This document shows, one piece after another, positions 1 to 64,000 of a DNA stretch of 64,000 nucleotides (within the stretch, counting starts at the first letter, position 1; each line of letters begins with the position of its first letter). A program made the position numbers and the translations under genes. Under the pieces are notes generated by a model, which searched no databases, was not told the DNA's origin, and was given only the letters and a program-made list of their open reading frames with translations. The DNA is from Neoconidiobolus thromboides FSU 785 (Eukaryota > Entomophthoromycota > Entomophthoromycetes > Entomophthorales > Neoconidiobolaceae): NCBI GenBank assembly GCA_025603075.1, contig MU626285.1:94980-158979 (forward strand). Direction: 5' to 3'.

Positions 1-1430
1 AGGTTGTAATATTTAATTTGTTTTTTTGTTAGGTTAATTAATAGAAAAAGGTAAAAGAAGAAGTGTTCAAATTTTATAGTAAAATAGATGACCAATTAAG
101 TCAATATTAAACGAAAACGTTAAATAATAAAACATCTTGAAATCTTATATATTAAATTTAATATAAAATTATTAAGGTTATATGAATATCAAAAATTATA
201 AGCTTGACTATCTTGTCCTTTAATCCCCGGTTATATTCATTTTACTTTGCTAATCAATATCTCAATTTTAATATTAGTTTATTTTTATGCACTTTTAAAA
301 TTTTATTAAATTTAATATTTGCATAATATGTTAGATTAGTTTCTCTTTTTTAAATGATAAGGCTTTTAAACTAGTTGAAAAAGGTAAAACACAAGTTAAA
401 TATTTCTATATATTGGAAAAATAGATATTAAATAAAATAAATTTTAATATAAAAAAGATAGTAACTTTAAAGTTTGGTAATTATATTATTAAATGTTTAA
501 TATAATATTGATATATAGTTGTAAAGTATATGTTAAATAAAGTAAATTAAAGTTTAAAAGAGAGCAATTATTTAAATATAAATTGGACTGATTACTTAAT
601 ACTAGCTTAAGAAGATTCAATGTATTAAAAATACCATAAAGCAGATCGTCTGAATGGGGCAGCTTTTTATAAACGGAATATGAACGAATTAAAGAAGTAT
701 TTATTTCTTTTACAGGTAATGAAAGGTTATTTATTTTATACATTTGATATCATTACCCTATTTAATAGATAAAAGAGTTATAAGCTGTTACTTAAAAATA
801 ACTCTATAATTTTTATTAAAATTATTATTTTTCAATGTGACTTTAATGTATAATTTTTTATTTAGATGTTATTAATTAATAGTGACACTATAAAAACATT
901 GCATTTTTTAATATTTTAAAAAATATTAAAGAAGATGTTTCGGAAATATAAAAAAATTATGAAATAGTCAAGCTAAAAAAAAGCTGATGAAAACAGAGAT
1001 GAAAACATTCAAGATAAAAACTAAAAGTTTAAACTGACATTAAATTTTTAAGAATAAAACTAGAATAAAAGTTATGACAGAAGAATTCAAAAAACTGATA
1101 AATTAACTATTAATTATTCTTATATATTACTATTAATGTTTAAATCTACTATAGTTAAAGTTGATAATAAAGGGTTTATTGTTATAATTACCAAACACCT
1201 TGCATATTTACCTTTATTTTTGGATTACTATTACTGAATTCATCCACTTTTTATTAACACATCTTAAAATATAGTACACCTTACTTTATTATTATAGAAT
1301 CATTAGAGTTTTTTTAATTTAATCAGTATTCTAAATAAATATTTAAAAAAACGTTGAAAATTTATCACTTAATCTAATAAAATAAAAAAGATAAATTATA
1401 TATTAGTATAACATTAAATAACAATAATTC
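1..1430. other. AT-rich intergenic DNA
   Basis: No convincing gene is visible. A minus-strand open frame at 489-743 (84 codons) starts with a plausible coding stretch containing PHSDDLLYGIF, then degenerates into Leu/Asn-rich translation typical of AT-rich noncoding DNA. It could be an exon or a relic. Confidence 0.4.
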
Positions 1431-1436
1431 TATATA

Positions 1437-1910
1437 GCAAATTACCAACTACGCCAAGAAGAACACCATTTTTGAATGCTAAATACAGTTATGATCAAAA
1501 CACACAATCCAATCTTGTGGTATAAAGTGCTGTAAATAATATCAAATAAATCACTGTGAAAAGTAACAAAATTAATCCTTTTAGATAGATTGGTTAGAAA
1601 TTAGAAATTTAATAATTAGATTAAAAGTCATCTGCCAATTTTAGTAATCCGCGGCCAAATTTTAAACCTTTTGTTCTTTAACAAATTCACAATAAAGCAT
1701 ATCTAATACATGGGTATGTTATAAGATGTAAGGATAATACAAAAAGAGCTGGTAACCTTATTTGATACAACTTTTGTTATAAAAATGGTACGTCAATTTA
1801 TTGAACTGTGAGACTTGTAATATTCAACAAAATGACTCCATTCTATAACTATATAATAGAAGATGACAAAAAGGGGGATATTATTTTTCTTACTGCGTGA
1901 AGTTTATATA
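1437..1910 (+). pseudogene. Decayed coding-like tract, unidentified
   Basis: Two stretches read as protein-like text on the plus strand but are broken. Around 1440-1530 the translation includes LPTTPRRTPFLNAKYSYD and ends in TAA. Around 1638-1910 a second stretch includes KAYLIHGYVIRCKDNTKRAG and is interrupted by one TAA and several TGA codons. Composition is less AT-biased than the flanks. No family is recognised. It may be a dead gene, or exons of a gene whose splice sites I could not resolve. Confidence 0.3.
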
Positions 1911-2309
1911 ACACAGGAATAAGAATTTAAAGTTCCATAAATTAAATAATGCGAGACCTTAGATAAAAAGTTAGCTTTTATTGATAAATCCTTTATTTAT
2001 TTTATTGTGTTTAAGATGATAAACAAGTTCTTTATGCATTCTTAATCTAAGCCTTAATATGTTGATTAACAGGGCTTTAACATGGAACTTCAGTTACTAT
2101 TTCAAGTCAATATGTAAAACCATGCTCTTGAATTTGTTTGCGAATTATTTGTTAATTTGAAATCCTTGCGTAAAATGAAATCATGTCATTCGTCCATTGC
2201 TAATTTTAGCAATAGTTATATTTACATTGAAATTAAGCCCTAAAAAGTAAGGTAACTGCAAAAGGATATTTGAGAATCCAAATCCGATAGTTGCAAAAAG
2301 TCCAAAAGG

Positions 2310-2316
2310 TATAAAT
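2310..2316 (+). promoter_or_regulatory. TATA box upstream of small gene
   Basis: TATAAAT lies 78 bp upstream of the ATG at 2388, a typical TATA position for a short leader. This is sequence match only. Confidence 0.45.
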
Positions 2317-2387
2317 AGAGAGGAAAAGTTGAGTTTAAGCTTTAAAAAATTTTCAATAAAGTTCAAATTTAAAGTCCAATTATTATT

Positions 2388-2666
2388 ATGAGTTGTTTAT
2401 TTGATTCCGATTCCATCTTTTCCATCCAAGAACAAGATAATATTACCTTAGGATGTGAGCAAAGATATCTATCACCAAAATCTTCTATCAGCGATTTAGA
2501 AGCTGCTTATCTTGATGAAGAAGACGATTATTTAGTTCATATTGACCAATCCAGTTTAAAAGGCTCCGCTTTTCAAGTTTGGGAAAAATGTATGGACTCA
2601 TTTATTGATTCTTTAGATAAACCTACCTTTAAAAATATCAACCACCATGCTATAGCAAGGATATAA
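2388..2666 (+). CDS. Small acidic hypothetical protein
   Basis: A single-exon frame of 92 codons. The product is rich in Asp, Glu and Ser, with an acidic patch near residues 45-52 (YLDEEDDY), and ends in a mixed segment containing FQVWEKCMDSFIDSLDKP. There is no signal peptide, membrane segment or recognised domain. Codon composition is clearly less AT-extreme than the flanks, and a TATA box sits 78 bp upstream, which supports a real gene. Function unknown. A 3' intron cannot be excluded, because the stop is followed by mixed-composition DNA to about 2820. Confidence 0.55.
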   Translation: MSCLFDSDSIFSIQEQDNITLGCEQRYLSPKSSISDLEAAYLDEEDDYLVHIDQSSLKGSAFQVWEKCMDSFIDSLDKPTFKNINHHAIARI

Positions 2667-3583
2667 GCTAGTGTATCGTTTATAACCAAGAAAACTCCAA
2701 TTATCATTATTCATCCTTTCCCCTTTGTAGCATCATAACTCTAACTAACAAATAGCTCCCTATATACACCGCTTCTTTCTTCATAGTCATCTGTGGTTGA
2801 AAATGAATATACACTGTACTGTATTTAAAAATAAATAATTTATTGTCTAGACTTTTAATTGATATTTTTATAGTTTAATTTTTATTTCTATCGTTATCCT
2901 GTAATAGGATTAGCGGGGAATCTGGGTTTACGCCAATAATAATTGTTTTATGTTCTTGTAGACTCTAATTTTAACTTTCACTCAGTCAATGAGATAGCCA
3001 ATTGAATGGATTTATGATAAGTAAATTGATAGTAGTGATTTCAATGATAATTTATTTACTATGAAATTATAGTTAAACTAATAGATGAGCTTAAAATTAT
3101 AACAATATTTCAAAAGACTACATAAATATAAGAGTATTAAAATAGGCGGCAATAATAAAATAATGAATAGCGAAAATTGGGGATAATTATTATCAACTTA
3201 CTGCATTTGGTATGTTAAGATTTTTAGTTACCATTGTTACTAAAAACTTAGGGATTAAGTGGAGCTTATTTACATAGTTAATTATTGAAATTTAACCCCA
3301 TCTTTTATTATTAGATTATCCTTAGTTCTAGATTGAGTATTATTATTAAGAACTGTGAAATATAGATGAAATAATAGTAGATGAGTTATTTTTTTTACTA
3401 ACTATATTTGTAATTTAGTATTTTATTCTCCCCTTAAAATTTGCTGCCCAATCTTTTTGTCAATGGATTGAGACTCCGGTTATGACCTTAATTGTTTATA
3501 TGGAAAAATATCAAGTTTTTTAAATAATGATTTAACGATTAGTTTTGCCAATGAAATAATTCTGAAAAAACATTTGTTTACTA
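2667..3583. other. Intergenic, no gene seen
   Basis: AT-rich DNA between the small gene and the first MITE. No sustained coding frame or RNA gene is visible. Confidence 0.4.
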
Positions 3584-3687
3584 TATGGCGACGTTTTTTG
3601 CGTTTAAGAATTTTATTAACGATTTTTTCGCTCAAATAGTGCTTAAAAGATGGAAAAAATAATGAAGCCAAAAAAAACACCCCCATA
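3584..3687 (+). mobile_element. Short palindromic MITE, copy 1
   Basis: About 104 bp including a TA on each side. The ends read TGGCGACG and CACCCCCA, with the family core around AGTGCTTAAAAGATGG. Intact length. Confidence 0.75.
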
Positions 3688-3964
3688 TGATTTTTATAAT
3701 AAAATTATAGTTAAGGATCTGAATCATTGTGACTACCACCTAAACAATCCTTTATAAACTTAATATAATTTTCTAAGATCTAAAAATCTGTTAATATTTA
3801 TTACAATACTTAAAACAGCAAACTTACTAAATCTTTTTTTTAATGTCATTATGTACTACAAAATAAAACTTACAAATCAAGTTTTAAGATAATATGAAAT
3901 ACTTATGCCTATGTCTACAATCCTCAATATAATCTACCTTTAAATTATTAATTCTATCACACTA

Positions 3965-5170
3965 TTCCAATTTTGCTGCGAATGATTTGAACTCAGATAG
4001 AGTAACAATTGGATCTTCTAAGCCTTGTAATAAATAAACATTCTTATAATGGTTTTGTAATCTTTATATGAAGATGCCTTTTTTGACTTGATCACTTTTT
4101 CTATCTTTTAACCGCTACTTAAGTGGGGAGATTGTTAGTAAAATTCTTAAACAAAAAAGACATCCCTATATAATAAATTTCCCCCAGTAGAGATAAGGAA
4201 AAGCTAAAAATGAAATAATTAACTAAATGAGTACAAAGAGGATATGAATTGGCTCACTCATTCATAGCTCTGCTTCTCCGTTTACTTATAAATCCTTGGT
4301 ATATCTTCCTACTTCTTCGCCTTTAAAGATAAAATAAAAGTCTAAAAAAGGATTAATAATGTAACAAATTAGTGTAATTTAGCAAAAAAGTCCTACCAAC
4401 CCTCTATTTGATTATAAATCTTGGAAGCAAGTAAACCAATAAGGCAATAAGAGCTTAAATATAGGTCCTGATGACCAGGGTTCACTTAACTTAATCCTTG
4501 GTGCTAATAGCCATGTTAATACCTTTCAAATAAAATTTCTTAGAATTTTGTTACAAGCCACAATAACTTCTTCAATTAAGTTAACTTTTGATTTTGCCAA
4601 ATTGAAACGATGGCGTCAACCTTTTAAATACTAAGTAAAAATTATATAAGCGGATTTCCAAAAGTTTACCCAGCTATGGCCAAAAAGAAACAAAAGTAAT
4701 TGATACGATCTTTCTTGATTTACAAGATCTTGTCAAATAGTTAAACATTTATATAATCTATTTTCTCTTGCATAGGTATTTTGACTAGCCTTTGATGTGT
4801 TACCATGGGCTAATCGATCATATTCTAGAATTTTAATACCCTGATTAGTCCAGTTTGGTAGAAAAATTATGATATCGATTGATGTTCTCACATTATCCAT
4901 GGGCTGTTATCAATATTGCTTCAACTAGCTTGTTTTTTTGGTTAATTTGAGGTTTGATTAGTATAGAATTTTGATTTTAGGGTAAAATAGGATTTATCGG
5001 CCATTCTTTAAGGTAGATTTTATCGCCATCACCAGATATATAATATCTTTCATTTGTATCACAGCTATTAAATGTCATATTTTTATACTCAGATGTACTC
5101 TAAGAATAATTGATCAGCTATTGTTTTATTTCTATCATATATTTTTTTATAGTTGCAGTTTATTTAACCA
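3965..5170 (-). pseudogene. Decayed unidentified gene, split by a MITE
   Basis: Several minus-strand stretches read as ordinary protein although separated by stops and frameshifts. About 5075-4980 encodes text including NERYYISGDGDKIYLKEW. At 4900-4733 there is an intact 55-codon frame beginning MDNVRTSIDIIIFLPNW. At about 4060-3965 a tail ends QGLEDPIVTLSEFKSFAAKL then a stop. The tail resembles the end of alpha/beta-hydrolase-type enzymes (an Asp followed by a turn), but this is weak. The MITE at 4067-4170 sits between the tail and the upstream part. The pieces may belong to one gene or two. A plus-strand frame at about 4375-4640 also looks partly coding, so strand is uncertain there. Confidence 0.35.
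4067..4170 (-). mobile_element. Short palindromic MITE, copy 2
   Basis: TA-flanked copy of the family, with a left end TGAAGATGCC and right end GACATCCCTA. It interrupts a decayed coding tract. Confidence 0.7.
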
Positions 5171-5807
5171 TCTTTTAAATAATGATTTCTAAACCTTTTT
5201 ATCATTAGCTACATTTATAGGCTATCCTTAAGTTTTTAAATAACTAAATACAGGTAACTAAATTCATATCATTATCACTTCAAAATTTTACAGCACTAGC
5301 TATCACTATCTGAAAATGATCCAAATCTCTTTTTGCTTATATCTTAATTTTTTTCTTCTATTTTAAATAGTCGATTCTATATAAAATTAAATAAAATCAA
5401 CTTTCTAAATTGAATTAATTCCTACATAATATATTTGGCTTTATTTTCGAGTTAATAAAACAATAATAGAAAAGTTTATTTTATATTGTAAGTTAACAAT
5501 GTTCTTATTTTTATAAAAGCATTATCTTATTCTATTTTTTAATGATCTGAGTAAATTGTTATTAATCATTTCTATTTTTGAAATTAAAATCAACAGCTAT
5601 TTTTAAGTTTTCTTTAAAAATATAATTTAAAAATACATTTCGAAATAGATAAGTTCCTAATAAGAATAGTAAAATACTATATTTCTATATACGTTAATAT
5701 AGTTTGAACAAAAACCCAAATACTTGGAGTTATTTTTAGCTAAAAATATATATCTAGCTCAAATGTTTTTAAATTTAAATTATTTATTTACTGAAAAAAA
5801 TTATATA

Positions 5808-5902
5808 AAGATATATATTTTTGTTTAATTTCACTAATAGCCTTTCCACTTAAATAGTACTTTAAAACGGAAAAAGTGATGAAACCAAAAGCACCCTCGT
5901 AC
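5808..5902 (+). mobile_element. Degenerate MITE, copy 3
   Basis: Recognisable core and right half (CCACTTAAATAGTACTT, then AAAGTGATGAAACCAAAAG). The left end is eroded. Confidence 0.55.
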
Positions 5903-5995
5903 GTTATGAAAAACAGTCATTAGAGTTTTTCGAAACAAACTTTTAACATTCTGAGATAAAGAGGACTTATATCTCATTTGTATAATTTTTTTACT

Positions 5996-6002
5996 AAAAA
6001 AA
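5996..6002 (-). terminator. Pol III terminator of tRNA-Ser
   Basis: A run of seven T on the minus strand, 8 bp past the tRNA 3' end, is the usual RNA polymerase III stop signal. Confidence 0.7.
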
Positions 6003-6010
6003 GTCTAGCT

Positions 6011-6092
6011 CGACAGCTACAGGATTTGAACCTGTGCGGGCAGAGCCCATCACATTTCGAGTGTGACTCCTTAACCACTCGGACAAACTGCC
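6011..6092 (-). tRNA. tRNA-Ser (anticodon CGA)
   Basis: An 82-nt type II tRNA decodes UCG. The acceptor stem GGCAGTT pairs with AGCTGTC with two G-U pairs and discriminator G. The anticodon arm has a TCACA/TGTGA stem with loop CTCGAAA, giving anticodon CGA. A long variable arm (GGGCTCTGCCC) follows, as expected for serine. The T arm contains GGTTCAAATCC, which also serves as the internal B box, and the D arm holds the A box. No intron; CCA is not encoded. Confidence 0.95.
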
Positions 6093-6762
6093 AATAACAA
6101 TCTAATTGGAATAATTTATTATATAAAACTTGGATTTTTATTATTAAATAAATTAAACTAATGCTTAATGATTGTAATGTTTGCTTTATATTAGGTTGAT
6201 CATAAGATAATCTTATAGTTTCAGGGAAATAAAAAACTTGTAAAAGTAAATAATTATAATACCATAAAAAATTTACATGGCAAAATTTATTTTTAGAGTT
6301 AAAAAATATTACAATTCCAGCTAACAGATTACTTTTTTTACACGATTGAATTCTAAGACTATGTTACAACTGATCTAATAGTCCATACTTCCTGATGAAT
6401 TTACTCGAGTAATTATAAACAAATATTTACCTAAATAAACAATTAATAATAACCATTGGTGTAAAGGGATGTAAACTTTATCAATTTCCATTAAATCGGT
6501 TTTTTAAAATGGTCATATTTATATATACAAATAACTAAATTAAAAACTAAACGAATTAAATGATTTAATCAATAAAATATTGCTAAGTGTTTAAAAGTAA
6601 CAATGAACATATCTAAATATTGCTATAAAATGCCTACTAAATTAACATACTAATCCAACAAAAACTCAGTTAAATCACTAACTACAAAAATTTATTAATA
6701 ATAAAATAAATAAATAATGATATAGTATTTAATTCAGATAAGTAAACATTAGTAGGCATTGT

Positions 6763-8346
6763 TTAGTCATTTTTTCTAGAAATATCATCTAATCTAGTTT
6801 GAATTTCATCCAAATCACTATTAAGCTTAACCAATATAGCTTCAAAACGAGCCTAAATGATATTAATTAATGTTATATAGAACTAAACTATTATTTATAG
6901 AGTTACCCTAATAATAGGATTGGTAGCTGTTTTATATTCCGCCGTCCTCTTAGCAATCATTGCTATTGTATCTTTCTTAGCTTCTTTTAATGTTGACTTT
7001 TCTTTAGCAGTTTCTTCATCGTCTAAAATAAAATTAACAATCTTAGTATAGATATATAGACTAATAATATTACCATCAGATTCGGATTCAGTTTCGTCAC
7101 TATCACCAGACTCAGTTTCATCATCATCATCACCTGAACCGCTTTCATCATTATTATCTGATTCTCTTTCATCTTCATCTTCATCATCTTCATCGTCATC
7201 AGAAACTTTTGCTTTGTCTTTATTAAATCCATTTTCAATTTTTATCACACTACTACTTTCGTCTACTTTTTCAAGATCTAAGTAACCTCCTTCATTATCA
7301 TAATCAATCTCTGTGTTGGTTTCTTCTTCTGCTCCAGGCGTCAATGCTTCTGTTCCAGCTCTTGAAATGTTGTCTTCAACATTTAATTCTTTTCCTGAAT
7401 TATCAGAATCATTTCCATCCGATGCATCAGCTAATTCTATTTATTTTTAGTAAAATCATATCAACTATTATTATTTTTCATTACCGTAGATGACATCATC
7501 GGCCTTTACATCTTCAGTTAATAACCTCTCAAGCTCATTTTCAACAATTTCAATTGTCTAAATACTAATAAGCGCTATTATATAACTATAAACCTTTTAC
7601 CTGTCTTGAAACTCTTTTCCTAAATCTTCTTTTTCTAACATTTTTAAGCGGTGGGGTTATTCCATCACTCCAAATATAAGGATCTTTTTTATTTGGTCTT
7701 GAAGGTTTGAGTGTTGGATCGTCAACTACAATCATCTTCATACAAATTAAGCTTCATATTCAAATAAAATATAAAATGTTATTACCTGAGAGATATCTGC
7801 AATTTTAACCATTTGTTTATTATTGAATATTTTTTGAGACTCAATAAGCGTTGGTAAATCAACCAATTTAACGGGGTATCCTTTATTTTTTATTTTAATC
7901 GCCCCTTCTCTTGGTTCTAGTTTAATAATTTAATAGCCATTAATAAAAAATTACGATTTCAAATTACGTGAAAAGGTGAGCCCAATAGATTGTGCACCCT
8001 CTTTTGTTTTTATAAGCTCCCTAATTCTATCAGCTAAAAAAATAGGCACTCTTAAGATGGTATGCTCTTCCAAAAAGTCTTCTTCTTCGCCCAAACCCCC
8101 CGCATCATCTCCTGAATCTTCTTCCTCTTCTTCTGCACTTTTCTTCCTCTTTCTACCGTTACTTTTTGTTTTATTATTATTTCCCATCCTTAACGCTTCC
8201 ACTGTAAGCCTTATTTTAATATCCCCATTGGACTTACTGTTTGATTTACTATTGTTTCCTGATCTTACTACATCCTTTCTACGATCTTGTCCATTGCTCT
8301 TACTTCTCTTCTTTGGCTTGTTGAAAAAGCTTCCTGACCTATACAT
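6763..8346 (-). CDS. TAF7: TFIID subunit 7 (TAF7)
   Basis: TAF7 is a TFIID component that binds TAF1 and gates its acetyltransferase during Pol II pre-initiation. Seven exons: 8346-7968, 7916-7786, 7735-7601, 7557-7485, 7436-7074, 7022-6907 and 6852-6763, joined by short GT-AG introns that all keep frame. The basic, low-complexity N terminus is followed by the family signature: EEHTILRVPIFLADRIRELI near residue 95, then YPVKLVDLPTLIES, KIADISQM and DGITPPLKNVRKRRFRK. The C-terminal half is a long Asp/Glu/Ser tract ending in a Lys-rich helix, about 430 residues in all. The start is the first ATG of the open frame. The acceptor before exon 3 (GAAG) is less typical than the rest. Confidence 0.9.
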
Positions 8347-8953
8347 TATTTAAAAATAGCAGCTAAAAATTAATAGGATAAAAATAAATTTCAAGTAATC
8401 TTTAAAAATTATAGAACTCAAACCATGAAATTTGATTGGGTCTACATTTACTAAAAGTGTATCAGCTAATTTATTATAAAGTTAAGCTGGAATTTATAAT
8501 ATAATTGATAATAGTATGATAAAATAGAAATGGGATATATATTATCTATTTTGGGTACTTCAAAAAAAATAAGAAAAAGGTAGTTTAGCTAACAATCACT
8601 TGGAACTTTATTAAAAATTAAAAAAGGGGATAAAAAATTGTTCAAAACAACATTTTGAAAATAGCCTATCCTAAGTAAAGATGCTAATTTACCATTACAA
8701 TAATGATTATTTATAAGCACATGAGAATAAAAAAATTATACAATAAAATATTGAATATATATTAATACATTAAGAATGGGAAAGTATAAGCTTTTAGATA
8801 AAATGTTTAATCTTATATTAAATATAGTTATACCTGAGTTTTAGAAAATATCTCTGATTATTCTACCGCATGTTTTTTATTCAACATTACTTGTTTCATG
8901 GTTTATTAAGTGAATAAAATAGTAAACAAATGACAGACTTATTTAATAGAAAT
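8347..8953. other. Intergenic between TAF7 and PSMD9
   Basis: AT-rich spacer that would hold the TAF7 promoter on the minus strand. No gene or clear motif is visible. Confidence 0.4.
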
Positions 8954-9825
8954 TTATTCTTTATCATAAGGCAATATATGACAACTAAAAAAGCGATTAT
9001 TAAAATAGTAATAAATAAATAGTAACAATTACCCTAGTAAACTTGAGTTTACTTCATCTCCCCAGTTTTTAGTAGGTGTCAAAGTTAACACCATAGGTCT
9101 ACGGATAGCTTTATAACTACCTCTCAAAATATGTATTTGGATTTTTTTCTATTTTATCTCCCATTAATACGTATTAAAGACAACAGTTAATTCAATTACC
9201 TCTTCATTTTCTTTTAAAACACCTGGTAGCTGCTGAAGCGGTTTATCGTCGGTTTTAACAACAGTGTGGAATTTAGTTATTAAATCCCCACTTCTTAGTC
9301 CCTAAGGCAGTTGAACATTTTCTTAAAATAAGAATTAGATTGAAACTTACTGCTTTATATCCTGGGCTATTGACACTCACTTTATTGACCTCAGCAAATG
9401 GGCTTAATTCTCTAAACTATAAACTTATTTTTTTCTTGAATTCTAAAATTTATTCACTTATTAACCGATTCTTCCTTTATGTCGCTACTTTCCTTATGAT
9501 AATCCACTAATGCTTTTTCAATCTCATCCATGATCTCTTTTAAATCATTTCTACCACCTAATACTTTCAATAAATGCTAATATTTAAATAATTTACTTAC
9601 GAATGATTTTAACTCGAGTATTTCTTACTGTTGGAATATCAATATCTGCTCTTGGAAATCCTTCTATATCTACTAAGGAACCTTCTAATCCAACTTTGTT
9701 CTATTACAGTTATAGTATTAAATAGTAACTTAATTTTTGTTTACTTCTCTTAATATGGCTTCATATCCTTTTAACTCATTTTCTAAGCTCTCCTTTTTCT
9801 TGATTAATAAATTCAACTTTTCCAT
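8954..9825 (-). CDS. NAS2: 26S proteasome assembly chaperone PSMD9/Nas2
   Basis: Nas2/p27 is a PDZ-domain chaperone that binds the Rpt5 tail during assembly of the proteasome base. The N-terminal helix (exon 1 from 9825) is followed by GLEGSLVDIEGFPRADID and a second helix ending IEKALVDYH. The PDZ region begins PFAEVNKVSVNSPGYKAG-LRSGDLI and finishes with TPTKNWG and the LLGCHI ending that matches the family C terminus. At least six introns are needed. The one after RVKII is inferred to run GTAAGTAAAT to TTGAAAG, because the obvious TTAG acceptor breaks the frame. The product is about 200 residues, normal for the family. Confidence 0.88.
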
Positions 9826-10019
9826 GACGTTTAAAATTGTAAATAAAAAATGAGTTTTTGTAAATCAAGTTTAAAATTTATAAACAACTTTTAGTTCTAA
9901 AGGATAGCTTCATATAATATGTGTAATTTTTCTTATTTTTATTAAACTTTAAAAAACCGAACTTAAATTAACTAATAAAAAATAATGATAATTTAAAATA
10001 ATTATTAATATTAATAAAC

Positions 10020-13000
10020 TTAAGATTCTAATAGTTGCTCCATAAGGGATTTTAAAGCTTGGCTATAGGCAGAGATATCGGAGGTATTAGAGACAATATT
10101 TAACCTTAATTTAGAAAAAGATTTAGGTCTAGTGTGGCATTCCAATGACAAGCTTAAAAACATAGTATTTAAAAATTTCAATACAATGGTAGCATCATCA
10201 GAATCTTTGACTTTAAGCCTAAGCGCATGATTATAAAACGAAAGTGAAAATGTTTTTAATCTTTCATGAAGGGTAGGGGCTTCTAATCCGAGCACATTAA
10301 AATTAAACTTGACCCCGGAAATTAATAAAAATTGATAGACCTTCCAAAAATCTTCAGTTAAAAATAAGTTCGATTGATCTGTACTGGAACAAAGTTTGGA
10401 GCAATAATCGTCTAATTTCGTATTAAATTTACTGACTACATTCTGCTGTGATAATTGGACAACTAACTTATTCAAATCACTATTATTAAATGCTTTATCT
10501 AACAGCGTGCTATAAATTAAAAATTCTTCGTATCTCTTAAGTTGTATCATCGCATTCAAAAATAATTTAATAGCTCCTGAGCTGATTGTGACACTTTGGG
10601 GACTAATATTTTGAATATCTGTTACTCCAATTCTTTTAATAAAGGCAGCAATAATTAAAGATCCTGCTTTTTCTGTATCCGAACCTGAAGATACAGCGAT
10701 ATTTTGTATTTCACTAATAAAGTATAAATAAAAATTAAAAAAATATGAAATATCCTTACATTTCCAATTGTAGCATTGGTAAAATATCTTTAAAGTGATT
10801 GAGCAGTAGCTCAGATATCCTACTTTGCGCAAAAACTGGAGATCCCGAGTTTGATCTTTTTAATGTGGATTTATTACGTTGTAACGTAGATCCTGACCTA
10901 TCTAGAGACTTTATGGGGATGTCTTCAGGTGACAACACATTTCTTCTCGAAGCTGATCTCATAGGTCTAGCTGGAGGACTTTGCTTAATAGAACCTTGAC
11001 GAGTAAGACCTGAAGGATTTGTAGCTTCCATATCATAAACAGTTGGATAAAACAATGAGTAAATTAATGGTGTTAATAAAGAATAATCATGCTGTGACTG
11101 ATTTAAATTTAGTAGCTTCTTCAACATATTAAATGTTAACTCCAAGGCTTGGGAACAATATTTAGACAATATGTTTTTAATGATTTCCTGTAAATCAAAG
11201 TTATTATAAAAACAAATAAGCTGAAATATTTTTACCGTAACCAAATCAACAATTGGAGCGGAGTAACTGTATGCTAGTAAATTGACAATTTCCCTAAAAC
11301 AGTCAATAAAGCAAAATGTTTCAAATAAAAGAACTTACTCTTCCAAGCCCAAAAGTTCCTTTAAGGCCTTGTTTTCAATAAGGTATCTTAATCTTCTAGG
11401 GAAAGTATTACTTGAAGCGTTAGCGAAATTTGAATTTATAGTGGAAACTGAAAGTGGCTGAATCCTCGAAAAATTAAAGGGTACAGAATAAGCAAATTTC
11501 TCAACATCTGATTTAAACTTTAATTGTGGATCTACTACTACTTCTTCCTTCTTTTCTTCCAATTTAAAATCTTTCAAACTTTGAATTTCTTTATCATTAG
11601 GATACCCTTGAATGGATTCGCATAATAAATCTAAAGCTGTTTGACTTACCCCTGAGCTATTCTGTATCAATTCCATCAATCTTTCACTAGCTTCTTTTAA
11701 ATTTCTTGTATATATTAAATCTTCACAACGATATAAATCTTTTTGTTGTTTAGGTATACGATGTGGAATAGCATTAATTAAAACATCGTTTAAATAATCA
11801 TAATAGCCCAACTCTCCAATATCAGATACTACATAAAATCTATTTACTTTGGAATTGGATCTAGTTATTGCTGTTATTGGACTAGTATAACCTTGTTTGT
11901 CAGCAACAACCAAGCCCATATTATTCTCTTGATTTAAAGAATACAAATAAGTTCTATAATCATAAGATGCTGCCATAATTTGATCTGAATGAGAATTAGA
12001 CCAATCGACCTTAAAATAACATTAATTAAATATAAAGTTATAGCATTTATAGCTTACTGAACTAAGAGAATTAATGGCTCTACCCATTTTCATAACAGGC
12101 GAATTCGAGTATCTTATATCCCATACAGAAAGAATACCATCATTACCTGGTCATAATATTTAGAATAAAATAATATATTATACAGATTAGTTAATACCTG
12201 CAGATGCTAACCAATAAGGTACAAATGGGGACCATTTTAAAGAGTTAATAGAATTCCAATGACGAAAAGATGCGGAGTTGAAAGCAAATCTATTTGACCT
12301 TACATCGATTATTTTCATGCTCCCTTTATTATCACCAACAGCAATCATACCTGGCATCGATTGATAATTCGGACACCAGTTGCTTGCTTGGGCCTCATTT
12401 TCTCCTAAAGGTTGAACGAAAATAGGAGTTTTTGAGTTCATAACATCCCAATAAAATAGATGGCCACCATATAATGAATGAAACTTATCAGTACTTGGTA
12501 ATACTGGATAATTATAGGGGGTTGGACTGAACTCTAAGTTTAAAATTCTAGAATTTTTAACTTTGGTTTCTAGCTTATGATGGTATTGCGTTTTAATCAA
12601 CAGTCGAGTTTCTTTATTATCTGGGTCTTCTGGATCGTTTAGGAAATCTAAAGGTGGTTTTAATAGACTTATACAACCATCCCAATGTCCTGATAATATA
12701 TATGAACCACTCCATGATAATGAGTAAATTGGTGTTGGAGTAGTAAAAGTTGAGCGCCACTGTTTCAAAATTTAGAAATATATTAAATATAAAATGAAAA
12801 TATCATTACGCTTATTTCTTCCCCTTCATCAATAGATAAAAATAAGTTATTTCTTTTTGAACCTGCTCCAACTGCAATGAAGTGACTATTCTAATCAAAT
12901 ATGAGTTTTTCCATTTGGTTTATATATTTTATTTATTACATCACTTTTAGCCATACATGTTATAAATTTATCTTTTTCTTGTACTAAATGGACCTTTTTA

Positions 13001-13175
13001 GTTTTGAGCTTGCTTTAAATTTTAAGGTTTAAATTTAAAAATATTATATAGTTAACTGTTACTTAAAATTTTTAAACGATGGCTCCTGTCTCCACTGACC
13101 CAAACTATGTATAAATCCGTGGCCTAGTTCATTCCCTCCTCCTTTTCGATTGATGTTCTCTTTTAATAACTCCAT
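10020..13175 (-). CDS. WD40-repeat protein with helical C-terminal half
   Basis: Nine exons: 13175-13063, 13012-12940, 12890-12810, 12759-12198, 12146-12058, 12009-11339, 11293-11236, 11187-10760 and 10713-10020, giving about 925 residues. The N-terminal half shows WD-type blades, for example SLSWSGSYILSGHWDGCISL and NSLKWSPFVPYWLASAGNDG followed by LSVWDIRY. After residue 450 the chain becomes mainly helical, with a basic Ser-rich linker (about 11050-10850) holding SPPARPMRSASRRN and repeated RSGS/KRSNS motifs that look like phosphosites. The start is the ATG after an upstream stop; joining the two 5' exons preserves frame and adds a blade strand. I cannot name the family. It is not a clear Sec31 or EIPR1. 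A propeller plus helical tail suggests a scaffold. Confidence 0.75.
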
Positions 13176-14047
13176 TCTATCTGTTAGTAAAATTGATCCT
13201 TTTTGTTTTTTGATGGCTTATTTTAGTCACTGTTACTTGAGTTTGATTGGCTCCAAGGTATTAAATTAATTTTCTTCAATTTATTAGGTAATCAGTAAAC
13301 ATTAAAAGACACTTGTAATATGAAAGTTGAGTAGTTAAGAAATTTATTAAAGTTGAGAAATGTATAATCTATAGATGATAAAGTATTATATTAAAAAAAT
13401 TATCTTTTTCAGTGAAAAATACCAAGTTAATTTGCTCATTTGAAATTTTAAAAATATTTTGAAATTAATTTTAAAAACAAAAATATGATTATACAATTAC
13501 TAGAAGCTTAAAAAACTCATAGGGGTTATTCATCTAACATATAACCAAAGTAATACGTTGAATATGTAAATTTCCTTTAAAAAACATTACAAAGCAATAG
13601 TAATATTTAGTATATAATAATGTGTAAAAAAATGAAATACCACAAGTTAAAGAATAGATTCATAACTGAAAGAAAAAGAGCAGTTAAATGTTCCAATTAG
13701 GGGATTCAATTCCTTTTACAAGAAGGTACTTATTGAGCCTCCCTAAACAATCAAGTTGAAATTTTTGGAAGCGTTTATACGTTTAACTATAACTACTTTT
13801 ATAACTCAAACTAAGATACTAAACTAGAATTTGATAAAAAAGTAAATAGAAATGGCAACTTTATTTCAAGCATTAAGAGTAAGAAAATGGATATTGAAAA
13901 TAAAAACTTGTATCAAAATCTTATTTGGATAGGGGTATATATTACACGTTACTGATAACCAATAAATTTAAACTAAGAGGATAGTCCTGAAAAATGGCTT
14001 TATATAAATTAGATTAAATAATACACGGCTTGCATAAATAAATTAAT
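13176..14047. other. Intergenic between WD40 and RBR genes
   Basis: AT-rich, about 870 bp, holding the WD40 promoter and the RBR 3' end. No further gene is visible. Confidence 0.4.
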
Positions 14048-15713
14048 TTAATTCCGCCCAAATTTAGCCTCAATAGTTATTACATCCGGAATACCAAGTT
14101 CAGGCTAAAAAGACATTAGATATTTGATACGTAAAATTAAATTTAATGTTACTTTATCGCTATTCAAACTAATTTCGTTATGGCTTAATTCATTCAACAA
14201 AACTGGAAGTGATTGGCATTGGTAAAAGCCACATTTCTAAATTATTAGTTTGATTTAAAATGAAATTAAAACTGAATTACCTCTGACCATGCGGATAAAC
14301 AAATCCAACAGAAGCGATGTCCACAATAAAGGCAGTCTACTTTATTACATCCATCGTCTCTATTTATTAAAATACGACAATGTGGGCAGCTTTTACTATA
14401 ATTAAAGTTAATACATATTTATTATGGTTCATAGCCTTAAATTACCTATTCTTTAGTGTCCAACTTATGTTTTTAAGCTGTTCTTCGGATTCTGCTCCAA
14501 TTTCTACTTTTCTTTTCATATATTCTAAGCATGAGATTCCATAATGATGGTCATTGGAACCACAAAGTAAACATAAAACGCTGCTGCATTTATGACTAAA
14601 TATAAAGTTAAGTCATGTCATTTCCAATAGCAATTGTAAATTTACCATAATGTTTGTGGAAATCTAGAAATATGTTCAAATTGTAATTCTTTCCATACTT
14701 CAGGCTTTAATTCTATCGCAATTAACCGAGATGAAATTTCAGATGCTCGAATCATCAATTTATTACACATTAGCTCATTTGCACCAAAAGTTCTAAAAAA
14801 TATTATTATTTTAAAAAGTAGTGTTAAAATATTTTTACTCTGGTAAAAGTTGAATCAAATGATCGGCTGTTTTTCTATATATTTCACTTCCCCCAGAAAC
14901 TCTACCTTCTAAAAAGTAACTATAATCATATTTGAGGCTACCTAAAAATCTCTTTATTGAATCTGCGTCCACATTTGCATTTATAAGCAAAGAAAGACAA
15001 TCCTTTTCAAGACTTTCAATGTATCTAATTATTATTAGAAAAAACAAATAATGGGTTTTAGTGAAATAGTTACTTTCTTTTACCACTATCGTTGAGTTCT
15101 AACTCAACCTTTGCAGCAAAAACTTCTTCTCCACATTCGCCACAAGAACGGCTCATAGAACGATAAGGTTTGTTATATATTTTATATTGACTTAAGGTTT
15201 TTGAGTCCACATACTAAAATCGTTAGAATTTATTGATTTCTATCAAATTATTATGGTTACCCTGCTCCATTCTGAAATAGGTAAGACATCTTGGCATACT
15301 GGGCATTTTATTTTTGTAACGTTTAATCCCCATGAATTGTTTACAACTTCTTTAACGTAACGGTTAAAACAATCTCTGCAAAATTGATCTCTGCACCTGT
15401 TGAGACATAGTTCTTGATTTTTATCAAAACATATAGAGCATCGGCATAGCCAGTATTCTATATCGTTGGACGATGCCCCAGAAAGAGAATCATGCCCTTT
15501 CTTTTGATATAATGATTTGGGACCACCAGATACTATTGATAAGATTGAATAGATCACCTTTATTAAAATCATTGGTACAAATATAGCAGGAAATAGCAAA
15601 TAGAACAAAGGTACTGAATAATGATTCATAAATTGAAAAAAGCTTGAGGATGAGCTTAAGGAAGAGTTTATCACTCCAATGCCATTGTCTTCAATTAAGC
15701 TACTCATTGTCAA
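14048..15713 (-). CDS. Membrane RING-IBR-RING (RBR) E3 ubiquitin ligase
   Basis: RBR ligases pass ubiquitin through a RING2 cysteine before the substrate. Eight exons on the minus strand. A Ser-rich N terminus precedes one or two hydrophobic segments around residues 33-60 (VPLFYLLFPAIFVPMILIKV), so the ligase is probably anchored in an endomembrane. RING1 starts CRCSICFDKNQELC and ends CPVCQ. The IBR ligands are CGECGEE..., HKCSSVLCLLCGSNDHHYG and a final Cys. RING2 starts CPHCRILINRDDGCNKVDC, in which the Cys of DDGC is the expected catalytic residue, and continues CGHRFCWIC. The region between RING1 and IBR is longer than in most RBRs and carries a helical insert. Start choice between the two Met codons at 15713 and 15707 is open. 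Confidence 0.85.
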
Positions 15714-17060
15714 TAAACTGATTGCTGTTAGATTGTGTACAGATAAAAATCAAATAGGTGAATTGGACAATATATATTGAAACTTATAGGGAAAGGGCAA
15801 TGTTAATATAAAGATAAAATGGCTAAAGTGATGCAGAAAAAAATGAAAAAAAGATAATTTTAATAGCCGTCAATGCTTTATTTTAAACAACTCAAATAGA
15901 ATTTATCAAATGATTTTATGTAAATTCAACCCACCTTATTTGACAAATATGATCTAATTTTTAAATTAAGGTAAGGAATTGGTGACTGTTCATTTGCTAT
16001 TTTCTATATTTGGTCATTCAGTTGTTTAAGAAATTTAAAATGAATAACTCATTATAAAACAGTTCTAATGCATTTATTAGGCTGATTTGATACATGTTTA
16101 ATGCGATAAAAAAAGTCAAAATTTGAGGTGAAGCAACAGACAATAAAACTTATAAAATACATAAAAAACATGATATTATTATAGTTTATAAAGCGACTTA
16201 ACTATTAACAAAAAGTATACGAAATAGAATGAAGCGATCAATTCAACGACAATTTCAAGTGCTGTTAAAACTGAACCAATCGAATTAAATGGAAATTTTA
16301 TATTTAATTTTAGATTCATTTGATTCTATTTTAGTCATAAGTAATTGAGCTTCCACCCAATAACCTACATAATAGGGCTTAGTAGTTTCAGAACTGATAA
16401 ATTTAGTGTAAAAGCTTACAAATTATTGAGGGATGATTTCTAACATTGATAGAAAACGATTTTATGGCGAATCATCAAAGCTAATAAATTCAATAAACAG
16501 ATTAATTTATATAGCTTTTAATTTCCATTCATTTATAATTATGAAAACTATTAATATTCGGAATATTTTATAATCATTAGTTATTGTTTTATGTCATCGC
16601 TATAATAAAGTGCTTTATTTTTTTAAAATCATTAATATTGTTTAAATAAATTCTATTATGATGACACTGATTTACATAACATTTAATAAGTTTATTAAAT
16701 ATTTTTAAAGCAACTTTAAAGATAAAACTATATAAAATTAATGCTTGAATTTTTATCTTTAAATATAATATTTATATGCATGTGTTATTTTTGATCTATT
16801 TTATTATATTGTTTAATAATCGGCCATTTTATTAAGATTCACATAATTTAGAATATTCAGTGATATATAATATAAATAAAACTTACTTTGACTATTTTTG
16901 GGCTTAGAATTTAATAAAATATTATTCTAAAACATTGAGTAAATTATTTATTAGGTTGCTTCAAATTTTTTAAACTTTTTTGGGCGAATCCAAAGTGGTA
17001 AAAGTAGATTTGAAATGGTAAGCATTTTGATGTAAAATAGTTTTTGCTTAACCTAAAAAA
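15714..17060. other. Intergenic, no gene seen
   Basis: Strongly AT-rich DNA upstream of the RBR gene. No coding frame or RNA gene is recognisable. Confidence 0.4.
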
Positions 17061-17160
17061 TTAAAGATGTATTTCTGTTTGGGAATTTTACTAACAATTT
17101 TTCCACTTAAATAGTACTTAAAAATGAAAAAATAATGAAACCAAGAAATAGCCTAAGTTG
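17061..17160 (+). mobile_element. Degenerate MITE, copy 4
   Basis: Core and flanks (GGGAATTTTACTAACAA, CCACTTAAATAGTACTT) are clear. Both ends have drifted. Confidence 0.6.
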
Positions 17161-17682
17161 TATGGTGATGGTATAGGTGTATTAATAACAATATCATATT
17201 GAATTTTTTGCTAAAATGATTTTATAGAGTGAGATAAAGATCAATAACAAAATTTAGTTAAATTCAAAATGCTAATTTTATTTATTTATTTATACAACCG
17301 AGTGTTAAATAACAGGTACATTTAACTTTTTTAAATTAAATTAACACTAAAAAGTTAAAATATTAAATGAAAGTATTTTTTATTAAAAAATTTACTGCTA
17401 AATATTAAGTTGTAATAAAGATAAATATAATTAAAAATAAATGTTTGCTTAACATTTAACTGCAAATTTCTTCATTTATTAAAAGTGCATTTTGTTTAAT
17501 ATTTAAAGTTTTTAGCATAAACTTATTAATTTATATAATTTTAAAAAAATCAAAATTAAATACAGCTATTTTATAAAATGAACTTAATCTATTAACTATG
17601 CTTCAGTTATATATGTCTATTTACTATTAAAGAAAAATAAAGAATCTAGTTAAAAATAATGCATTTTTTTATAATTATAAGA

Positions 17683-17783
17683 TAAGGGGATAATTTTTTT
17701 GGGTTCATTACTTTTTCATCTTTTAAGTACTATTTGAACGAAAAAATTACTAGTAAAATTATTAAGCAAAAAATACATCCATA
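17683..17783 (-). mobile_element. MITE, copy 5
   Basis: TA-flanked copy with GGGGATAATTTTTTTGG at the left and ACATCCA at the right, near full length. Confidence 0.7.
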
Positions 17784-17924
17784 TAATTTGTGGTAATTTG
17801 TTTTTTTTGGCACAAGTGGCATAAGTAATTAACTGCAACTATAAAATCATTTTGGACTAATCAAAAGTATATAACATTATATTATTGGTGATTATGGAAT
17901 ATAAATAATTACTTGATTTATAAT

Positions 17925-18505
17925 GGAAGTAACATTAAAAGCTTTCAGGTAAAAAACAACTATTAGAAATTTTAAAAAACGAAATGGCTATTGCAGAGCT
18001 TACAGCCTATTTTTTGTATAAGTCAAAAATATTGTTATAAATTAGTTTATAAAGTAGATTTTGGACTAAATGTTCACTTTTTTATTAAAACTAAAACCTA
18101 AATTTTACTCTTTCTGATTAAAACTAACACTAAATAAATTACCTTAAATGAAGCTACTGTGAAGATGTTATAACTTTACATGAAATATAGCCTTTTGTTT
18201 ATAAAATAAGAAGCCTTTAAGAGCAAAATATTGTTTAAAGGATGAGTCAAACAAAAAACTGGTCGCTTTTTGAGCTCTAATTTACGCTTTGAAAAAGTAA
18301 ATAGCAATTTGATGATTGTTTTTATGAAAATAATTGATGATAAAAAGCCTATACCTAATAAATATCCACCTTATCTTCCTTAATCAGTGAGTAACGATGC
18401 TCTCAAGACTCTTAGTTTAAGTATTTTCGTTCGAAAGTTAATTGGCAGGAAAGCGAAAAATGTCCTTGATTTAACCAATCAACAAATTTTAACAATTTTA
18501 TAAAA
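17925..18505 (+). pseudogene. Decayed gene with in-frame stops, unidentified
   Basis: From about 18196 to 18503 one reading frame gives protein-like text broken by a TGA near 18240 and a TAA near 18379. It includes TGRFLSSNLRFEKVNSNL and later SVSNDALKTLSLSIFVRKLI, and ends in TAA just before the C1D gene. Upstream (about 17940-18110) two other frames also look coding and share a KSKIL sequence with it. The pattern fits a dead, frameshifted gene. No family is recognised. Confidence 0.4.
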
Positions 18506-18556
18506 GTAACCTATTTAAAAATATAATAACTTTCATTATTTTTAAAAAGCAAAAAA

Positions 18557-19247
18557 ATGTCTACAGAAAGAGCAATCGAAGAATTAGAGAACAATATCAA
18601 CGAGTTTGAGAAAGCAGTAGACATGATATTAGATCCAGAGTTTGCAGAAAACGTAAACAACTTAGATACAATAGACAAATGTCAACTTGAAGTATTATTA
18701 TGTTATGCAATTAACAATAATCTTTGGTGTAAGTCTATTTTTTTAAAAACAAAAAAATATACCACTAACTTTTCTTAAGCATATATGATGCTGAAAGGAA
18801 TTGATATGAAAGACCATCCTATATTGAGAGAATTAGTAAAGTTATTTAAGATAATAAAATATAGATTTAAGACTAGAATTAGGCAAGATCAAGAGAATAC
18901 ATTAAGAAAATCAAAGAGCTTCAAGGAAGAGGAGGACGTAATAATATATTATATGTTAAGATTAAAAGTTATTAACTTGATAATAGCAAGTACGAGAGTA
19001 AACATTCCAGCAGCTCAAAGGGTTATAAAACATTCGCTAGCAGAGAATGAAGAAACTCAAGGTAAAAAACATTTTACTATATAGATAAACTAATAAAATC
19101 AGAAGAAGAAAAGGAAGACAACGGAAATAAAGAAGTAAATAAAAAAGAAACTAGAAATAACAAGATAAAGAAAAACAATAAGAAAGGTAATTTTTAGTAT
19201 ATTATAATTAATAAAATTCTAAAAATTGATAAGGTGGCAAAAAATAG
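18557..19247 (+). CDS. LRP1: C1D/Lrp1 family nuclear exosome cofactor
   Basis: C1D (Lrp1/Rrp47) binds Rrp6 and directs the nuclear exosome to pre-rRNA and small RNAs. Six exons: 18557-18728, 18780-18835, 18883-18937, 18987-19061, 19103-19186 and 19234-19247. The Sas10/Utp3/C1D domain reads LEVLLCYAINNNLW, then KGIDMKDHPILRELARSREY, then IKKIKELQGR and the C-terminal signature NIPAAQRVIKHSL. The tail is Lys/Asn-rich and basic, ending GGKK, as in Lrp1. Introns 2 and 3 are easily missed because reading straight through them stays open; splicing them restores the conserved domain. About 150 residues, normal for the family. Confidence 0.88.
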
Positions 19248-19725
19248 ATATTTCGTAAAGATTGAATAAGGAGGATAAATTAAATATAAATTTTATAGAT
19301 CATTATTATTATTAAATTTATTTTAAATAATATGTTATTTTCAATTCGAATATTTATAATTTATACTTTGTAATTTTTGTATTGACAATTGAAAGCATTT
19401 TAATATAAATAACCATGATAATGATCAAAGATTATTACAAATAACTGTATAAATTAAATGTATAATCCTTTTTGATTATATTGTATGCGGATTAATAGTT
19501 AGATATAATTTTATGTTTTGATACTTTTATTAGCTAAATTAGTTATATAATAAGCGAAATTAAATGAATACCTAATTTATTTTAATAAATAGTATCAGTT
19601 GAATACTATAATATTATGATATAATAATGTCCGATTTCTTGAGCGTTTTTAAATCAAAATTTGCAAAGTAAAATAACAGCTGTCATATTTTCTCATATAA
19701 GTTTTTTTTATTCGAATTTTAGCAG
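19248..19725. other. Intergenic between LRP1 and CUS2
   Basis: AT-rich spacer of about 480 bp with no visible gene; presumed terminator and promoter region. Confidence 0.4.
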
Positions 19726-21275
19726 ATGGAACAGATTAATGAAACAAATGCAGTAGCTCAAGCACCCAAAGCAGTTTACTTTGATTCTAATGGAAAAGAG
19801 AATAGCTTTGATGTAAAATTAGATCAGATGACGAATAACTGGTACTATATTGATCCAAAAGATCAAGTGAAATATGAGTTTGATTCTAATACAAATGCTT
19901 GGTTTCCAATGGTATAGGAAAATTATTGTATTCTTCATCTATATTTTATTCTTAAACTTACCTATTTAGTTCGATCAAGACTTAGTTTTGGCCCAACAGT
20001 CGATTTATGATGTCGATGAACCACAAGTAAGCCACTTAAAAATAAAATAGTAGAGCAATAAGAGTATTTACGATAACAAGATTAATAAGGAAGAAAAGTC
20101 TCCTGTTCGAAAGGGAGTTAAGGTATTTTAAATACCTTTAAATATAAATATCCTTAATATTAGGTAGAATAAAAAGAAGAATAATGATGTAGAGAATAAA
20201 CCTAAAGAAAGAATCAATTCTTCAGTTTATGTTACTGGATTGCCACCTGACGCTACTTTTGAAGAGCTTAAAGAAACTTTTTCGAAATGTGGATTGTTTA
20301 TGGAAGATTTAGCTACTGGTAAGAATAAATTCACTGAAACTATCTAGTAATAATAAATTTTCAGGAAAGCCTAAAATAAAATTATATAAAGATGAGAATG
20401 GGCAATGTAAAGGAGATGCTCTTATAACGTTTTTTAAAGAAGAATCAGTGCAACTTGCCACTAGTCTTTTAGATGAGGCCCCTTTCAGACCTCCCAAACC
20501 CGACCTTATTTACGTACAAAAAGTAATCAACTAAACACAGCAATATGAAAATGATACTAATGTAATTCAAACTAGGCTGATTTCTCCAAAAAAGAACATG
20601 CAGATAGTAATAATGAAGTTAAAAAAAATAAGGTTGACCCAAAAATATTAAAAAAGCGCAGACAAAATATGGAAAGGTAAATAAAACTGTAACAGAGATC
20701 AAAAAAATGACTGATTATTATTAAGGAAATTAGATTGGTATGAGAAAGAAGAAAAGAGCAATAAAGAAAAGTTTCGAAAAACGGTTTTGCTAAAGCATAT
20801 GTTTAGTCTTCAAGAATTGGAAGTAAGTTAGGATATAAAAGTATCACTTAACTTACTTTAATTTTAAGGATGATCCAGCGCTTATTTTAGATTTGAAAGA
20901 AGATATTCGTGAAGAATGCTCTAAGATTGGAGAAGTCACTAATGTGATATTGTATGATGTAACATAGTATTGAATAATAATGAATTGTAATATTAATTAA
21001 ATTAGAAATCTGAAGAAGGAGCCTGTACTGTTCGATTTAGAGAAGTGTTGTCTGCGGATGCGTGTATTAAAGTAAGACTAATAAATTTAATTGTCTGCTT
21101 ATTTACTTATTTACTTATATTTAAGTTAATGAACAACCGATTTTTTGGTGGAAGAAGAATTGAAGCTTCTATTTATGATGGAGCTAAATATCAAAGAAGT
21201 GATAATAGAACTATGGATGACGAAGAAGAAAAGGCCAGATTAGATCAATTTGGTGAATGGCTTGAAAAGAAATAA
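19726..21275 (+). CDS. CUS2: U2 snRNP-associated splicing factor Cus2/Tat-SF1
   Basis: Cus2/HTATSF1 helps U2 snRNA fold and contacts SF3b1 during spliceosome assembly. Ten exons: 19726-19911, 19970-20026, 20063-20122, 20168-20318, 20364-20522, 20576-20676, 20725-20822, 20869-20958, 21006-21071 and 21126-21275. The N terminus has the Tat-SF1-type aromatic segment WYYIDPKDQVKYEFDSNT. RRM1 begins SVYVTGLPPDATFEELKETF and continues KGDALITFFKEESVQLA. A Lys-rich linker leads to RRM2 (a UHM-like module): LKEDIREECSKIGEVTNV, GACTVRF and FGGRRIEASIYDG. The acceptor of intron 3 is the second AG (GGTAG). About 370 residues, shorter than human because the acidic tail is missing, and similar to yeast Cus2. 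Confidence 0.92.
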
Positions 21276-21482
21276 GAAATTTCGCTTTATTTTTGCCAAA
21301 CTTCTAATAAATAAATTTCATTTTTTGCTGAAAACATATTATTAATTTATATTACTTTAGACTTTTTGCTAAATACAATCAAATATAAGTTTTATTAGAA
21401 TTATAAAGTACATCAATTTATTTATTCATAGCTAGCAGATTATTAAATTGTATAAAATGGACATAAAAACCAAATGACTATT

Positions 21483-21959
21483 TTAATTGAGCTTATTAAT
21501 ATAAGATATAAACATATCTCTTTTAGACTTCTTTGGTTGTGATTCTACGCCATCGAGGTGGTCAAGGAGTTTCTTAAATCTAGTTTCAATTACTTTTTTA
21601 AGCTCAGGATCCTTTCCGGCCTTTTCGATTATTTTAAATAAGAAAGGTTCGGTAGCAGCATAAAAATTATCAAAGATAATTGATGGTTTGAGGGCTTGTT
21701 CTTTAGCGTATTTAAGGGCTTCACCTTTAACCTTTTCTTTTCCTTTATTGATTAAGTCGTCGGTAAATGAGCCATTGCTTCCTTCAGGCTTGTTTACTAC
21801 AGATTTATTTTCTTCAGGTTTAATTTCTGTTGGTCCATTTTTACCCTGCTCTACAGGGTTGTTGGCTCTTGTACCAAGTTCGGAGATTAGTTCAGTAACA
21901 GAGAAGGCAGAAGCAGTCGTGGCAAAGGCGACAATAGTCAAAATCGAGGAAAATTTCAT
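21483..21959 (-). CDS. Small secreted protein, unknown function
   Basis: A single-exon frame of 158 residues. The first 18 residues form a clear signal peptide (MKFSSILTIVAFATTASA) with a likely cut after ASA. Residues 30-75 are Asn/Pro/Glu-rich and contain an N-glycosylation site (NGS); the rest is Lys-rich and probably helical, ending with a basic KKSKRD stretch. No Cys in the mature chain. Base composition is noticeably richer in G+C than the flanks, and there are no introns, unlike its neighbours. It could be a secreted effector-like or wall protein; no family is recognised. Confidence 0.72.
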   Translation of the reverse strand: MKFSSILTIVAFATTASAFSVTELISELGTRANNPVEQGKNGPTEIKPEENKSVVNKPEGSNGSFTDDLINKGKEKVKGEALKYAKEQALKPSIIFDNFYAATEPFLFKIIEKAGKDPELKKVIETRFKKLLDHLDGVESQPKKSKRDMFISYINKLN

Positions 21960-22972
21960 TATTAAACTAATTAAAAAGATAAAAGAATAAATTCCAATAA
22001 CTATGTTTTTATAGCCAAATTAATTTATTTAATTATTCTGATATTTACTATATTTGGTAATTTTAGCTATTAATATAACTTTTAATTAATTGTCACTTAT
22101 TTTTTTGTAAGTTATTAAGCATTTGAATATTTTATGACTTAATTTGAGTTCTTTTAAAGGCTTGAGGAGTTATATAACATATTAAAATATACAAAAGGAT
22201 ATATGTTATCTTGTAATTGGGCGTTGAAAGCCAGTACTATAATGTAAATAATAATAACGCTAGCTAATTTATTTGTATTGACCAAGCAACCTGTTACAAA
22301 ATCAATAGGGTTATAGTTATTACTTAAGGCTAAATCAGTAGCTTAGAATATCAATATAATTAGAATAGCAATTCACCTATAGTAGCAGATGAAGACTTTC
22401 CTTATGATACTAAATATTCTACTCGCTTTGACAAATAAAATACTAGCACTATTTGACTTATGAGAGTAATAGATTTATGGAAATTTATGACAAAAAAACA
22501 TAATTCATAAAATTATGGAAGTTATAGAGTTATTTATAACTCCTATTTAACTTATTTCAATAACTATTGATTGTTTTTTGAATTAATTAATATAATAAAA
22601 ACCATACTTGAACTTATTATCATTTAACTTTAGTTGGATATTTATTAGATAAACTTACTTTAAAGCTATGTATTTTTATATATTAAACTAGTAAAGCAAA
22701 TTCAATATTTTGCTTTAATTGAGAGAAATTTATAATAAATATTTTTAAGATGGGCAAAAATGAATTAAAATTCAATCAAGCGATTTTATTTAGCGTAGTT
22801 TAAAATTAGTACTATCCAACGGTTAACTATGACGCATTCTTTTTAGACAGTAATTTATATAATATTGAAACTTTTTAGCAAATCATCTCTCAGGATATAG
22901 TTATCCAAAAAAAGCAAATGATGGTTGTTTAGAATCAGACTTTTTGTTTTCATTTTTTATTCTTTCATTCAA
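21960..22972. other. Intergenic, with a short coding-like scrap
   Basis: About 1 kb. At about 22370-22435 a short plus-strand frame reads SPIVADEDFPYDTKYSTRF before a stop and may be gene debris. The rest is AT-rich and includes the MCM9 promoter. Confidence 0.35.
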
Positions 22973-25821
22973 ATGGAACCAAGCCAATTTCAAGCTAAAA
23001 ATCTTAATTTATCGGAGGAAATCGAAGAGATTAAGGAGGATAAATTTGATTTTGACAGCGGCGTCTTGAGCAGAGAAGAAAAAATGGAATCTGTGCTGTT
23101 TGAAGAAGGTTAGGATAGTAACCTTATTGTGCAATTATTATCAATTAATATTAAAATAGGATGGGAATACTTAATTATTTATGAGCTAGAAAAGAACTAT
23201 AAATATAAAATAGTAGATATACTTAGAGATTTTGAAGTAGATAAACATTACTCATTGGAAATAAAGTAATTTTCTTCTTTTCAATAGCACCAACCTGATA
23301 ATTTTTTCTAATAAATGTTAGTATGTTAAATTTGGTACAAAATAATAGTAAATTGGGGAATTTGATTTTAAACTATCCTTTGAAATTAATACCAATTATG
23401 GAAAAAGCAGTAAACAGTCTTCAATATAGCTTATTAAGTTTCAGTACTCATGATGATCCATTATCACATAAAAGAAACGTGCACATTAGATTGAATAAGT
23501 AATTAAATATATATTTATTGTTTTATAATAACTAGTTTGTAGTTTGCCAAATGTAAATGTATATAATAAAATGGGAATGCCAAACAATGATGATATTGGA
23601 AAACTTATATCAGTCCAAGGGACAATATTAAGGTAATTTATAGAACTATTAAAAATTATAGTAATAATGTTTTAAAAGGACGGGGGAAACCAAAATAATT
23701 ACCAATACCGCAATTGCAGAGTGTACCAAATGCAAAGGAATATTCAATTTAACTAGTAATCTGGATAAGCACTCTACTATCAAACCGCCGGTTGTTTGTT
23801 TAAATGACGAAAAACCAAACTGTTTGAATAGTAGATTTAATATTACTAAAACTAATGGTAAATAGCATAACAAAAATCACCCTGATCGGTAAAATCATAC
23901 TTTATTAGATAGGCATCATTTTAGACAATATCAAGAGATCAAAATTCAACAAAATATGTCTAATTTATCTATCGGTTCAATATCCTTTTTTTTTTAATTC
24001 AAATAGGACATGTTAATTTTTTTATTCCTTAACTTTTTTTACATGCCAAAAACAGTAGTAGCGATATTAGAAGATGACCTAGTTGATCAAGTAAAAAGTG
24101 GCGATAAAGTGAAGATAATGTAAATATTGAATTAAGATTTGCATAAAAGTAGTATTAAAAATATATAAAAAATATAGTGGGTGTCTACGAAGAAGATGGA
24201 AAGAAGTTAACGCTGGGCAACGATGTATTGTAGAAATGTACTTCCATGTTAACAACGTTATTATTAAAAGCGACTTGACAATTTTTAATAACACTGTTGT
24301 AAATTCATTTACTCAATTTTGGTCAATTCATAAAGATAGACCGTTGTTAGGTAATTAAAACCAAATTTATTTATTTTATAGTTTCATTCAAATTGACAAG
24401 TTTAGCTAGGTAATAATAAAACAATAAGTAATCTTATTTATTAAATAAGGTAAAAAGAGATAAAATTGTAAATTCATTTTGTCCAAAAGTATATGGCTTG
24501 CACTTAGTTAAACTTTGCTGCTTATTAACTATTATTGGCGGTGTTTCAAAATCATCCGAAAGTGGACATAAAGTTCGTGGCGAGCCACATTTACTATTGG
24601 TTGGTGATCCTGGTACTGCAAAGTCACAGTTTTTAAAGTTTTCCAATAAATTAGTTCAAAGATCGATTTTGACCACCGGTATTGGAACCAGTTCGTGAGT
24701 CATTGTGCAATATTGTCATAGATTAGGTTACTAACGTTGATTTATTTAGGGTCGGACTTACTGTTGCTGCAACAAAAGTAACTTTGATGTTTCATAAGTA
24801 TTTTACACATGACTAATATTAATCAAAAGGATAAAGGAGGGTTTGTGCTTGAGCCAGGTGCATTGGTGTTAGCTGATGGAGGGTTATGCTGTATCGATGA
24901 ATTTAATAGTATTCAAGAAAGAGATAAAACATCTGTATATGAAGGTAATTATAAATCATTAATATATCTGAATGTCTTTCAACTATTTCTCTAGCTATGG
25001 AGCAGCAAAGAATATCGATTGCCAAAGCAGGTAAAACAATTTGAAATTAAACATCAAATATAATCTAATTGATAATAGGCATAGTGTGTACATTAAATAC
25101 AAGATGCTCCGTATTAGCAGCAACAAATCCAAAAGGTAATTACGATCCCAATCAAAGTCTGAGTACAAATTTAGCACTAGCGGGACCGTTGTTATCACGT
25201 TTTGATATGATTTTGATAATATTAGATGATAAAGATTCAGAGTGGGATGAGTAATATTTAAATAATTTTATTTAATTTAATAGATAATAATAGACATATA
25301 GTAAAATTGCCGATTACATATTAATGAGAGAATTAGATGGAATTAAAAACGATGAAAATAACACTGAGTTTAATATCGAGCAATTGAGGGATTACATTAA
25401 TTATGTACAAAATGAATATCAACCAAGGATTAGCAAAGAAGTAGATCTAATATTTACTAAATATTATCATTTAGTAAGAATGAAAGAGCAGGATAAATCT
25501 AGGACCACAGTAAGGTTTTTAGAAGCGTTGATTCGTTTAGCTCAAGCACATGCAAGGTTGTGCTTCAAAAATCAAGTTGATTACATAGACGCATGTCAAA
25601 TTATCCTCTTGATGGAAATTGCGACTGCTGGCAATTTTTTTATACCTAGGTTAGTTAGCAATCCTGTGAAATTAATCAAATCTACATTCTTTGAAAACCC
25701 TGATGAAGAAGCAAAAGAACAAGGTAATTTTTTCTCCTAGTTTTGCCTTTTATTTTTAATTGTTATTTTAGCTGGTATTATACTTGGTGCCTTGGGCCTT
25801 TCTAACATTCTTCTAGAATAA
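22973..25821 (+). CDS. MCM9: MCM9 replication/recombination helicase
   Basis: MCM9 is an AAA+ DNA helicase that works with MCM8 in homologous recombination and mismatch repair. About 700 residues in some 15 exons. Seen: the N-terminal OB part with [15 protein letters not shown], zinc-finger cysteines (CTKCKG...C...C), the MCM9-type block [14 protein letters not shown], Walker [11 protein letters not shown], Walker [29 protein letters not shown], Arg finger LLSRFD, and a C-terminal block with [12 protein letters not shown] and [13 protein letters not shown] that matches the MCM9 helical bundle. The long vertebrate tail is absent, as in plants. Start is the ATG after a T-rich leader. Two odd gene-structure points, an AT-AC intron and a possible 4-nt exon, are listed separately. 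Confidence 0.9.
23980..24042 (+). other. U12-type AT-AC intron in MCM9
   Basis: A 63-nt intron starts ATATCCTTTT, has branch site TTCCTTAAC at 24025-24033, and ends TTTAC. These match the minor-spliceosome consensus. Removing it joins SIGS to MPKT in frame and restores the conserved MCM9 spacing; no GT-AG intron does so. Confidence 0.88.
24406..24409 (+). other. Candidate 4-nt microexon (CTAG) in MCM9
   Basis: Between the exon ending DRPLL and that starting RDKIV, frame and family spacing are kept only if CTAG is retained, giving PLLARDKIV. The flanking introns are then 55 and 48 nt, typical here. The alternative is a 28-nt exon (24382-24409) that inserts eight residues. Confidence 0.5.
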
Positions 25822-26750
25822 TAGTCTACAAGTTTTCAAAATTTTGATTAGATTGAGTTTATATTGCTATTTTAAGAAATTATAAATATAACTGTTCTTT
25901 ATTATTTTATAAGTTTATTATTTTTTTCAAAAACAAATGTTTATTAATTCAATAAAAATGATAATGAGAAAAAAGGAGCTAATGAAAAGCATTTTAATAC
26001 AATTGATGAGTATTGAGATAAACTTTTTATGTTTTATTAATGGAAAATCTTTTTTTAATGAACTCCAATGAACAGCTGTTTAAGCTAAATAGGATTGAAA
26101 AAGTATGAGTAATTCGATTTTCTTAAAGTTATTTCCTGTCTAATTTACTAAATATATTATTAGCCAATAAATACTGTTCTTGTATAAATTTTCATAAATC
26201 AGCTTAAAAAATATGTAAAAATAATGAAAATAAAATAATTTTTCCCATACGTATATTTATTTAATGGTTTGGAAAATAAAGAGCAAACACTACACAAATA
26301 CAATTCATCTAGATTATGATTATGCTAGTACAAATAATAATAGCATAAAATTGTTACTTTTTAGCCCTACTTCTCTGGCTTAATTTATTTGATTTTATTT
26401 GGCAACAAGTCAGAGTGTTTTGCTTTTTCATAATTATATGAAAATAAAAAGCAGCAAAAACCCTAAGTAAGCAAAAATTTTTTCAGGCTTTTAAACTACC
26501 ATTCTTTTGATTTTTATAGTAAATTAAGGTTTAACTCTAAATTAGTTTGGCTGGCCTCAACAACTATGAGGATTATTGTATATTGACTGAAACTAATCAA
26601 AGCTGTAAACAATAACTTAAGCTTAGCTATAACAGTTTAATTTTGAATTACTCATGAAGTTTTATATGATATTGAGCCATGGGCTTTTTTACTGACAAAG
26701 AGCTCATAAGTCTTTATTTTATATCGAATACGTTGAATACCTAATCGCCA
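25822..26750. other. Intergenic, no gene seen
   Basis: AT-rich DNA downstream of MCM9 with no sustained frame. Confidence 0.4.
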
Positions 26751-26854
26751 TATAGGAGTGTTTTTTTGACTTCATTATTTTTTCCATTTTTCAAGCGCTA
26801 TTTAAGCGGAAAATTTGTTAGTAAAGTTCTTAAACACAAAAATACATCCCCATA
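26751..26854 (-). mobile_element. MITE, copy 6
   Basis: Full-length, TA-flanked; the core TTTCAAGCGCTATTTAAGC and the end ACATCCCCA are clear. Confidence 0.8.
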
Positions 26855-28093
26855 TACTTACAAATGAAATAAAGGTTGGCTTCCTTATCAAATTCTAATT
26901 TCATCGCTTTTTTATCATACTGAAATTCATCATTGCTTTAATTATCTCATGCTTAGGTACTTACTTATACCCTTGAGTTAAAATGCAGGTGTTTTAGTAT
27001 CTATTATATTGGTACCAACCAGGCTATAAATAAATCATAGTTTTTAGATGGTAATAGGTTTTGTATAATTTTTCATATGGTTAATTACATTCAGATTTCA
27101 TGGTAATATGAACAAAATGCACCAGATTTTTATCTGAGCATAAAAGATACATTTACTTAAACTCAATCTAGTTATAATCATAAAATAAATTGCTTGATAA
27201 GTTATAAAAATAAACAAAGACTCTGTTCAAACAATAATGTACTTTAATCAAAACTTTAAATGTCATTATATTATTATTTCCATGCCTTAAACTATTGTTA
27301 GTGTCCTAATATTAGTTCTTGAAGGCATCCAATTGTCCAAATTTCTAAAATAATGTATTTCAACAACTTAGATTAAGCTATCAATTGTATATCACTATAA
27401 GTTTCTTATATATTTAAAAAATTGGAAAAAACAATTTATGATAAAGAATGACACCTTACGTAGATATAAATCTATTTAAATACCTGTTTATAGCGTAAAT
27501 GTATCTATTATTTGTATTGTTTCCATCCTAAATATAATAAACTTTTTTTTATTAGGTAGAGATTGATCACAAATAAATGTATACAATATAAATTCATCAA
27601 TATAAAAAGTAAAGTTTATTAAAGAACTTTCTATAAAAAAGAATATTAAAGATGTCCGAGTTTGTTTCAGAATTTACTTAGAAATTAATCCAAATTTTGT
27701 TTTGAATTTGTAAGTCTTTAATGTGATTGTTTGAATCTAAAAAGCCTAAAATTAAATTTCTTTATTTGAAAAACTTGTTTTAATTGTTTCTTTTTCTTAA
27801 ATAGCTAATTTTTCTAGCCATATGTTTTATGTTATTTCTGTTAAATATTTAATAGATATATAATGTATAACTATATAATTATATGGATAGAGTTATTTGA
27901 CTTTATTTTTTGTTAAAATAAAAATAAAATGCAAACTTTTATAGCTAAACTTTGAAATGGGATTTTTGAAAATTTTGTTTTATTTTATCATAAAATTCCA
28001 TAAACCTTGGGTTATTATAAGTAGCTCTTAAAATTGATGTAAATGAATTACAATGTTTATATTATGTGCTTCTTCTCATTTTATGTTAAAGAA
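26855..28093. other. Intergenic, no gene seen
   Basis: AT-rich DNA before the transposon. The 5' end of the transposon may lie here but I could not place it. Confidence 0.35.
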
Positions 28094-28372
28094 AAGATAT
28101 ATTATCAAAGTTTACTATCGATAACAATAAACTTAATCAAGCGAGGTATAAAATTAGTGCTTTAAGGAAAACAGGAAATAAAAATCACCAACTAGCGTTA
28201 TTATCAGCTATAGCTTCAGTATATTCTTTTGATGAATGTAAAAGCTTTGGGTTTAATATAAATAGAAATCAATATGATTATTCAAAAATAAGTAATAACA
28301 ATAAAATATCAATATTACAACCTATTATTAAAAATACAAAAGAAATTAAAGATGACCAAATTGAAACTATTA
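28094..28372 (+). pseudogene. Transposase 5' fragment
   Basis: A frame without a visible start, running up to the MITE at 28373. It encodes text such as LNQARYKISALRKTGNKNHQ and IASVYSFDECKSFGF. It is followed, past the MITE, by the main transposase frame with a frame change, so it is read here as the N-terminal part of a broken transposase. Confidence 0.5.
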
Positions 28373-28476
28373 TATGGGGCTGTTTTTTTTAGTTTCATTA
28401 TTTTTCCATTTTTTAAGCGCTATCTATGTGGAAAAACTGTCAGTAAAATTCTTAAATACAAAAATACATCCCCATA
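28373..28476 (-). mobile_element. MITE, copy 7, at left of transposase ORF
   Basis: Full-length TA-flanked copy separating the two transposase pieces, in inverted orientation to copy 8. Confidence 0.8.
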
Positions 28477-28526
28477 TAATATTTACTAAATGATTCAACT
28501 ATTTCATCAAGATTTAATAAAAAATA

Positions 28527-29768
28527 ATGATAGTAAATATTCATCAGATCATATATATATTAAATGAAAGTAAAAGAATAATATATAGTAAATATTTTAG
28601 TAATTCAAAAGATAAAGCAGTAGCTAGGTCAACATTTTTTAAATATATACCAAGTAATCTTAATGCAGCAAGAAAAACGGATTTATGTAATACATATACC
28701 CAGTATACAATTAGAAAAAAGCTATTTGAGAATAAAATAAATACAGCAATAAAAAATAAATCAAGGATAGAAGAGATTTTTAATGAAGAAGAGAAATTAT
28801 ACAAATTACACAAATTTTGTGTCGATACTCAAAAAAACACATTTAATGAAACTATTAAAAAATCAAATAATAAAAGTTTTATAATAATTTTAAATTTTAA
28901 ACAAAATATGGAAACAGGAATAAGACCAGATTCAATAAATTTAGATCATTATAACAAACAAGCTATATTAATATTAGGATTTAGTGTTTCATGTTTAAAA
29001 GATGATAAAACAATAGGCAAAGTTTACTTTGATTATTTATCTGAAATACTAAATCGTGATTCAGTATATGCAGGAGATTGTTTAATCGATTTAATCTCTA
29101 CAGAGCTTTTATTTAAAAGGTTTACAAAAATTAATATATGGGTAGATACAGGAAATCATTTTAAATCCCAAGAGCTCCTATGTTACGTGTTTAAAGAAAT
29201 TCATAAAATAAATAGTGGTTTAAATATTGATCTTAATTTTTTTGCTGACCATCATGGAAAAAGTATAGTTGATGGACATTTTGGAAACCTTTCAAAATGT
29301 AAAAGTAATTTTGAAGCATTAAGTAAAATAGAAGATATCAATCAACTTTCAAGATTTGAGGCTTTTATTTGCGAGCATAATAAAATCAATAACTCGACTG
29401 TTAATAATGGGAAAACAGATATAATTTTTAAAAAGTATAAAAGAAACAAAAGTACAAAAAGAATAATAGAGATGCAGGGCATTAAGAAGTATTTACACTT
29501 TATTAAACATAACAATAAACTACATTGTTATCCAGTATCTGATACATCAAAAAAAAGTGATATAGTTCGAATTAGAGTTGTAGAGTCTATAGAAAATAGA
29601 AAAATTAAAAGATCGACTCGAGCTTATCTTACAAAAATAACAGAGAATTTAAAACTTTCGATATTTACTAAGCAAGTAAGTGGTTTGTTAAGTGATAGAA
29701 ATAAACTATTAAATGGGGATGTGTTTTTGTATTTAAGAATTTTACTAGCAATTTTTCCACTCAAATAG
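28527..29768 (+). CDS. Transposase-like ORF of a DNA transposon
   Basis: 413 codons, no introns. Candidate acidic catalytic positions are Asp in RPDSINLDHY, Asp in INIWVDTGNHF, and the stretch FADHHGKSIVDGHFG. The last resembles a GKG-DG-GG motif I associate with unclassified eukaryotic DDE transposases; this is family memory, not a search. The last 18 codons (from about 29714) are read through MITE copy 8, so the natural C terminus is lost. The true N terminus is probably upstream (28094-28372), so this copy is likely inactive. Two further fragments occur at 62.6 and 63.15 kb. Confidence 0.65.
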   Translation: MIVNIHQIIYILNESKRIIYSKYFSNSKDKAVARSTFFKYIPSNLNAARKTDLCNTYTQYTIRKKLFENKINTAIKNKSRIEEIFNEEEKLYKLHKFCVDTQKNTFNETIKKSNNKSFIIILNFKQNMETGIRPDSINLDHYNKQAILILGFSVSCLKDDKTIGKVYFDYLSEILNRDSVYAGDCLIDLISTELLFKRFTKINIWVDTGNHFKSQELLCYVFKEIHKINSGLNIDLNFFADHHGKSIVDGHFGNLSKCKSNFEALSKIEDINQLSRFEAFICEHNKINNSTVNNGKTDIIFKKYKRNKSTKRIIEMQGIKKYLHFIKHNNKLHCYPVSDTSKKSDIVRIRVVESIENRKIKRSTRAYLTKITENLKLSIFTKQVSGLLSDRNKLLNGDVFLYLRILLAIFPLK

Positions 29769-29816
29769 CGCTTAAAAGGTGGAAAAAGTAATGAAGCCAA
29801 AAAAAACATCCCCAAA
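29712..29816 (+). mobile_element. MITE, copy 8, AA target duplication
   Basis: Full-length element TGGGGATGTGTTTTTG to ACATCCCCA, flanked by AA on both sides instead of TA. It ends the transposase frame. Confidence 0.8.
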
Positions 29817-30290
29817 TGCTAATACTATTCGAGTTAATAAGCAATCAAAAAGCAAGTAATTGTAATAATAAGTAAGAAGTATCGTTATACTACTTGTATT
29901 ACATATGGGTAGCTAATTATAGTTTTGAGGCTAACTACTCCCTCCCATGTAGCTATTTATTAGTTTAACGATATATTAATAATGTAATTATAACATTAGA
30001 ATGATTTATTTATTTGATAGAAAATCTGCAATATTGGTTGTAAAGAAGTCGATAATAAATATTTCTCAATAAAGTTTTATAAGAGTATATATTTATCTAC
30101 ATACTGTAACTTTAATTATTATTAGTATATATCTATTATATTAGTAAAGGTCTTGTTAATCTGGGAATTTTTATTAGATCTAGTAGAAATTCAGCTAGCT
30201 TACAATGTAAGCTATAATATAATAAGTTAAAACTGTGTTGAGTACTTTTGTTTTTTAATAAAAAGAATGAAACTAATTTTGACATCTCCA
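29817..30290 (+). repeat. Transposon 3' noncoding region, repeated inverted at 61.4-61.98 kb
   Basis: About 29876-30205 matches the reverse complement of about 61590-61930, at what I judge by eye to be 75-80% identity. It includes the shared block CTATTATATTAG-TAAAG and GAATTTTTATTAGATCTAG. Similarity resumes near the end with TGACATCTCCATAT against a CCCCCATAT end in the other copy. Read as the 3' part of the same transposon family. Confidence 0.7.
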
Positions 30291-30362
30291 TATCATTTAA
30301 TGTATATTGAACAAAATCTCCGACTTTGACTTATTAATAATTAAAAATAACAAAAGGCTAAT

Positions 30363-30939
30363 TCAATAGCCAGGACTGACCATTTGAGGAAGATTGTACC
30401 ACCTTGGGTTAGTATAAGCATTATGGGTTTGATATAAGCTTTGAGGAGCATTTGGGTTTAAGGGAATAATAACTTTATCTCTTTGTTCAATTATACGAAA
30501 TCTGGCTACTGCATTTTTGTTCCTTTTAATGTAAGTATTCGTATCTTTGATGCTTTTCACAAAATGAATGTAACCCTAAAATAAATATAATTAGATATTA
30601 ATTACAAAATAGGTTATAACTTACATAAATCTCATGAGCTAAAAATGAAAAGATAACAAGAGAAACTAAAACAGCATACGCTAACAGAGAAGGTTTTGCA
30701 AAAAAATAGAGGATAACTCCTATAGCTATGAATATCACACTTAATAAAGCTATGAGTGCAATCCGATAATTGTAGGTTTTTTTCACGATTGAAGGTAACT
30801 GTGCTTTATTTTTATCTGTTCCAAATAACATTATTTCGGTGATGCTGTGTTGTATATTTAGATCAAACAAATAGTGTGGTTTGATTTGGATATCTTTAAT
30901 ATGAGAATTTTTTGTCAATGCTGACTGATTGAGGTCCAT
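30363..30939 (-). CDS. Small two-pass membrane protein, unknown
   Basis: Two exons (30939-30625, 30575-30363) joined by a standard GTAAGT-TTTTAG intron give about 175 residues. Two adjacent hydrophobic segments lie at about residues 60-80 (IALIALLSVIFIAIGVILYF) and 85-104. The N-terminal 55 residues are soluble and the C-terminal tail is basic then Pro/Asn/Tyr-rich (PNAPQSLYQTHNAYTNPRWY). Exon composition and clean splicing support a real gene. No family is recognised. It sits just downstream of the transposon on the opposite strand. Confidence 0.7.
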
Positions 30940-31908
30940 TGCAATAACTGTTAATAAGGCTAAATTTTTATTTTAAATTGTTTCAAATCTTTTTTCAATA
31001 TATACTTTTTATCCCCTAAAATCCATTTGTTCCTAAAGGAATAATGCAGATAATTACATTTATTGTATTAGAACCAAATATACCTTATCACAATTGTATA
31101 GTCTAAATTAAGTCAGTTTGCTTTTAATATACGGTTCACTTGATTTATTAATTAAAGACTATAGAACTTGTAAGTATTATTTTAATACTGCTTATTGTAG
31201 CCTCCAAAATTTGAAGTACATTTATAAAATATAGATCGGAAAACATAAATTAAATTGTTATAAAAATCTAAACTATACTGTAAAAAAGGAGTTAGTAAAG
31301 TTAAATAAAATTCCATAGAATAGTTGTGTATGTACAAACAACTCTTTTAGAATTTATAATTCAGAGAATTTGAGCATAGAACATTTAATTATTCGAATTA
31401 AGAACAAATAAAAAATATCAAACTTAATGTTTGACTATGTGTTTAGATATTATATTTGGTTATATTATTTGGAAAATACTTAATCTACTAGTTTCTATAC
31501 TACATTTGTGATTTAAAATAAAATAGCAGTATTCTAAATTAATTAGAAGTTTCTTAAAGTAACCACACTTGGTAATGAAAAAATAATGATATTATGCTTA
31601 GGGTATTACAGCGCTCATATAAAATCCTTTTTGATAAAGAATTATTTTATCCAAGCTAATGAAAATGCATATTCCTCTACTACTTAACTGTGTAAGTACT
31701 AAGTTAGGACAACGTCCTTAAATTAGGATACTGTGTACTCTATAGGGCATTTATATTTAAACTAGTAAAAATTATATTTTTTATTCAATTACAAGGAATT
31801 TGACAATCATGTTTTTTGTTTTTTTGAATATGATCTGTATTTCGGATTTTTCATGAAATTTTGATGGGATTAGTAAAAATGTATAAATGTTAGTTCAATT
31901 TTTAACAA

Positions 31909-32011
31909 TATGGGGGTGTTTTTTTGGCTTCATCACTTTTTACATCTTTTAAGCGCTATTTGAGTGGAAAAACTATTGTTAAAATTCTTAAATTTAAAAA
32001 TACATTCCAGT
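31909..32011 (-). mobile_element. MITE, copy 9
   Basis: Left end TGGGGGTGTTTTTTTGGC intact; right end ACATTCCA slightly drifted. Confidence 0.75.
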
Positions 32012-32516
32012 GTAGTTAATTCTCAAATCTTCCAGTCCTTGTATCCCAAAAATGTAAGGGCAACAATAAAGACTACAACTATATATAGCAATACCAATGA
32101 CTTAACGAAGAAGTATAAGATGGTTTGTATGACTATGAATACGACGATTAATAAGACGATAAGTAAAAATTGTTAGTATAAGTTCTTTTTATAATAAATG
32201 ATAATATAATTCGTTTTTGTCTTTATTGAATAGCATGTTTCAATTGCGGTATATTCAACACTAGTAGCACTTAAGCATAAATGATCCTTAACTTGTCACA
32301 ATTTTTGCTTGGTAAAGTCTAATTTTGATAAGTCGTTAAACAGCCCAATTAAGCAAAAATTTTGATCTGATTAATCTTTTTCGGACTTCCTTTGGCATAA
32401 AATTGTAAACGATTTTTTATATTCAAATAATATCTGATCTGCCTTTTTGACTTATTACTTGATTGGTAATTTGTTCTAATTTTGAGCTTAAAAACTCAAA
32501 AAGATAAAGAAAACCA

Positions 32517-32619
32517 CATGGGGATATTCTTTTTGTTTAAGAATTTTACCAATAACTTTTCCGCTCAAGTGGTGCTTAAAAAATAGAAAAATTCATAGAA
32601 CCAAAAAAACAGTCCCATA
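32517..32619 (+). mobile_element. MITE, copy 10
   Basis: TGGGGATATTCTTTTTG to CAGTCCCA. Left flank CA, right flank TA. Confidence 0.7.
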
Positions 32620-32852
32620 TCTTTAAGAGAAAATTTCGCTTTAGTCAAAATCACCCAACTATTTGATATCTCAGATTATAATCAAAATGCTATTAAAACA
32701 GTTTTTAAAGGTTTTACCAAGTATCTATGAATTAAAATAAATATTTAACATAATATAATATAAAAACTTATAAGATCATTTGAAGAGGCTGAAGGTTATA
32801 CTTTATTTGCATTCAGAAAAAAAGCTATTAGTGAATGAATGATAAAGCAAGA

Positions 32853-32949
32853 TATGGGGATGTATTTTTAGGTTTGAGAATTTTATTATCTTTCTGCTTA
32901 AATAGTACTTAAGATAGAGAAAGTGATGAAGCCAAAAAAACATCCCATA
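32853..32949 (+). mobile_element. MITE, copy 11
   Basis: TA-flanked, about 7 bp shorter than the consensus because of small internal deletions. Confidence 0.75.
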
Positions 32950-33254
32950 TATAAGCTTTAAACTCTAAAATGACTTATAATGAGTTTTTGAAATTAAAAG
33001 TAATCAAACAATATTTGAAGTTTGGATCTAACTCTCATACCATTCCTATAAGTATTTTTATTTTTACTTTCGCTTTTTATGGAAACCTGGATTAAATACT
33101 TGTTAGCTAAACTAAGAAGTTTATAAGTTTTTATGCAAACAATGAATGTAGCTATGCCCTGGTTAAATTTATTTATAAATGAGTTTAAAATAGTTTTTTT
33201 GCTTACAATACATTTTATTTTTTTAGTAGTGTGATTAAAGTACCATCACCTCAA

Positions 33255-33356
33255 TATGGGGGTGTATTTTTGTGTTTAAGAACTTTACTAACAAATTTTC
33301 CGCTTAAATAGCGCTTAAAAGATGGAAAAAATAATGAAAAAAAAAACGCTCCCATA
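33255..33356 (+). mobile_element. MITE, copy 12
   Basis: TA-flanked, TGGGGGTGTATTTTTGTG to CGCTCCCA; core AAATAGCGCTTAAAAGATGG intact. Confidence 0.8.
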
Positions 33357-34257
33357 TATTGGTTTTTACCCTTTATTTAATCATTGAAGATAAGTCTTGA
33401 CTTTTACATATTTTATACCAAAAGTAATAAATAAAAATCAAATTAATAGATACAATAAATTAGCTATGATCAATTATTCTTATGTCATGTATATCAAAAC
33501 ATTAAACTTATGGTTTAATAATTTTATCATAATCAATTGAAAAAATAATTCATACTGAATTTGTAGATTATATATCATATTTATTTTATAGGTTTATAAT
33601 AATAATATAATATAATATAAACATACTATAGAAAATACTTATGTAGCAGCTAATATGTTATTTGAATATGTAAAAATGACTTTAATACTTTAATACTTTA
33701 TGTATCTATACTGCTTTAGGTTTTTGGCTTTTAATAGTTGCAAATGAACTTAGCTTTACTTTGATATTTTTAACTTTCAGAAATCATACTTATGATATTC
33801 GTTGTTTTAAACTTATCATAATAACAAAAAGGGGTAGAAGGTTCTATTTGCCATTGATTGCAAAAATAATTAGAAAATTTCTTATAATGTATATCTGAAG
33901 GTGTTTTAAAGTATAGATGGTTGAGGAGTCTATACAAGCTATTAGTGAATTTTAAATTCTAAAATGATAATAATTTCGATAGAATACCTAAACATCATAA
34001 TTCATTCCTCACTCAGATAAAAGTTATCACAACTCTAGGCCAAATCCATATATAAGGCTTATTTAATTAGAGCTTCTTAGTCTAGAGTTGCCGAAGGCGA
34101 GGATTCTAGAAGTTATCATAAATGGTAGGCTGCCTAATAAAAACATTTAAAAAATATAAATACATTCCTGCACCAAATAAAAGTATCAATATTAACTTTT
34201 AGATATTAAGCCATTCATCCCATTTTTACTTTGATTACCTGTATACGAAAATCAATA

Positions 34258-34358
34258 TATAGGGATGTTTCTTTGGCTCATTACTTTTCCATTTTTTAAG
34301 TGCCACTTGAGTGGAAAGATTGTTAGTAAAATTCCTAAACAAAAAAGTATATCTCGTA
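34258..34358 (-). mobile_element. MITE, copy 13
   Basis: TA-flanked, somewhat diverged at the right end. Confidence 0.7.
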
Positions 34359-34965
34359 TGTCAGCTTATTAAAGTCGAAGAGATTAAGACTTTTTGACGA
34401 TAAGCATGGAAATATAGTTTTCTTTTTACAAAGTCAGCCCAATTTAGAAAGATTTAGGGATTATGAGCAACCAAATATGGTGTTATTCTCCTTATTTTAT
34501 ATAGGGATGATCATTTTAAATTATAAATATCCAACAAAGAGTAATTGTTTAGCTCTATGAGATTGATTAATGTTACTTTAGTATAAAATTAATTTTTAAT
34601 AAAAAGGCTAATAAACAAGTTTTATGCATAGTTAATAATAGCTTCATAACCACAAACCAATAATTGTCTTAATAAATTTTATAAATACAATGTACAAGTA
34701 TTACATCATTTTTGAAATATGAGATTAGAGACAGTGAGTGTTAAAAAATATTTAGATATAACTAAAAAGAATTTGTTAAACTTATAATTGATATTGCTGT
34801 TAAGAATCAATCATAGATTTAAATATAATTTGGTAAAATGCAACTTCATAACTGATAAATTTATATACTAATACTCCTAACAGTATATAATAGCTCATGG
34901 CGAATATTTCTTGGCATTATAAACCATAATAAGCTAATTTAAAGTAAAGTTAATTAGTTATAACA

Positions 34966-35068
34966 TTTGGGGATATTTTTTTTGATTTCATTACTTTTCC
35001 ATTTTTAGGCGCTATTTAAGTAGAAAGATTGTTAGTAAAATTCTTAAACAAAAAAATACATCCCCAAT
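34966..35068 (-). mobile_element. MITE, copy 14
   Basis: TGGGGATATTTTTTTTG to ACATCCCCA; the flanks are TT and AT, not TA. Confidence 0.75.
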
Positions 35069-36578
35069 TTTATGGTTAAATTAGGGCATTGGAACCAACT
35101 TAATCGCGAAATGCTACACTATTAAATGATTGCTTTTACTATATATAAAATAGCTATTTAGCTGAGATTACTTGATACATCTTTATTTCATATTTGATGA
35201 TAAAGAAATTGTTTGCTTTCTTTTCTAGTACTATTATTAGTATTTAGGCCAATTTACATACTTTATGTCTTTTAGTAAATATAGCCATCTGATTCTTATA
35301 AAGCTTTAGGCATTACCTGTTCTTATGGTCAGCTGTAATTTAAGCACTAATTTAATAGTATATGGAACTAGGCCTAAATAATGGTTATAACGTTATCAAA
35401 TAAATAGGAAAAAAATAGCTAGATTTTGTTACAAAAATAATGGTAATATTCAATCAAAGTTATAAGAGTAGAAATTGAAAGTTAATTTAAATATGAGACT
35501 CACAATAAGTATTAGCTAAATTTTACTTTAATATTTTAAAAATAGGTTCCTACCGAAAATTTTGTTTCGATTACTGTTATTTTTAACTTGGACAAGAACC
35601 TTTTTGATCATATTTTTCTAAGGGATATAACATTGACTTTTTAATCCAAGTACCCGATATTATGATATTGTGATATAAAATTAGTTTTCTAATTTTAGAA
35701 TTATGGATAAAATATAGATATTCAATCACCAATAATAAGCGAAGAGTGACTCCTTTCTAAGTTAATTTTATAGTAGAAATATATACTAGTTGGTATAGTG
35801 TAAAAGGGATCTTTATAAATCCTTGACACAATTTAGAACTATTTAGCTATAAAGCATGATTTAATAAGTTAAAAGTCTCAATCTAATGAGTATGTTATAA
35901 CTTTGAATAGAGTAATATTTTATAAATTTATCTAAACAGCTTTAATAAAGTAGACTACAAAATTACTATTATGATTTACTCTGATTGTTAGATGTTTAGC
36001 ATTCAATGTTAAAAAACGGAAATTACTTCCTTTTTGTTGCAATCAAGACTGGATTTGAATTATTTGTATTTGTATAGGAGTTTACAACTTTTTTGATAAG
36101 TTTCATATTTAGCCATATTGATATTATGATTGCGTTTACTATTTTGCTACTTTGATTGTTGACTTGGCTATATATATATAAACCATTAAAAAAACAAATA
36201 AGACTTTGACTCTTACAATTCCCTTTACTTATCTTGTTTTTTATTACAATATAGCGAATTTAACAAAAGTCATTGTTAAATACTCTAATGATAGAATATC
36301 TTTTACATCTAGTTTCATATTACTACTGTTGATTCTAACATTTATACCGTGAAAAAAATCATATAATCATACATTAGAATAAATTATAAGTTACTACTTT
36401 AAATTGAATCTAGCTCAGTAATTATAGAAATTAAACATTTAACACTTTATATTAAGAAAAAGGTACAACAATTTAGAGTTAAAAGTTTTCAAATAAAAGT
36501 ATTAAAGTAGATTAAAGCGATGATATGTAGTTTTACAGCTTGAGATTAAAATTTTTATTAACAAAAAACAGAAAACAA

Positions 36579-37436
36579 TTAATTAGAAAAAGAGAGATTA
36601 GCTAACTGAAATAAATGTATGCCAGCTATATATAATGGATTTTTATCATGTAGTGTAATTTGAGAAGTATCAGGGATAAAGTTAGAACTAGCCTTTAATA
36701 TTGACTCTAGGTTGTTAATAGAGATATCAGTTATCAAAAGGATTGAATTCACTACAAAAGTTAAAAATCGATTATCAGCTATGTTAATTAACGCATAGAA
36801 TTCATGTAAGCTTATTATTCCCAAATAATTGTTAACATTATAAAAATAATAACTAAGTGATAATATTTCATTATCGTTTAATAAAGCTGAAATAATGAAA
36901 TGACCATGTAACATATGATAAACTTGTTGAAATCCAAAGTCTAAGTTAAGTTTACTTTCTAATATAAAATTAACAATGTTATTAACTTGTATTAATGTTG
37001 GATTAAAGCAGTTACTCAAAAAATCTGGAGAAAAGGTTGCATTTGATTTTACTTCACAAATATTAGAACTTAATATATGTATTGAAATAGGCTCAATAGA
37101 ATCGCTACTACTTCCCATAAATAATAAATCTGAAGGCACGGCTTGGATACTTTGGGATTTCAACTCACTAGACTGAGCGCAAGTTGCCTCAGGCTGTTTC
37201 TTCTCTTTTAAAGGAAAACAAATAAGGCCCTTCTCAGGTTTATGCCAATCCCAATCCATATCAATAGGCGCTTTTGGTTTAGGTCCCCTTTTCATAGGAG
37301 TATAACTATAAATGCATTGTCTTCCTACTTTTGCACATTTTAAACAAATCGGTTGCTCTCTGCTGCATTTAAGTTTATGTTTACGACACTCATCACAAGC
37401 ATGGGTGGCTAATTGATCAAAAGCTTTTTGGTCCAT
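36579..37436 (-). CDS. Zn2Cys6 fungal-type transcription factor
   Basis: A single-exon frame of 285 residues. Residues 13-42 hold the binuclear zinc cluster: CDECRKHKLKC, then six-cysteine spacing CSREQPICLKCAKVGRQC. A basic Gly/Pro/Lys linker (MKRGPKPKAP) follows, as is usual for DNA contact and dimer linkers. The C-terminal 180 residues are hydrophobic and helical but much too short for the full fungal middle homology region. Such proteins normally regulate metabolic genes in the nucleus; no target can be inferred. The absence of introns contrasts with the neighbouring genes. It stands alone between two MITE-rich deserts. Confidence 0.88.
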   Translation of the reverse strand: MDQKAFDQLATHACDECRKHKLKCSREQPICLKCAKVGRQCIYSYTPMKRGPKPKAPIDMDWDWHKPEKGLICFPLKEKKQPEATCAQSSELKSQSIQAVPSDLLFMGSSSDSIEPISIHILSSNICEVKSNATFSPDFLSNCFNPTLIQVNNIVNFILESKLNLDFGFQQVYHMLHGHFIISALLNDNEILSLSYYFYNVNNYLGIISLHEFYALINIADNRFLTFVVNSILLITDISINNLESILKASSNFIPDTSQITLHDKNPLYIAGIHLFQLANLSFSN

Positions 37437-38128
37437 TATTTTCTATTTTATTAAATATGTACTAATTTGAATAATTAAAGTTTTAATTTTAATTTTTTAT
37501 TTATTTAGTCTTTATATACTTTTTAGAAACTTGGGATGATGCAAATTCAGACTGTTTTTCTTGATAGCATGTATCTATATATGTACATGGAATAAACCAA
37601 CTTAACAATCTATATTAGTAAATTAATGAAGTTTTTAAAGTATGATTAAACCAAGTTATTAGCTTATGCTACTAATTTTATAATTATTGGTTCTAGAATA
37701 GCTATTTGTCTCAAATTGTATAAATCCATTTACAATTGGAACATAATTAACTTTCTAGTCATTATTGATTAGAGAGTGAATTAGTAGTCAATGTAAGACA
37801 AAGTATAAACTCACAAAGCAATGAGCTTTAGATCAAGTTTGATCAATAAATTTCTTAATACTAAAAGCTAAAAGTCACTTCAAAAAATGTAGCTATAGAA
37901 GTATAATAATTACCAAATATCCTACTACAATTTATGTCATATTCCATTAATATTATCTTAATATGTTTTTAATTAATATTTAATAAATTTGTTATATTTG
38001 AACTAAAACTAAATTTCGAAATGTAGTGCAAAAAATTACATTCTATATATTAGATATTAATTAAATTTCATTAATATGAAAATCAACTAAAATATAATAA
38101 ATTATAACTAGAAATTATTAAGATAGCA

Positions 38129-38232
38129 TTTGAGGATGTTTTTTTGTTTTCATTACTTTTTCTATTTTTTAAGTCTTATTTAAATGGAAAAATTGTTAGT
38201 AAAGTTCTTAAACACAAAAATACATCCCCATT
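38129..38232 (-). mobile_element. MITE, copy 15, TT target duplication
   Basis: TGAGGATGTTTTTTTG to ACATCCCCA with TT on both sides. Confidence 0.75.
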
Positions 38233-39611
38233 TATTAATTATGGTATAAATGAATTAGGAAGACTATAGAAACGAAAATAGATTGCAAAAGCTATAATTA
38301 ATTATTTTGGATAGAATATGCTGTGTGCTCTGTTATTTAGATGATATAAAGAACCATAGAGTTATAATGTTGATAAATGCAGATAAATTTTATTATTATG
38401 ATGTAGAGAAATATGTCATTCCCTTAAGCTTTATATAATAAATAAGGATGTGTTGTTTTAAATTTAGATTTATAATTTAAGTAAGATACTACTCAATTTT
38501 GTAAATATAGTGATTGCGCTTCAAATTTATTATTAGTACATATTTTTTTAAAAATAGTAATTATATTGATAATAAATAGCTTTATTTATCTAATCTTGCA
38601 AATGGACTTAAATCGATTAAAATATGAGGAAAATCAAATGTAAATAAAGTTTTAATTTTTTTAGCAAATTTAATTAATTAGTACAATCAATCTATTATAA
38701 ACTCTTATTTCACTTCCATTTAATTAATTAGTAATGAATACAAGTACATGATAATGATAATTCACAATTCCTACTCAATCAGTTAAGCTAGAATATGCTC
38801 ATAAAGCAGAGTATTGGTATAAACGTTAGTCATGTTATTCATACCTTTGCTCTTTATTTGAAATAACAAGATGCATTGATCTAAAAATATAATGATATCT
38901 ATTTTTAACTTTCAACTCGATCATTTGCATTGCAGTAAGTATGATAACTCATTTACTATTCAGCTATCTCTATTCTAGAATATCTATTTATAAAAATTAG
39001 GACATATCTAATATAAATAAAATAGTATCAATTTTAAACAACTTAATTGTCGTTATATAGCTTTAATGGTACATTTCTAAACATTTAAACTAATTGAAAT
39101 ATAAGGTTTAGAAGTATGACTTTATCAATGGCTAAAATTTTAAAATATACAATAAGACTCGTAAAGCAAGTTCTATTTTTATACACATTTATAACTAAAA
39201 AAGAATCATCTTTAAATGAAAAATAACTCACTACCTATTCACACTTAATAGAATGTAGAAATTATAAATAAAAAACAAGCTTTATTTTGTGAATTTACTA
39301 ACAATTCCTAATTAGAAGAAGTACATTAAAAAAAATTATTCTGCTAGATTATCTAATCCTACTTAAATAAATTTTTTCTATGGATTAATTTGAAATTGAA
39401 TTGTTCTTAAATTGTTCTTAAATTGTAAATATTAGTAAAATTGAATATTTTTTAGTTAAAATTTCAAACAAAAATAGTAAATGTATAAGGATGAATTTAA
39501 ATAAATCATTTCACTATCATTTATTTTAAAATAGGAATCATGTTATCTAAAGGGATAAAATATTTTATAACTATTCTCTTTGAAGATTTTCCTTACAAAA
39601 TCTAACAAATA

Positions 39612-39713
39612 CATAGAGGTGTATTTTTTTGTTTAAGGATTTTACTCATAGCTTTCCTGCCTAAATAGTGCAAAAAAAAGAAAAAGTGATGAGACTACAA
39701 AAACACCCTCACA
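39612..39713 (+). mobile_element. MITE, copy 16, CA target duplication
   Basis: TAGAGGTGTATTTTTTTG to ACACCCTCA with CA on both sides; internal core partly eroded. Confidence 0.7.
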
Positions 39714-40515
39714 TGCTGATATTAAAAATATCATTAAACGCAAAGTATTATATTGTAGATTATTTTGGTGTACAAATTACAAATCAAGTGTCATTAGAAT
39801 TGAAATAACTTATTAATTATATAGTGTAAAATTTAGGATTACATAAATAAAACCTATGTAATAATTTTCAAACAATAAACGGGAGAATGAATTAGTTATA
39901 GTTATTTTAACACTAAGTTTAATTTTACAAAGATAGTATAATAGACTAAACTACTTTAAAGTACATTAAAATAAGATTGAGAGTATGTTTATTAAACTTC
40001 ATCGTAAAACTTATTAATTATGGTTTTTATAATTATGGTATATAGTTTTTTATAGTAAATTTCAATGCTTCTAAATATGGAAATTACTTAAAACGAAGAA
40101 AAATAATCAAATAAATACGGTATATTTTATATTATCATTTCTATTAATCAACTTGAAACATCCTTAAAAATTAGATACTATGGTTTTCATCTATTAAAAC
40201 TAAGGGGGTGCTAATCGGAAATTTTTCTTTGAATGTTGAATTTTCAAAAAGGGTTATATCATAAAATAATTGATCAAGTATATAAGCATCTTGATTTCAT
40301 AAATGACTCTTACTAATACGGTAGATTGCTATATATAATTTATTGAGTTAGAGCAAAGTTCTAAGGACTAAATGTTTATCGAAATTTTAATTGTGCTAAA
40401 AAAGATCAACTTTAAATAGAATTTATTGAGATACAATATCTAAAAATAAAAACAATTATATCATATGTGTTCTATTTATTAACATACTAACTGATATTTT
40501 ATATATTAAATAGGA

Positions 40516-40620
40516 TGTGGGGATGTATTTTTGTATTTAAGAATTTTACTAACAAATTTTCCACTTAAACAGTACTTAAAAAATGGAAAAAGTAATCAAG
40601 TCAAAAAAAACACTCCCATG
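40516..40620 (+). mobile_element. MITE, copy 17, TG target duplication
   Basis: TGGGGATGTATTTTTG to ACACTCCCA with TG on both sides. Confidence 0.78.
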
Positions 40621-41006
40621 TGTTAAAATATTATACCTTATTAAACTTATGATATTTATAAATAGCAGATTACATCTGATACAATCAATATTTTAATAAA
40701 TTAAAAATTCAAACTAATTCTAATTTTGGGCATTTATTTTAGTTTCTATAACCTTATATAAACTTTAATAAGTTTATGATATTTTTAAATTTAAAACTCG
40801 ATGGTTTATATCAATTATCGTGTTAATACTCGTACTTTGTATCTGATGAATGAAATATTGGGAACATTTTTAATTATCACTAAATGATTAATTCGTGCAT
40901 CTATCTATAATTAAAATAAATCTAATTTAATACTAAAGAAAATAAAATCAAAATTTCAAAGTTTGTATAAAAAGTCTATAAAATTGATTTATTTCTTAAC
41001 CAAAAT

Positions 41007-43060
41007 CTACCCAAAAATTCTTAACCCATCATTATTTTGTAATTCACCATCTCCTTCTTCCTCCTTATTAATATTATTATTTCTAAATGAAAATAAACTA
41101 GAATATAATTCATCAATCATTTCTGAATGCCATTTTTGTTTTGGTATTGGGACCATAAAAGATTGTAATTTATCATGAACATGAAATCTTAACTTACGTC
41201 CTTTACTTGCTTTTGTGTCTACTATTTTGTTCTTTTGTTTACTTGTTTTTAATGCAGCCCAACGTAATTCTGATAAATTTTGATTATCTAATAATATATA
41301 ATATATAATATATAATAATATAGTATATTTAGTATTAGTATCTAGTATGAATTAATAAATATAATATTTAATAAATTACCATTATCAATCATTCTAGAAT
41401 CAATAAATTCTTTCAATAATTGTTGATAAAAATCACTATCATCAAAAATTTCATTATCCATATCTTCATTTTCCTAAATAAATATTATAAATAAATATTA
41501 TAAATTATTTCATCCTAATTTTATAATAATTAATTAACAAAGTACCTTTTTTTGTTTACCAATAATAGAATAATCATTACGTTGAATATGAATTCGATTT
41601 AATAATCTTTGTGGGTCATTAAATATGGTATTAATTTGAGTTAATATTGATTGATCTAATGCTTTAAATTTTTTATTTCCAATTAATAATCCACCATCAT
41701 TAAATTTAATTTTATTATTCCATTTTTCAATTGTTGTATTGCGATAAGATTCAAATCTAATTAATAATAAATTAGATTAATTATTATTACTAAATAAATG
41801 TATTAATTATTTACTTTGTATTAAATTCATTCAAATCATTCCAAATATCATCTAAATTAACTGTGTCAATATCTCTTTTTAATGAAACACTAGTTTTATC
41901 TTCTTTATTTAAATAGTTCTAAAAATATAAAATATAAAATATTAATAAAAACAATAGCAACATTCACTTACTTTTCTAGTTTCTAATAATTTATAAATTA
42001 GTTGTATTAATTCTTTTTGGTTTTGATCCATTATCTTGTTATTATCTTTGTCTTTCTTTAATTCTTCAATAATCTCTTTATTTTTCTAATATAAATAAAT
42101 ATTAACCCAATTCAATCTATTATCAACTTTTTAATTTACCTGAGGAAGTTGATTAGCTAACAATAAAATCTTTTGATAACGAATCCTTAAATCTAATCCT
42201 GCTTCCCAAATAGACTAAAAAAATTTATAATTATTAATATTTTATTTTACTCAAATCAAAAGAATATTCAAAAAACATTACCATTTGATTTTTGATATAT
42301 TTTCCTTTAACTGCATCACTCACTCTATTATCATTCATTTTTTGTTTTAATTCAGCTTCCTCTTCTTGTGCTTTTTTTAATTCCGCTGTTAACTCTAAAT
42401 CCATTTCTTCATCTTCAACACCTATTTGAGAATCTGTTTCTTCTTCATCCTCCTCTTCAATATCTTCTTCACTATCTTCTTCACTACTATCTTCTTCACT
42501 ACCATCTTCTTCTATACTTTCTTCTTCTTGTCCTAACTCTATATCACTTCTTTCTTCTTCACTTCCACTTTCTATTTCTTCTTCATCCTCTTCATCCTCT
42601 TCTTCATTATCCTCTTCCTCTTCGGTTTCAGAACCAAATATTTCAGCCCTTGACTTAGCTTTACCTTTATATTTTGGGTTATCTGTTGGTAATTCTAAAT
42701 CATTTCTTAACTTGCTTATACTAAATAAACAAAATCAAACATTTAGTATATTATTAAATTAAAAATAACACTCAAAGTATTCTATTTAGTTAACTCAATT
42801 AAATTTAGACTTACCCAACTTCAATATAATGTTCTCTTGCTAATTCTTCATTTTCTTCTTCATTCTCAGAATCTGAATTTTGTTTTTCAGAAAATAGATA
42901 GTTTTCGGGATCAAGATCTAAAAAAATTAAGAGATTAGTTAACTCATATAAGAAGATGAAGGGAAGAATAAATCAACTTACCCTTAGGCATAGTACTAGA
43001 AGTTAAATGTTTTAATTTATTTTTTAGACTGAGTGGTAGATTCGAGTTTTTTTTCGACAT
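41007..43060 (-). CDS. BFR2: Ribosome biogenesis factor Bfr2/AATF
   Basis: Bfr2 (AATF/Che-1) is a nucleolar protein of the small-subunit processome needed for early 18S rRNA maturation. About ten exons on the minus strand; the first three are 43060-42982, 42917-42815 and 42720-42282. A short basic N terminus is followed by a long Glu/Asp/Ser tract (within exon 3). The AATF leucine-zipper-like part contains KGKYIKNQMSIWEAGLDLRI and ILLLANQLPQ. The C-terminal Traube domain ends with VDTKASKGRKLRFHVHDKLQ and SFMVPI, the family hallmark. The stop is TAG at 41007. The acidic tract produces strong open frames on the opposite strand, which are artefacts. Confidence 0.9.
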
Positions 43061-43390
43061 TTTGTTGAGTGTTGAGTTTTGAGAAATTGAACAATAAAAA
43101 ATATCAAAAAAAGAAATTGAAAATTTAATAAATTTCTATTTTTTAGGTGGAAATTTTTAACAATAATAAAATTTTAATTCAATACAAAATTTTGAATATT
43201 TAGATAACAATATACAACTAACAAATAAACAATAACCTAATAATTCAATCTTAACAATTCAATAAAAACAACAGGTTAAATTGAATTTAATTCTATACTT
43301 CTGTTTATTTCTAAAAAAAGTAGCAGCTAATAATCTTAAATGTTTATTTTATTTTAACAAAAGAATTAAATGTTATTCCCAACCTTCTAT

Positions 43391-43713
43391 CTATTGTTGG
43401 GTAAGAAGTAAACCTAATCTCTTCTTAAAGAGTACACGATGTCTACTAAATTTATCATCTGGGGAGAAACGAGCTATAAAAAATAAAAATGATGAATATT
43501 TTTAAAATCCCAATAACTGTTAAAAATAAATAGAACTTACCAGGATGAGCAGATTTAGTAGGTTGACCGTTTGGGGCTTTTTTCTATTATTTAAAAAAAT
43601 ACATTTAATACTCATTTCCAAAAACTTCAATTAATCAAAAATATCAAAAATTACTTACTTTAAGAGTATATACTCTTTTACCCTCATCATTAAGATAGTA
43701 CATTAAATACATT
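43391..43713 (-). CDS. NOP10: H/ACA snoRNP protein Nop10
   Basis: Nop10 is the small core protein of box H/ACA pseudouridylation particles and of telomerase RNP. Three exons, two of them too short to stand out alone. The 64-residue product starts [20 protein letters not shown] and continues with the family signature [20 protein letters not shown], ending [13 protein letters not shown]. Length and order match Nop10 over the full protein. It lies between Bfr2 and Sly1, all three on the minus strand with 280-330 bp gaps; both Bfr2 and Nop10 serve the nucleolus, but linkage may be chance. Confidence 0.93.
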
Positions 43714-43994
43714 ATATATATTTGTTTTAATTAAAAAAAATTTCAGCTATCGATTTTTGATTTTTTAACAAAAACTAATTTTTAGATTTGAATTTTTTTA
43801 ACCAAAATAAGCAATTTTGAAAAAGAAGAGTTGGAATTGAGAAGATTTATTATGGGATAAAATAAAATGTAATTTGAACTCAAAAAAATTAAAGTTATGA
43901 TCTCAAAATAAAAAATAAAAGTATAATTTTAAATAAAAATAATTATTTATTATAATATTCATAATAAACAATAAAATAAAATAAAAAAGTGAAA

Positions 43995-46392
43995 TTAAAT
44001 TTGACTGAGTTGATTTAAAAATTGATTAGGAGATAAGATTTCTGTGGAACCATAAATAATAGCTTCCAAATTATTTTGTTTCTAAAATAAAAATAAAAAT
44101 AAAAATAAATATTAATATTAATATATTATTTGTTATTATTAATTTGTTTACCTCTAGAAATAATTTTAAATTTAAGAACTCATTATAACTTCCGCCACCA
44201 ATAACGAATAAAATTACTTGATTAATAGGTTGACTAGAATTGAAGTTCAAATTATTATTGTTAGATTGATTACCAATAATTTTGGATTTTGGATCTAAAT
44301 GAATTAATTCACTAATTGTATTCTGATTGTTATTAGGTAATTCTAAAATATTCTGAACTAATTTTGTAATTGCTAATTCATGTTCAACTGGTAAAAAATT
44401 TTTTACTTTATTGATTAGTTTATCATATGCTCCACCTTTTAACTATTAACATTATTAATTATATTATTATTATTATTATTATTATTTATTACCTGAGAGC
44501 CTAAAAAGTTAAATTTATCTAATAAATCACTTGAATTAGAGGTTAATGTTTTAGCATTACCAGCTGATAATGTAGACATTTTAGATACTTGTTGAATTCT
44601 AAATAATAAATAAAAATAAAAATAAAAATAAAAATAAAACTTACTTTTTAACTGCTTCAAAAGCTTGTAATTCATTATTTTCATTAAACTTTTTTAATTC
44701 ATTTTCTAACAATTGTAAATCCGATTGATTTAAAGTTGGATGAGATAAATAAAAATATAAAAACAATCTTAATTTATCTTCAAATAAAATAGTATCATCT
44801 TGAATTATTGATAGTATTGTTTGTTTATTCTCTTTTAATATACTTTCTTCAATTTGAAATAATTTATCATACTGTCGACTTTCGATTTTTTTAAATAATT
44901 CAGATGCAATATTCATATGATGATCTAATATATTCTTTTTAGCTGTTAATTCAGGTAATGCATTAATAGCTGACTTTAAATGTAATGTATTATTTTTAAA
45001 ATCAAATTCAGGATTAATATTGGTATCTTTACTTAATTTAGTAATTTCATCTGCTTCTTTTCGGTAGTTTTCCAACTCTTCACTGATTTCTTTGGCTATT
45101 TCAGGTAACGGTAAATTACTATTTTTATTCCAAAAGAAGTCTTTATTATCAATATCATATACTTTATAAACTTTTCTGCCTTCTTCTTCAATTTCAAATT
45201 TAATTTGATTTTGTTCAATATTTAATAAATCATGTATTAACGGTTGATAATTCCATGAATGAGAAATCATTGGTATTAAATCCATATTACGATCAATTAT
45301 TATTAATACTAATTAATAAAGATATTATTAATATTAATATTAATATTAATATGAATATGATATTATAATATTATATGCTATTAAAATAATTACCTGGTCT
45401 GTTTTTTGAATTAGAATCAAATAAAGTATCATTATTTAAAATTGAAGATGATGGAGCTCTTAATAAATCCCTTAGTTTACCATCCAGTTTCTTAGCTACC
45501 ATTTCAGCTGCATTACCTTTAGTAGCTTTAATAATAGGAATCTGATTTTTAGTCACTAAAATCGATAATAAGCCTAAACTGATTTCATTGATACAATTTT
45601 CAATTTTAATATCTTCCGTTTTTATATTATTTAAAATTGAATAACTACTCTTAATATTTAAACTAAATAAGTTAGACGAATAACATTGATAATTTAAATA
45701 TTGATCATAAACCTAAATAAATATTAATAAGTACATTATTATTCATAATTAATATTATAGTTGTTTTTTACTTGATGAATCTGTTCACTAACACCTAATT
45801 TAACTGCTGATTCTGCTAAATATTCTAATAATGGTCGTGGTAATGTAGATGAAAAATTAATATAATAAGAATCATATAAACTATTGCTTAAATCCTAAAA
45901 AACAAATTAAAACTTTAAATTTAAAAAACAAAAGTTCTTCCTACCTCCAACAATCTTTCAATATTCTCTTTATTAGGTGATAAAAAATAAATAGCTGGTA
46001 CATCTTTAATAGGCATTCGTTTACTATTTAATGGTCTAAAAATAAAGTTATCCATTTCATCAATAACCATTTAATTTTGTTAAAAAAATTCACTTACAGA
46101 TGCAATGTAATTCCTTGTTCTCTTAAGTCATTAACTTTTAATAATAATGCCACTGATTTACTGGTTTCTTCATCAAAGATTAACACTTTCCATTGGGAAT
46201 ATTCTTCTCTTTTATTATAACTTGGACTTAATAAACTTGTCTTTGATTCTTTATTTACTTGATTATAATTTAACATCTTAATGATGCTATCTAAAATAAA
46301 TAGAGTTAATGAATCGTTTGTGGATAATTGAATTTAGAATTACTCGTTTGTAAATCTCTTAAACTTTTATTTTTGGTTTGTAAGGTTGTCAT
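43995..46392 (-). CDS. SLY1: ER-Golgi SM protein Sly1
   Basis: Sly1 (SCFD1) is a Sec1/Munc18 protein that clasps syntaxin-5/Sed5 SNAREs for ER-Golgi fusion. About eight exons, some 640 residues. The N terminus has SIIKMLNYNQ and QWKVLIFDEETSKSVALLLK, followed by MPIKDVPAIYFLSPNKENIE and DSYYINFSSTLPRPLLEYLA. The central region has RPVLIIIDRNMDLIPMISHS and WNYQPLIHDLL. The C terminus has FVVGGGSYNEFLNL and IIYGSTEILSPNQFLNQL. Order and length match Sly1 rather than Vps33, Vps45 or Sec1. Introns contain simple AT repeats, including ATAAAA units near 44610-44640. Confidence 0.92.
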
Positions 46393-46699
46393 TGTTATAT
46401 GTATTTTTTTAAAAAGTGGATTTGAAATTTCTAATTTTTTTTAATAATCTTGAATTTCCACTCTAATTGGAATGATTGGTTAGATATAAAAGGTGTCTTT
46501 ATGAAATAATATTAGCAAAATTTCAACTAAAAAATAAACATAAAGCAAAAATAAAAATAAAAATAAAAATGAAAATAAAAAATAGCTTCAATCTATATAA
46601 ATATATTAAAAAACTAATAAAACATAAAGATATCCTCCTTCTATTGTCTCTATTTTTGTACTTTCTCTATGAATTAATGGAATATTTATACCTAAAAAA
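46393..46699. other. Short intergenic spacer
   Basis: About 300 bp between Sly1 start and RPA12 end, with an AAAAT-type simple repeat around 46540-46580. A plus-strand Lys/Leu-rich open frame here is low complexity. Confidence 0.4.
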
Positions 46700-47379
46700 T
46701 TAAAACTTAATTGGCTTTCTTTTTTTATAATAATTCAAGTAAAAAAACATACCCACACTTAACGCAATTATAAAATACGGTTTGACCTTCATCAGCGGAT
46801 CTCAATTGCATAGTATGAAAGGACATCTCCGGAGCTTGACATTTAGGACATTTTTCTTTAATCTAAAAAATAAAAATTAATAAATAATACTTCTTTTTAA
46901 AAGATAAAATAATAAAAGAAATTTTTTTGATGTTATCTATTCTTATTAAATATGAACACTGTTTTTATTATTATTATTTTCTATATAAAAAAACACAAAC
47001 TTACCGTAGCAGCTTCTTCTTTAACAGCAGCTGAGTTTTGTACCAAATCTCGTTTACTACGTAAACTCGATTCAAATGTACCAGCTTGACTTTTAGAACT
47101 CACCTTGATTTCACTTACTTATAGAGTATAAAATAAAATAATTAGTAATGAACTTATTTTTATTTTATGCTTTGAAGATACATAAATGATAAAATATATT
47201 TTTATATTTTTATGAAATGTATAAAAGAGAGGATAATTAAACTTACTTTCAATAGAATAAGTATGATTACAATGATTACATGTGATAATTGGATCACCTA
47301 TAATGGAATCTAATAAGTTTCCACATTGATTACAGAAACTCATACTGCCAATAGTCCTAGGTTGATTGTCATGAGCCAT
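46700..47379 (-). CDS. RPA12: RNA polymerase I subunit RPA12
   Basis: RPA12 (A12.2) is the Pol I subunit that combines Rpb9-like and TFIIS-like zinc ribbons and supports RNA cleavage. Exon 1 (47379-47247) holds the N-terminal ribbon FCNQCGNLLDS...CNHCNHTY. The middle exon is a Ser/Lys-rich linker. The C-terminal ribbon reads KCPKCQAPEMSFHTMQLRSA, then DEGQTVFYNCVKC, including the RSADE loop with its catalytic acidic pair. The last intron is inferred as GTATGT-AAAAAG, giving a short KPIKF ending; without it the protein would end YVFLLELL. About 125 residues. Intron 1 (about 125 nt) is unusually long for this window. It is divergent from CCT6 (353 bp apart). Confidence 0.9.
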
Positions 47380-47732
47380 TTTGAGTTTTAGAAGGATTTT
47401 TAAATTGAAATTAAATTCTAAAAAAATTCCATTTTTGAAAATTGGAATTTGGTAAATAGAAATTGGAATTTAGTTTAAGAAAATAAAAAAATTAAAGTTT
47501 TTGCAAATCAAATAAAAGTGTTAATGAGTTATTTAAAGTTTATAACGAGATGATTTGTTTAATAGTTTAAATTATTAAGTTAAAAATCTCTAATTTAGAT
47601 TTAGTTACTTATATTCTATTATTGTTATCAAATATAAGGGAAATATTATGCATAATACTTTAATCATCCAAAAAAATTCCATCCAATCCAATTTAAAACG
47701 TACCAACCAAGTTCTGCAAAGTAGCTTTCGAA

Positions 47733-49944
47733 ATGCAAAAAAGGTAGAAAACCAAAATAATCCAAAATAGCAAACACTAATTTTTTATTTAAAAAAGATT
47801 ATAAAACAATAAAAAATGTAATTCAAGATTAATCGGCTATATTTACTATAACTAATTCTTCTTCTAGGGCATCATCAGCAATCCAAAGGATCAATCCCAA
47901 TTCCGAAGTAGCCCGTCAAGGTCAAGCTTTGGCTTTAAATATATCTGCTGCTATGGGACTTAAAGAAGTATTAGAATCCAACTTAGGTCCAAAGGGTACA
48001 ATAAAAATGTAATTTAAATAAAAATCAACTCTACTAAAAGTGAGCAATAAATTAATAATCGATTTTGATAGGTTGGTTGACGGTGCTGGTGCTATTAAAA
48101 TTACTAAAGATGGTAAAGTACTTTTAAGTGAAATGGTAATTCAAATTTATTTTTATCTTCTATAATTTAAGCTTATTATTAATATTCAATTCTTTTGCAG
48201 CAAATCCAACATCCAACTGCCGCCATGATTGCACGTGCTGCTACAGCTCAAGATGAGATCACTGGGGATGGTACCACTTCGGTTGTATTATTAGTAGGAG
48301 AACTTTTAAAACAGGCTGAACGATATATATTGGAAGGTTTACATCCAAGAGTAGTAACTGAAGGTTTTGATTTAGCTAAAAAAGAAGCATTAAAAGTAAG
48401 TTATTATTTTTTAAACTAACAATTAAATGGAATTTTTTAAATTAATAAACTATTTTTAGTTTTTAGATGGTTTTCAAGTACAAAAAAGTATTGATAGAGA
48501 AATCTTAATTTCAGTAGCACGTACTGCTTTACGTACTAAAGTCAATGAAACTTTAGCTGATACTTTAACTGAAGCAGTGGTGGATGCAGTGCTTGCTATT
48601 CATCAAGAAAATTTACCTATTGATCTTCATATGGTAGAAATTCAAAAAATGCAACATAAAAGTGCCAAAGAAACAAGATTAGTTCGCGGATTAGTATTAG
48701 ATCATGGTGCTCGTCATCCTGATATGCCTAAAAAAGTTAAAGATGCTTTTGTTCTAACTTTAAATGTATCATTGGAATATGAGAAAACGTAAGTTTTTTT
48801 TTGATAAAATGTTTTTAAGTAATCGACTTATTTTTTTTATAGTGAAGTTAACTCTGGATTCTTTTATAGTTCAGCTGAACAAAGAGAAAAGCTAGTTGAA
48901 TCAGAAAGAAGATTTGTAGATGAAAGATTACGCAAAATTGTGGAATTAAAACATCTTGTTTGTGGAAATAGTAATAAAGGCTTTGTTATTGTTAATCAAA
49001 AGGGTATCGACCCATTGTCTTTGGACATTTTAGCTAAAAATGGTATCTTAGCTCTTCGTAGAGCTAAACGTCGTAATATGGAAAGGTAGTATCAATTTTA
49101 GCCAACCTTTTTTACAATAATTTATTTCTTTATTAGACTTCAATTAGTTTGTGGTGGTACTGCTCAAAATTCAGTTGATGATTTAGAACCTAGTGTCCTT
49201 GGTTATGCTGGTAATATTTATGAACATGTGATTGGTGAAGAAAAATACACTTTTATTGAAGAAGCACAGAATCCAAAATCTGTCACTATTTTAATTACTG
49301 GTAATTATATCAATTTATGATAATAATCTAGAACCATTAATATTTTATTTTAGGTCCAAATGGATATACCATTAATCAAATTAATGATGCTGTAAGAGAT
49401 GGACTTCGTGCAGTTAAAAATGCAGTTGAAGATAAATCGGTTGTTCCAGGAGCTGGTGCTTTTCAAGTAGCTTGTAGTGAACATTTAATTAAATATAAGA
49501 GTGAAGTTAAAGGAAGAGCTAAAATGGGAGTACAAGCTTATGCCGATGCATTATTAACTATTCCAAAAATATTAGCTAGAAATGCTGGCTTTGATGCTCA
49601 AGATACTATTGTTATGTTACAGGTAAATAATTTATCGTTTTAGTATTAAGCATGGATTTTAACAATGGATGAATTTTCTAGGAAGCTCATTCTGAAGGTC
49701 ATGTTGTTGGTATTGACTTAAAGAGTGGTGAAATTTTAGATCCTGTTACTGAAGGTATTTGGGATAATTATAGAGTTATTCGTCATCAATTACATTCTTG
49801 GTAAATTCATTATACTGATTCAATTTAATTTAATCATTCATTTAATTAATTAGTACTGTTATTGCTAATAATTTATTATTATGTGATGAAATACTTCGTG
49901 CAGGTCGTACTTCTCTTAAGACCCCTCAAGTTGGTGAACAATAA
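47733..49944 (+). CDS. CCT6: Chaperonin CCT zeta subunit (CCT6)
   Basis: CCT6 is one of eight subunits of the cytosolic TRiC chaperonin that folds actin and tubulin. About ten exons and 540 residues. Seen: [20 protein letters not shown], the ATP-site [26 protein letters not shown], and the zeta-specific middle [20 protein letters not shown] followed by [15 protein letters not shown] and [10 protein letters not shown]-terminal [11 protein letters not shown] and VWDNY-like IWDNYRV, then [19 protein letters not shown]. The start is tentative: a five-codon first exon (MQKR) followed by a 135-nt intron gives the best frame. It is convergent with the RlmN gene, 120 bp apart. Confidence 0.92.
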
Positions 49945-50063
49945 TCGATAAAAAAATAATTAGAATCTATTTTTTTAATAAAATATAAAAATAAATGGCC
50001 ATAATAATGATGTATAATATACTTTAAATATTTAATCGTCTATTTTTTATTAAGTTATTAATT

Positions 50064-51588
50064 CTATAATTCTATATGTAATTTTTGTTTATCCGATATA
50101 ATGGATTTTAATTGTCCACAGGCTGCCATAATATCTTAGTAATAAAATATTAGTAATGATGTTTACGATTATAGTAATGAATTTACCATCTCCTCTTGAA
50201 AATCGAATAGTTGTTTTCAAATTTTTATTTAACAAAATATTAGCAAAATTACGTATTGTTGATATATCACTACATTCGAATTTGGAGCCAGGCCATGGAT
50301 TAAATGGGCTGTTTAAGTTAATATTAATGTTAATACTAGTTAAAATAAAATTGACAAATAATAACTAACTTACATTAAATTAACATGTGCTGGTAAATTC
50401 GATAATAAACGAACTAATTGATTAGCTTCACTAATAGAGTCATTGACTCCTTTTAACATTACATATCTTTAAATAAGTAATTAATACAACCTAATTAATA
50501 AATAATAAACTTACTCAAAAGTAATTCTCTTATTATTATTGTTTGATAATTTAACATATTCACTACAAGCATTAAATAACTCTTTAATATTATAAGTTTT
50601 ATTAATTGGTACTAACTCATTTCTTAAATCATCATTGACAGCATGTAATGAAATAGCTAGACCCACTTGTAGATCACTAGCTATTTTTGAGATCATTGGT
50701 GTCACTCCAGATGTAGAGATTATTATTTTATGCTTTGGAAAATTCAAACCAGATGTATCCGTTAAGATTTTAACTGCTTTAAAGACATTTCTATAAATTC
50801 TTTTAGTCAAAAAGTCTTTATTTTAAATTATGAAAATTACCTATAATTATATAATGGTTCACCTAAAAATAAAAAGATAACAATTACTAAAAAACAAAGA
50901 TCATCTACAAAACAACTTACCTTGTCCCATAAAAACGATATTATTAATTTTTCTTTTTTTCAGTTCATTTAATGGAAACTCGTTCATCATTTTAGCTACT
51001 GAAAAATATTGGCCTAAAACTTCACCTGCTGTCAAATTTCTTAACAATTTTTGAGTTCCTGTATGGCAAAATTTACAAGCTAAAGAGCATCCTACTTGAC
51101 TGGATATACATAATGTTTTTCTTTTGTTTTCCGGTATCATCACTGTTTCTATTAAACTTTTTTGGTCAAATGCTAATACTTTTTTGATTGTACCATCGAT
51201 CGAGGTCAATGATTTCTTATTTTTAGATTAGTAAATCATTCTTATTTAGTTAAGCGTATGAATTTACTTTTTCTTCTCCATAATTGATTTCTGTGTTATT
51301 ATCTAATATCTCTCTAAAGTTCTGGGATAAATTACTCATTAAAGATATATCTTGTTTTCCTAAATTCCATTTAAATACCAAAATAAAAACTTTTAAATTA
51401 ATTATTATACCTTTAACATAAATCCAATGCCATAGCTGTTCAATTTGATACTTTTTTAAATTGGGATAAAATTGATTGATACTACCTAACAACTCTCCTT
51501 TAGTTAGGCCTAGTAAGTTAAGTTTCTTTATTGTGTTCATTTTGTTTATTGTAAAATAAATAGGATATTTTTTAAAAGTTAGTTTCAA
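50064..51588 (-). CDS. RlmN-like radical-SAM RNA methyltransferase
   Basis: The bacterial enzyme RlmN methylates C2 of an adenine in 23S rRNA and some tRNAs. Here seven introns interrupt a complete homologue of about 390 residues. Seen: N-terminal [14 protein letters not shown] and [13 protein letters not shown]; the iron-sulfur motif [59 protein letters not shown]; and C-terminal [12 protein letters not shown], whose Cys is the methyl-carrying residue. Introns prove it is nuclear, not contamination. The extra N-terminal stretch from 51588 ([16 protein letters not shown]) is basic and could be a mitochondrial presequence; the core start is 51540. Likely target: mitochondrial rRNA or tRNA. Confidence 0.88.
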
Positions 51589-52296
51589 GTTAGATTAGTC
51601 TTATTTTTTTTGCATTTTAAATCTAAGTTTTTTGGCTAATTTCGATATAGTAAGATTTTATATTAAATATTAGAACTTAAAAGCATCAAAAATTTTTAAA
51701 TAGAATATGCGATTGCATGTTGTCAATATCATATATTGTTTGTAACATGAAACACTATCATATAACTATCTAAATTAAAAACAATAGCTTTCTAACTACT
51801 TTAAGTATACCATTGAAATTTGTTCAGAGTGCAGCATCACATCCGATTTATTATGTATCACTGATTCCTTATTAATTTTGAATACACCACGATATTTCGC
51901 AAGATATAAGTCCTTAGTGTTATTATTAATTAATCCTGGATTGACCTGTTGATACTATTTTAAATTGTTTACCAATATCAAATTATAATCAAAGTCAGTG
52001 TACCATAGCAACATATAATACCTGTTTCTAAATAAAATCTATTTTACATTTCTTATATATTTCTTATTAATTTTTCTATAAATAGAACATATTGAAGTAG
52101 TATACTCATTAATTTTCAAACTAAAAGCATTTAATGAATTCTACTCTAATTTTTTATTTTATCTTAAAAGTTAAACCTAAGTTCGTTAGCCCCATTTCTA
52201 TCACTTATATGTACCTCAACAGTCACTTAGTTAACTAAGAGCATTACAAGCGTTAAATTAAAGCCCAGAAATTTTAACATTTAGTTAAAAAAATAA
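51589..52296. other. Intergenic, no gene seen
   Basis: About 700 bp of AT-rich DNA upstream of the RlmN-like gene, without a visible frame. Confidence 0.4.
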
Positions 52297-52596
52297 ATGT
52301 TAGCCGCTACAGCTATACTTTTCTTAGTAATTCAAGTACATGTAGCATTTAATCTATATAGTGAAGTTTATCAGTCATCACTTATTAAAGTGACTGACAA
52401 GAATACTAAAAAAAAATACAAATTATAATTTATTGATGACAATAAAATAATCAAGTATCCACATAATCATTTTACTCCAAAAAATGAAGGTCGATTCCCT
52501 ACCAATTTCTAGATTAGCAAACAATCAATCCTATTGGTGATTCCATGGAAGCAGAAGACCCTTAAGATTGCATTACTTACATGTTGGCATGAATAA
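52297..52596 (+). pseudogene. Dead secreted-protein gene with two in-frame stops
   Basis: From an ATG at 52297 a single frame runs 99 codons to TAA at 52594. The first 19 residues form a good signal peptide (MLAATAILFLVIQVHVAFN). The frame is interrupted by TAA at 52426 and TAG at 52510, yet stays protein-like afterwards, with FIDDNKIIKYPHNHFTP and KQSILLVIPWKQKTLKIALL. Either a pseudogenised secreted protein or, less likely, a gene with undetected introns. No family is recognised. Confidence 0.5.
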
Positions 52597-52828
52597 ACTT
52601 TAGTAATAAGATTTTATATTAAAGTAACGAAATAACAATTAAAATTTCATTTTTAGTATTTCATTTTTGATTTCAACGAATAATTTGCCACCACATAAAA
52701 AATTGAATTAATTAAATTGTCATTCCCATAATCCAATTTGGGATTGAACCGAAATTCATAGCAATCAGATGAAGTGTAATCTTAACCTACGATTCAAATT
52801 TTAGCCTTTTTGAATTACATATCTTAAA

Positions 52829-53698
52829 ATGTCTGCTGTTATCAGAGCCCTTAAAGTATTCAATTAAAACATTGCTTTGTTAAATAAAAACTAACCTATT
52901 CTTTTAGCTTACTCGTGGTTACGCTACCGCTGCCAAAACTGTTCAAGTAAAAAAATCACTATTGCTATTTTTCACAAATTAATTAAATCATAAGGTTCCA
53001 CTTTCCCTCCATGGTATTGAAGGACGTTATGCTACTGCCTTATACACCGCAGCTGTTAAAAACAATACCCTTGACGCTGTTGATAGTGATTTAAGCAAAG
53101 TACAATCTCATTTAGAAAAGAGTGCTCAACTTAAAGTAATTCTTGAAGATCCAACCCTTAAATTTGGTGACAAAAAGAAAGTTATTGAAACTCTCCTTGG
53201 CTCTGTCAAAGCTAATACCACCACTAAAAATTTCTTTGATGTTCTTATTGAAAACTCTCGCCTTAGTGAGTCTGATAAAATCATTACCGCTTTCAAATCC
53301 TTGATCTCCGCCCACCGTGGGGAATTACAAATTACTGTTACTAGTGCTCAAGTAAGAATGTTTAATTTCAACCTTTTTTCAATATTAATTATTGATTTTA
53401 GCCCCTTGAAAACGATGTATTAAAACAACTTAAAGATACTTTGACTAAGAGTAAATTAGCTTCTGGTTCAAAAACCATTTCTATCAAAAACCAAGTAAGA
53501 TTAAATTATATATATATAATAAGATGCTAATATCATTAGGTTAAACCAACTATCCTTGGTGGACTTATAGTTGATTTCGGTGACAAGACTATTGATCTTT
53601 CTGTTTCTTCTAAGATTAACAAGCTTACTAAAGCTTTAACTGGTAATATAATATAACTTTATTTATTTAAATTAACTTTATTTCTAGATGCCATTTAA
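52829..53698 (+). CDS. ATP5: Mitochondrial ATP synthase subunit 5 (OSCP)
   Basis: OSCP links the F1 head to the peripheral stalk of ATP synthase at the inner mitochondrial membrane. Six exons. A mitochondrial presequence ([20 protein letters not shown]) is followed by [40 protein letters not shown], and the C-terminal signature [20 protein letters not shown], ending LTKALTDAI. About 210 residues, normal. Codon usage stands out: many C-ending Ala, Thr, Ile and Leu codons (GCC, ACC, ATC, CTC), consistent with a highly expressed gene in this AT-rich genome. Confidence 0.94.
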
Positions 53699-54108
53699 AC
53701 AGTTTAATTGAATAAATAAATGGATTTATTAAGTAATCGAAAAAGATTAGTAATAATTTGTTAATTAATAATGTTATATTGACTATAGTTTGTGACTTTT
53801 TGTTTAACAAATTTCATAGTAAGATTACTTGATGTAATGTTCTATATATAAAAAAAGCAGTTGTCTTAATATTGTGATTTAAAAGTATTTGAAATTAAGG
53901 ATATTTAATTCAAAAAGTATTTATTTAAATAGAACTGCTTTCGTCATAGAAATCAGAAAGAATATAGTATAGAAAAGTAATAGATTAACTAAAAAAATAC
54001 ACATAAGTCCTACTATAAAAAATTCTGGGTATTAATCATTATTTATAGATATATATTGTTTTAGAATACTAAGGAACACTCACATAACAATTGGCCACTA
54101 ATATTTAT

Positions 54109-55324
54109 TTAAAAAAATCGAACCAAATTTTCCAAAAGGAAAGAAGCCAACTCAAATAATTTACTTGACTTCCCATACCTGTCTTCATTTTCTATACTCC
54201 TGATAGGCGAGATAAGAAAATCGGGTTTAGGGTATAAAAAATAAGCAACAGAATAACTAAAATCATCATTAATATTTACAATAATATAAAAAGCATTCAC
54301 ATACCGATGAGTATCCAGCTTAGACACAGGTGGCAAAACAACCCTATTTTTTGTAGAACAAAGTTTGCCTTCTGTCCAAACAGAAAGTAAATCAGCTATA
54401 TTGGCAATAACATATCCATTTCTGTATGGCATATTAATCCACTTTGAGCTAGTTTTACTTTTTAATACTTGTAATTATTAATGGTTAGTCATTCAGATTG
54501 TGGTACACTTACATTACTTTTCCAAGATAAAGCGGAAGATGGAGAAGACAATTATGGTTTACATGTCATCCTTTAACTAATTTTACCTTTCAGCTCTAGT
54601 AACCCTTTCTAATTCTACATCTTTAGACAAAGGAGGATAATGTAGAGCACGTATAATACTACACGATTTATCTTCAAACTCATGCGCTTTATAAAAGAAG
54701 TGTTTATCTAGATCCAAGGCAAGGGCTATTTCACTTAATACAGCTTGTGAGATTTTGTTACATTTCTATTTGGATATAAGTAATTAGTATAGCGTTAATT
54801 TTAAATTCATACCTTTGTAAAGTCATCTAAAAATGGTCTATTTTTTTCAAATATTTCTGGTAAGCTTTGATTAAAATGGCTAAAATTTGGAGGTAGATTG
54901 AATGCTTCTTTATAGTCAAATTCGTACTCTTCTGATAGTCTAAAAATTAAATATAGCCATTACTTAGATTTATCTAATTTATCTTTCCTGACCTAATTTA
55001 CAATAGCCAAAATTTTCTTCAAGTAAATCACATTCCTTTACTTCTTCTTTTTGAGAGAAATAGCTTTTCATCTATGATTAGTTTAATATAAACTCATTTT
55101 AAATAATATTGAATTACGATCTTGAACATCTTTTTAATTTCGTCATCGGTTATTTTCTCATTTTTAACATAAAAAAACCTTTTTATTACTAATTTCAATA
55201 ATTAAATCAGAATACCAAAAGCTCTTATAGCTTCTAAAATCTTTTGTTTTTTATCTTGATAAACTTCATCTTCTTTACTCAATCCACCATTTGATAAACC
55301 ATTACTTAAATCTAATATAAGCAT
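54109..55324 (-). pseudogene. 2OG-Fe(II) oxygenase (IPNS-like) with inverted exon
   Basis: Isopenicillin-N-synthase-like enzymes use Fe(II) and 2-oxoglutarate. On the minus strand: MLILDLSNGL..., then GFFYVKNEKITDDEIKKMF, ENFGYCKLGQER, EEYEFDYKEAFNLPPNF, and at the C-terminal side SKWINMPYRNGYVIANIADL, LLSVWTEG, HRYSVAYFLYPKPD. The exon with the first iron ligands (HxD) is missing from this strand but present at the right place on the plus strand. The distal iron His is replaced: STKNRVV instead of STxHRVV. One intron (54982-54940) lacks a GT donor. Three independent lesions argue for a pseudogene. Start at 55324. Confidence 0.82.
54489..54572 (+). other. Inverted catalytic exon of the oxygenase
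   Basis: On the plus strand, after an acceptor-like TTAG, the sequence reads HSDCGTLTLLFQDKAEDGED then NYGLHV. This is the 2OG-oxygenase core strand with the HxD iron ligands, which belongs between RAER and SSKWIN of the minus-strand gene. Confidence 0.85.
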
Positions 55325-55489
55325 TTAGTAAATTAAAAATTGAACTTAAATTTCAACATACTTTTTAAAATGTAAATTCAGTTGTTTTAAGTAAAAGAAA
55401 AATGCAATTTTTTGATGTTATATATTTTGGGTTAGTAGTTAAGCTTGAAGGAGCGGAGGATCTGCCCAAATACTACTTTTTGATCTACA

Positions 55490-55594
55490 TATGGGGATGT
55501 ATTTTTGTGATTAAGAACTTTACTAATAAATTTTCCACTCAAATAGCGCTTAAAAAATGGAAAAAATAATGAAATAAAAAAAAACACTCCCATA
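55490..55594 (+). mobile_element. MITE, copy 18
   Basis: TA-flanked full-length copy TGGGGATGTATTTTTGTG to ACACTCCCA; core AAATAGCGCTTAAAAAATGG. Confidence 0.82.
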
Positions 55595-55867
55595 TATTAA
55601 TCATTTGGTCAAATTCTCACTTCACCCTTTCAGACTTACTCACTAACTCAAAAGCATAATAAACGTATTTAAACTAAGTAACCTTTTTTCAAAGAATATC
55701 GCTACCATATAAACACTAGATAGTAACAATATATATTATTTAGCTTATAATATAGTTGAATTTAATCCCAAGGCACAACTTTTCCAATTCCAATTTATTA
55801 TAAAAGGTTAATTAAACAACATCAAGAAAATAAGTGCTGTTTTTTCTATTGAAGAAATCAACTAACA

Positions 55868-55969
55868 TATGAGGATGTATTTTTGTGTTTAAGAATATTA
55901 ACAATTTTTCCGCTCAAATAGTGCTCAAAAGATGAAAAAAGTAATGAAGCCAAAAAAAACACCTCCATA
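55868..55969 (+). mobile_element. MITE, copy 19
   Basis: TA-flanked, TGAGGATGTATTTTTGTG to ACACCTCCA. Confidence 0.8.
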
Positions 55970-56817
55970 TTTTTAAATTTCAAATTACTCACAAAATAGA
56001 ACAAGTAATGAAAAAGAGTACTCCAAATTGTTTTCTAATAGAAAATGAATAAAAGTATAGAACTGTAACATTACATTCTTCAATGTAGCTAGCTCTATGC
56101 AAAAAAAATTACTGCTGCAATCAATGGCTTTAGCATTTTTTATGACCAGAAAATTAAAGTTATTTTGGGGAAACCTAATATTCTATCCAATATATTTTAA
56201 ATTCATTCATGGATTTATGGATTCTAATTCTATAACTAAAGTATATCTAAAAATTACTATAAACAAAAAAGAATAGCAAGATTATTCAAAGTTTATTTAA
56301 GTTATTAATATCACTTTATAATGATAAAAAAATTTATTTCACAATTTTTTCATCACTCACTATTACTTTCATAATTTCATAGAGGCTTCATGAGATAACC
56401 ATATACCTTTGATATAAAGAATAACTACTATACAAATGTCACCAGCAATGTCCCTCATAATTAAGGAATTTAAATAAACTTTTAAAATTACTACATTTAG
56501 TAAACTTTAATTTATAAAAAACATATATTTTGTGATATTTTATTATTATTAATAGCTTTTCATAAAATCCTTGAAAGTATAGCGAGCTCACAAGTGACCA
56601 GTAAAACTAAAACACACAGATAAATAATAAAAGTAAGTAAAAGCTTTTCAATTTGATTATATTGAATTAATTATTTTAATATTAACTTATAGCTGACTAA
56701 ACAACTTTTGATAGTTTGAGGTATTTTGGCTATGCTATCTGATGTAAATATCAATATAGCTTATTCTATAAAACTCTATAAATATATCATAATTTATTTA
56801 TAGTTTTGTTATTCAAT

Positions 56818-57180
56818 GAGAGTATGGCAATTTGTCGATGTGATTAGGCTCTCAAAACTATTGTTACAAAAAAGTAAGTATAATAGTAAAATTGCCAGAA
56901 TAGATGAAAAAAATCCAATAACCCAAATTATAAATTAACCCTTTTAAATAAAGGAGATTTAAAAAAGAACAAAAAGATATCACTAAAATTAGAAAATTTA
57001 TCAAAATTAGAGCATATTATATTAAAACAAAAAAATGAAAGCGTGATAAAGACATCGAAAAAGAAATCAAAGCCCAGCTATTAAACTTAAGCCATCCTCA
57101 AATGGAATTAAAAATTGAATCTCTTGGATCCCAATAAAATGATTAAAATTGAAGCTTAAGCTTCTATAAAAAATTGCAAA
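56818..57180 (+). pseudogene. Frameshifted coding remnant, unidentified
   Basis: A 40-codon frame begins MRVWQFVDVIRLSKLLLQK. Coding character then moves to a second frame with LKLENLSKLEHIILKQKNE and to a third with DIEKEIKAQLLNLSHPQMEL. All are on the plus strand and Lys-rich. Two frameshifts suggest a dead gene or mobile-element relic, convergent with the GATA factor. No family is recognised. Confidence 0.35.
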
Positions 57181-57223
57181 ACAAGTTGAATTCCTTAAAA
57201 AAATACTTAAAAAGTCCCCACTT

Positions 57224-59249
57224 TTAGTTGGTCAAATGAACATTCGAAGTAACCTCAGTGCGGTTTTGCATTCGAAGCGCTTTAAGTTGGCGTGAATACT
57301 TTAGCCCACATGCGTTACATAATCTAAATAAAAATTTAATACTTATCATTTAAAAACCATTATCACTTACGTTTTTTGGCCTCTAGGCCCACGGCGCCAT
57401 TCTGGGGAGCTAGTGGTATGACAAGAAAGACATTGTCGAACAGGACTTGTAAGCAATGGTGATATCAAAACTGGGTCAGCACCATTGTGAATGTGTGCTT
57501 GGTTGGGATTAATATGTGACATTGAATTCTTTTTGGATCCATTTGAACCATCAGTGTACATACTGTGAGGTGATGATAAAGGAGCTTGACTTGATCCTCC
57601 AGATGCCACTAAATGATTAAAGCTCGGCAAAGAGGTTACAGTTGGATTTTCGGGATGAGACATTGATTGTGTCATATAAGATATAGGTGGGAGAGTAGGC
57701 TTTTCTAATGAAGCTTCAGAATTTCTATTGGATTTATTATTATTTCGCCCTTTAAGGGGTAATAAATTCATATTGATGTGCGGCAAAGAGGGCAAGAAGG
57801 AAAATAACTTACTGCTCCCCTTTACACTGGTAGAAGTACTTCTAGGTCTATTACTCTAACAGAAAATTAGATTAATTAAATATAAATGAAAACAATTTAC
57901 ATGATAAATCATAGATTCGTTGGAAACAGATTTTTTGGGAATTAAGTCATCGCTTGAATCTACTGGAAGCAGAGTGGTTGACCTGACACGATGAAGAGTT
58001 TGAGGAGAATCATTTTGATGTAATGTTTGGCCATAGTGTTTACTTACGTTCAAGCTAGTTCGTTGAGGTTGTTGATAAAAACCATTACCATTATTTTGCA
58101 TATCCATTAATACTGGTGCTGACATTTTTTTATGTATCTCATATTCATTATTCTAAATAAAGGGGTTAATAAAGCTGCATCAAATGTTTAACTAATATTA
58201 CCAACTCATGTCCACGAGAAAACGATAGACTGCGAGAATTATTGAGTGAATTTGGTGCGGGTTGTGCTTGATAATTGATAGCAGATACTGTTTGGGAGCA
58301 AGCAATAGCGATATTGCCAATACAATAAATTACTTGCTCAAGACGATCTCCAGTATAATTTTCTACTTGTGAAAGAAATGAAATACGGCGATGCAACTGG
58401 TAAGTTTGAAGAAATTCATTAAACCCTTTGTACAACCTTTCTGAGTCAATGCGATGCAATAACAGATCTAATCCTTCAGTTGGTACAGCTTGGTTTGGAT
58501 TTTGAATTAAATTGGAAAAACTGTTTTTTGGCCAAGCTAAAATAACACGCGGGGTGTAGGTATCATAAATAAGGAAGGACCTAGTTGGAGTAATAGTGTG
58601 ATCCCTATAAGTTGGACTGTTTGGGATAGATTGTCCAGAAAAAGGGTTTAAGGATAAATTGCTTAAATTTGAAAGTTCAAAATTATCTAAACAATGACGG
58701 ACAAATTCAATTTCCTATAAAAATTAGATAAAATAAAAATAAGAAATAAAATCTTTTACTGAATGGTCATAGTTATGGAAGCAATCAACCTTAGAGTTAG
58801 TCATTTTCTTATTTAAAAAATCTTCATCAATATGAAACATTGCCATAGTTACTTGAGAAGTAATAGCCTGTATCATCAATGTGTAGGTAGAGTAAGGAAG
58901 GTTCAAAGCAGCCAAGGAAGATGGTGGACGTTGATATTGATAAGGAGCTGAATCCTGAATAGTTGCAAAGTTATAGGCAGAACATCTGAAATAAAATTAG
59001 AAAATATACAATAGTCACAAAATAAGAGTACCTTATTGCGGCACCATTAAAGCTAGAAGAAACCTTAAATACGTTGAGATCCTTCCTCATCCTTGGCACT
59101 TCAGTTGGCAATACTATACCATATAACTGAGATCCAATAAAATTTACACCTAAAACTGGTTCTAGCCTTCGTACATTATTTGATATATAAATGAAGCTGA
59201 AATCTTCGGAAGATAGCAAAGCCCAAAAGCAAGAATGCGTTGCAGTCAT
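57224..59249 (-). CDS. PAS-GATA transcription factor, white-collar-like
   Basis: Seven exons, about 580 residues. The N terminus (THSCFWALLSSEDFSFIYIS) is a PAS-type fold, continuing with RRLEPVLGVNFIGSQLYGIV and HPxEV-like LPTEVPRMRKDL. A long Ser/Asn/Pro-rich middle region follows. The C-terminal GATA finger reads CLSCHTTSSPEWRRGPRG, with CNAC completing C-X2-C-X18-C-X2-C, then a basic tail GLKYSRQLKALRM. The last exon carries CNACG after an intron splitting the finger. WC-type proteins of this design mediate light or developmental responses in fungi. There is no LOV flavin motif (GRNCRFLQ), so direct photosensing is not supported; it may be a WC-2-like partner or a related GATA regulator. 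Confidence 0.85.
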
Positions 59250-60418
59250 TTGAAAGAAACTTAACTAAATAAATAGAGTATAAGAGTTTAATTTTATTAT
59301 TGAATAAAGCTAAGCTATAATACTACTTTATTAAATAAACAAAAAAGCTATTTTAGTTAAATCAAAAAATGAATAGATAAAGTTTGATTTTATTTCATCA
59401 ATTTTAATTTGTTTAACTGTAAAATTAAAAATAGAAATTATTTTCATAGCACCAACCTTGGGTCTGTAAAGGTAATTCATTATTAGTCTTCTCCAATAAA
59501 ACTATGCGCTACGTTCATCTGATGAAATCATTCTTCTATTTAGAAAAAAAATATACGAACTCATGCATATTAAAAGTAGCGTGAAATTATTTCATTTGTT
59601 GCAAAATTCTCTTGACAACATTTACTAGAAACAATTAATTAGTTTGAATTATATAAATTTCGATTGCCTTTATTATCCAATGCCATTAATTTATAGTTAC
59701 AGCATTGATTTATATGTTAAAACTATATAATACTGACTTAGAAGTAGTCAAGATAGGTATATATTATTATTATTATGAGTAAATTTTAGAATATTTCCCA
59801 ACATGAATTGTTTAAAATAAAGATTTGTGATGTGCTTATTCGATCTAGTAATAAGCTAGAATAAAGTATTACTTTTTAGTCATTTATTTGCTATGGGAAT
59901 TTAATATATTTGAAATCCTATTACCAATATTAACTAAGCTATTTGTTTTGGACTATTTTTAAATTAAAAAGAGACATAGCCACAATTTAGAATTATAATA
60001 CTAAAAATAAACAATAAACAATAAACGATAAAATAATACCAAGTAATTATATAACTAAAATTGATTCTTATTTTTATCTGATACTAAAGTAGAATTTGTA
60101 ATTATCGATATATGAAAACTGATTGCCATGTGACCAAAGCAACAAGATTTTATTACTTTTTACTAAAGAAAATTCACAAGTTGTATTTTAGAGTGTATCT
60201 AAAAATGTTAAATTATTTTTTAAAACTTAATTTGTAAAATAAAATTGAGCTATAGTTAAACTATAGTTTTTTTATTGTGTTCTTATGTATATGTTATTTT
60301 GGAACAAAGGCTTGATATTTTATGTATATAATGTTCAAAATATACAAGTGATTTAGAAACCTGTTATTAGAAATTATACAAAAGGTTGAAATAACTAAAG
60401 AGTATTAAAATTATTAAA
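59250..60418. other. Intergenic, no gene seen
   Basis: AT-rich DNA upstream of the PAS-GATA gene; no frame or RNA gene is visible. Confidence 0.4.
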
Positions 60419-60513
60419 TGTGGGGATGTATTTGTTTAAGTTTGCTAACAATCTTCCAACTTAAATAGCGCTTAAAACATGGAAAAAGTAATGAAACCGA
60501 AAAAACATTCGTA
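60419..60513 (+). mobile_element. MITE, copy 20
   Basis: TGGGGATGTATTTG start preceded by TG. The right end is shortened (ACATTCG then TA). Core AAATAGCGCTTAAAACATGG intact. Confidence 0.7.
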
Positions 60514-61083
60514 TATTATTTGCCAAGTTCTACAAAAAACCGTTCAATATAAATACAACTTGCTATCACAAAATAAATCGTTGGTGAAATTTTAAATTTT
60601 CATACTATTATTGTGTAATCTATAATTGTTTATAATCTCAGTTATTTTTGGGAAAATGTTCAATAAAGTTATTATATAGTCCATATATATATATTTATGT
60701 TTGATGAATAATTTGAAAAAATTATTTAGGCCTTTTTTATAGTATTAATATGATTTTTTATCAATATGTTCTAAAGACATACAATTTAAAAAGTTCTTAA
60801 CTTTAAAGAATATCATTGCTAAGCTTTTAACTATTTTAGTGAGTTGGAATTTCCTCAAATTCAAATTATTTTCTCATTTTTAATATAAATTTGTTTAAAT
60901 ATACTAAATGAGTATTAAACTTTACAGCTTATAACTAAACCGATTGAAGTTTATATATATATAAATATCATGTTTCCTTTAGCCGGTACTTATATTTAAT
61001 ATTATAAATATTGAAAAAATGAATTGTAAGTAAAAAAATTTTATAATCTATTAAATTAATAAATCAATCTTTTAGGGAAACTA

Positions 61084-61187
61084 TATAGGGGTGTATCTTT
61101 GTATTTAACAATTTTACTACCAATTTTTATACTCAAATATTGCTTAAAAGATCAAAAAAGTGATGAAGCTAAAAAAGCATCACCATA
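61084..61187 (+). mobile_element. MITE, copy 21
   Basis: TA-flanked diverged copy with core CTCAAATATTGCTTAAAAGA. Confidence 0.7.
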
Positions 61188-61426
61188 TATTAATTTAATA
61201 ATAAATATATGATAAAGTATTAAAATTAGAATAAACAAAGCTCTATTACATAATGCTAAATCAAATTCTTTAAAGACATGGAACTTACTATATGTGAAAG
61301 TCATATTTATCTTTAAATATAGGGAATTAGATGTTTTATTTATATTTAAAAGTATTTCATTTTATGCTATTGTTATTGATTTAATTCAATTTTTTACTAT
61401 TTAAAGATCTTTTGTGTTTCTAAATA

Positions 61427-62780
61427 TGGGGGGTTCAAATTAATTTCATTTTTTTATCCGATTTCTAAATATTTTGTATTTTAAAGACTTTGCTTAAAAT
61501 TTTATAAATCTTATAAATTTTTTATCAAGAAACAAAAGTACCCAGGGATACAGCTTTAAATTGTTTTATTGTAATTTATATTGTAAGTTAGCTGAATTTC
61601 TACTAGATCTAATAAAAATTCCTAGATTAACAAGGCTTTTACCAATATAATAGATATATATTAATATTAATCAAAGCTGTAGTGTTAAATAAATACATAT
61701 TTCTATAAAACTTCATTGAGAAGTATTTACTATTGACTGCTTTATAGCGAACGTTACAGATTTGCCATCAAATAAATAAATTATCTCAATGTTATAATTA
61801 TATTGTTAATATATCACTAAGTTAATAAATAGCTCCATCGAAGGGAGCGGTTAGCCTCAATATTATAATTAACCATCCTTGTGTAATACAAGCAATATAA
61901 CAATAGCTTTTATTTATTGCTATAATTATTTGTTTTTTGACTATCTGTTAATTTAGTTATTAATAACTTAAATGATGATATTTATCAATTGATTTCTGTC
62001 ATCTAATAAATTATTGACTTACTTAGTAAATATTTAAATATTTAAATTTCTTATTATTTTTATAAAATAGCCTAAGGTTTGTGAAATATCGCTTTGTCAG
62101 CCCTATAGTTAATTATAACATAATAATTACTTGAGTTGTTATGTTCTCAAGTTTAGGCACAATTCAGAATCCCTTATTTTGATTTGCTGTGAGGATTTCT
62201 AACTTCATCGCAAAGAATATTATCTTCTCGTTTTGATATCCATATTTATTAGAGTACAAAAGAGGTTTTTAGAGCATAATAATTCGAGGCTTTTTAACTG
62301 AATTATTCCCTGATATCATACCTTTAATAAAGTCATTAAGTCCTTCTGATAGCATTTGATGTAGGTTTTACAGTAGTATTGCCTATTCTATTTGTCTTAC
62401 ATAGTCCATAGCCTATTACGTGCTATTCTTCACAATTCAAGTCTATCTTAGTTACATAAACTAAGACCTTTCGACTTACAGCTAGTTAATCAAGTAAGAA
62501 TTAATTTTGACTCCAATCATTGAATATCAGATTTCACAGGCTAATCTTTTAAGTTTATTTTTTATAAACTTTATAACTTTAATTAAATTAAATTATTTTT
62601 TATTTGTTTATCAGATACTGGATAATAATATGGTTTATTATAGTATTTAATAAGATGTAAATACTTTTTGACACTTTATATTTTCTATATATATATTCCA
62701 TATTCTTGTTTTTTTCATACTTTTTAAAAATTATATCTGTTTTTTTATTATTGATAATTAAACTACCAATTTTGTTATAT
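61427..62780 (-). mobile_element. Second, decayed copy of the DDE-type transposon
   Basis: The 3' noncoding part (about 61427-61985) matches 29817-30290 in inverted orientation. At about 62590-62780 the minus strand encodes degraded transposase text: NNKKTDIIFKKYEKNKN, equivalent to NNGKTDIIFKKYKRNKS in the first copy, then after a frameshift KKYLHLIKYYNKPYYYPVSD. Stops and frameshifts show it is dead. The ATATGGGGGG at 61425 may mark its end. Confidence 0.65.
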
Positions 62781-62881
62781 GAGGATATATTTTTTTGTTC
62801 AAGAACTTTATTAGCAATCTTTCCACTCAGATAGCGCTTAAAAGATGGAAAAAATAATGAAGCCAAAAAAACATCCACATA
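62778..62881 (+). mobile_element. MITE, copy 22, inserted in transposase remnant
   Basis: TA-flanked copy that interrupts the decayed minus-strand transposase; core AGATAGCGCTTAAAAGATGG. Confidence 0.78.
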
Positions 62882-63069
62882 TGTTGATTTTTATAAACCT
62901 TTTAGATATTAAATTAACTAAACAGTCTCTTATATATACTGAATCATAACTTAATATTTCAGATAAATAATTAAAGCAAAATTTCTTCATTATTTATTAT
63001 TTTTTAATTATATACCAGGCGCATATATTATATAAGCCTGTTTTCCTTATTACATTTTCAAAATTAGCA

Positions 63070-63143
63070 TATGGGGATGTATTTTTGTGTTTAAGGATTT
63101 TACTAATAATTTTTCTACTCAAATAAAAAAATACATCCCCATA
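63070..63143 (+). mobile_element. Truncated MITE, copy 23
   Basis: Only 74 bp: left half TGGGGATGTATTTTTGTG joined directly to AAAAAATACATCCCCA. Both ends are the same end type, so it is an inner-deleted fold-back. Confidence 0.72.
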
Positions 63144-63203
63144 TAATAAATATTTTAATAGTTCAAAAAATAAATCAATAGCTAAGTTAATATTCTTTAA
63201 ATA
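63144..63203 (+). pseudogene. 60-bp transposase fragment
   Basis: Encodes SKYFNSSKNKSIAKLIFFKY, clearly matching SKYFSNSKDKAVARSTFFKY of the ORF at 28527. It is trapped between two MITEs. Confidence 0.6.
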
Positions 63204-63338
63204 TATGAAGGCGTTTTTTTTGGCTTCATCACTTTTCCTATCTTTTAGGCGTTATTTAAGAATTTTACTAACAATCTTTCCACTCAAATAGCGCTTAAAA
63301 AATGGAAAAATAATGAAACTAAAAAAAACAACACCATA
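63204..63338 (+). mobile_element. Chimeric MITE, copy 24
   Basis: The left 50 bp is in the minus orientation (GCTTCATCACTTTTCCTATC, then TTTTAGGCGTTATTT). It switches at about 63258 to a plus-orientation body and right end, so both termini are of the same type. Confidence 0.7.
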
Positions 63339-63391
63339 TGGTGTTGTTTTTTTTAGTTTCATTATTTTTCCATTTTTTAAGCGCTATTTGA
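63284..63391. repeat. 108-bp perfect palindrome
   Basis: Reverse-complement identity holds base for base from 63284 to 63391, centred between 63337 and 63338 on CCATATGG. It is the junction of MITE copies 24 and 25 sharing one TA. Confidence 0.95.
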
Positions 63392-63440
63392 ATGAAAAAA
63401 CTGTTAGTAAAACCCTTAAACACAAAAATACATCCCCATA
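63337..63440 (-). mobile_element. MITE, copy 25
   Basis: TA-flanked full-length copy TGGTGTTGTTTTTTTTAG to ACATCCCCA. Its left half mirrors copy 24 exactly. Confidence 0.8.
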
Positions 63441-63743
63441 TATTAGAGATATTTTTTACCATTATTTTCTATTTATTAAATTTTGACAAAATAGTTGACT
63501 CATTAAGTAAATATATAATAGTTTTAATTTGGTTGTTTTTGTTTTATATTTATTTTATATTTTAATAATAGATTATAATATTAATATTTTATTGCTATAA
63601 TTATTCAAAAATAATTATGCTAATGTTTACTTATATTAAGTCTAAAACCCCTATATTTACGGAAAAAATATACTAAAGCTACGGTTGATAATAATGCTAC
63701 TTGCTGATTTTTGTTTCATGCTTCACTTAAAGCATTAATTATA

Positions 63744-63848
63744 TATGGGTGTGTTTTTTTTGACTTCATTACTTTTTCTATCTTTTAAGGACTACTTGAG
63801 TGGAAAAATTATTAGTAAAATTTCTAAACACAAAAATACATCCCTATA
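63744..63848 (-). mobile_element. MITE, copy 26
   Basis: TA-flanked, TGGGTGTGTTTTTTTTGAC to ACATCCCTA. Confidence 0.75.
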
Positions 63849-63904
63849 TACTACTTAATAAGTTCATTAATAATAATAAATTTTAATAATTTGTAACTAG
63901 ATCC

Positions 63905-64000
63905 ATTAACATTTTCTTTTGGAGCTTCGAAAAGCTAATACTCCTGTGAAATCTGGTACTCAGGGTTTGGAGTCAAGAACAGCTATTGCTGGGTTGACTA
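63905..64000 (+). other. Possible exon running off the right edge
   Basis: Composition becomes richer in G+C, and one plus-strand frame reads LELRKANTPVKSGTQGLES without a stop to the window end. It could be the start of a gene's internal exon. Both strands are partly open, so strand is uncertain. No family is recognised. Confidence 0.3.

Follow-up and report, generated by a model that had tools for sequence, protein, structure and literature searches.

The MCM9 gene of the window

The window analyzed here, a 64,000-nucleotide stretch of the 23.1-Mb, 392-contig assembly of Neoconidiobolus thromboides FSU 785 (G000:C28:94980-158979), carries on its forward strand MCM9, a gene of DNA repair that extends from start to stop codon over positions 22973..25821 (+). 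The introns of the model are GT-AG except for the one at 23980..24042, which begins with AT and ends in AC. The first two exons come from the gene model; the public MCM9 protein of the species, P0001, begins in exon 3. The sole Rfam match of the window at gathering scores is a tRNA-Ser with anticodon CGA at 6010-6093 (-).

Our first model of the gene, with 15 exons, was rejected and corrected from P0001, as it had merged two introns and missed a 9-nt microexon, TTTAGCTAG, at 24401..24409 (+). The public protein reads RPFLARDKIV where the first model had RPLLDKIV, a difference explained by the microexon. Ab initio and automatic gene callers rarely detect exons as short as 9 nt or introns of the AT-AC kind, suggesting that the public model was transcript-guided.

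The comparisons with PDB, Pfam, sequence databases, and aligned homologues used the uncorrected protein of 688 residues. This protein was 100% identical to the public N. thromboides FSU 785 protein over 88% of the query and contained the MCM_OB, MCM, and MCM_lid domains of Pfam. Its best PDB matches were two chains named DNA helicase MCM9 (516.9 and 513.3 bits), compared with 293.9 bits for the next different molecule and 227.2 bits for MCM8. By sequence, the gene is closest to MCM9 among the MCM proteins, and the name given to it in the preliminary description is borne out by MCM9 chains that score well above MCM8.

The AT-AC intron at 23980..24042

The intron (23980..24042, +; 63 nt, phase 0) separates exon 6 (23909..23979, +) from exon 7 (24043..24119, +) of the model, and the residues encoded by both exons are the same in P0001. 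It starts with ATATCCTTTT, and its last letters, ending at 24042, are TAC. The 5' splice site, ATATCCTTTTT (23980..23990, +), has the U12-type form RTATCCTT(T). The branch site, TTCCTTAAC (24025..24033, +), has the form TTCCTTRAY, with the branch adenosine at 24031 or 24032, 10-11 nt before the intron end (about 10-13 nt in U12-type introns), and the 3' splice site is AC (24041..24042, +). The letters and coordinates of the intron, its branch motif, and its terminal AC are as first described, so that the presence of an AT-AC intron at this position is confirmed at the level of the DNA sequence, and the 5' site, branch site, and AC end agree with the U12-type class assigned to it earlier. The combined pattern RTATCCTTTN{20,50}TTCCTTRAY was matched 5 times in 23.1 Mb versus once for the reversed pattern; this count and the exact fall of the motifs at an exon junction indicate that the motif set is beyond chance.

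Removal of 23980-24042 in phase 0 fuses SIGS to MPKT in MCM9. We aligned nine rows, comprising the model, P0001, and MCM9-like proteins of seven other species, and the junction falls inside the segment G[ST]I[PS]. The ungapped form G[ST]IP is found in six of the seven other species, and P0048, another of these rows, has GTIS with three extra residues at the junction. The MCM9 chains of PDB read LSVGSIPRS at this position, and P0001 carries the exact AT-AC junction. The alignment, the PDB chains, and the public protein thus support the earlier placement of the SIGS-MPKT join at a conserved spot of MCM9.

To enumerate alternatives, we listed by script all open-frame excisions of at least 20 nt within 23909-24119 that start with GT, GC, or AT and end in AG or AC. 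The frame was kept by 9 GT-AG, 23 AT-AC, and 61 AT-AG excisions and by 3 others; therefore, frame alone does not pick out 23980-24042, and the assertion in the preliminary description that no GT-AG borders restore the frame has to be withdrawn. The nine GT-AG excisions would allow the major spliceosome to splice here, for example at 23975-24055, with the AT-AC look being a coincidence. GTT donors also exist in MCM9: GTTA opens 2 of the 14 GT-AG introns in the corrected model. However, eight of the nine excisions use the donor GTTCAA at 23975, whereas GTAA accounts for 11 of the 14 donors and GTTC for none. Moreover, all nine delete GSMPKT or more, and with it the G[ST]I[PS] segment that each of the seven other species carries in the alignment; none of the nine yields P0001, which shows the AT-AC junction. 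In addition, the motif set recurs at 17 other sites accepted below. We regard splicing at GT-AG sites as highly improbable. Removal of the AT-AC intron by the U2-type spliceosome, as for the rare AT-AC introns of the ATAAGT kind, has a precedent in that a few such introns are known in other species; it appears just as remote here, because both the 5' and the branch sites are U12-type and match the U11 and U12 of the same genome. What does single out 23980-24042 is the combination of protein conservation, U12-type motifs, and agreement with P0001.

Further AT-AC introns in the genome

Three pattern scans of the genome returned 15, 40, and 41 rows, compared with 2, 9, and 6 for the reversed patterns. 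All three demanded strict motifs and short introns and allowed G at +1 and an AG end equally with A and AC. The 41 rows of the third scan represent 31 distinct sites (29 starting with AT and 2 with GT), of which 29 were readable; the unread sites were those on C152 and C263 in the third scan, and a GT site (C295:16459) and two AT sites (C196 and C238) in the second. Sites were accepted by eye on the basis of open frames on both sides, a stop within the intron in the unspliced frame, and recognizable proteins. Full spliced translations were made for the accepted sites and some others, and the other rejected sites were judged from upstream frames and codon scores.

The preliminary description had proposed looking for further introns that begin RTATCCTTT, and 18 sites, MCM9 included, were accepted as U12-type introns. 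All 18 start with AT and begin ATATCCTTTT, a stretch in which the pattern fixes every letter except the first; the third pattern itself fixes T at +7 to +10. The pattern of the second scan left +9 to +11 free, and in the 10 introns accepted from that scan all 30 letters at these positions are T. The intron phase is 0 in seven, 1 in five, and 2 in six of the accepted introns. Fourteen end only in AC, and in the remaining four (C73, C214, C188, and C295), an AG located 3 nt away would also keep the frame.

Homology extends across the junction for 9 of the 18 introns. A Pfam domain above its cut-off spans the junction in 8 of the 17 joined proteins scanned, the domains being GTP_EFTU, Clat_adaptor_s, Cofilin_ADF, Metallophos, ACT_9, CLP1_N, LIDHydrolase, and MCM_OB. 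Rab2 (C87) was too short for the Pfam scan, and its joined protein is, for example, 80% identical to Basidiobolus Rab2 along the full length of the query. Because the public model of Rab2 is incomplete and begins beyond the AT-AC intron of the gene, MCM9 is the only case in which public annotation confirms the intron. In IPK, a domain above cut-off begins just after the junction; in PPME1, a match 0.4 bits below cut-off lies beside it; and in C38, a match below cut-off lies across it. The other six (an NR2C2AP-like gene on C214, and C60, C93, C1, C51, and C188) are identified by frames and motifs and have no match above cut-off, the match for C1 being 13.0 bits against a cut-off of 26. The names NR2C2AP, PPME1, HBS1, GMF, LDAH, and PPCS are presumptive, reflecting our recognition of the translations. 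A crude codon score, computed for 50 sites from the three scans, exceeded the 95th percentile of its null at 7 of 41 AT sites and at 0 of 9 GT sites, with one above the 99th; it missed MCM9 itself, which was not among the seven.

None of the nine GT sites from the three scans was accepted (C295:16459 is not counted among them). One of those rejected, L028, has a frame that is open straight through. The AT-only set could be a sampling bias, GT-AG minor introns being present in normal proportion and missed by the patterns. The patterns called for strong 5' and branch motifs with short gaps, GT-AG minor introns are generally looser, and the GT sites were few. Against this, G at +1 and an AG end were equally allowed, yet 0 of 9 GT sites were accepted compared with 18 AT sites. 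If the accepted introns are a fair sample, 18 of 18 starting with AT has a probability of about 3e-11 at the human proportion of 26% AT-AC and of about 0.009 at the 77% of Blastocystis, proportions given in the available text of PMC10639083. We consider a bias of this kind possible, although rather unlikely.

Candidates for all four minor snRNAs

Rfam models run against the entire assembly returned one match per minor snRNA, each spanning its model from end to end. U11 (65.4 bits; cut-off 39) and U6atac (locus L007, 33.6 bits; cut-off 33) scored above their cut-offs, and U4atac (40.9 bits, E = 1.2e-4) and U12 (34.7 bits, E = 3.0e-4) scored at full length below theirs, which are both 53. In 14 control genomes, no match exceeded a cut-off, and one genome each gave a match below cut-off for U4atac and U11; the named controls are prokaryotes and carry little information on AT-rich eukaryotes. 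The genome therefore holds candidates for all four RNAs that the preliminary description expected it to keep, with U12 and U4atac below gathering scores. Two copies of the major U6 score 82.6 bits each, and the one that was aligned has ACAGAGA and AGC. Two further U6-like loci, L075 and L076, fell below the cut-off and are read as decayed copies.

The U11 candidate keeps AAAAAGGG, and its 5' end could pair with the intron from +4 to +11 through seven Watson-Crick pairs and one G-U pair. The U12 candidate contains GUAAGGA, which is complementary to the branch site at 24025..24033 and able to pair with it.

The U12 gene (L006 1390-1670, on G000:C12) has a U6-like promoter, with CCCACAA at -60 and an A-rich box. 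Alignment of this promoter with those of the two U6 genes gave scores of 33 and 34.5, compared with shuffle means of 12.0 and 13.2, and none of 300 shuffles reached them. The gene lacks an internal T4, ends in seven consecutive T, and has a Sm-site U run interrupted by C; in these features it looks like an RNA polymerase III gene. Two U6 genes are located on the same contig, within about 21 kb. CCCACAA was also seen upstream of U6 (L073 and L074) and U11 (L025), as well as of U12 (L006), and CCCACTA upstream of U6atac (L007), all at -60 to -73; the element is absent upstream of U4atac. We regard CCCACAA as a candidate snRNA promoter element.

An altered U6atac candidate with predicted pairing to U4atac

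In the Rfam alignment, the U6atac candidate reads GAGUUGAGAGAUAAUUGGCA compared with the consensus GAAAGGAGAGAAGGUUAGCA. The AAAGGA element, the complement of +4..+9, is absent and AGUUGA stands in its place. In the consensus register with the 5' splice site, +4, +5, and +9 pair, +8 forms a G-U pair, and +6 and +7 are mismatched; the best of 20 registers had no more than 5 of 6 pairs. The AGC triad is replaced by GGC in the aligned U6atac (L007 1501-1645), and U4atac (L008 1501-1649) has the matching GCC. By eye, GUC of U12 is pairable with this GGC. The energy of the U12/U6atac duplex (-7.2) was reached by 109 of 500 shuffles and offers no support for it.

Cofolding of U4atac with U6atac gave -50.2 kcal/mol, compared with a shuffle mean of -30.2 (s.d. 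3.3, lowest -36.1, n = 100), and displayed the expected stem II, 5' stem-loop, and stem I. The two RNAs are thus predicted to form the full Y-shaped duplex, and the identity of U4atac is supported by its pairing to U6atac. The longest Watson-Crick stretch between them is 9, a length reached by 2 of 300 shuffles.

These data bear on whether L007 is instead a decayed copy, a working consensus-like U6atac gene having been missed. L007 exceeds its cut-off by a narrow margin (33.6 versus 33 bits), the search scored 46 of 1136 candidates, the assembly may be incomplete, and the rest of the upstream region of L007 resembles those of U6, U11, and U12 no more than shuffles do. On the other hand, L007 pairs fully with the sole U4atac, including GGC with GCC and GUUGAUAC with GUAUCAAC, which argues that U6atac and U4atac changed together. 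Furthermore, a pattern for the consensus U6atac core had 0 matches in the genome, as in the control, and the CCCACTA located at -73 is similar to the CCCACAA shared by U6, U11, and U12. A decayed copy is, in our judgment, improbable.

AGC has been called invariant in all known U6 RNAs, a statement that speaks of U6 and not of U6atac (PMC3510501). In yeast, A59C weakens exon ligation and is suppressed by repair of helix Ib (PMC4081067), suggesting that a triad change with restored pairing may be tolerated.

Minor-spliceosome proteins

PF14968 (CCDC84, CENATAC) gave two colinear matches below threshold on C286, and a rough joined protein built from this locus scored 46 bits against a cut-off of 25.3, covering positions 1-126 of the 330 in the Pfam model. 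Judged in this way, a CENATAC/CCDC84 homologue appears to be retained, with a rough gene model. At the locus (L080 and L081 of G000:C286), we also read two zinc-finger-like segments and, in the DNA downstream of the model, WLPKFGRVW, a motif of CENATAC. In human cells, depletion of CENATAC leads to retention of AT-AN minor introns (PMC8280824).

The preliminary description had also pointed to the U11-48K protein, and here the outcome was negative. PF05253 gave one match of 19.3 bits (cut-off 21.1) to the first 17 of its 25 positions, and the finger was not found in this search. Two control genomes also gave matches, one of them above cut-off. We reject the match, whose location likewise looks accidental, as probably due to chance.

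Discussion

Our data indicate that 23980-24042 is very probably a U12-type AT-AC intron of MCM9, removed by a minor spliceosome that the genome still encodes. We infer that only a few tens of minor introns persist in the genome, with AT as the first dinucleotide in all or nearly all of them, and from its sequence we read the system as a relict minor spliceosome. U11 would read the 5' splice site through an extended duplex and U12 would read the branch site, and because U6atac has lost the two central pairs to the 5' splice site, recognition would now depend mainly on U11 and U12. CENATAC, within the U4atac/U6atac particle, may help AT-AN introns, a role proposed from the effect of its depletion on such introns in human cells (PMC8280824).

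The AT-only set might have arisen because GT-AG minor introns can drift to the major class or be lost, whereas AT-AC introns cannot easily convert and would be trapped. Conversion or loss of GT-AG minor introns is, in our opinion, the simplest account of this set. In the same direction, it has been suggested that AT-AC introns, being poorly recognized by the U2-type spliceosome, have largely escaped class conversion (PMC7367187). With only AT-AC introns left to serve, U6atac could then have drifted. Tentatively, and with more doubt than confidence, we put forward the stronger proposal of a transformed relict minor spliceosome, which would serve AT-AC introns only, read the 5' site mainly through the extended U11 duplex, have a U6atac blind to +6 and +7, carry GGC in place of the AGC triad along with a compensating change in U4atac, and rely on RNA polymerase III to make its U12.

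Being small and holding a few tens of minor introns, such a fungal genome would be tractable for studying minor intron loss. It would let nature test whether AT-AC introns are those left once GT-AG minor introns convert to the major class. It would also provide a naturally occurring change in a catalytic triad regarded as invariant among U6 RNAs, and it would extend the fungi with minor splicing to Entomophthoromycotina, where each of the four minor snRNAs has a candidate.

By taxonomy, N. thromboides belongs to the Entomophthoromycotina, outside Dikarya, in keeping with the fungal, non-Dikarya host presumed earlier. Conidiobolus is unnamed in the main text of PMC10639083 and absent among the matches listed for literature on minor splicing; among the papers matched to Conidiobolus thromboides and introns, judged by titles and the starts of abstracts, none deals with minor splicing. 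Minor introns are already known from fungi. The intron at 23980-24042 adds another, and the system around it is possibly a new form.

The closest points of comparison are other non-Dikarya fungi with U12-type introns. Rhizophagus irregularis, which has all four minor snRNAs, and Basidiobolus meristosporus, placed in Zoopagomycota, have 205 and 249 minor introns according to the available text of Larue and Roy (2023; PMC10639083), compared with the 18 accepted in N. thromboides. The Rhizophagus motifs are near those of animals and plants, with phases in the order 1>2>0 (PMC10639083), whereas the accepted introns of N. thromboides all start with AT and occur in phases 0/1/2 as 7/5/6. Rhizopus oryzae and Phycomyces blakesleeanus likewise have few minor introns (PMC2846911), but AT-AC and GT-AG minor introns stand side by side in them (Bartschat and Samuelsson, 2010; PMC2846911). 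The homologue of human CENATAC (CCDC84), which is part of U4atac/U6atac and the tri-snRNP (de Wolf et al., 2021; PMC8280824), differs from its counterpart in that its gene model is rough and its function putative. Blastocystis resembles N. thromboides in that its minor introns are very short and strongly enriched in AT-AC (196 of 253); however, Blastocystis is a stramenopile, and 23% of its minor introns are not AT-AC (PMC10639083).
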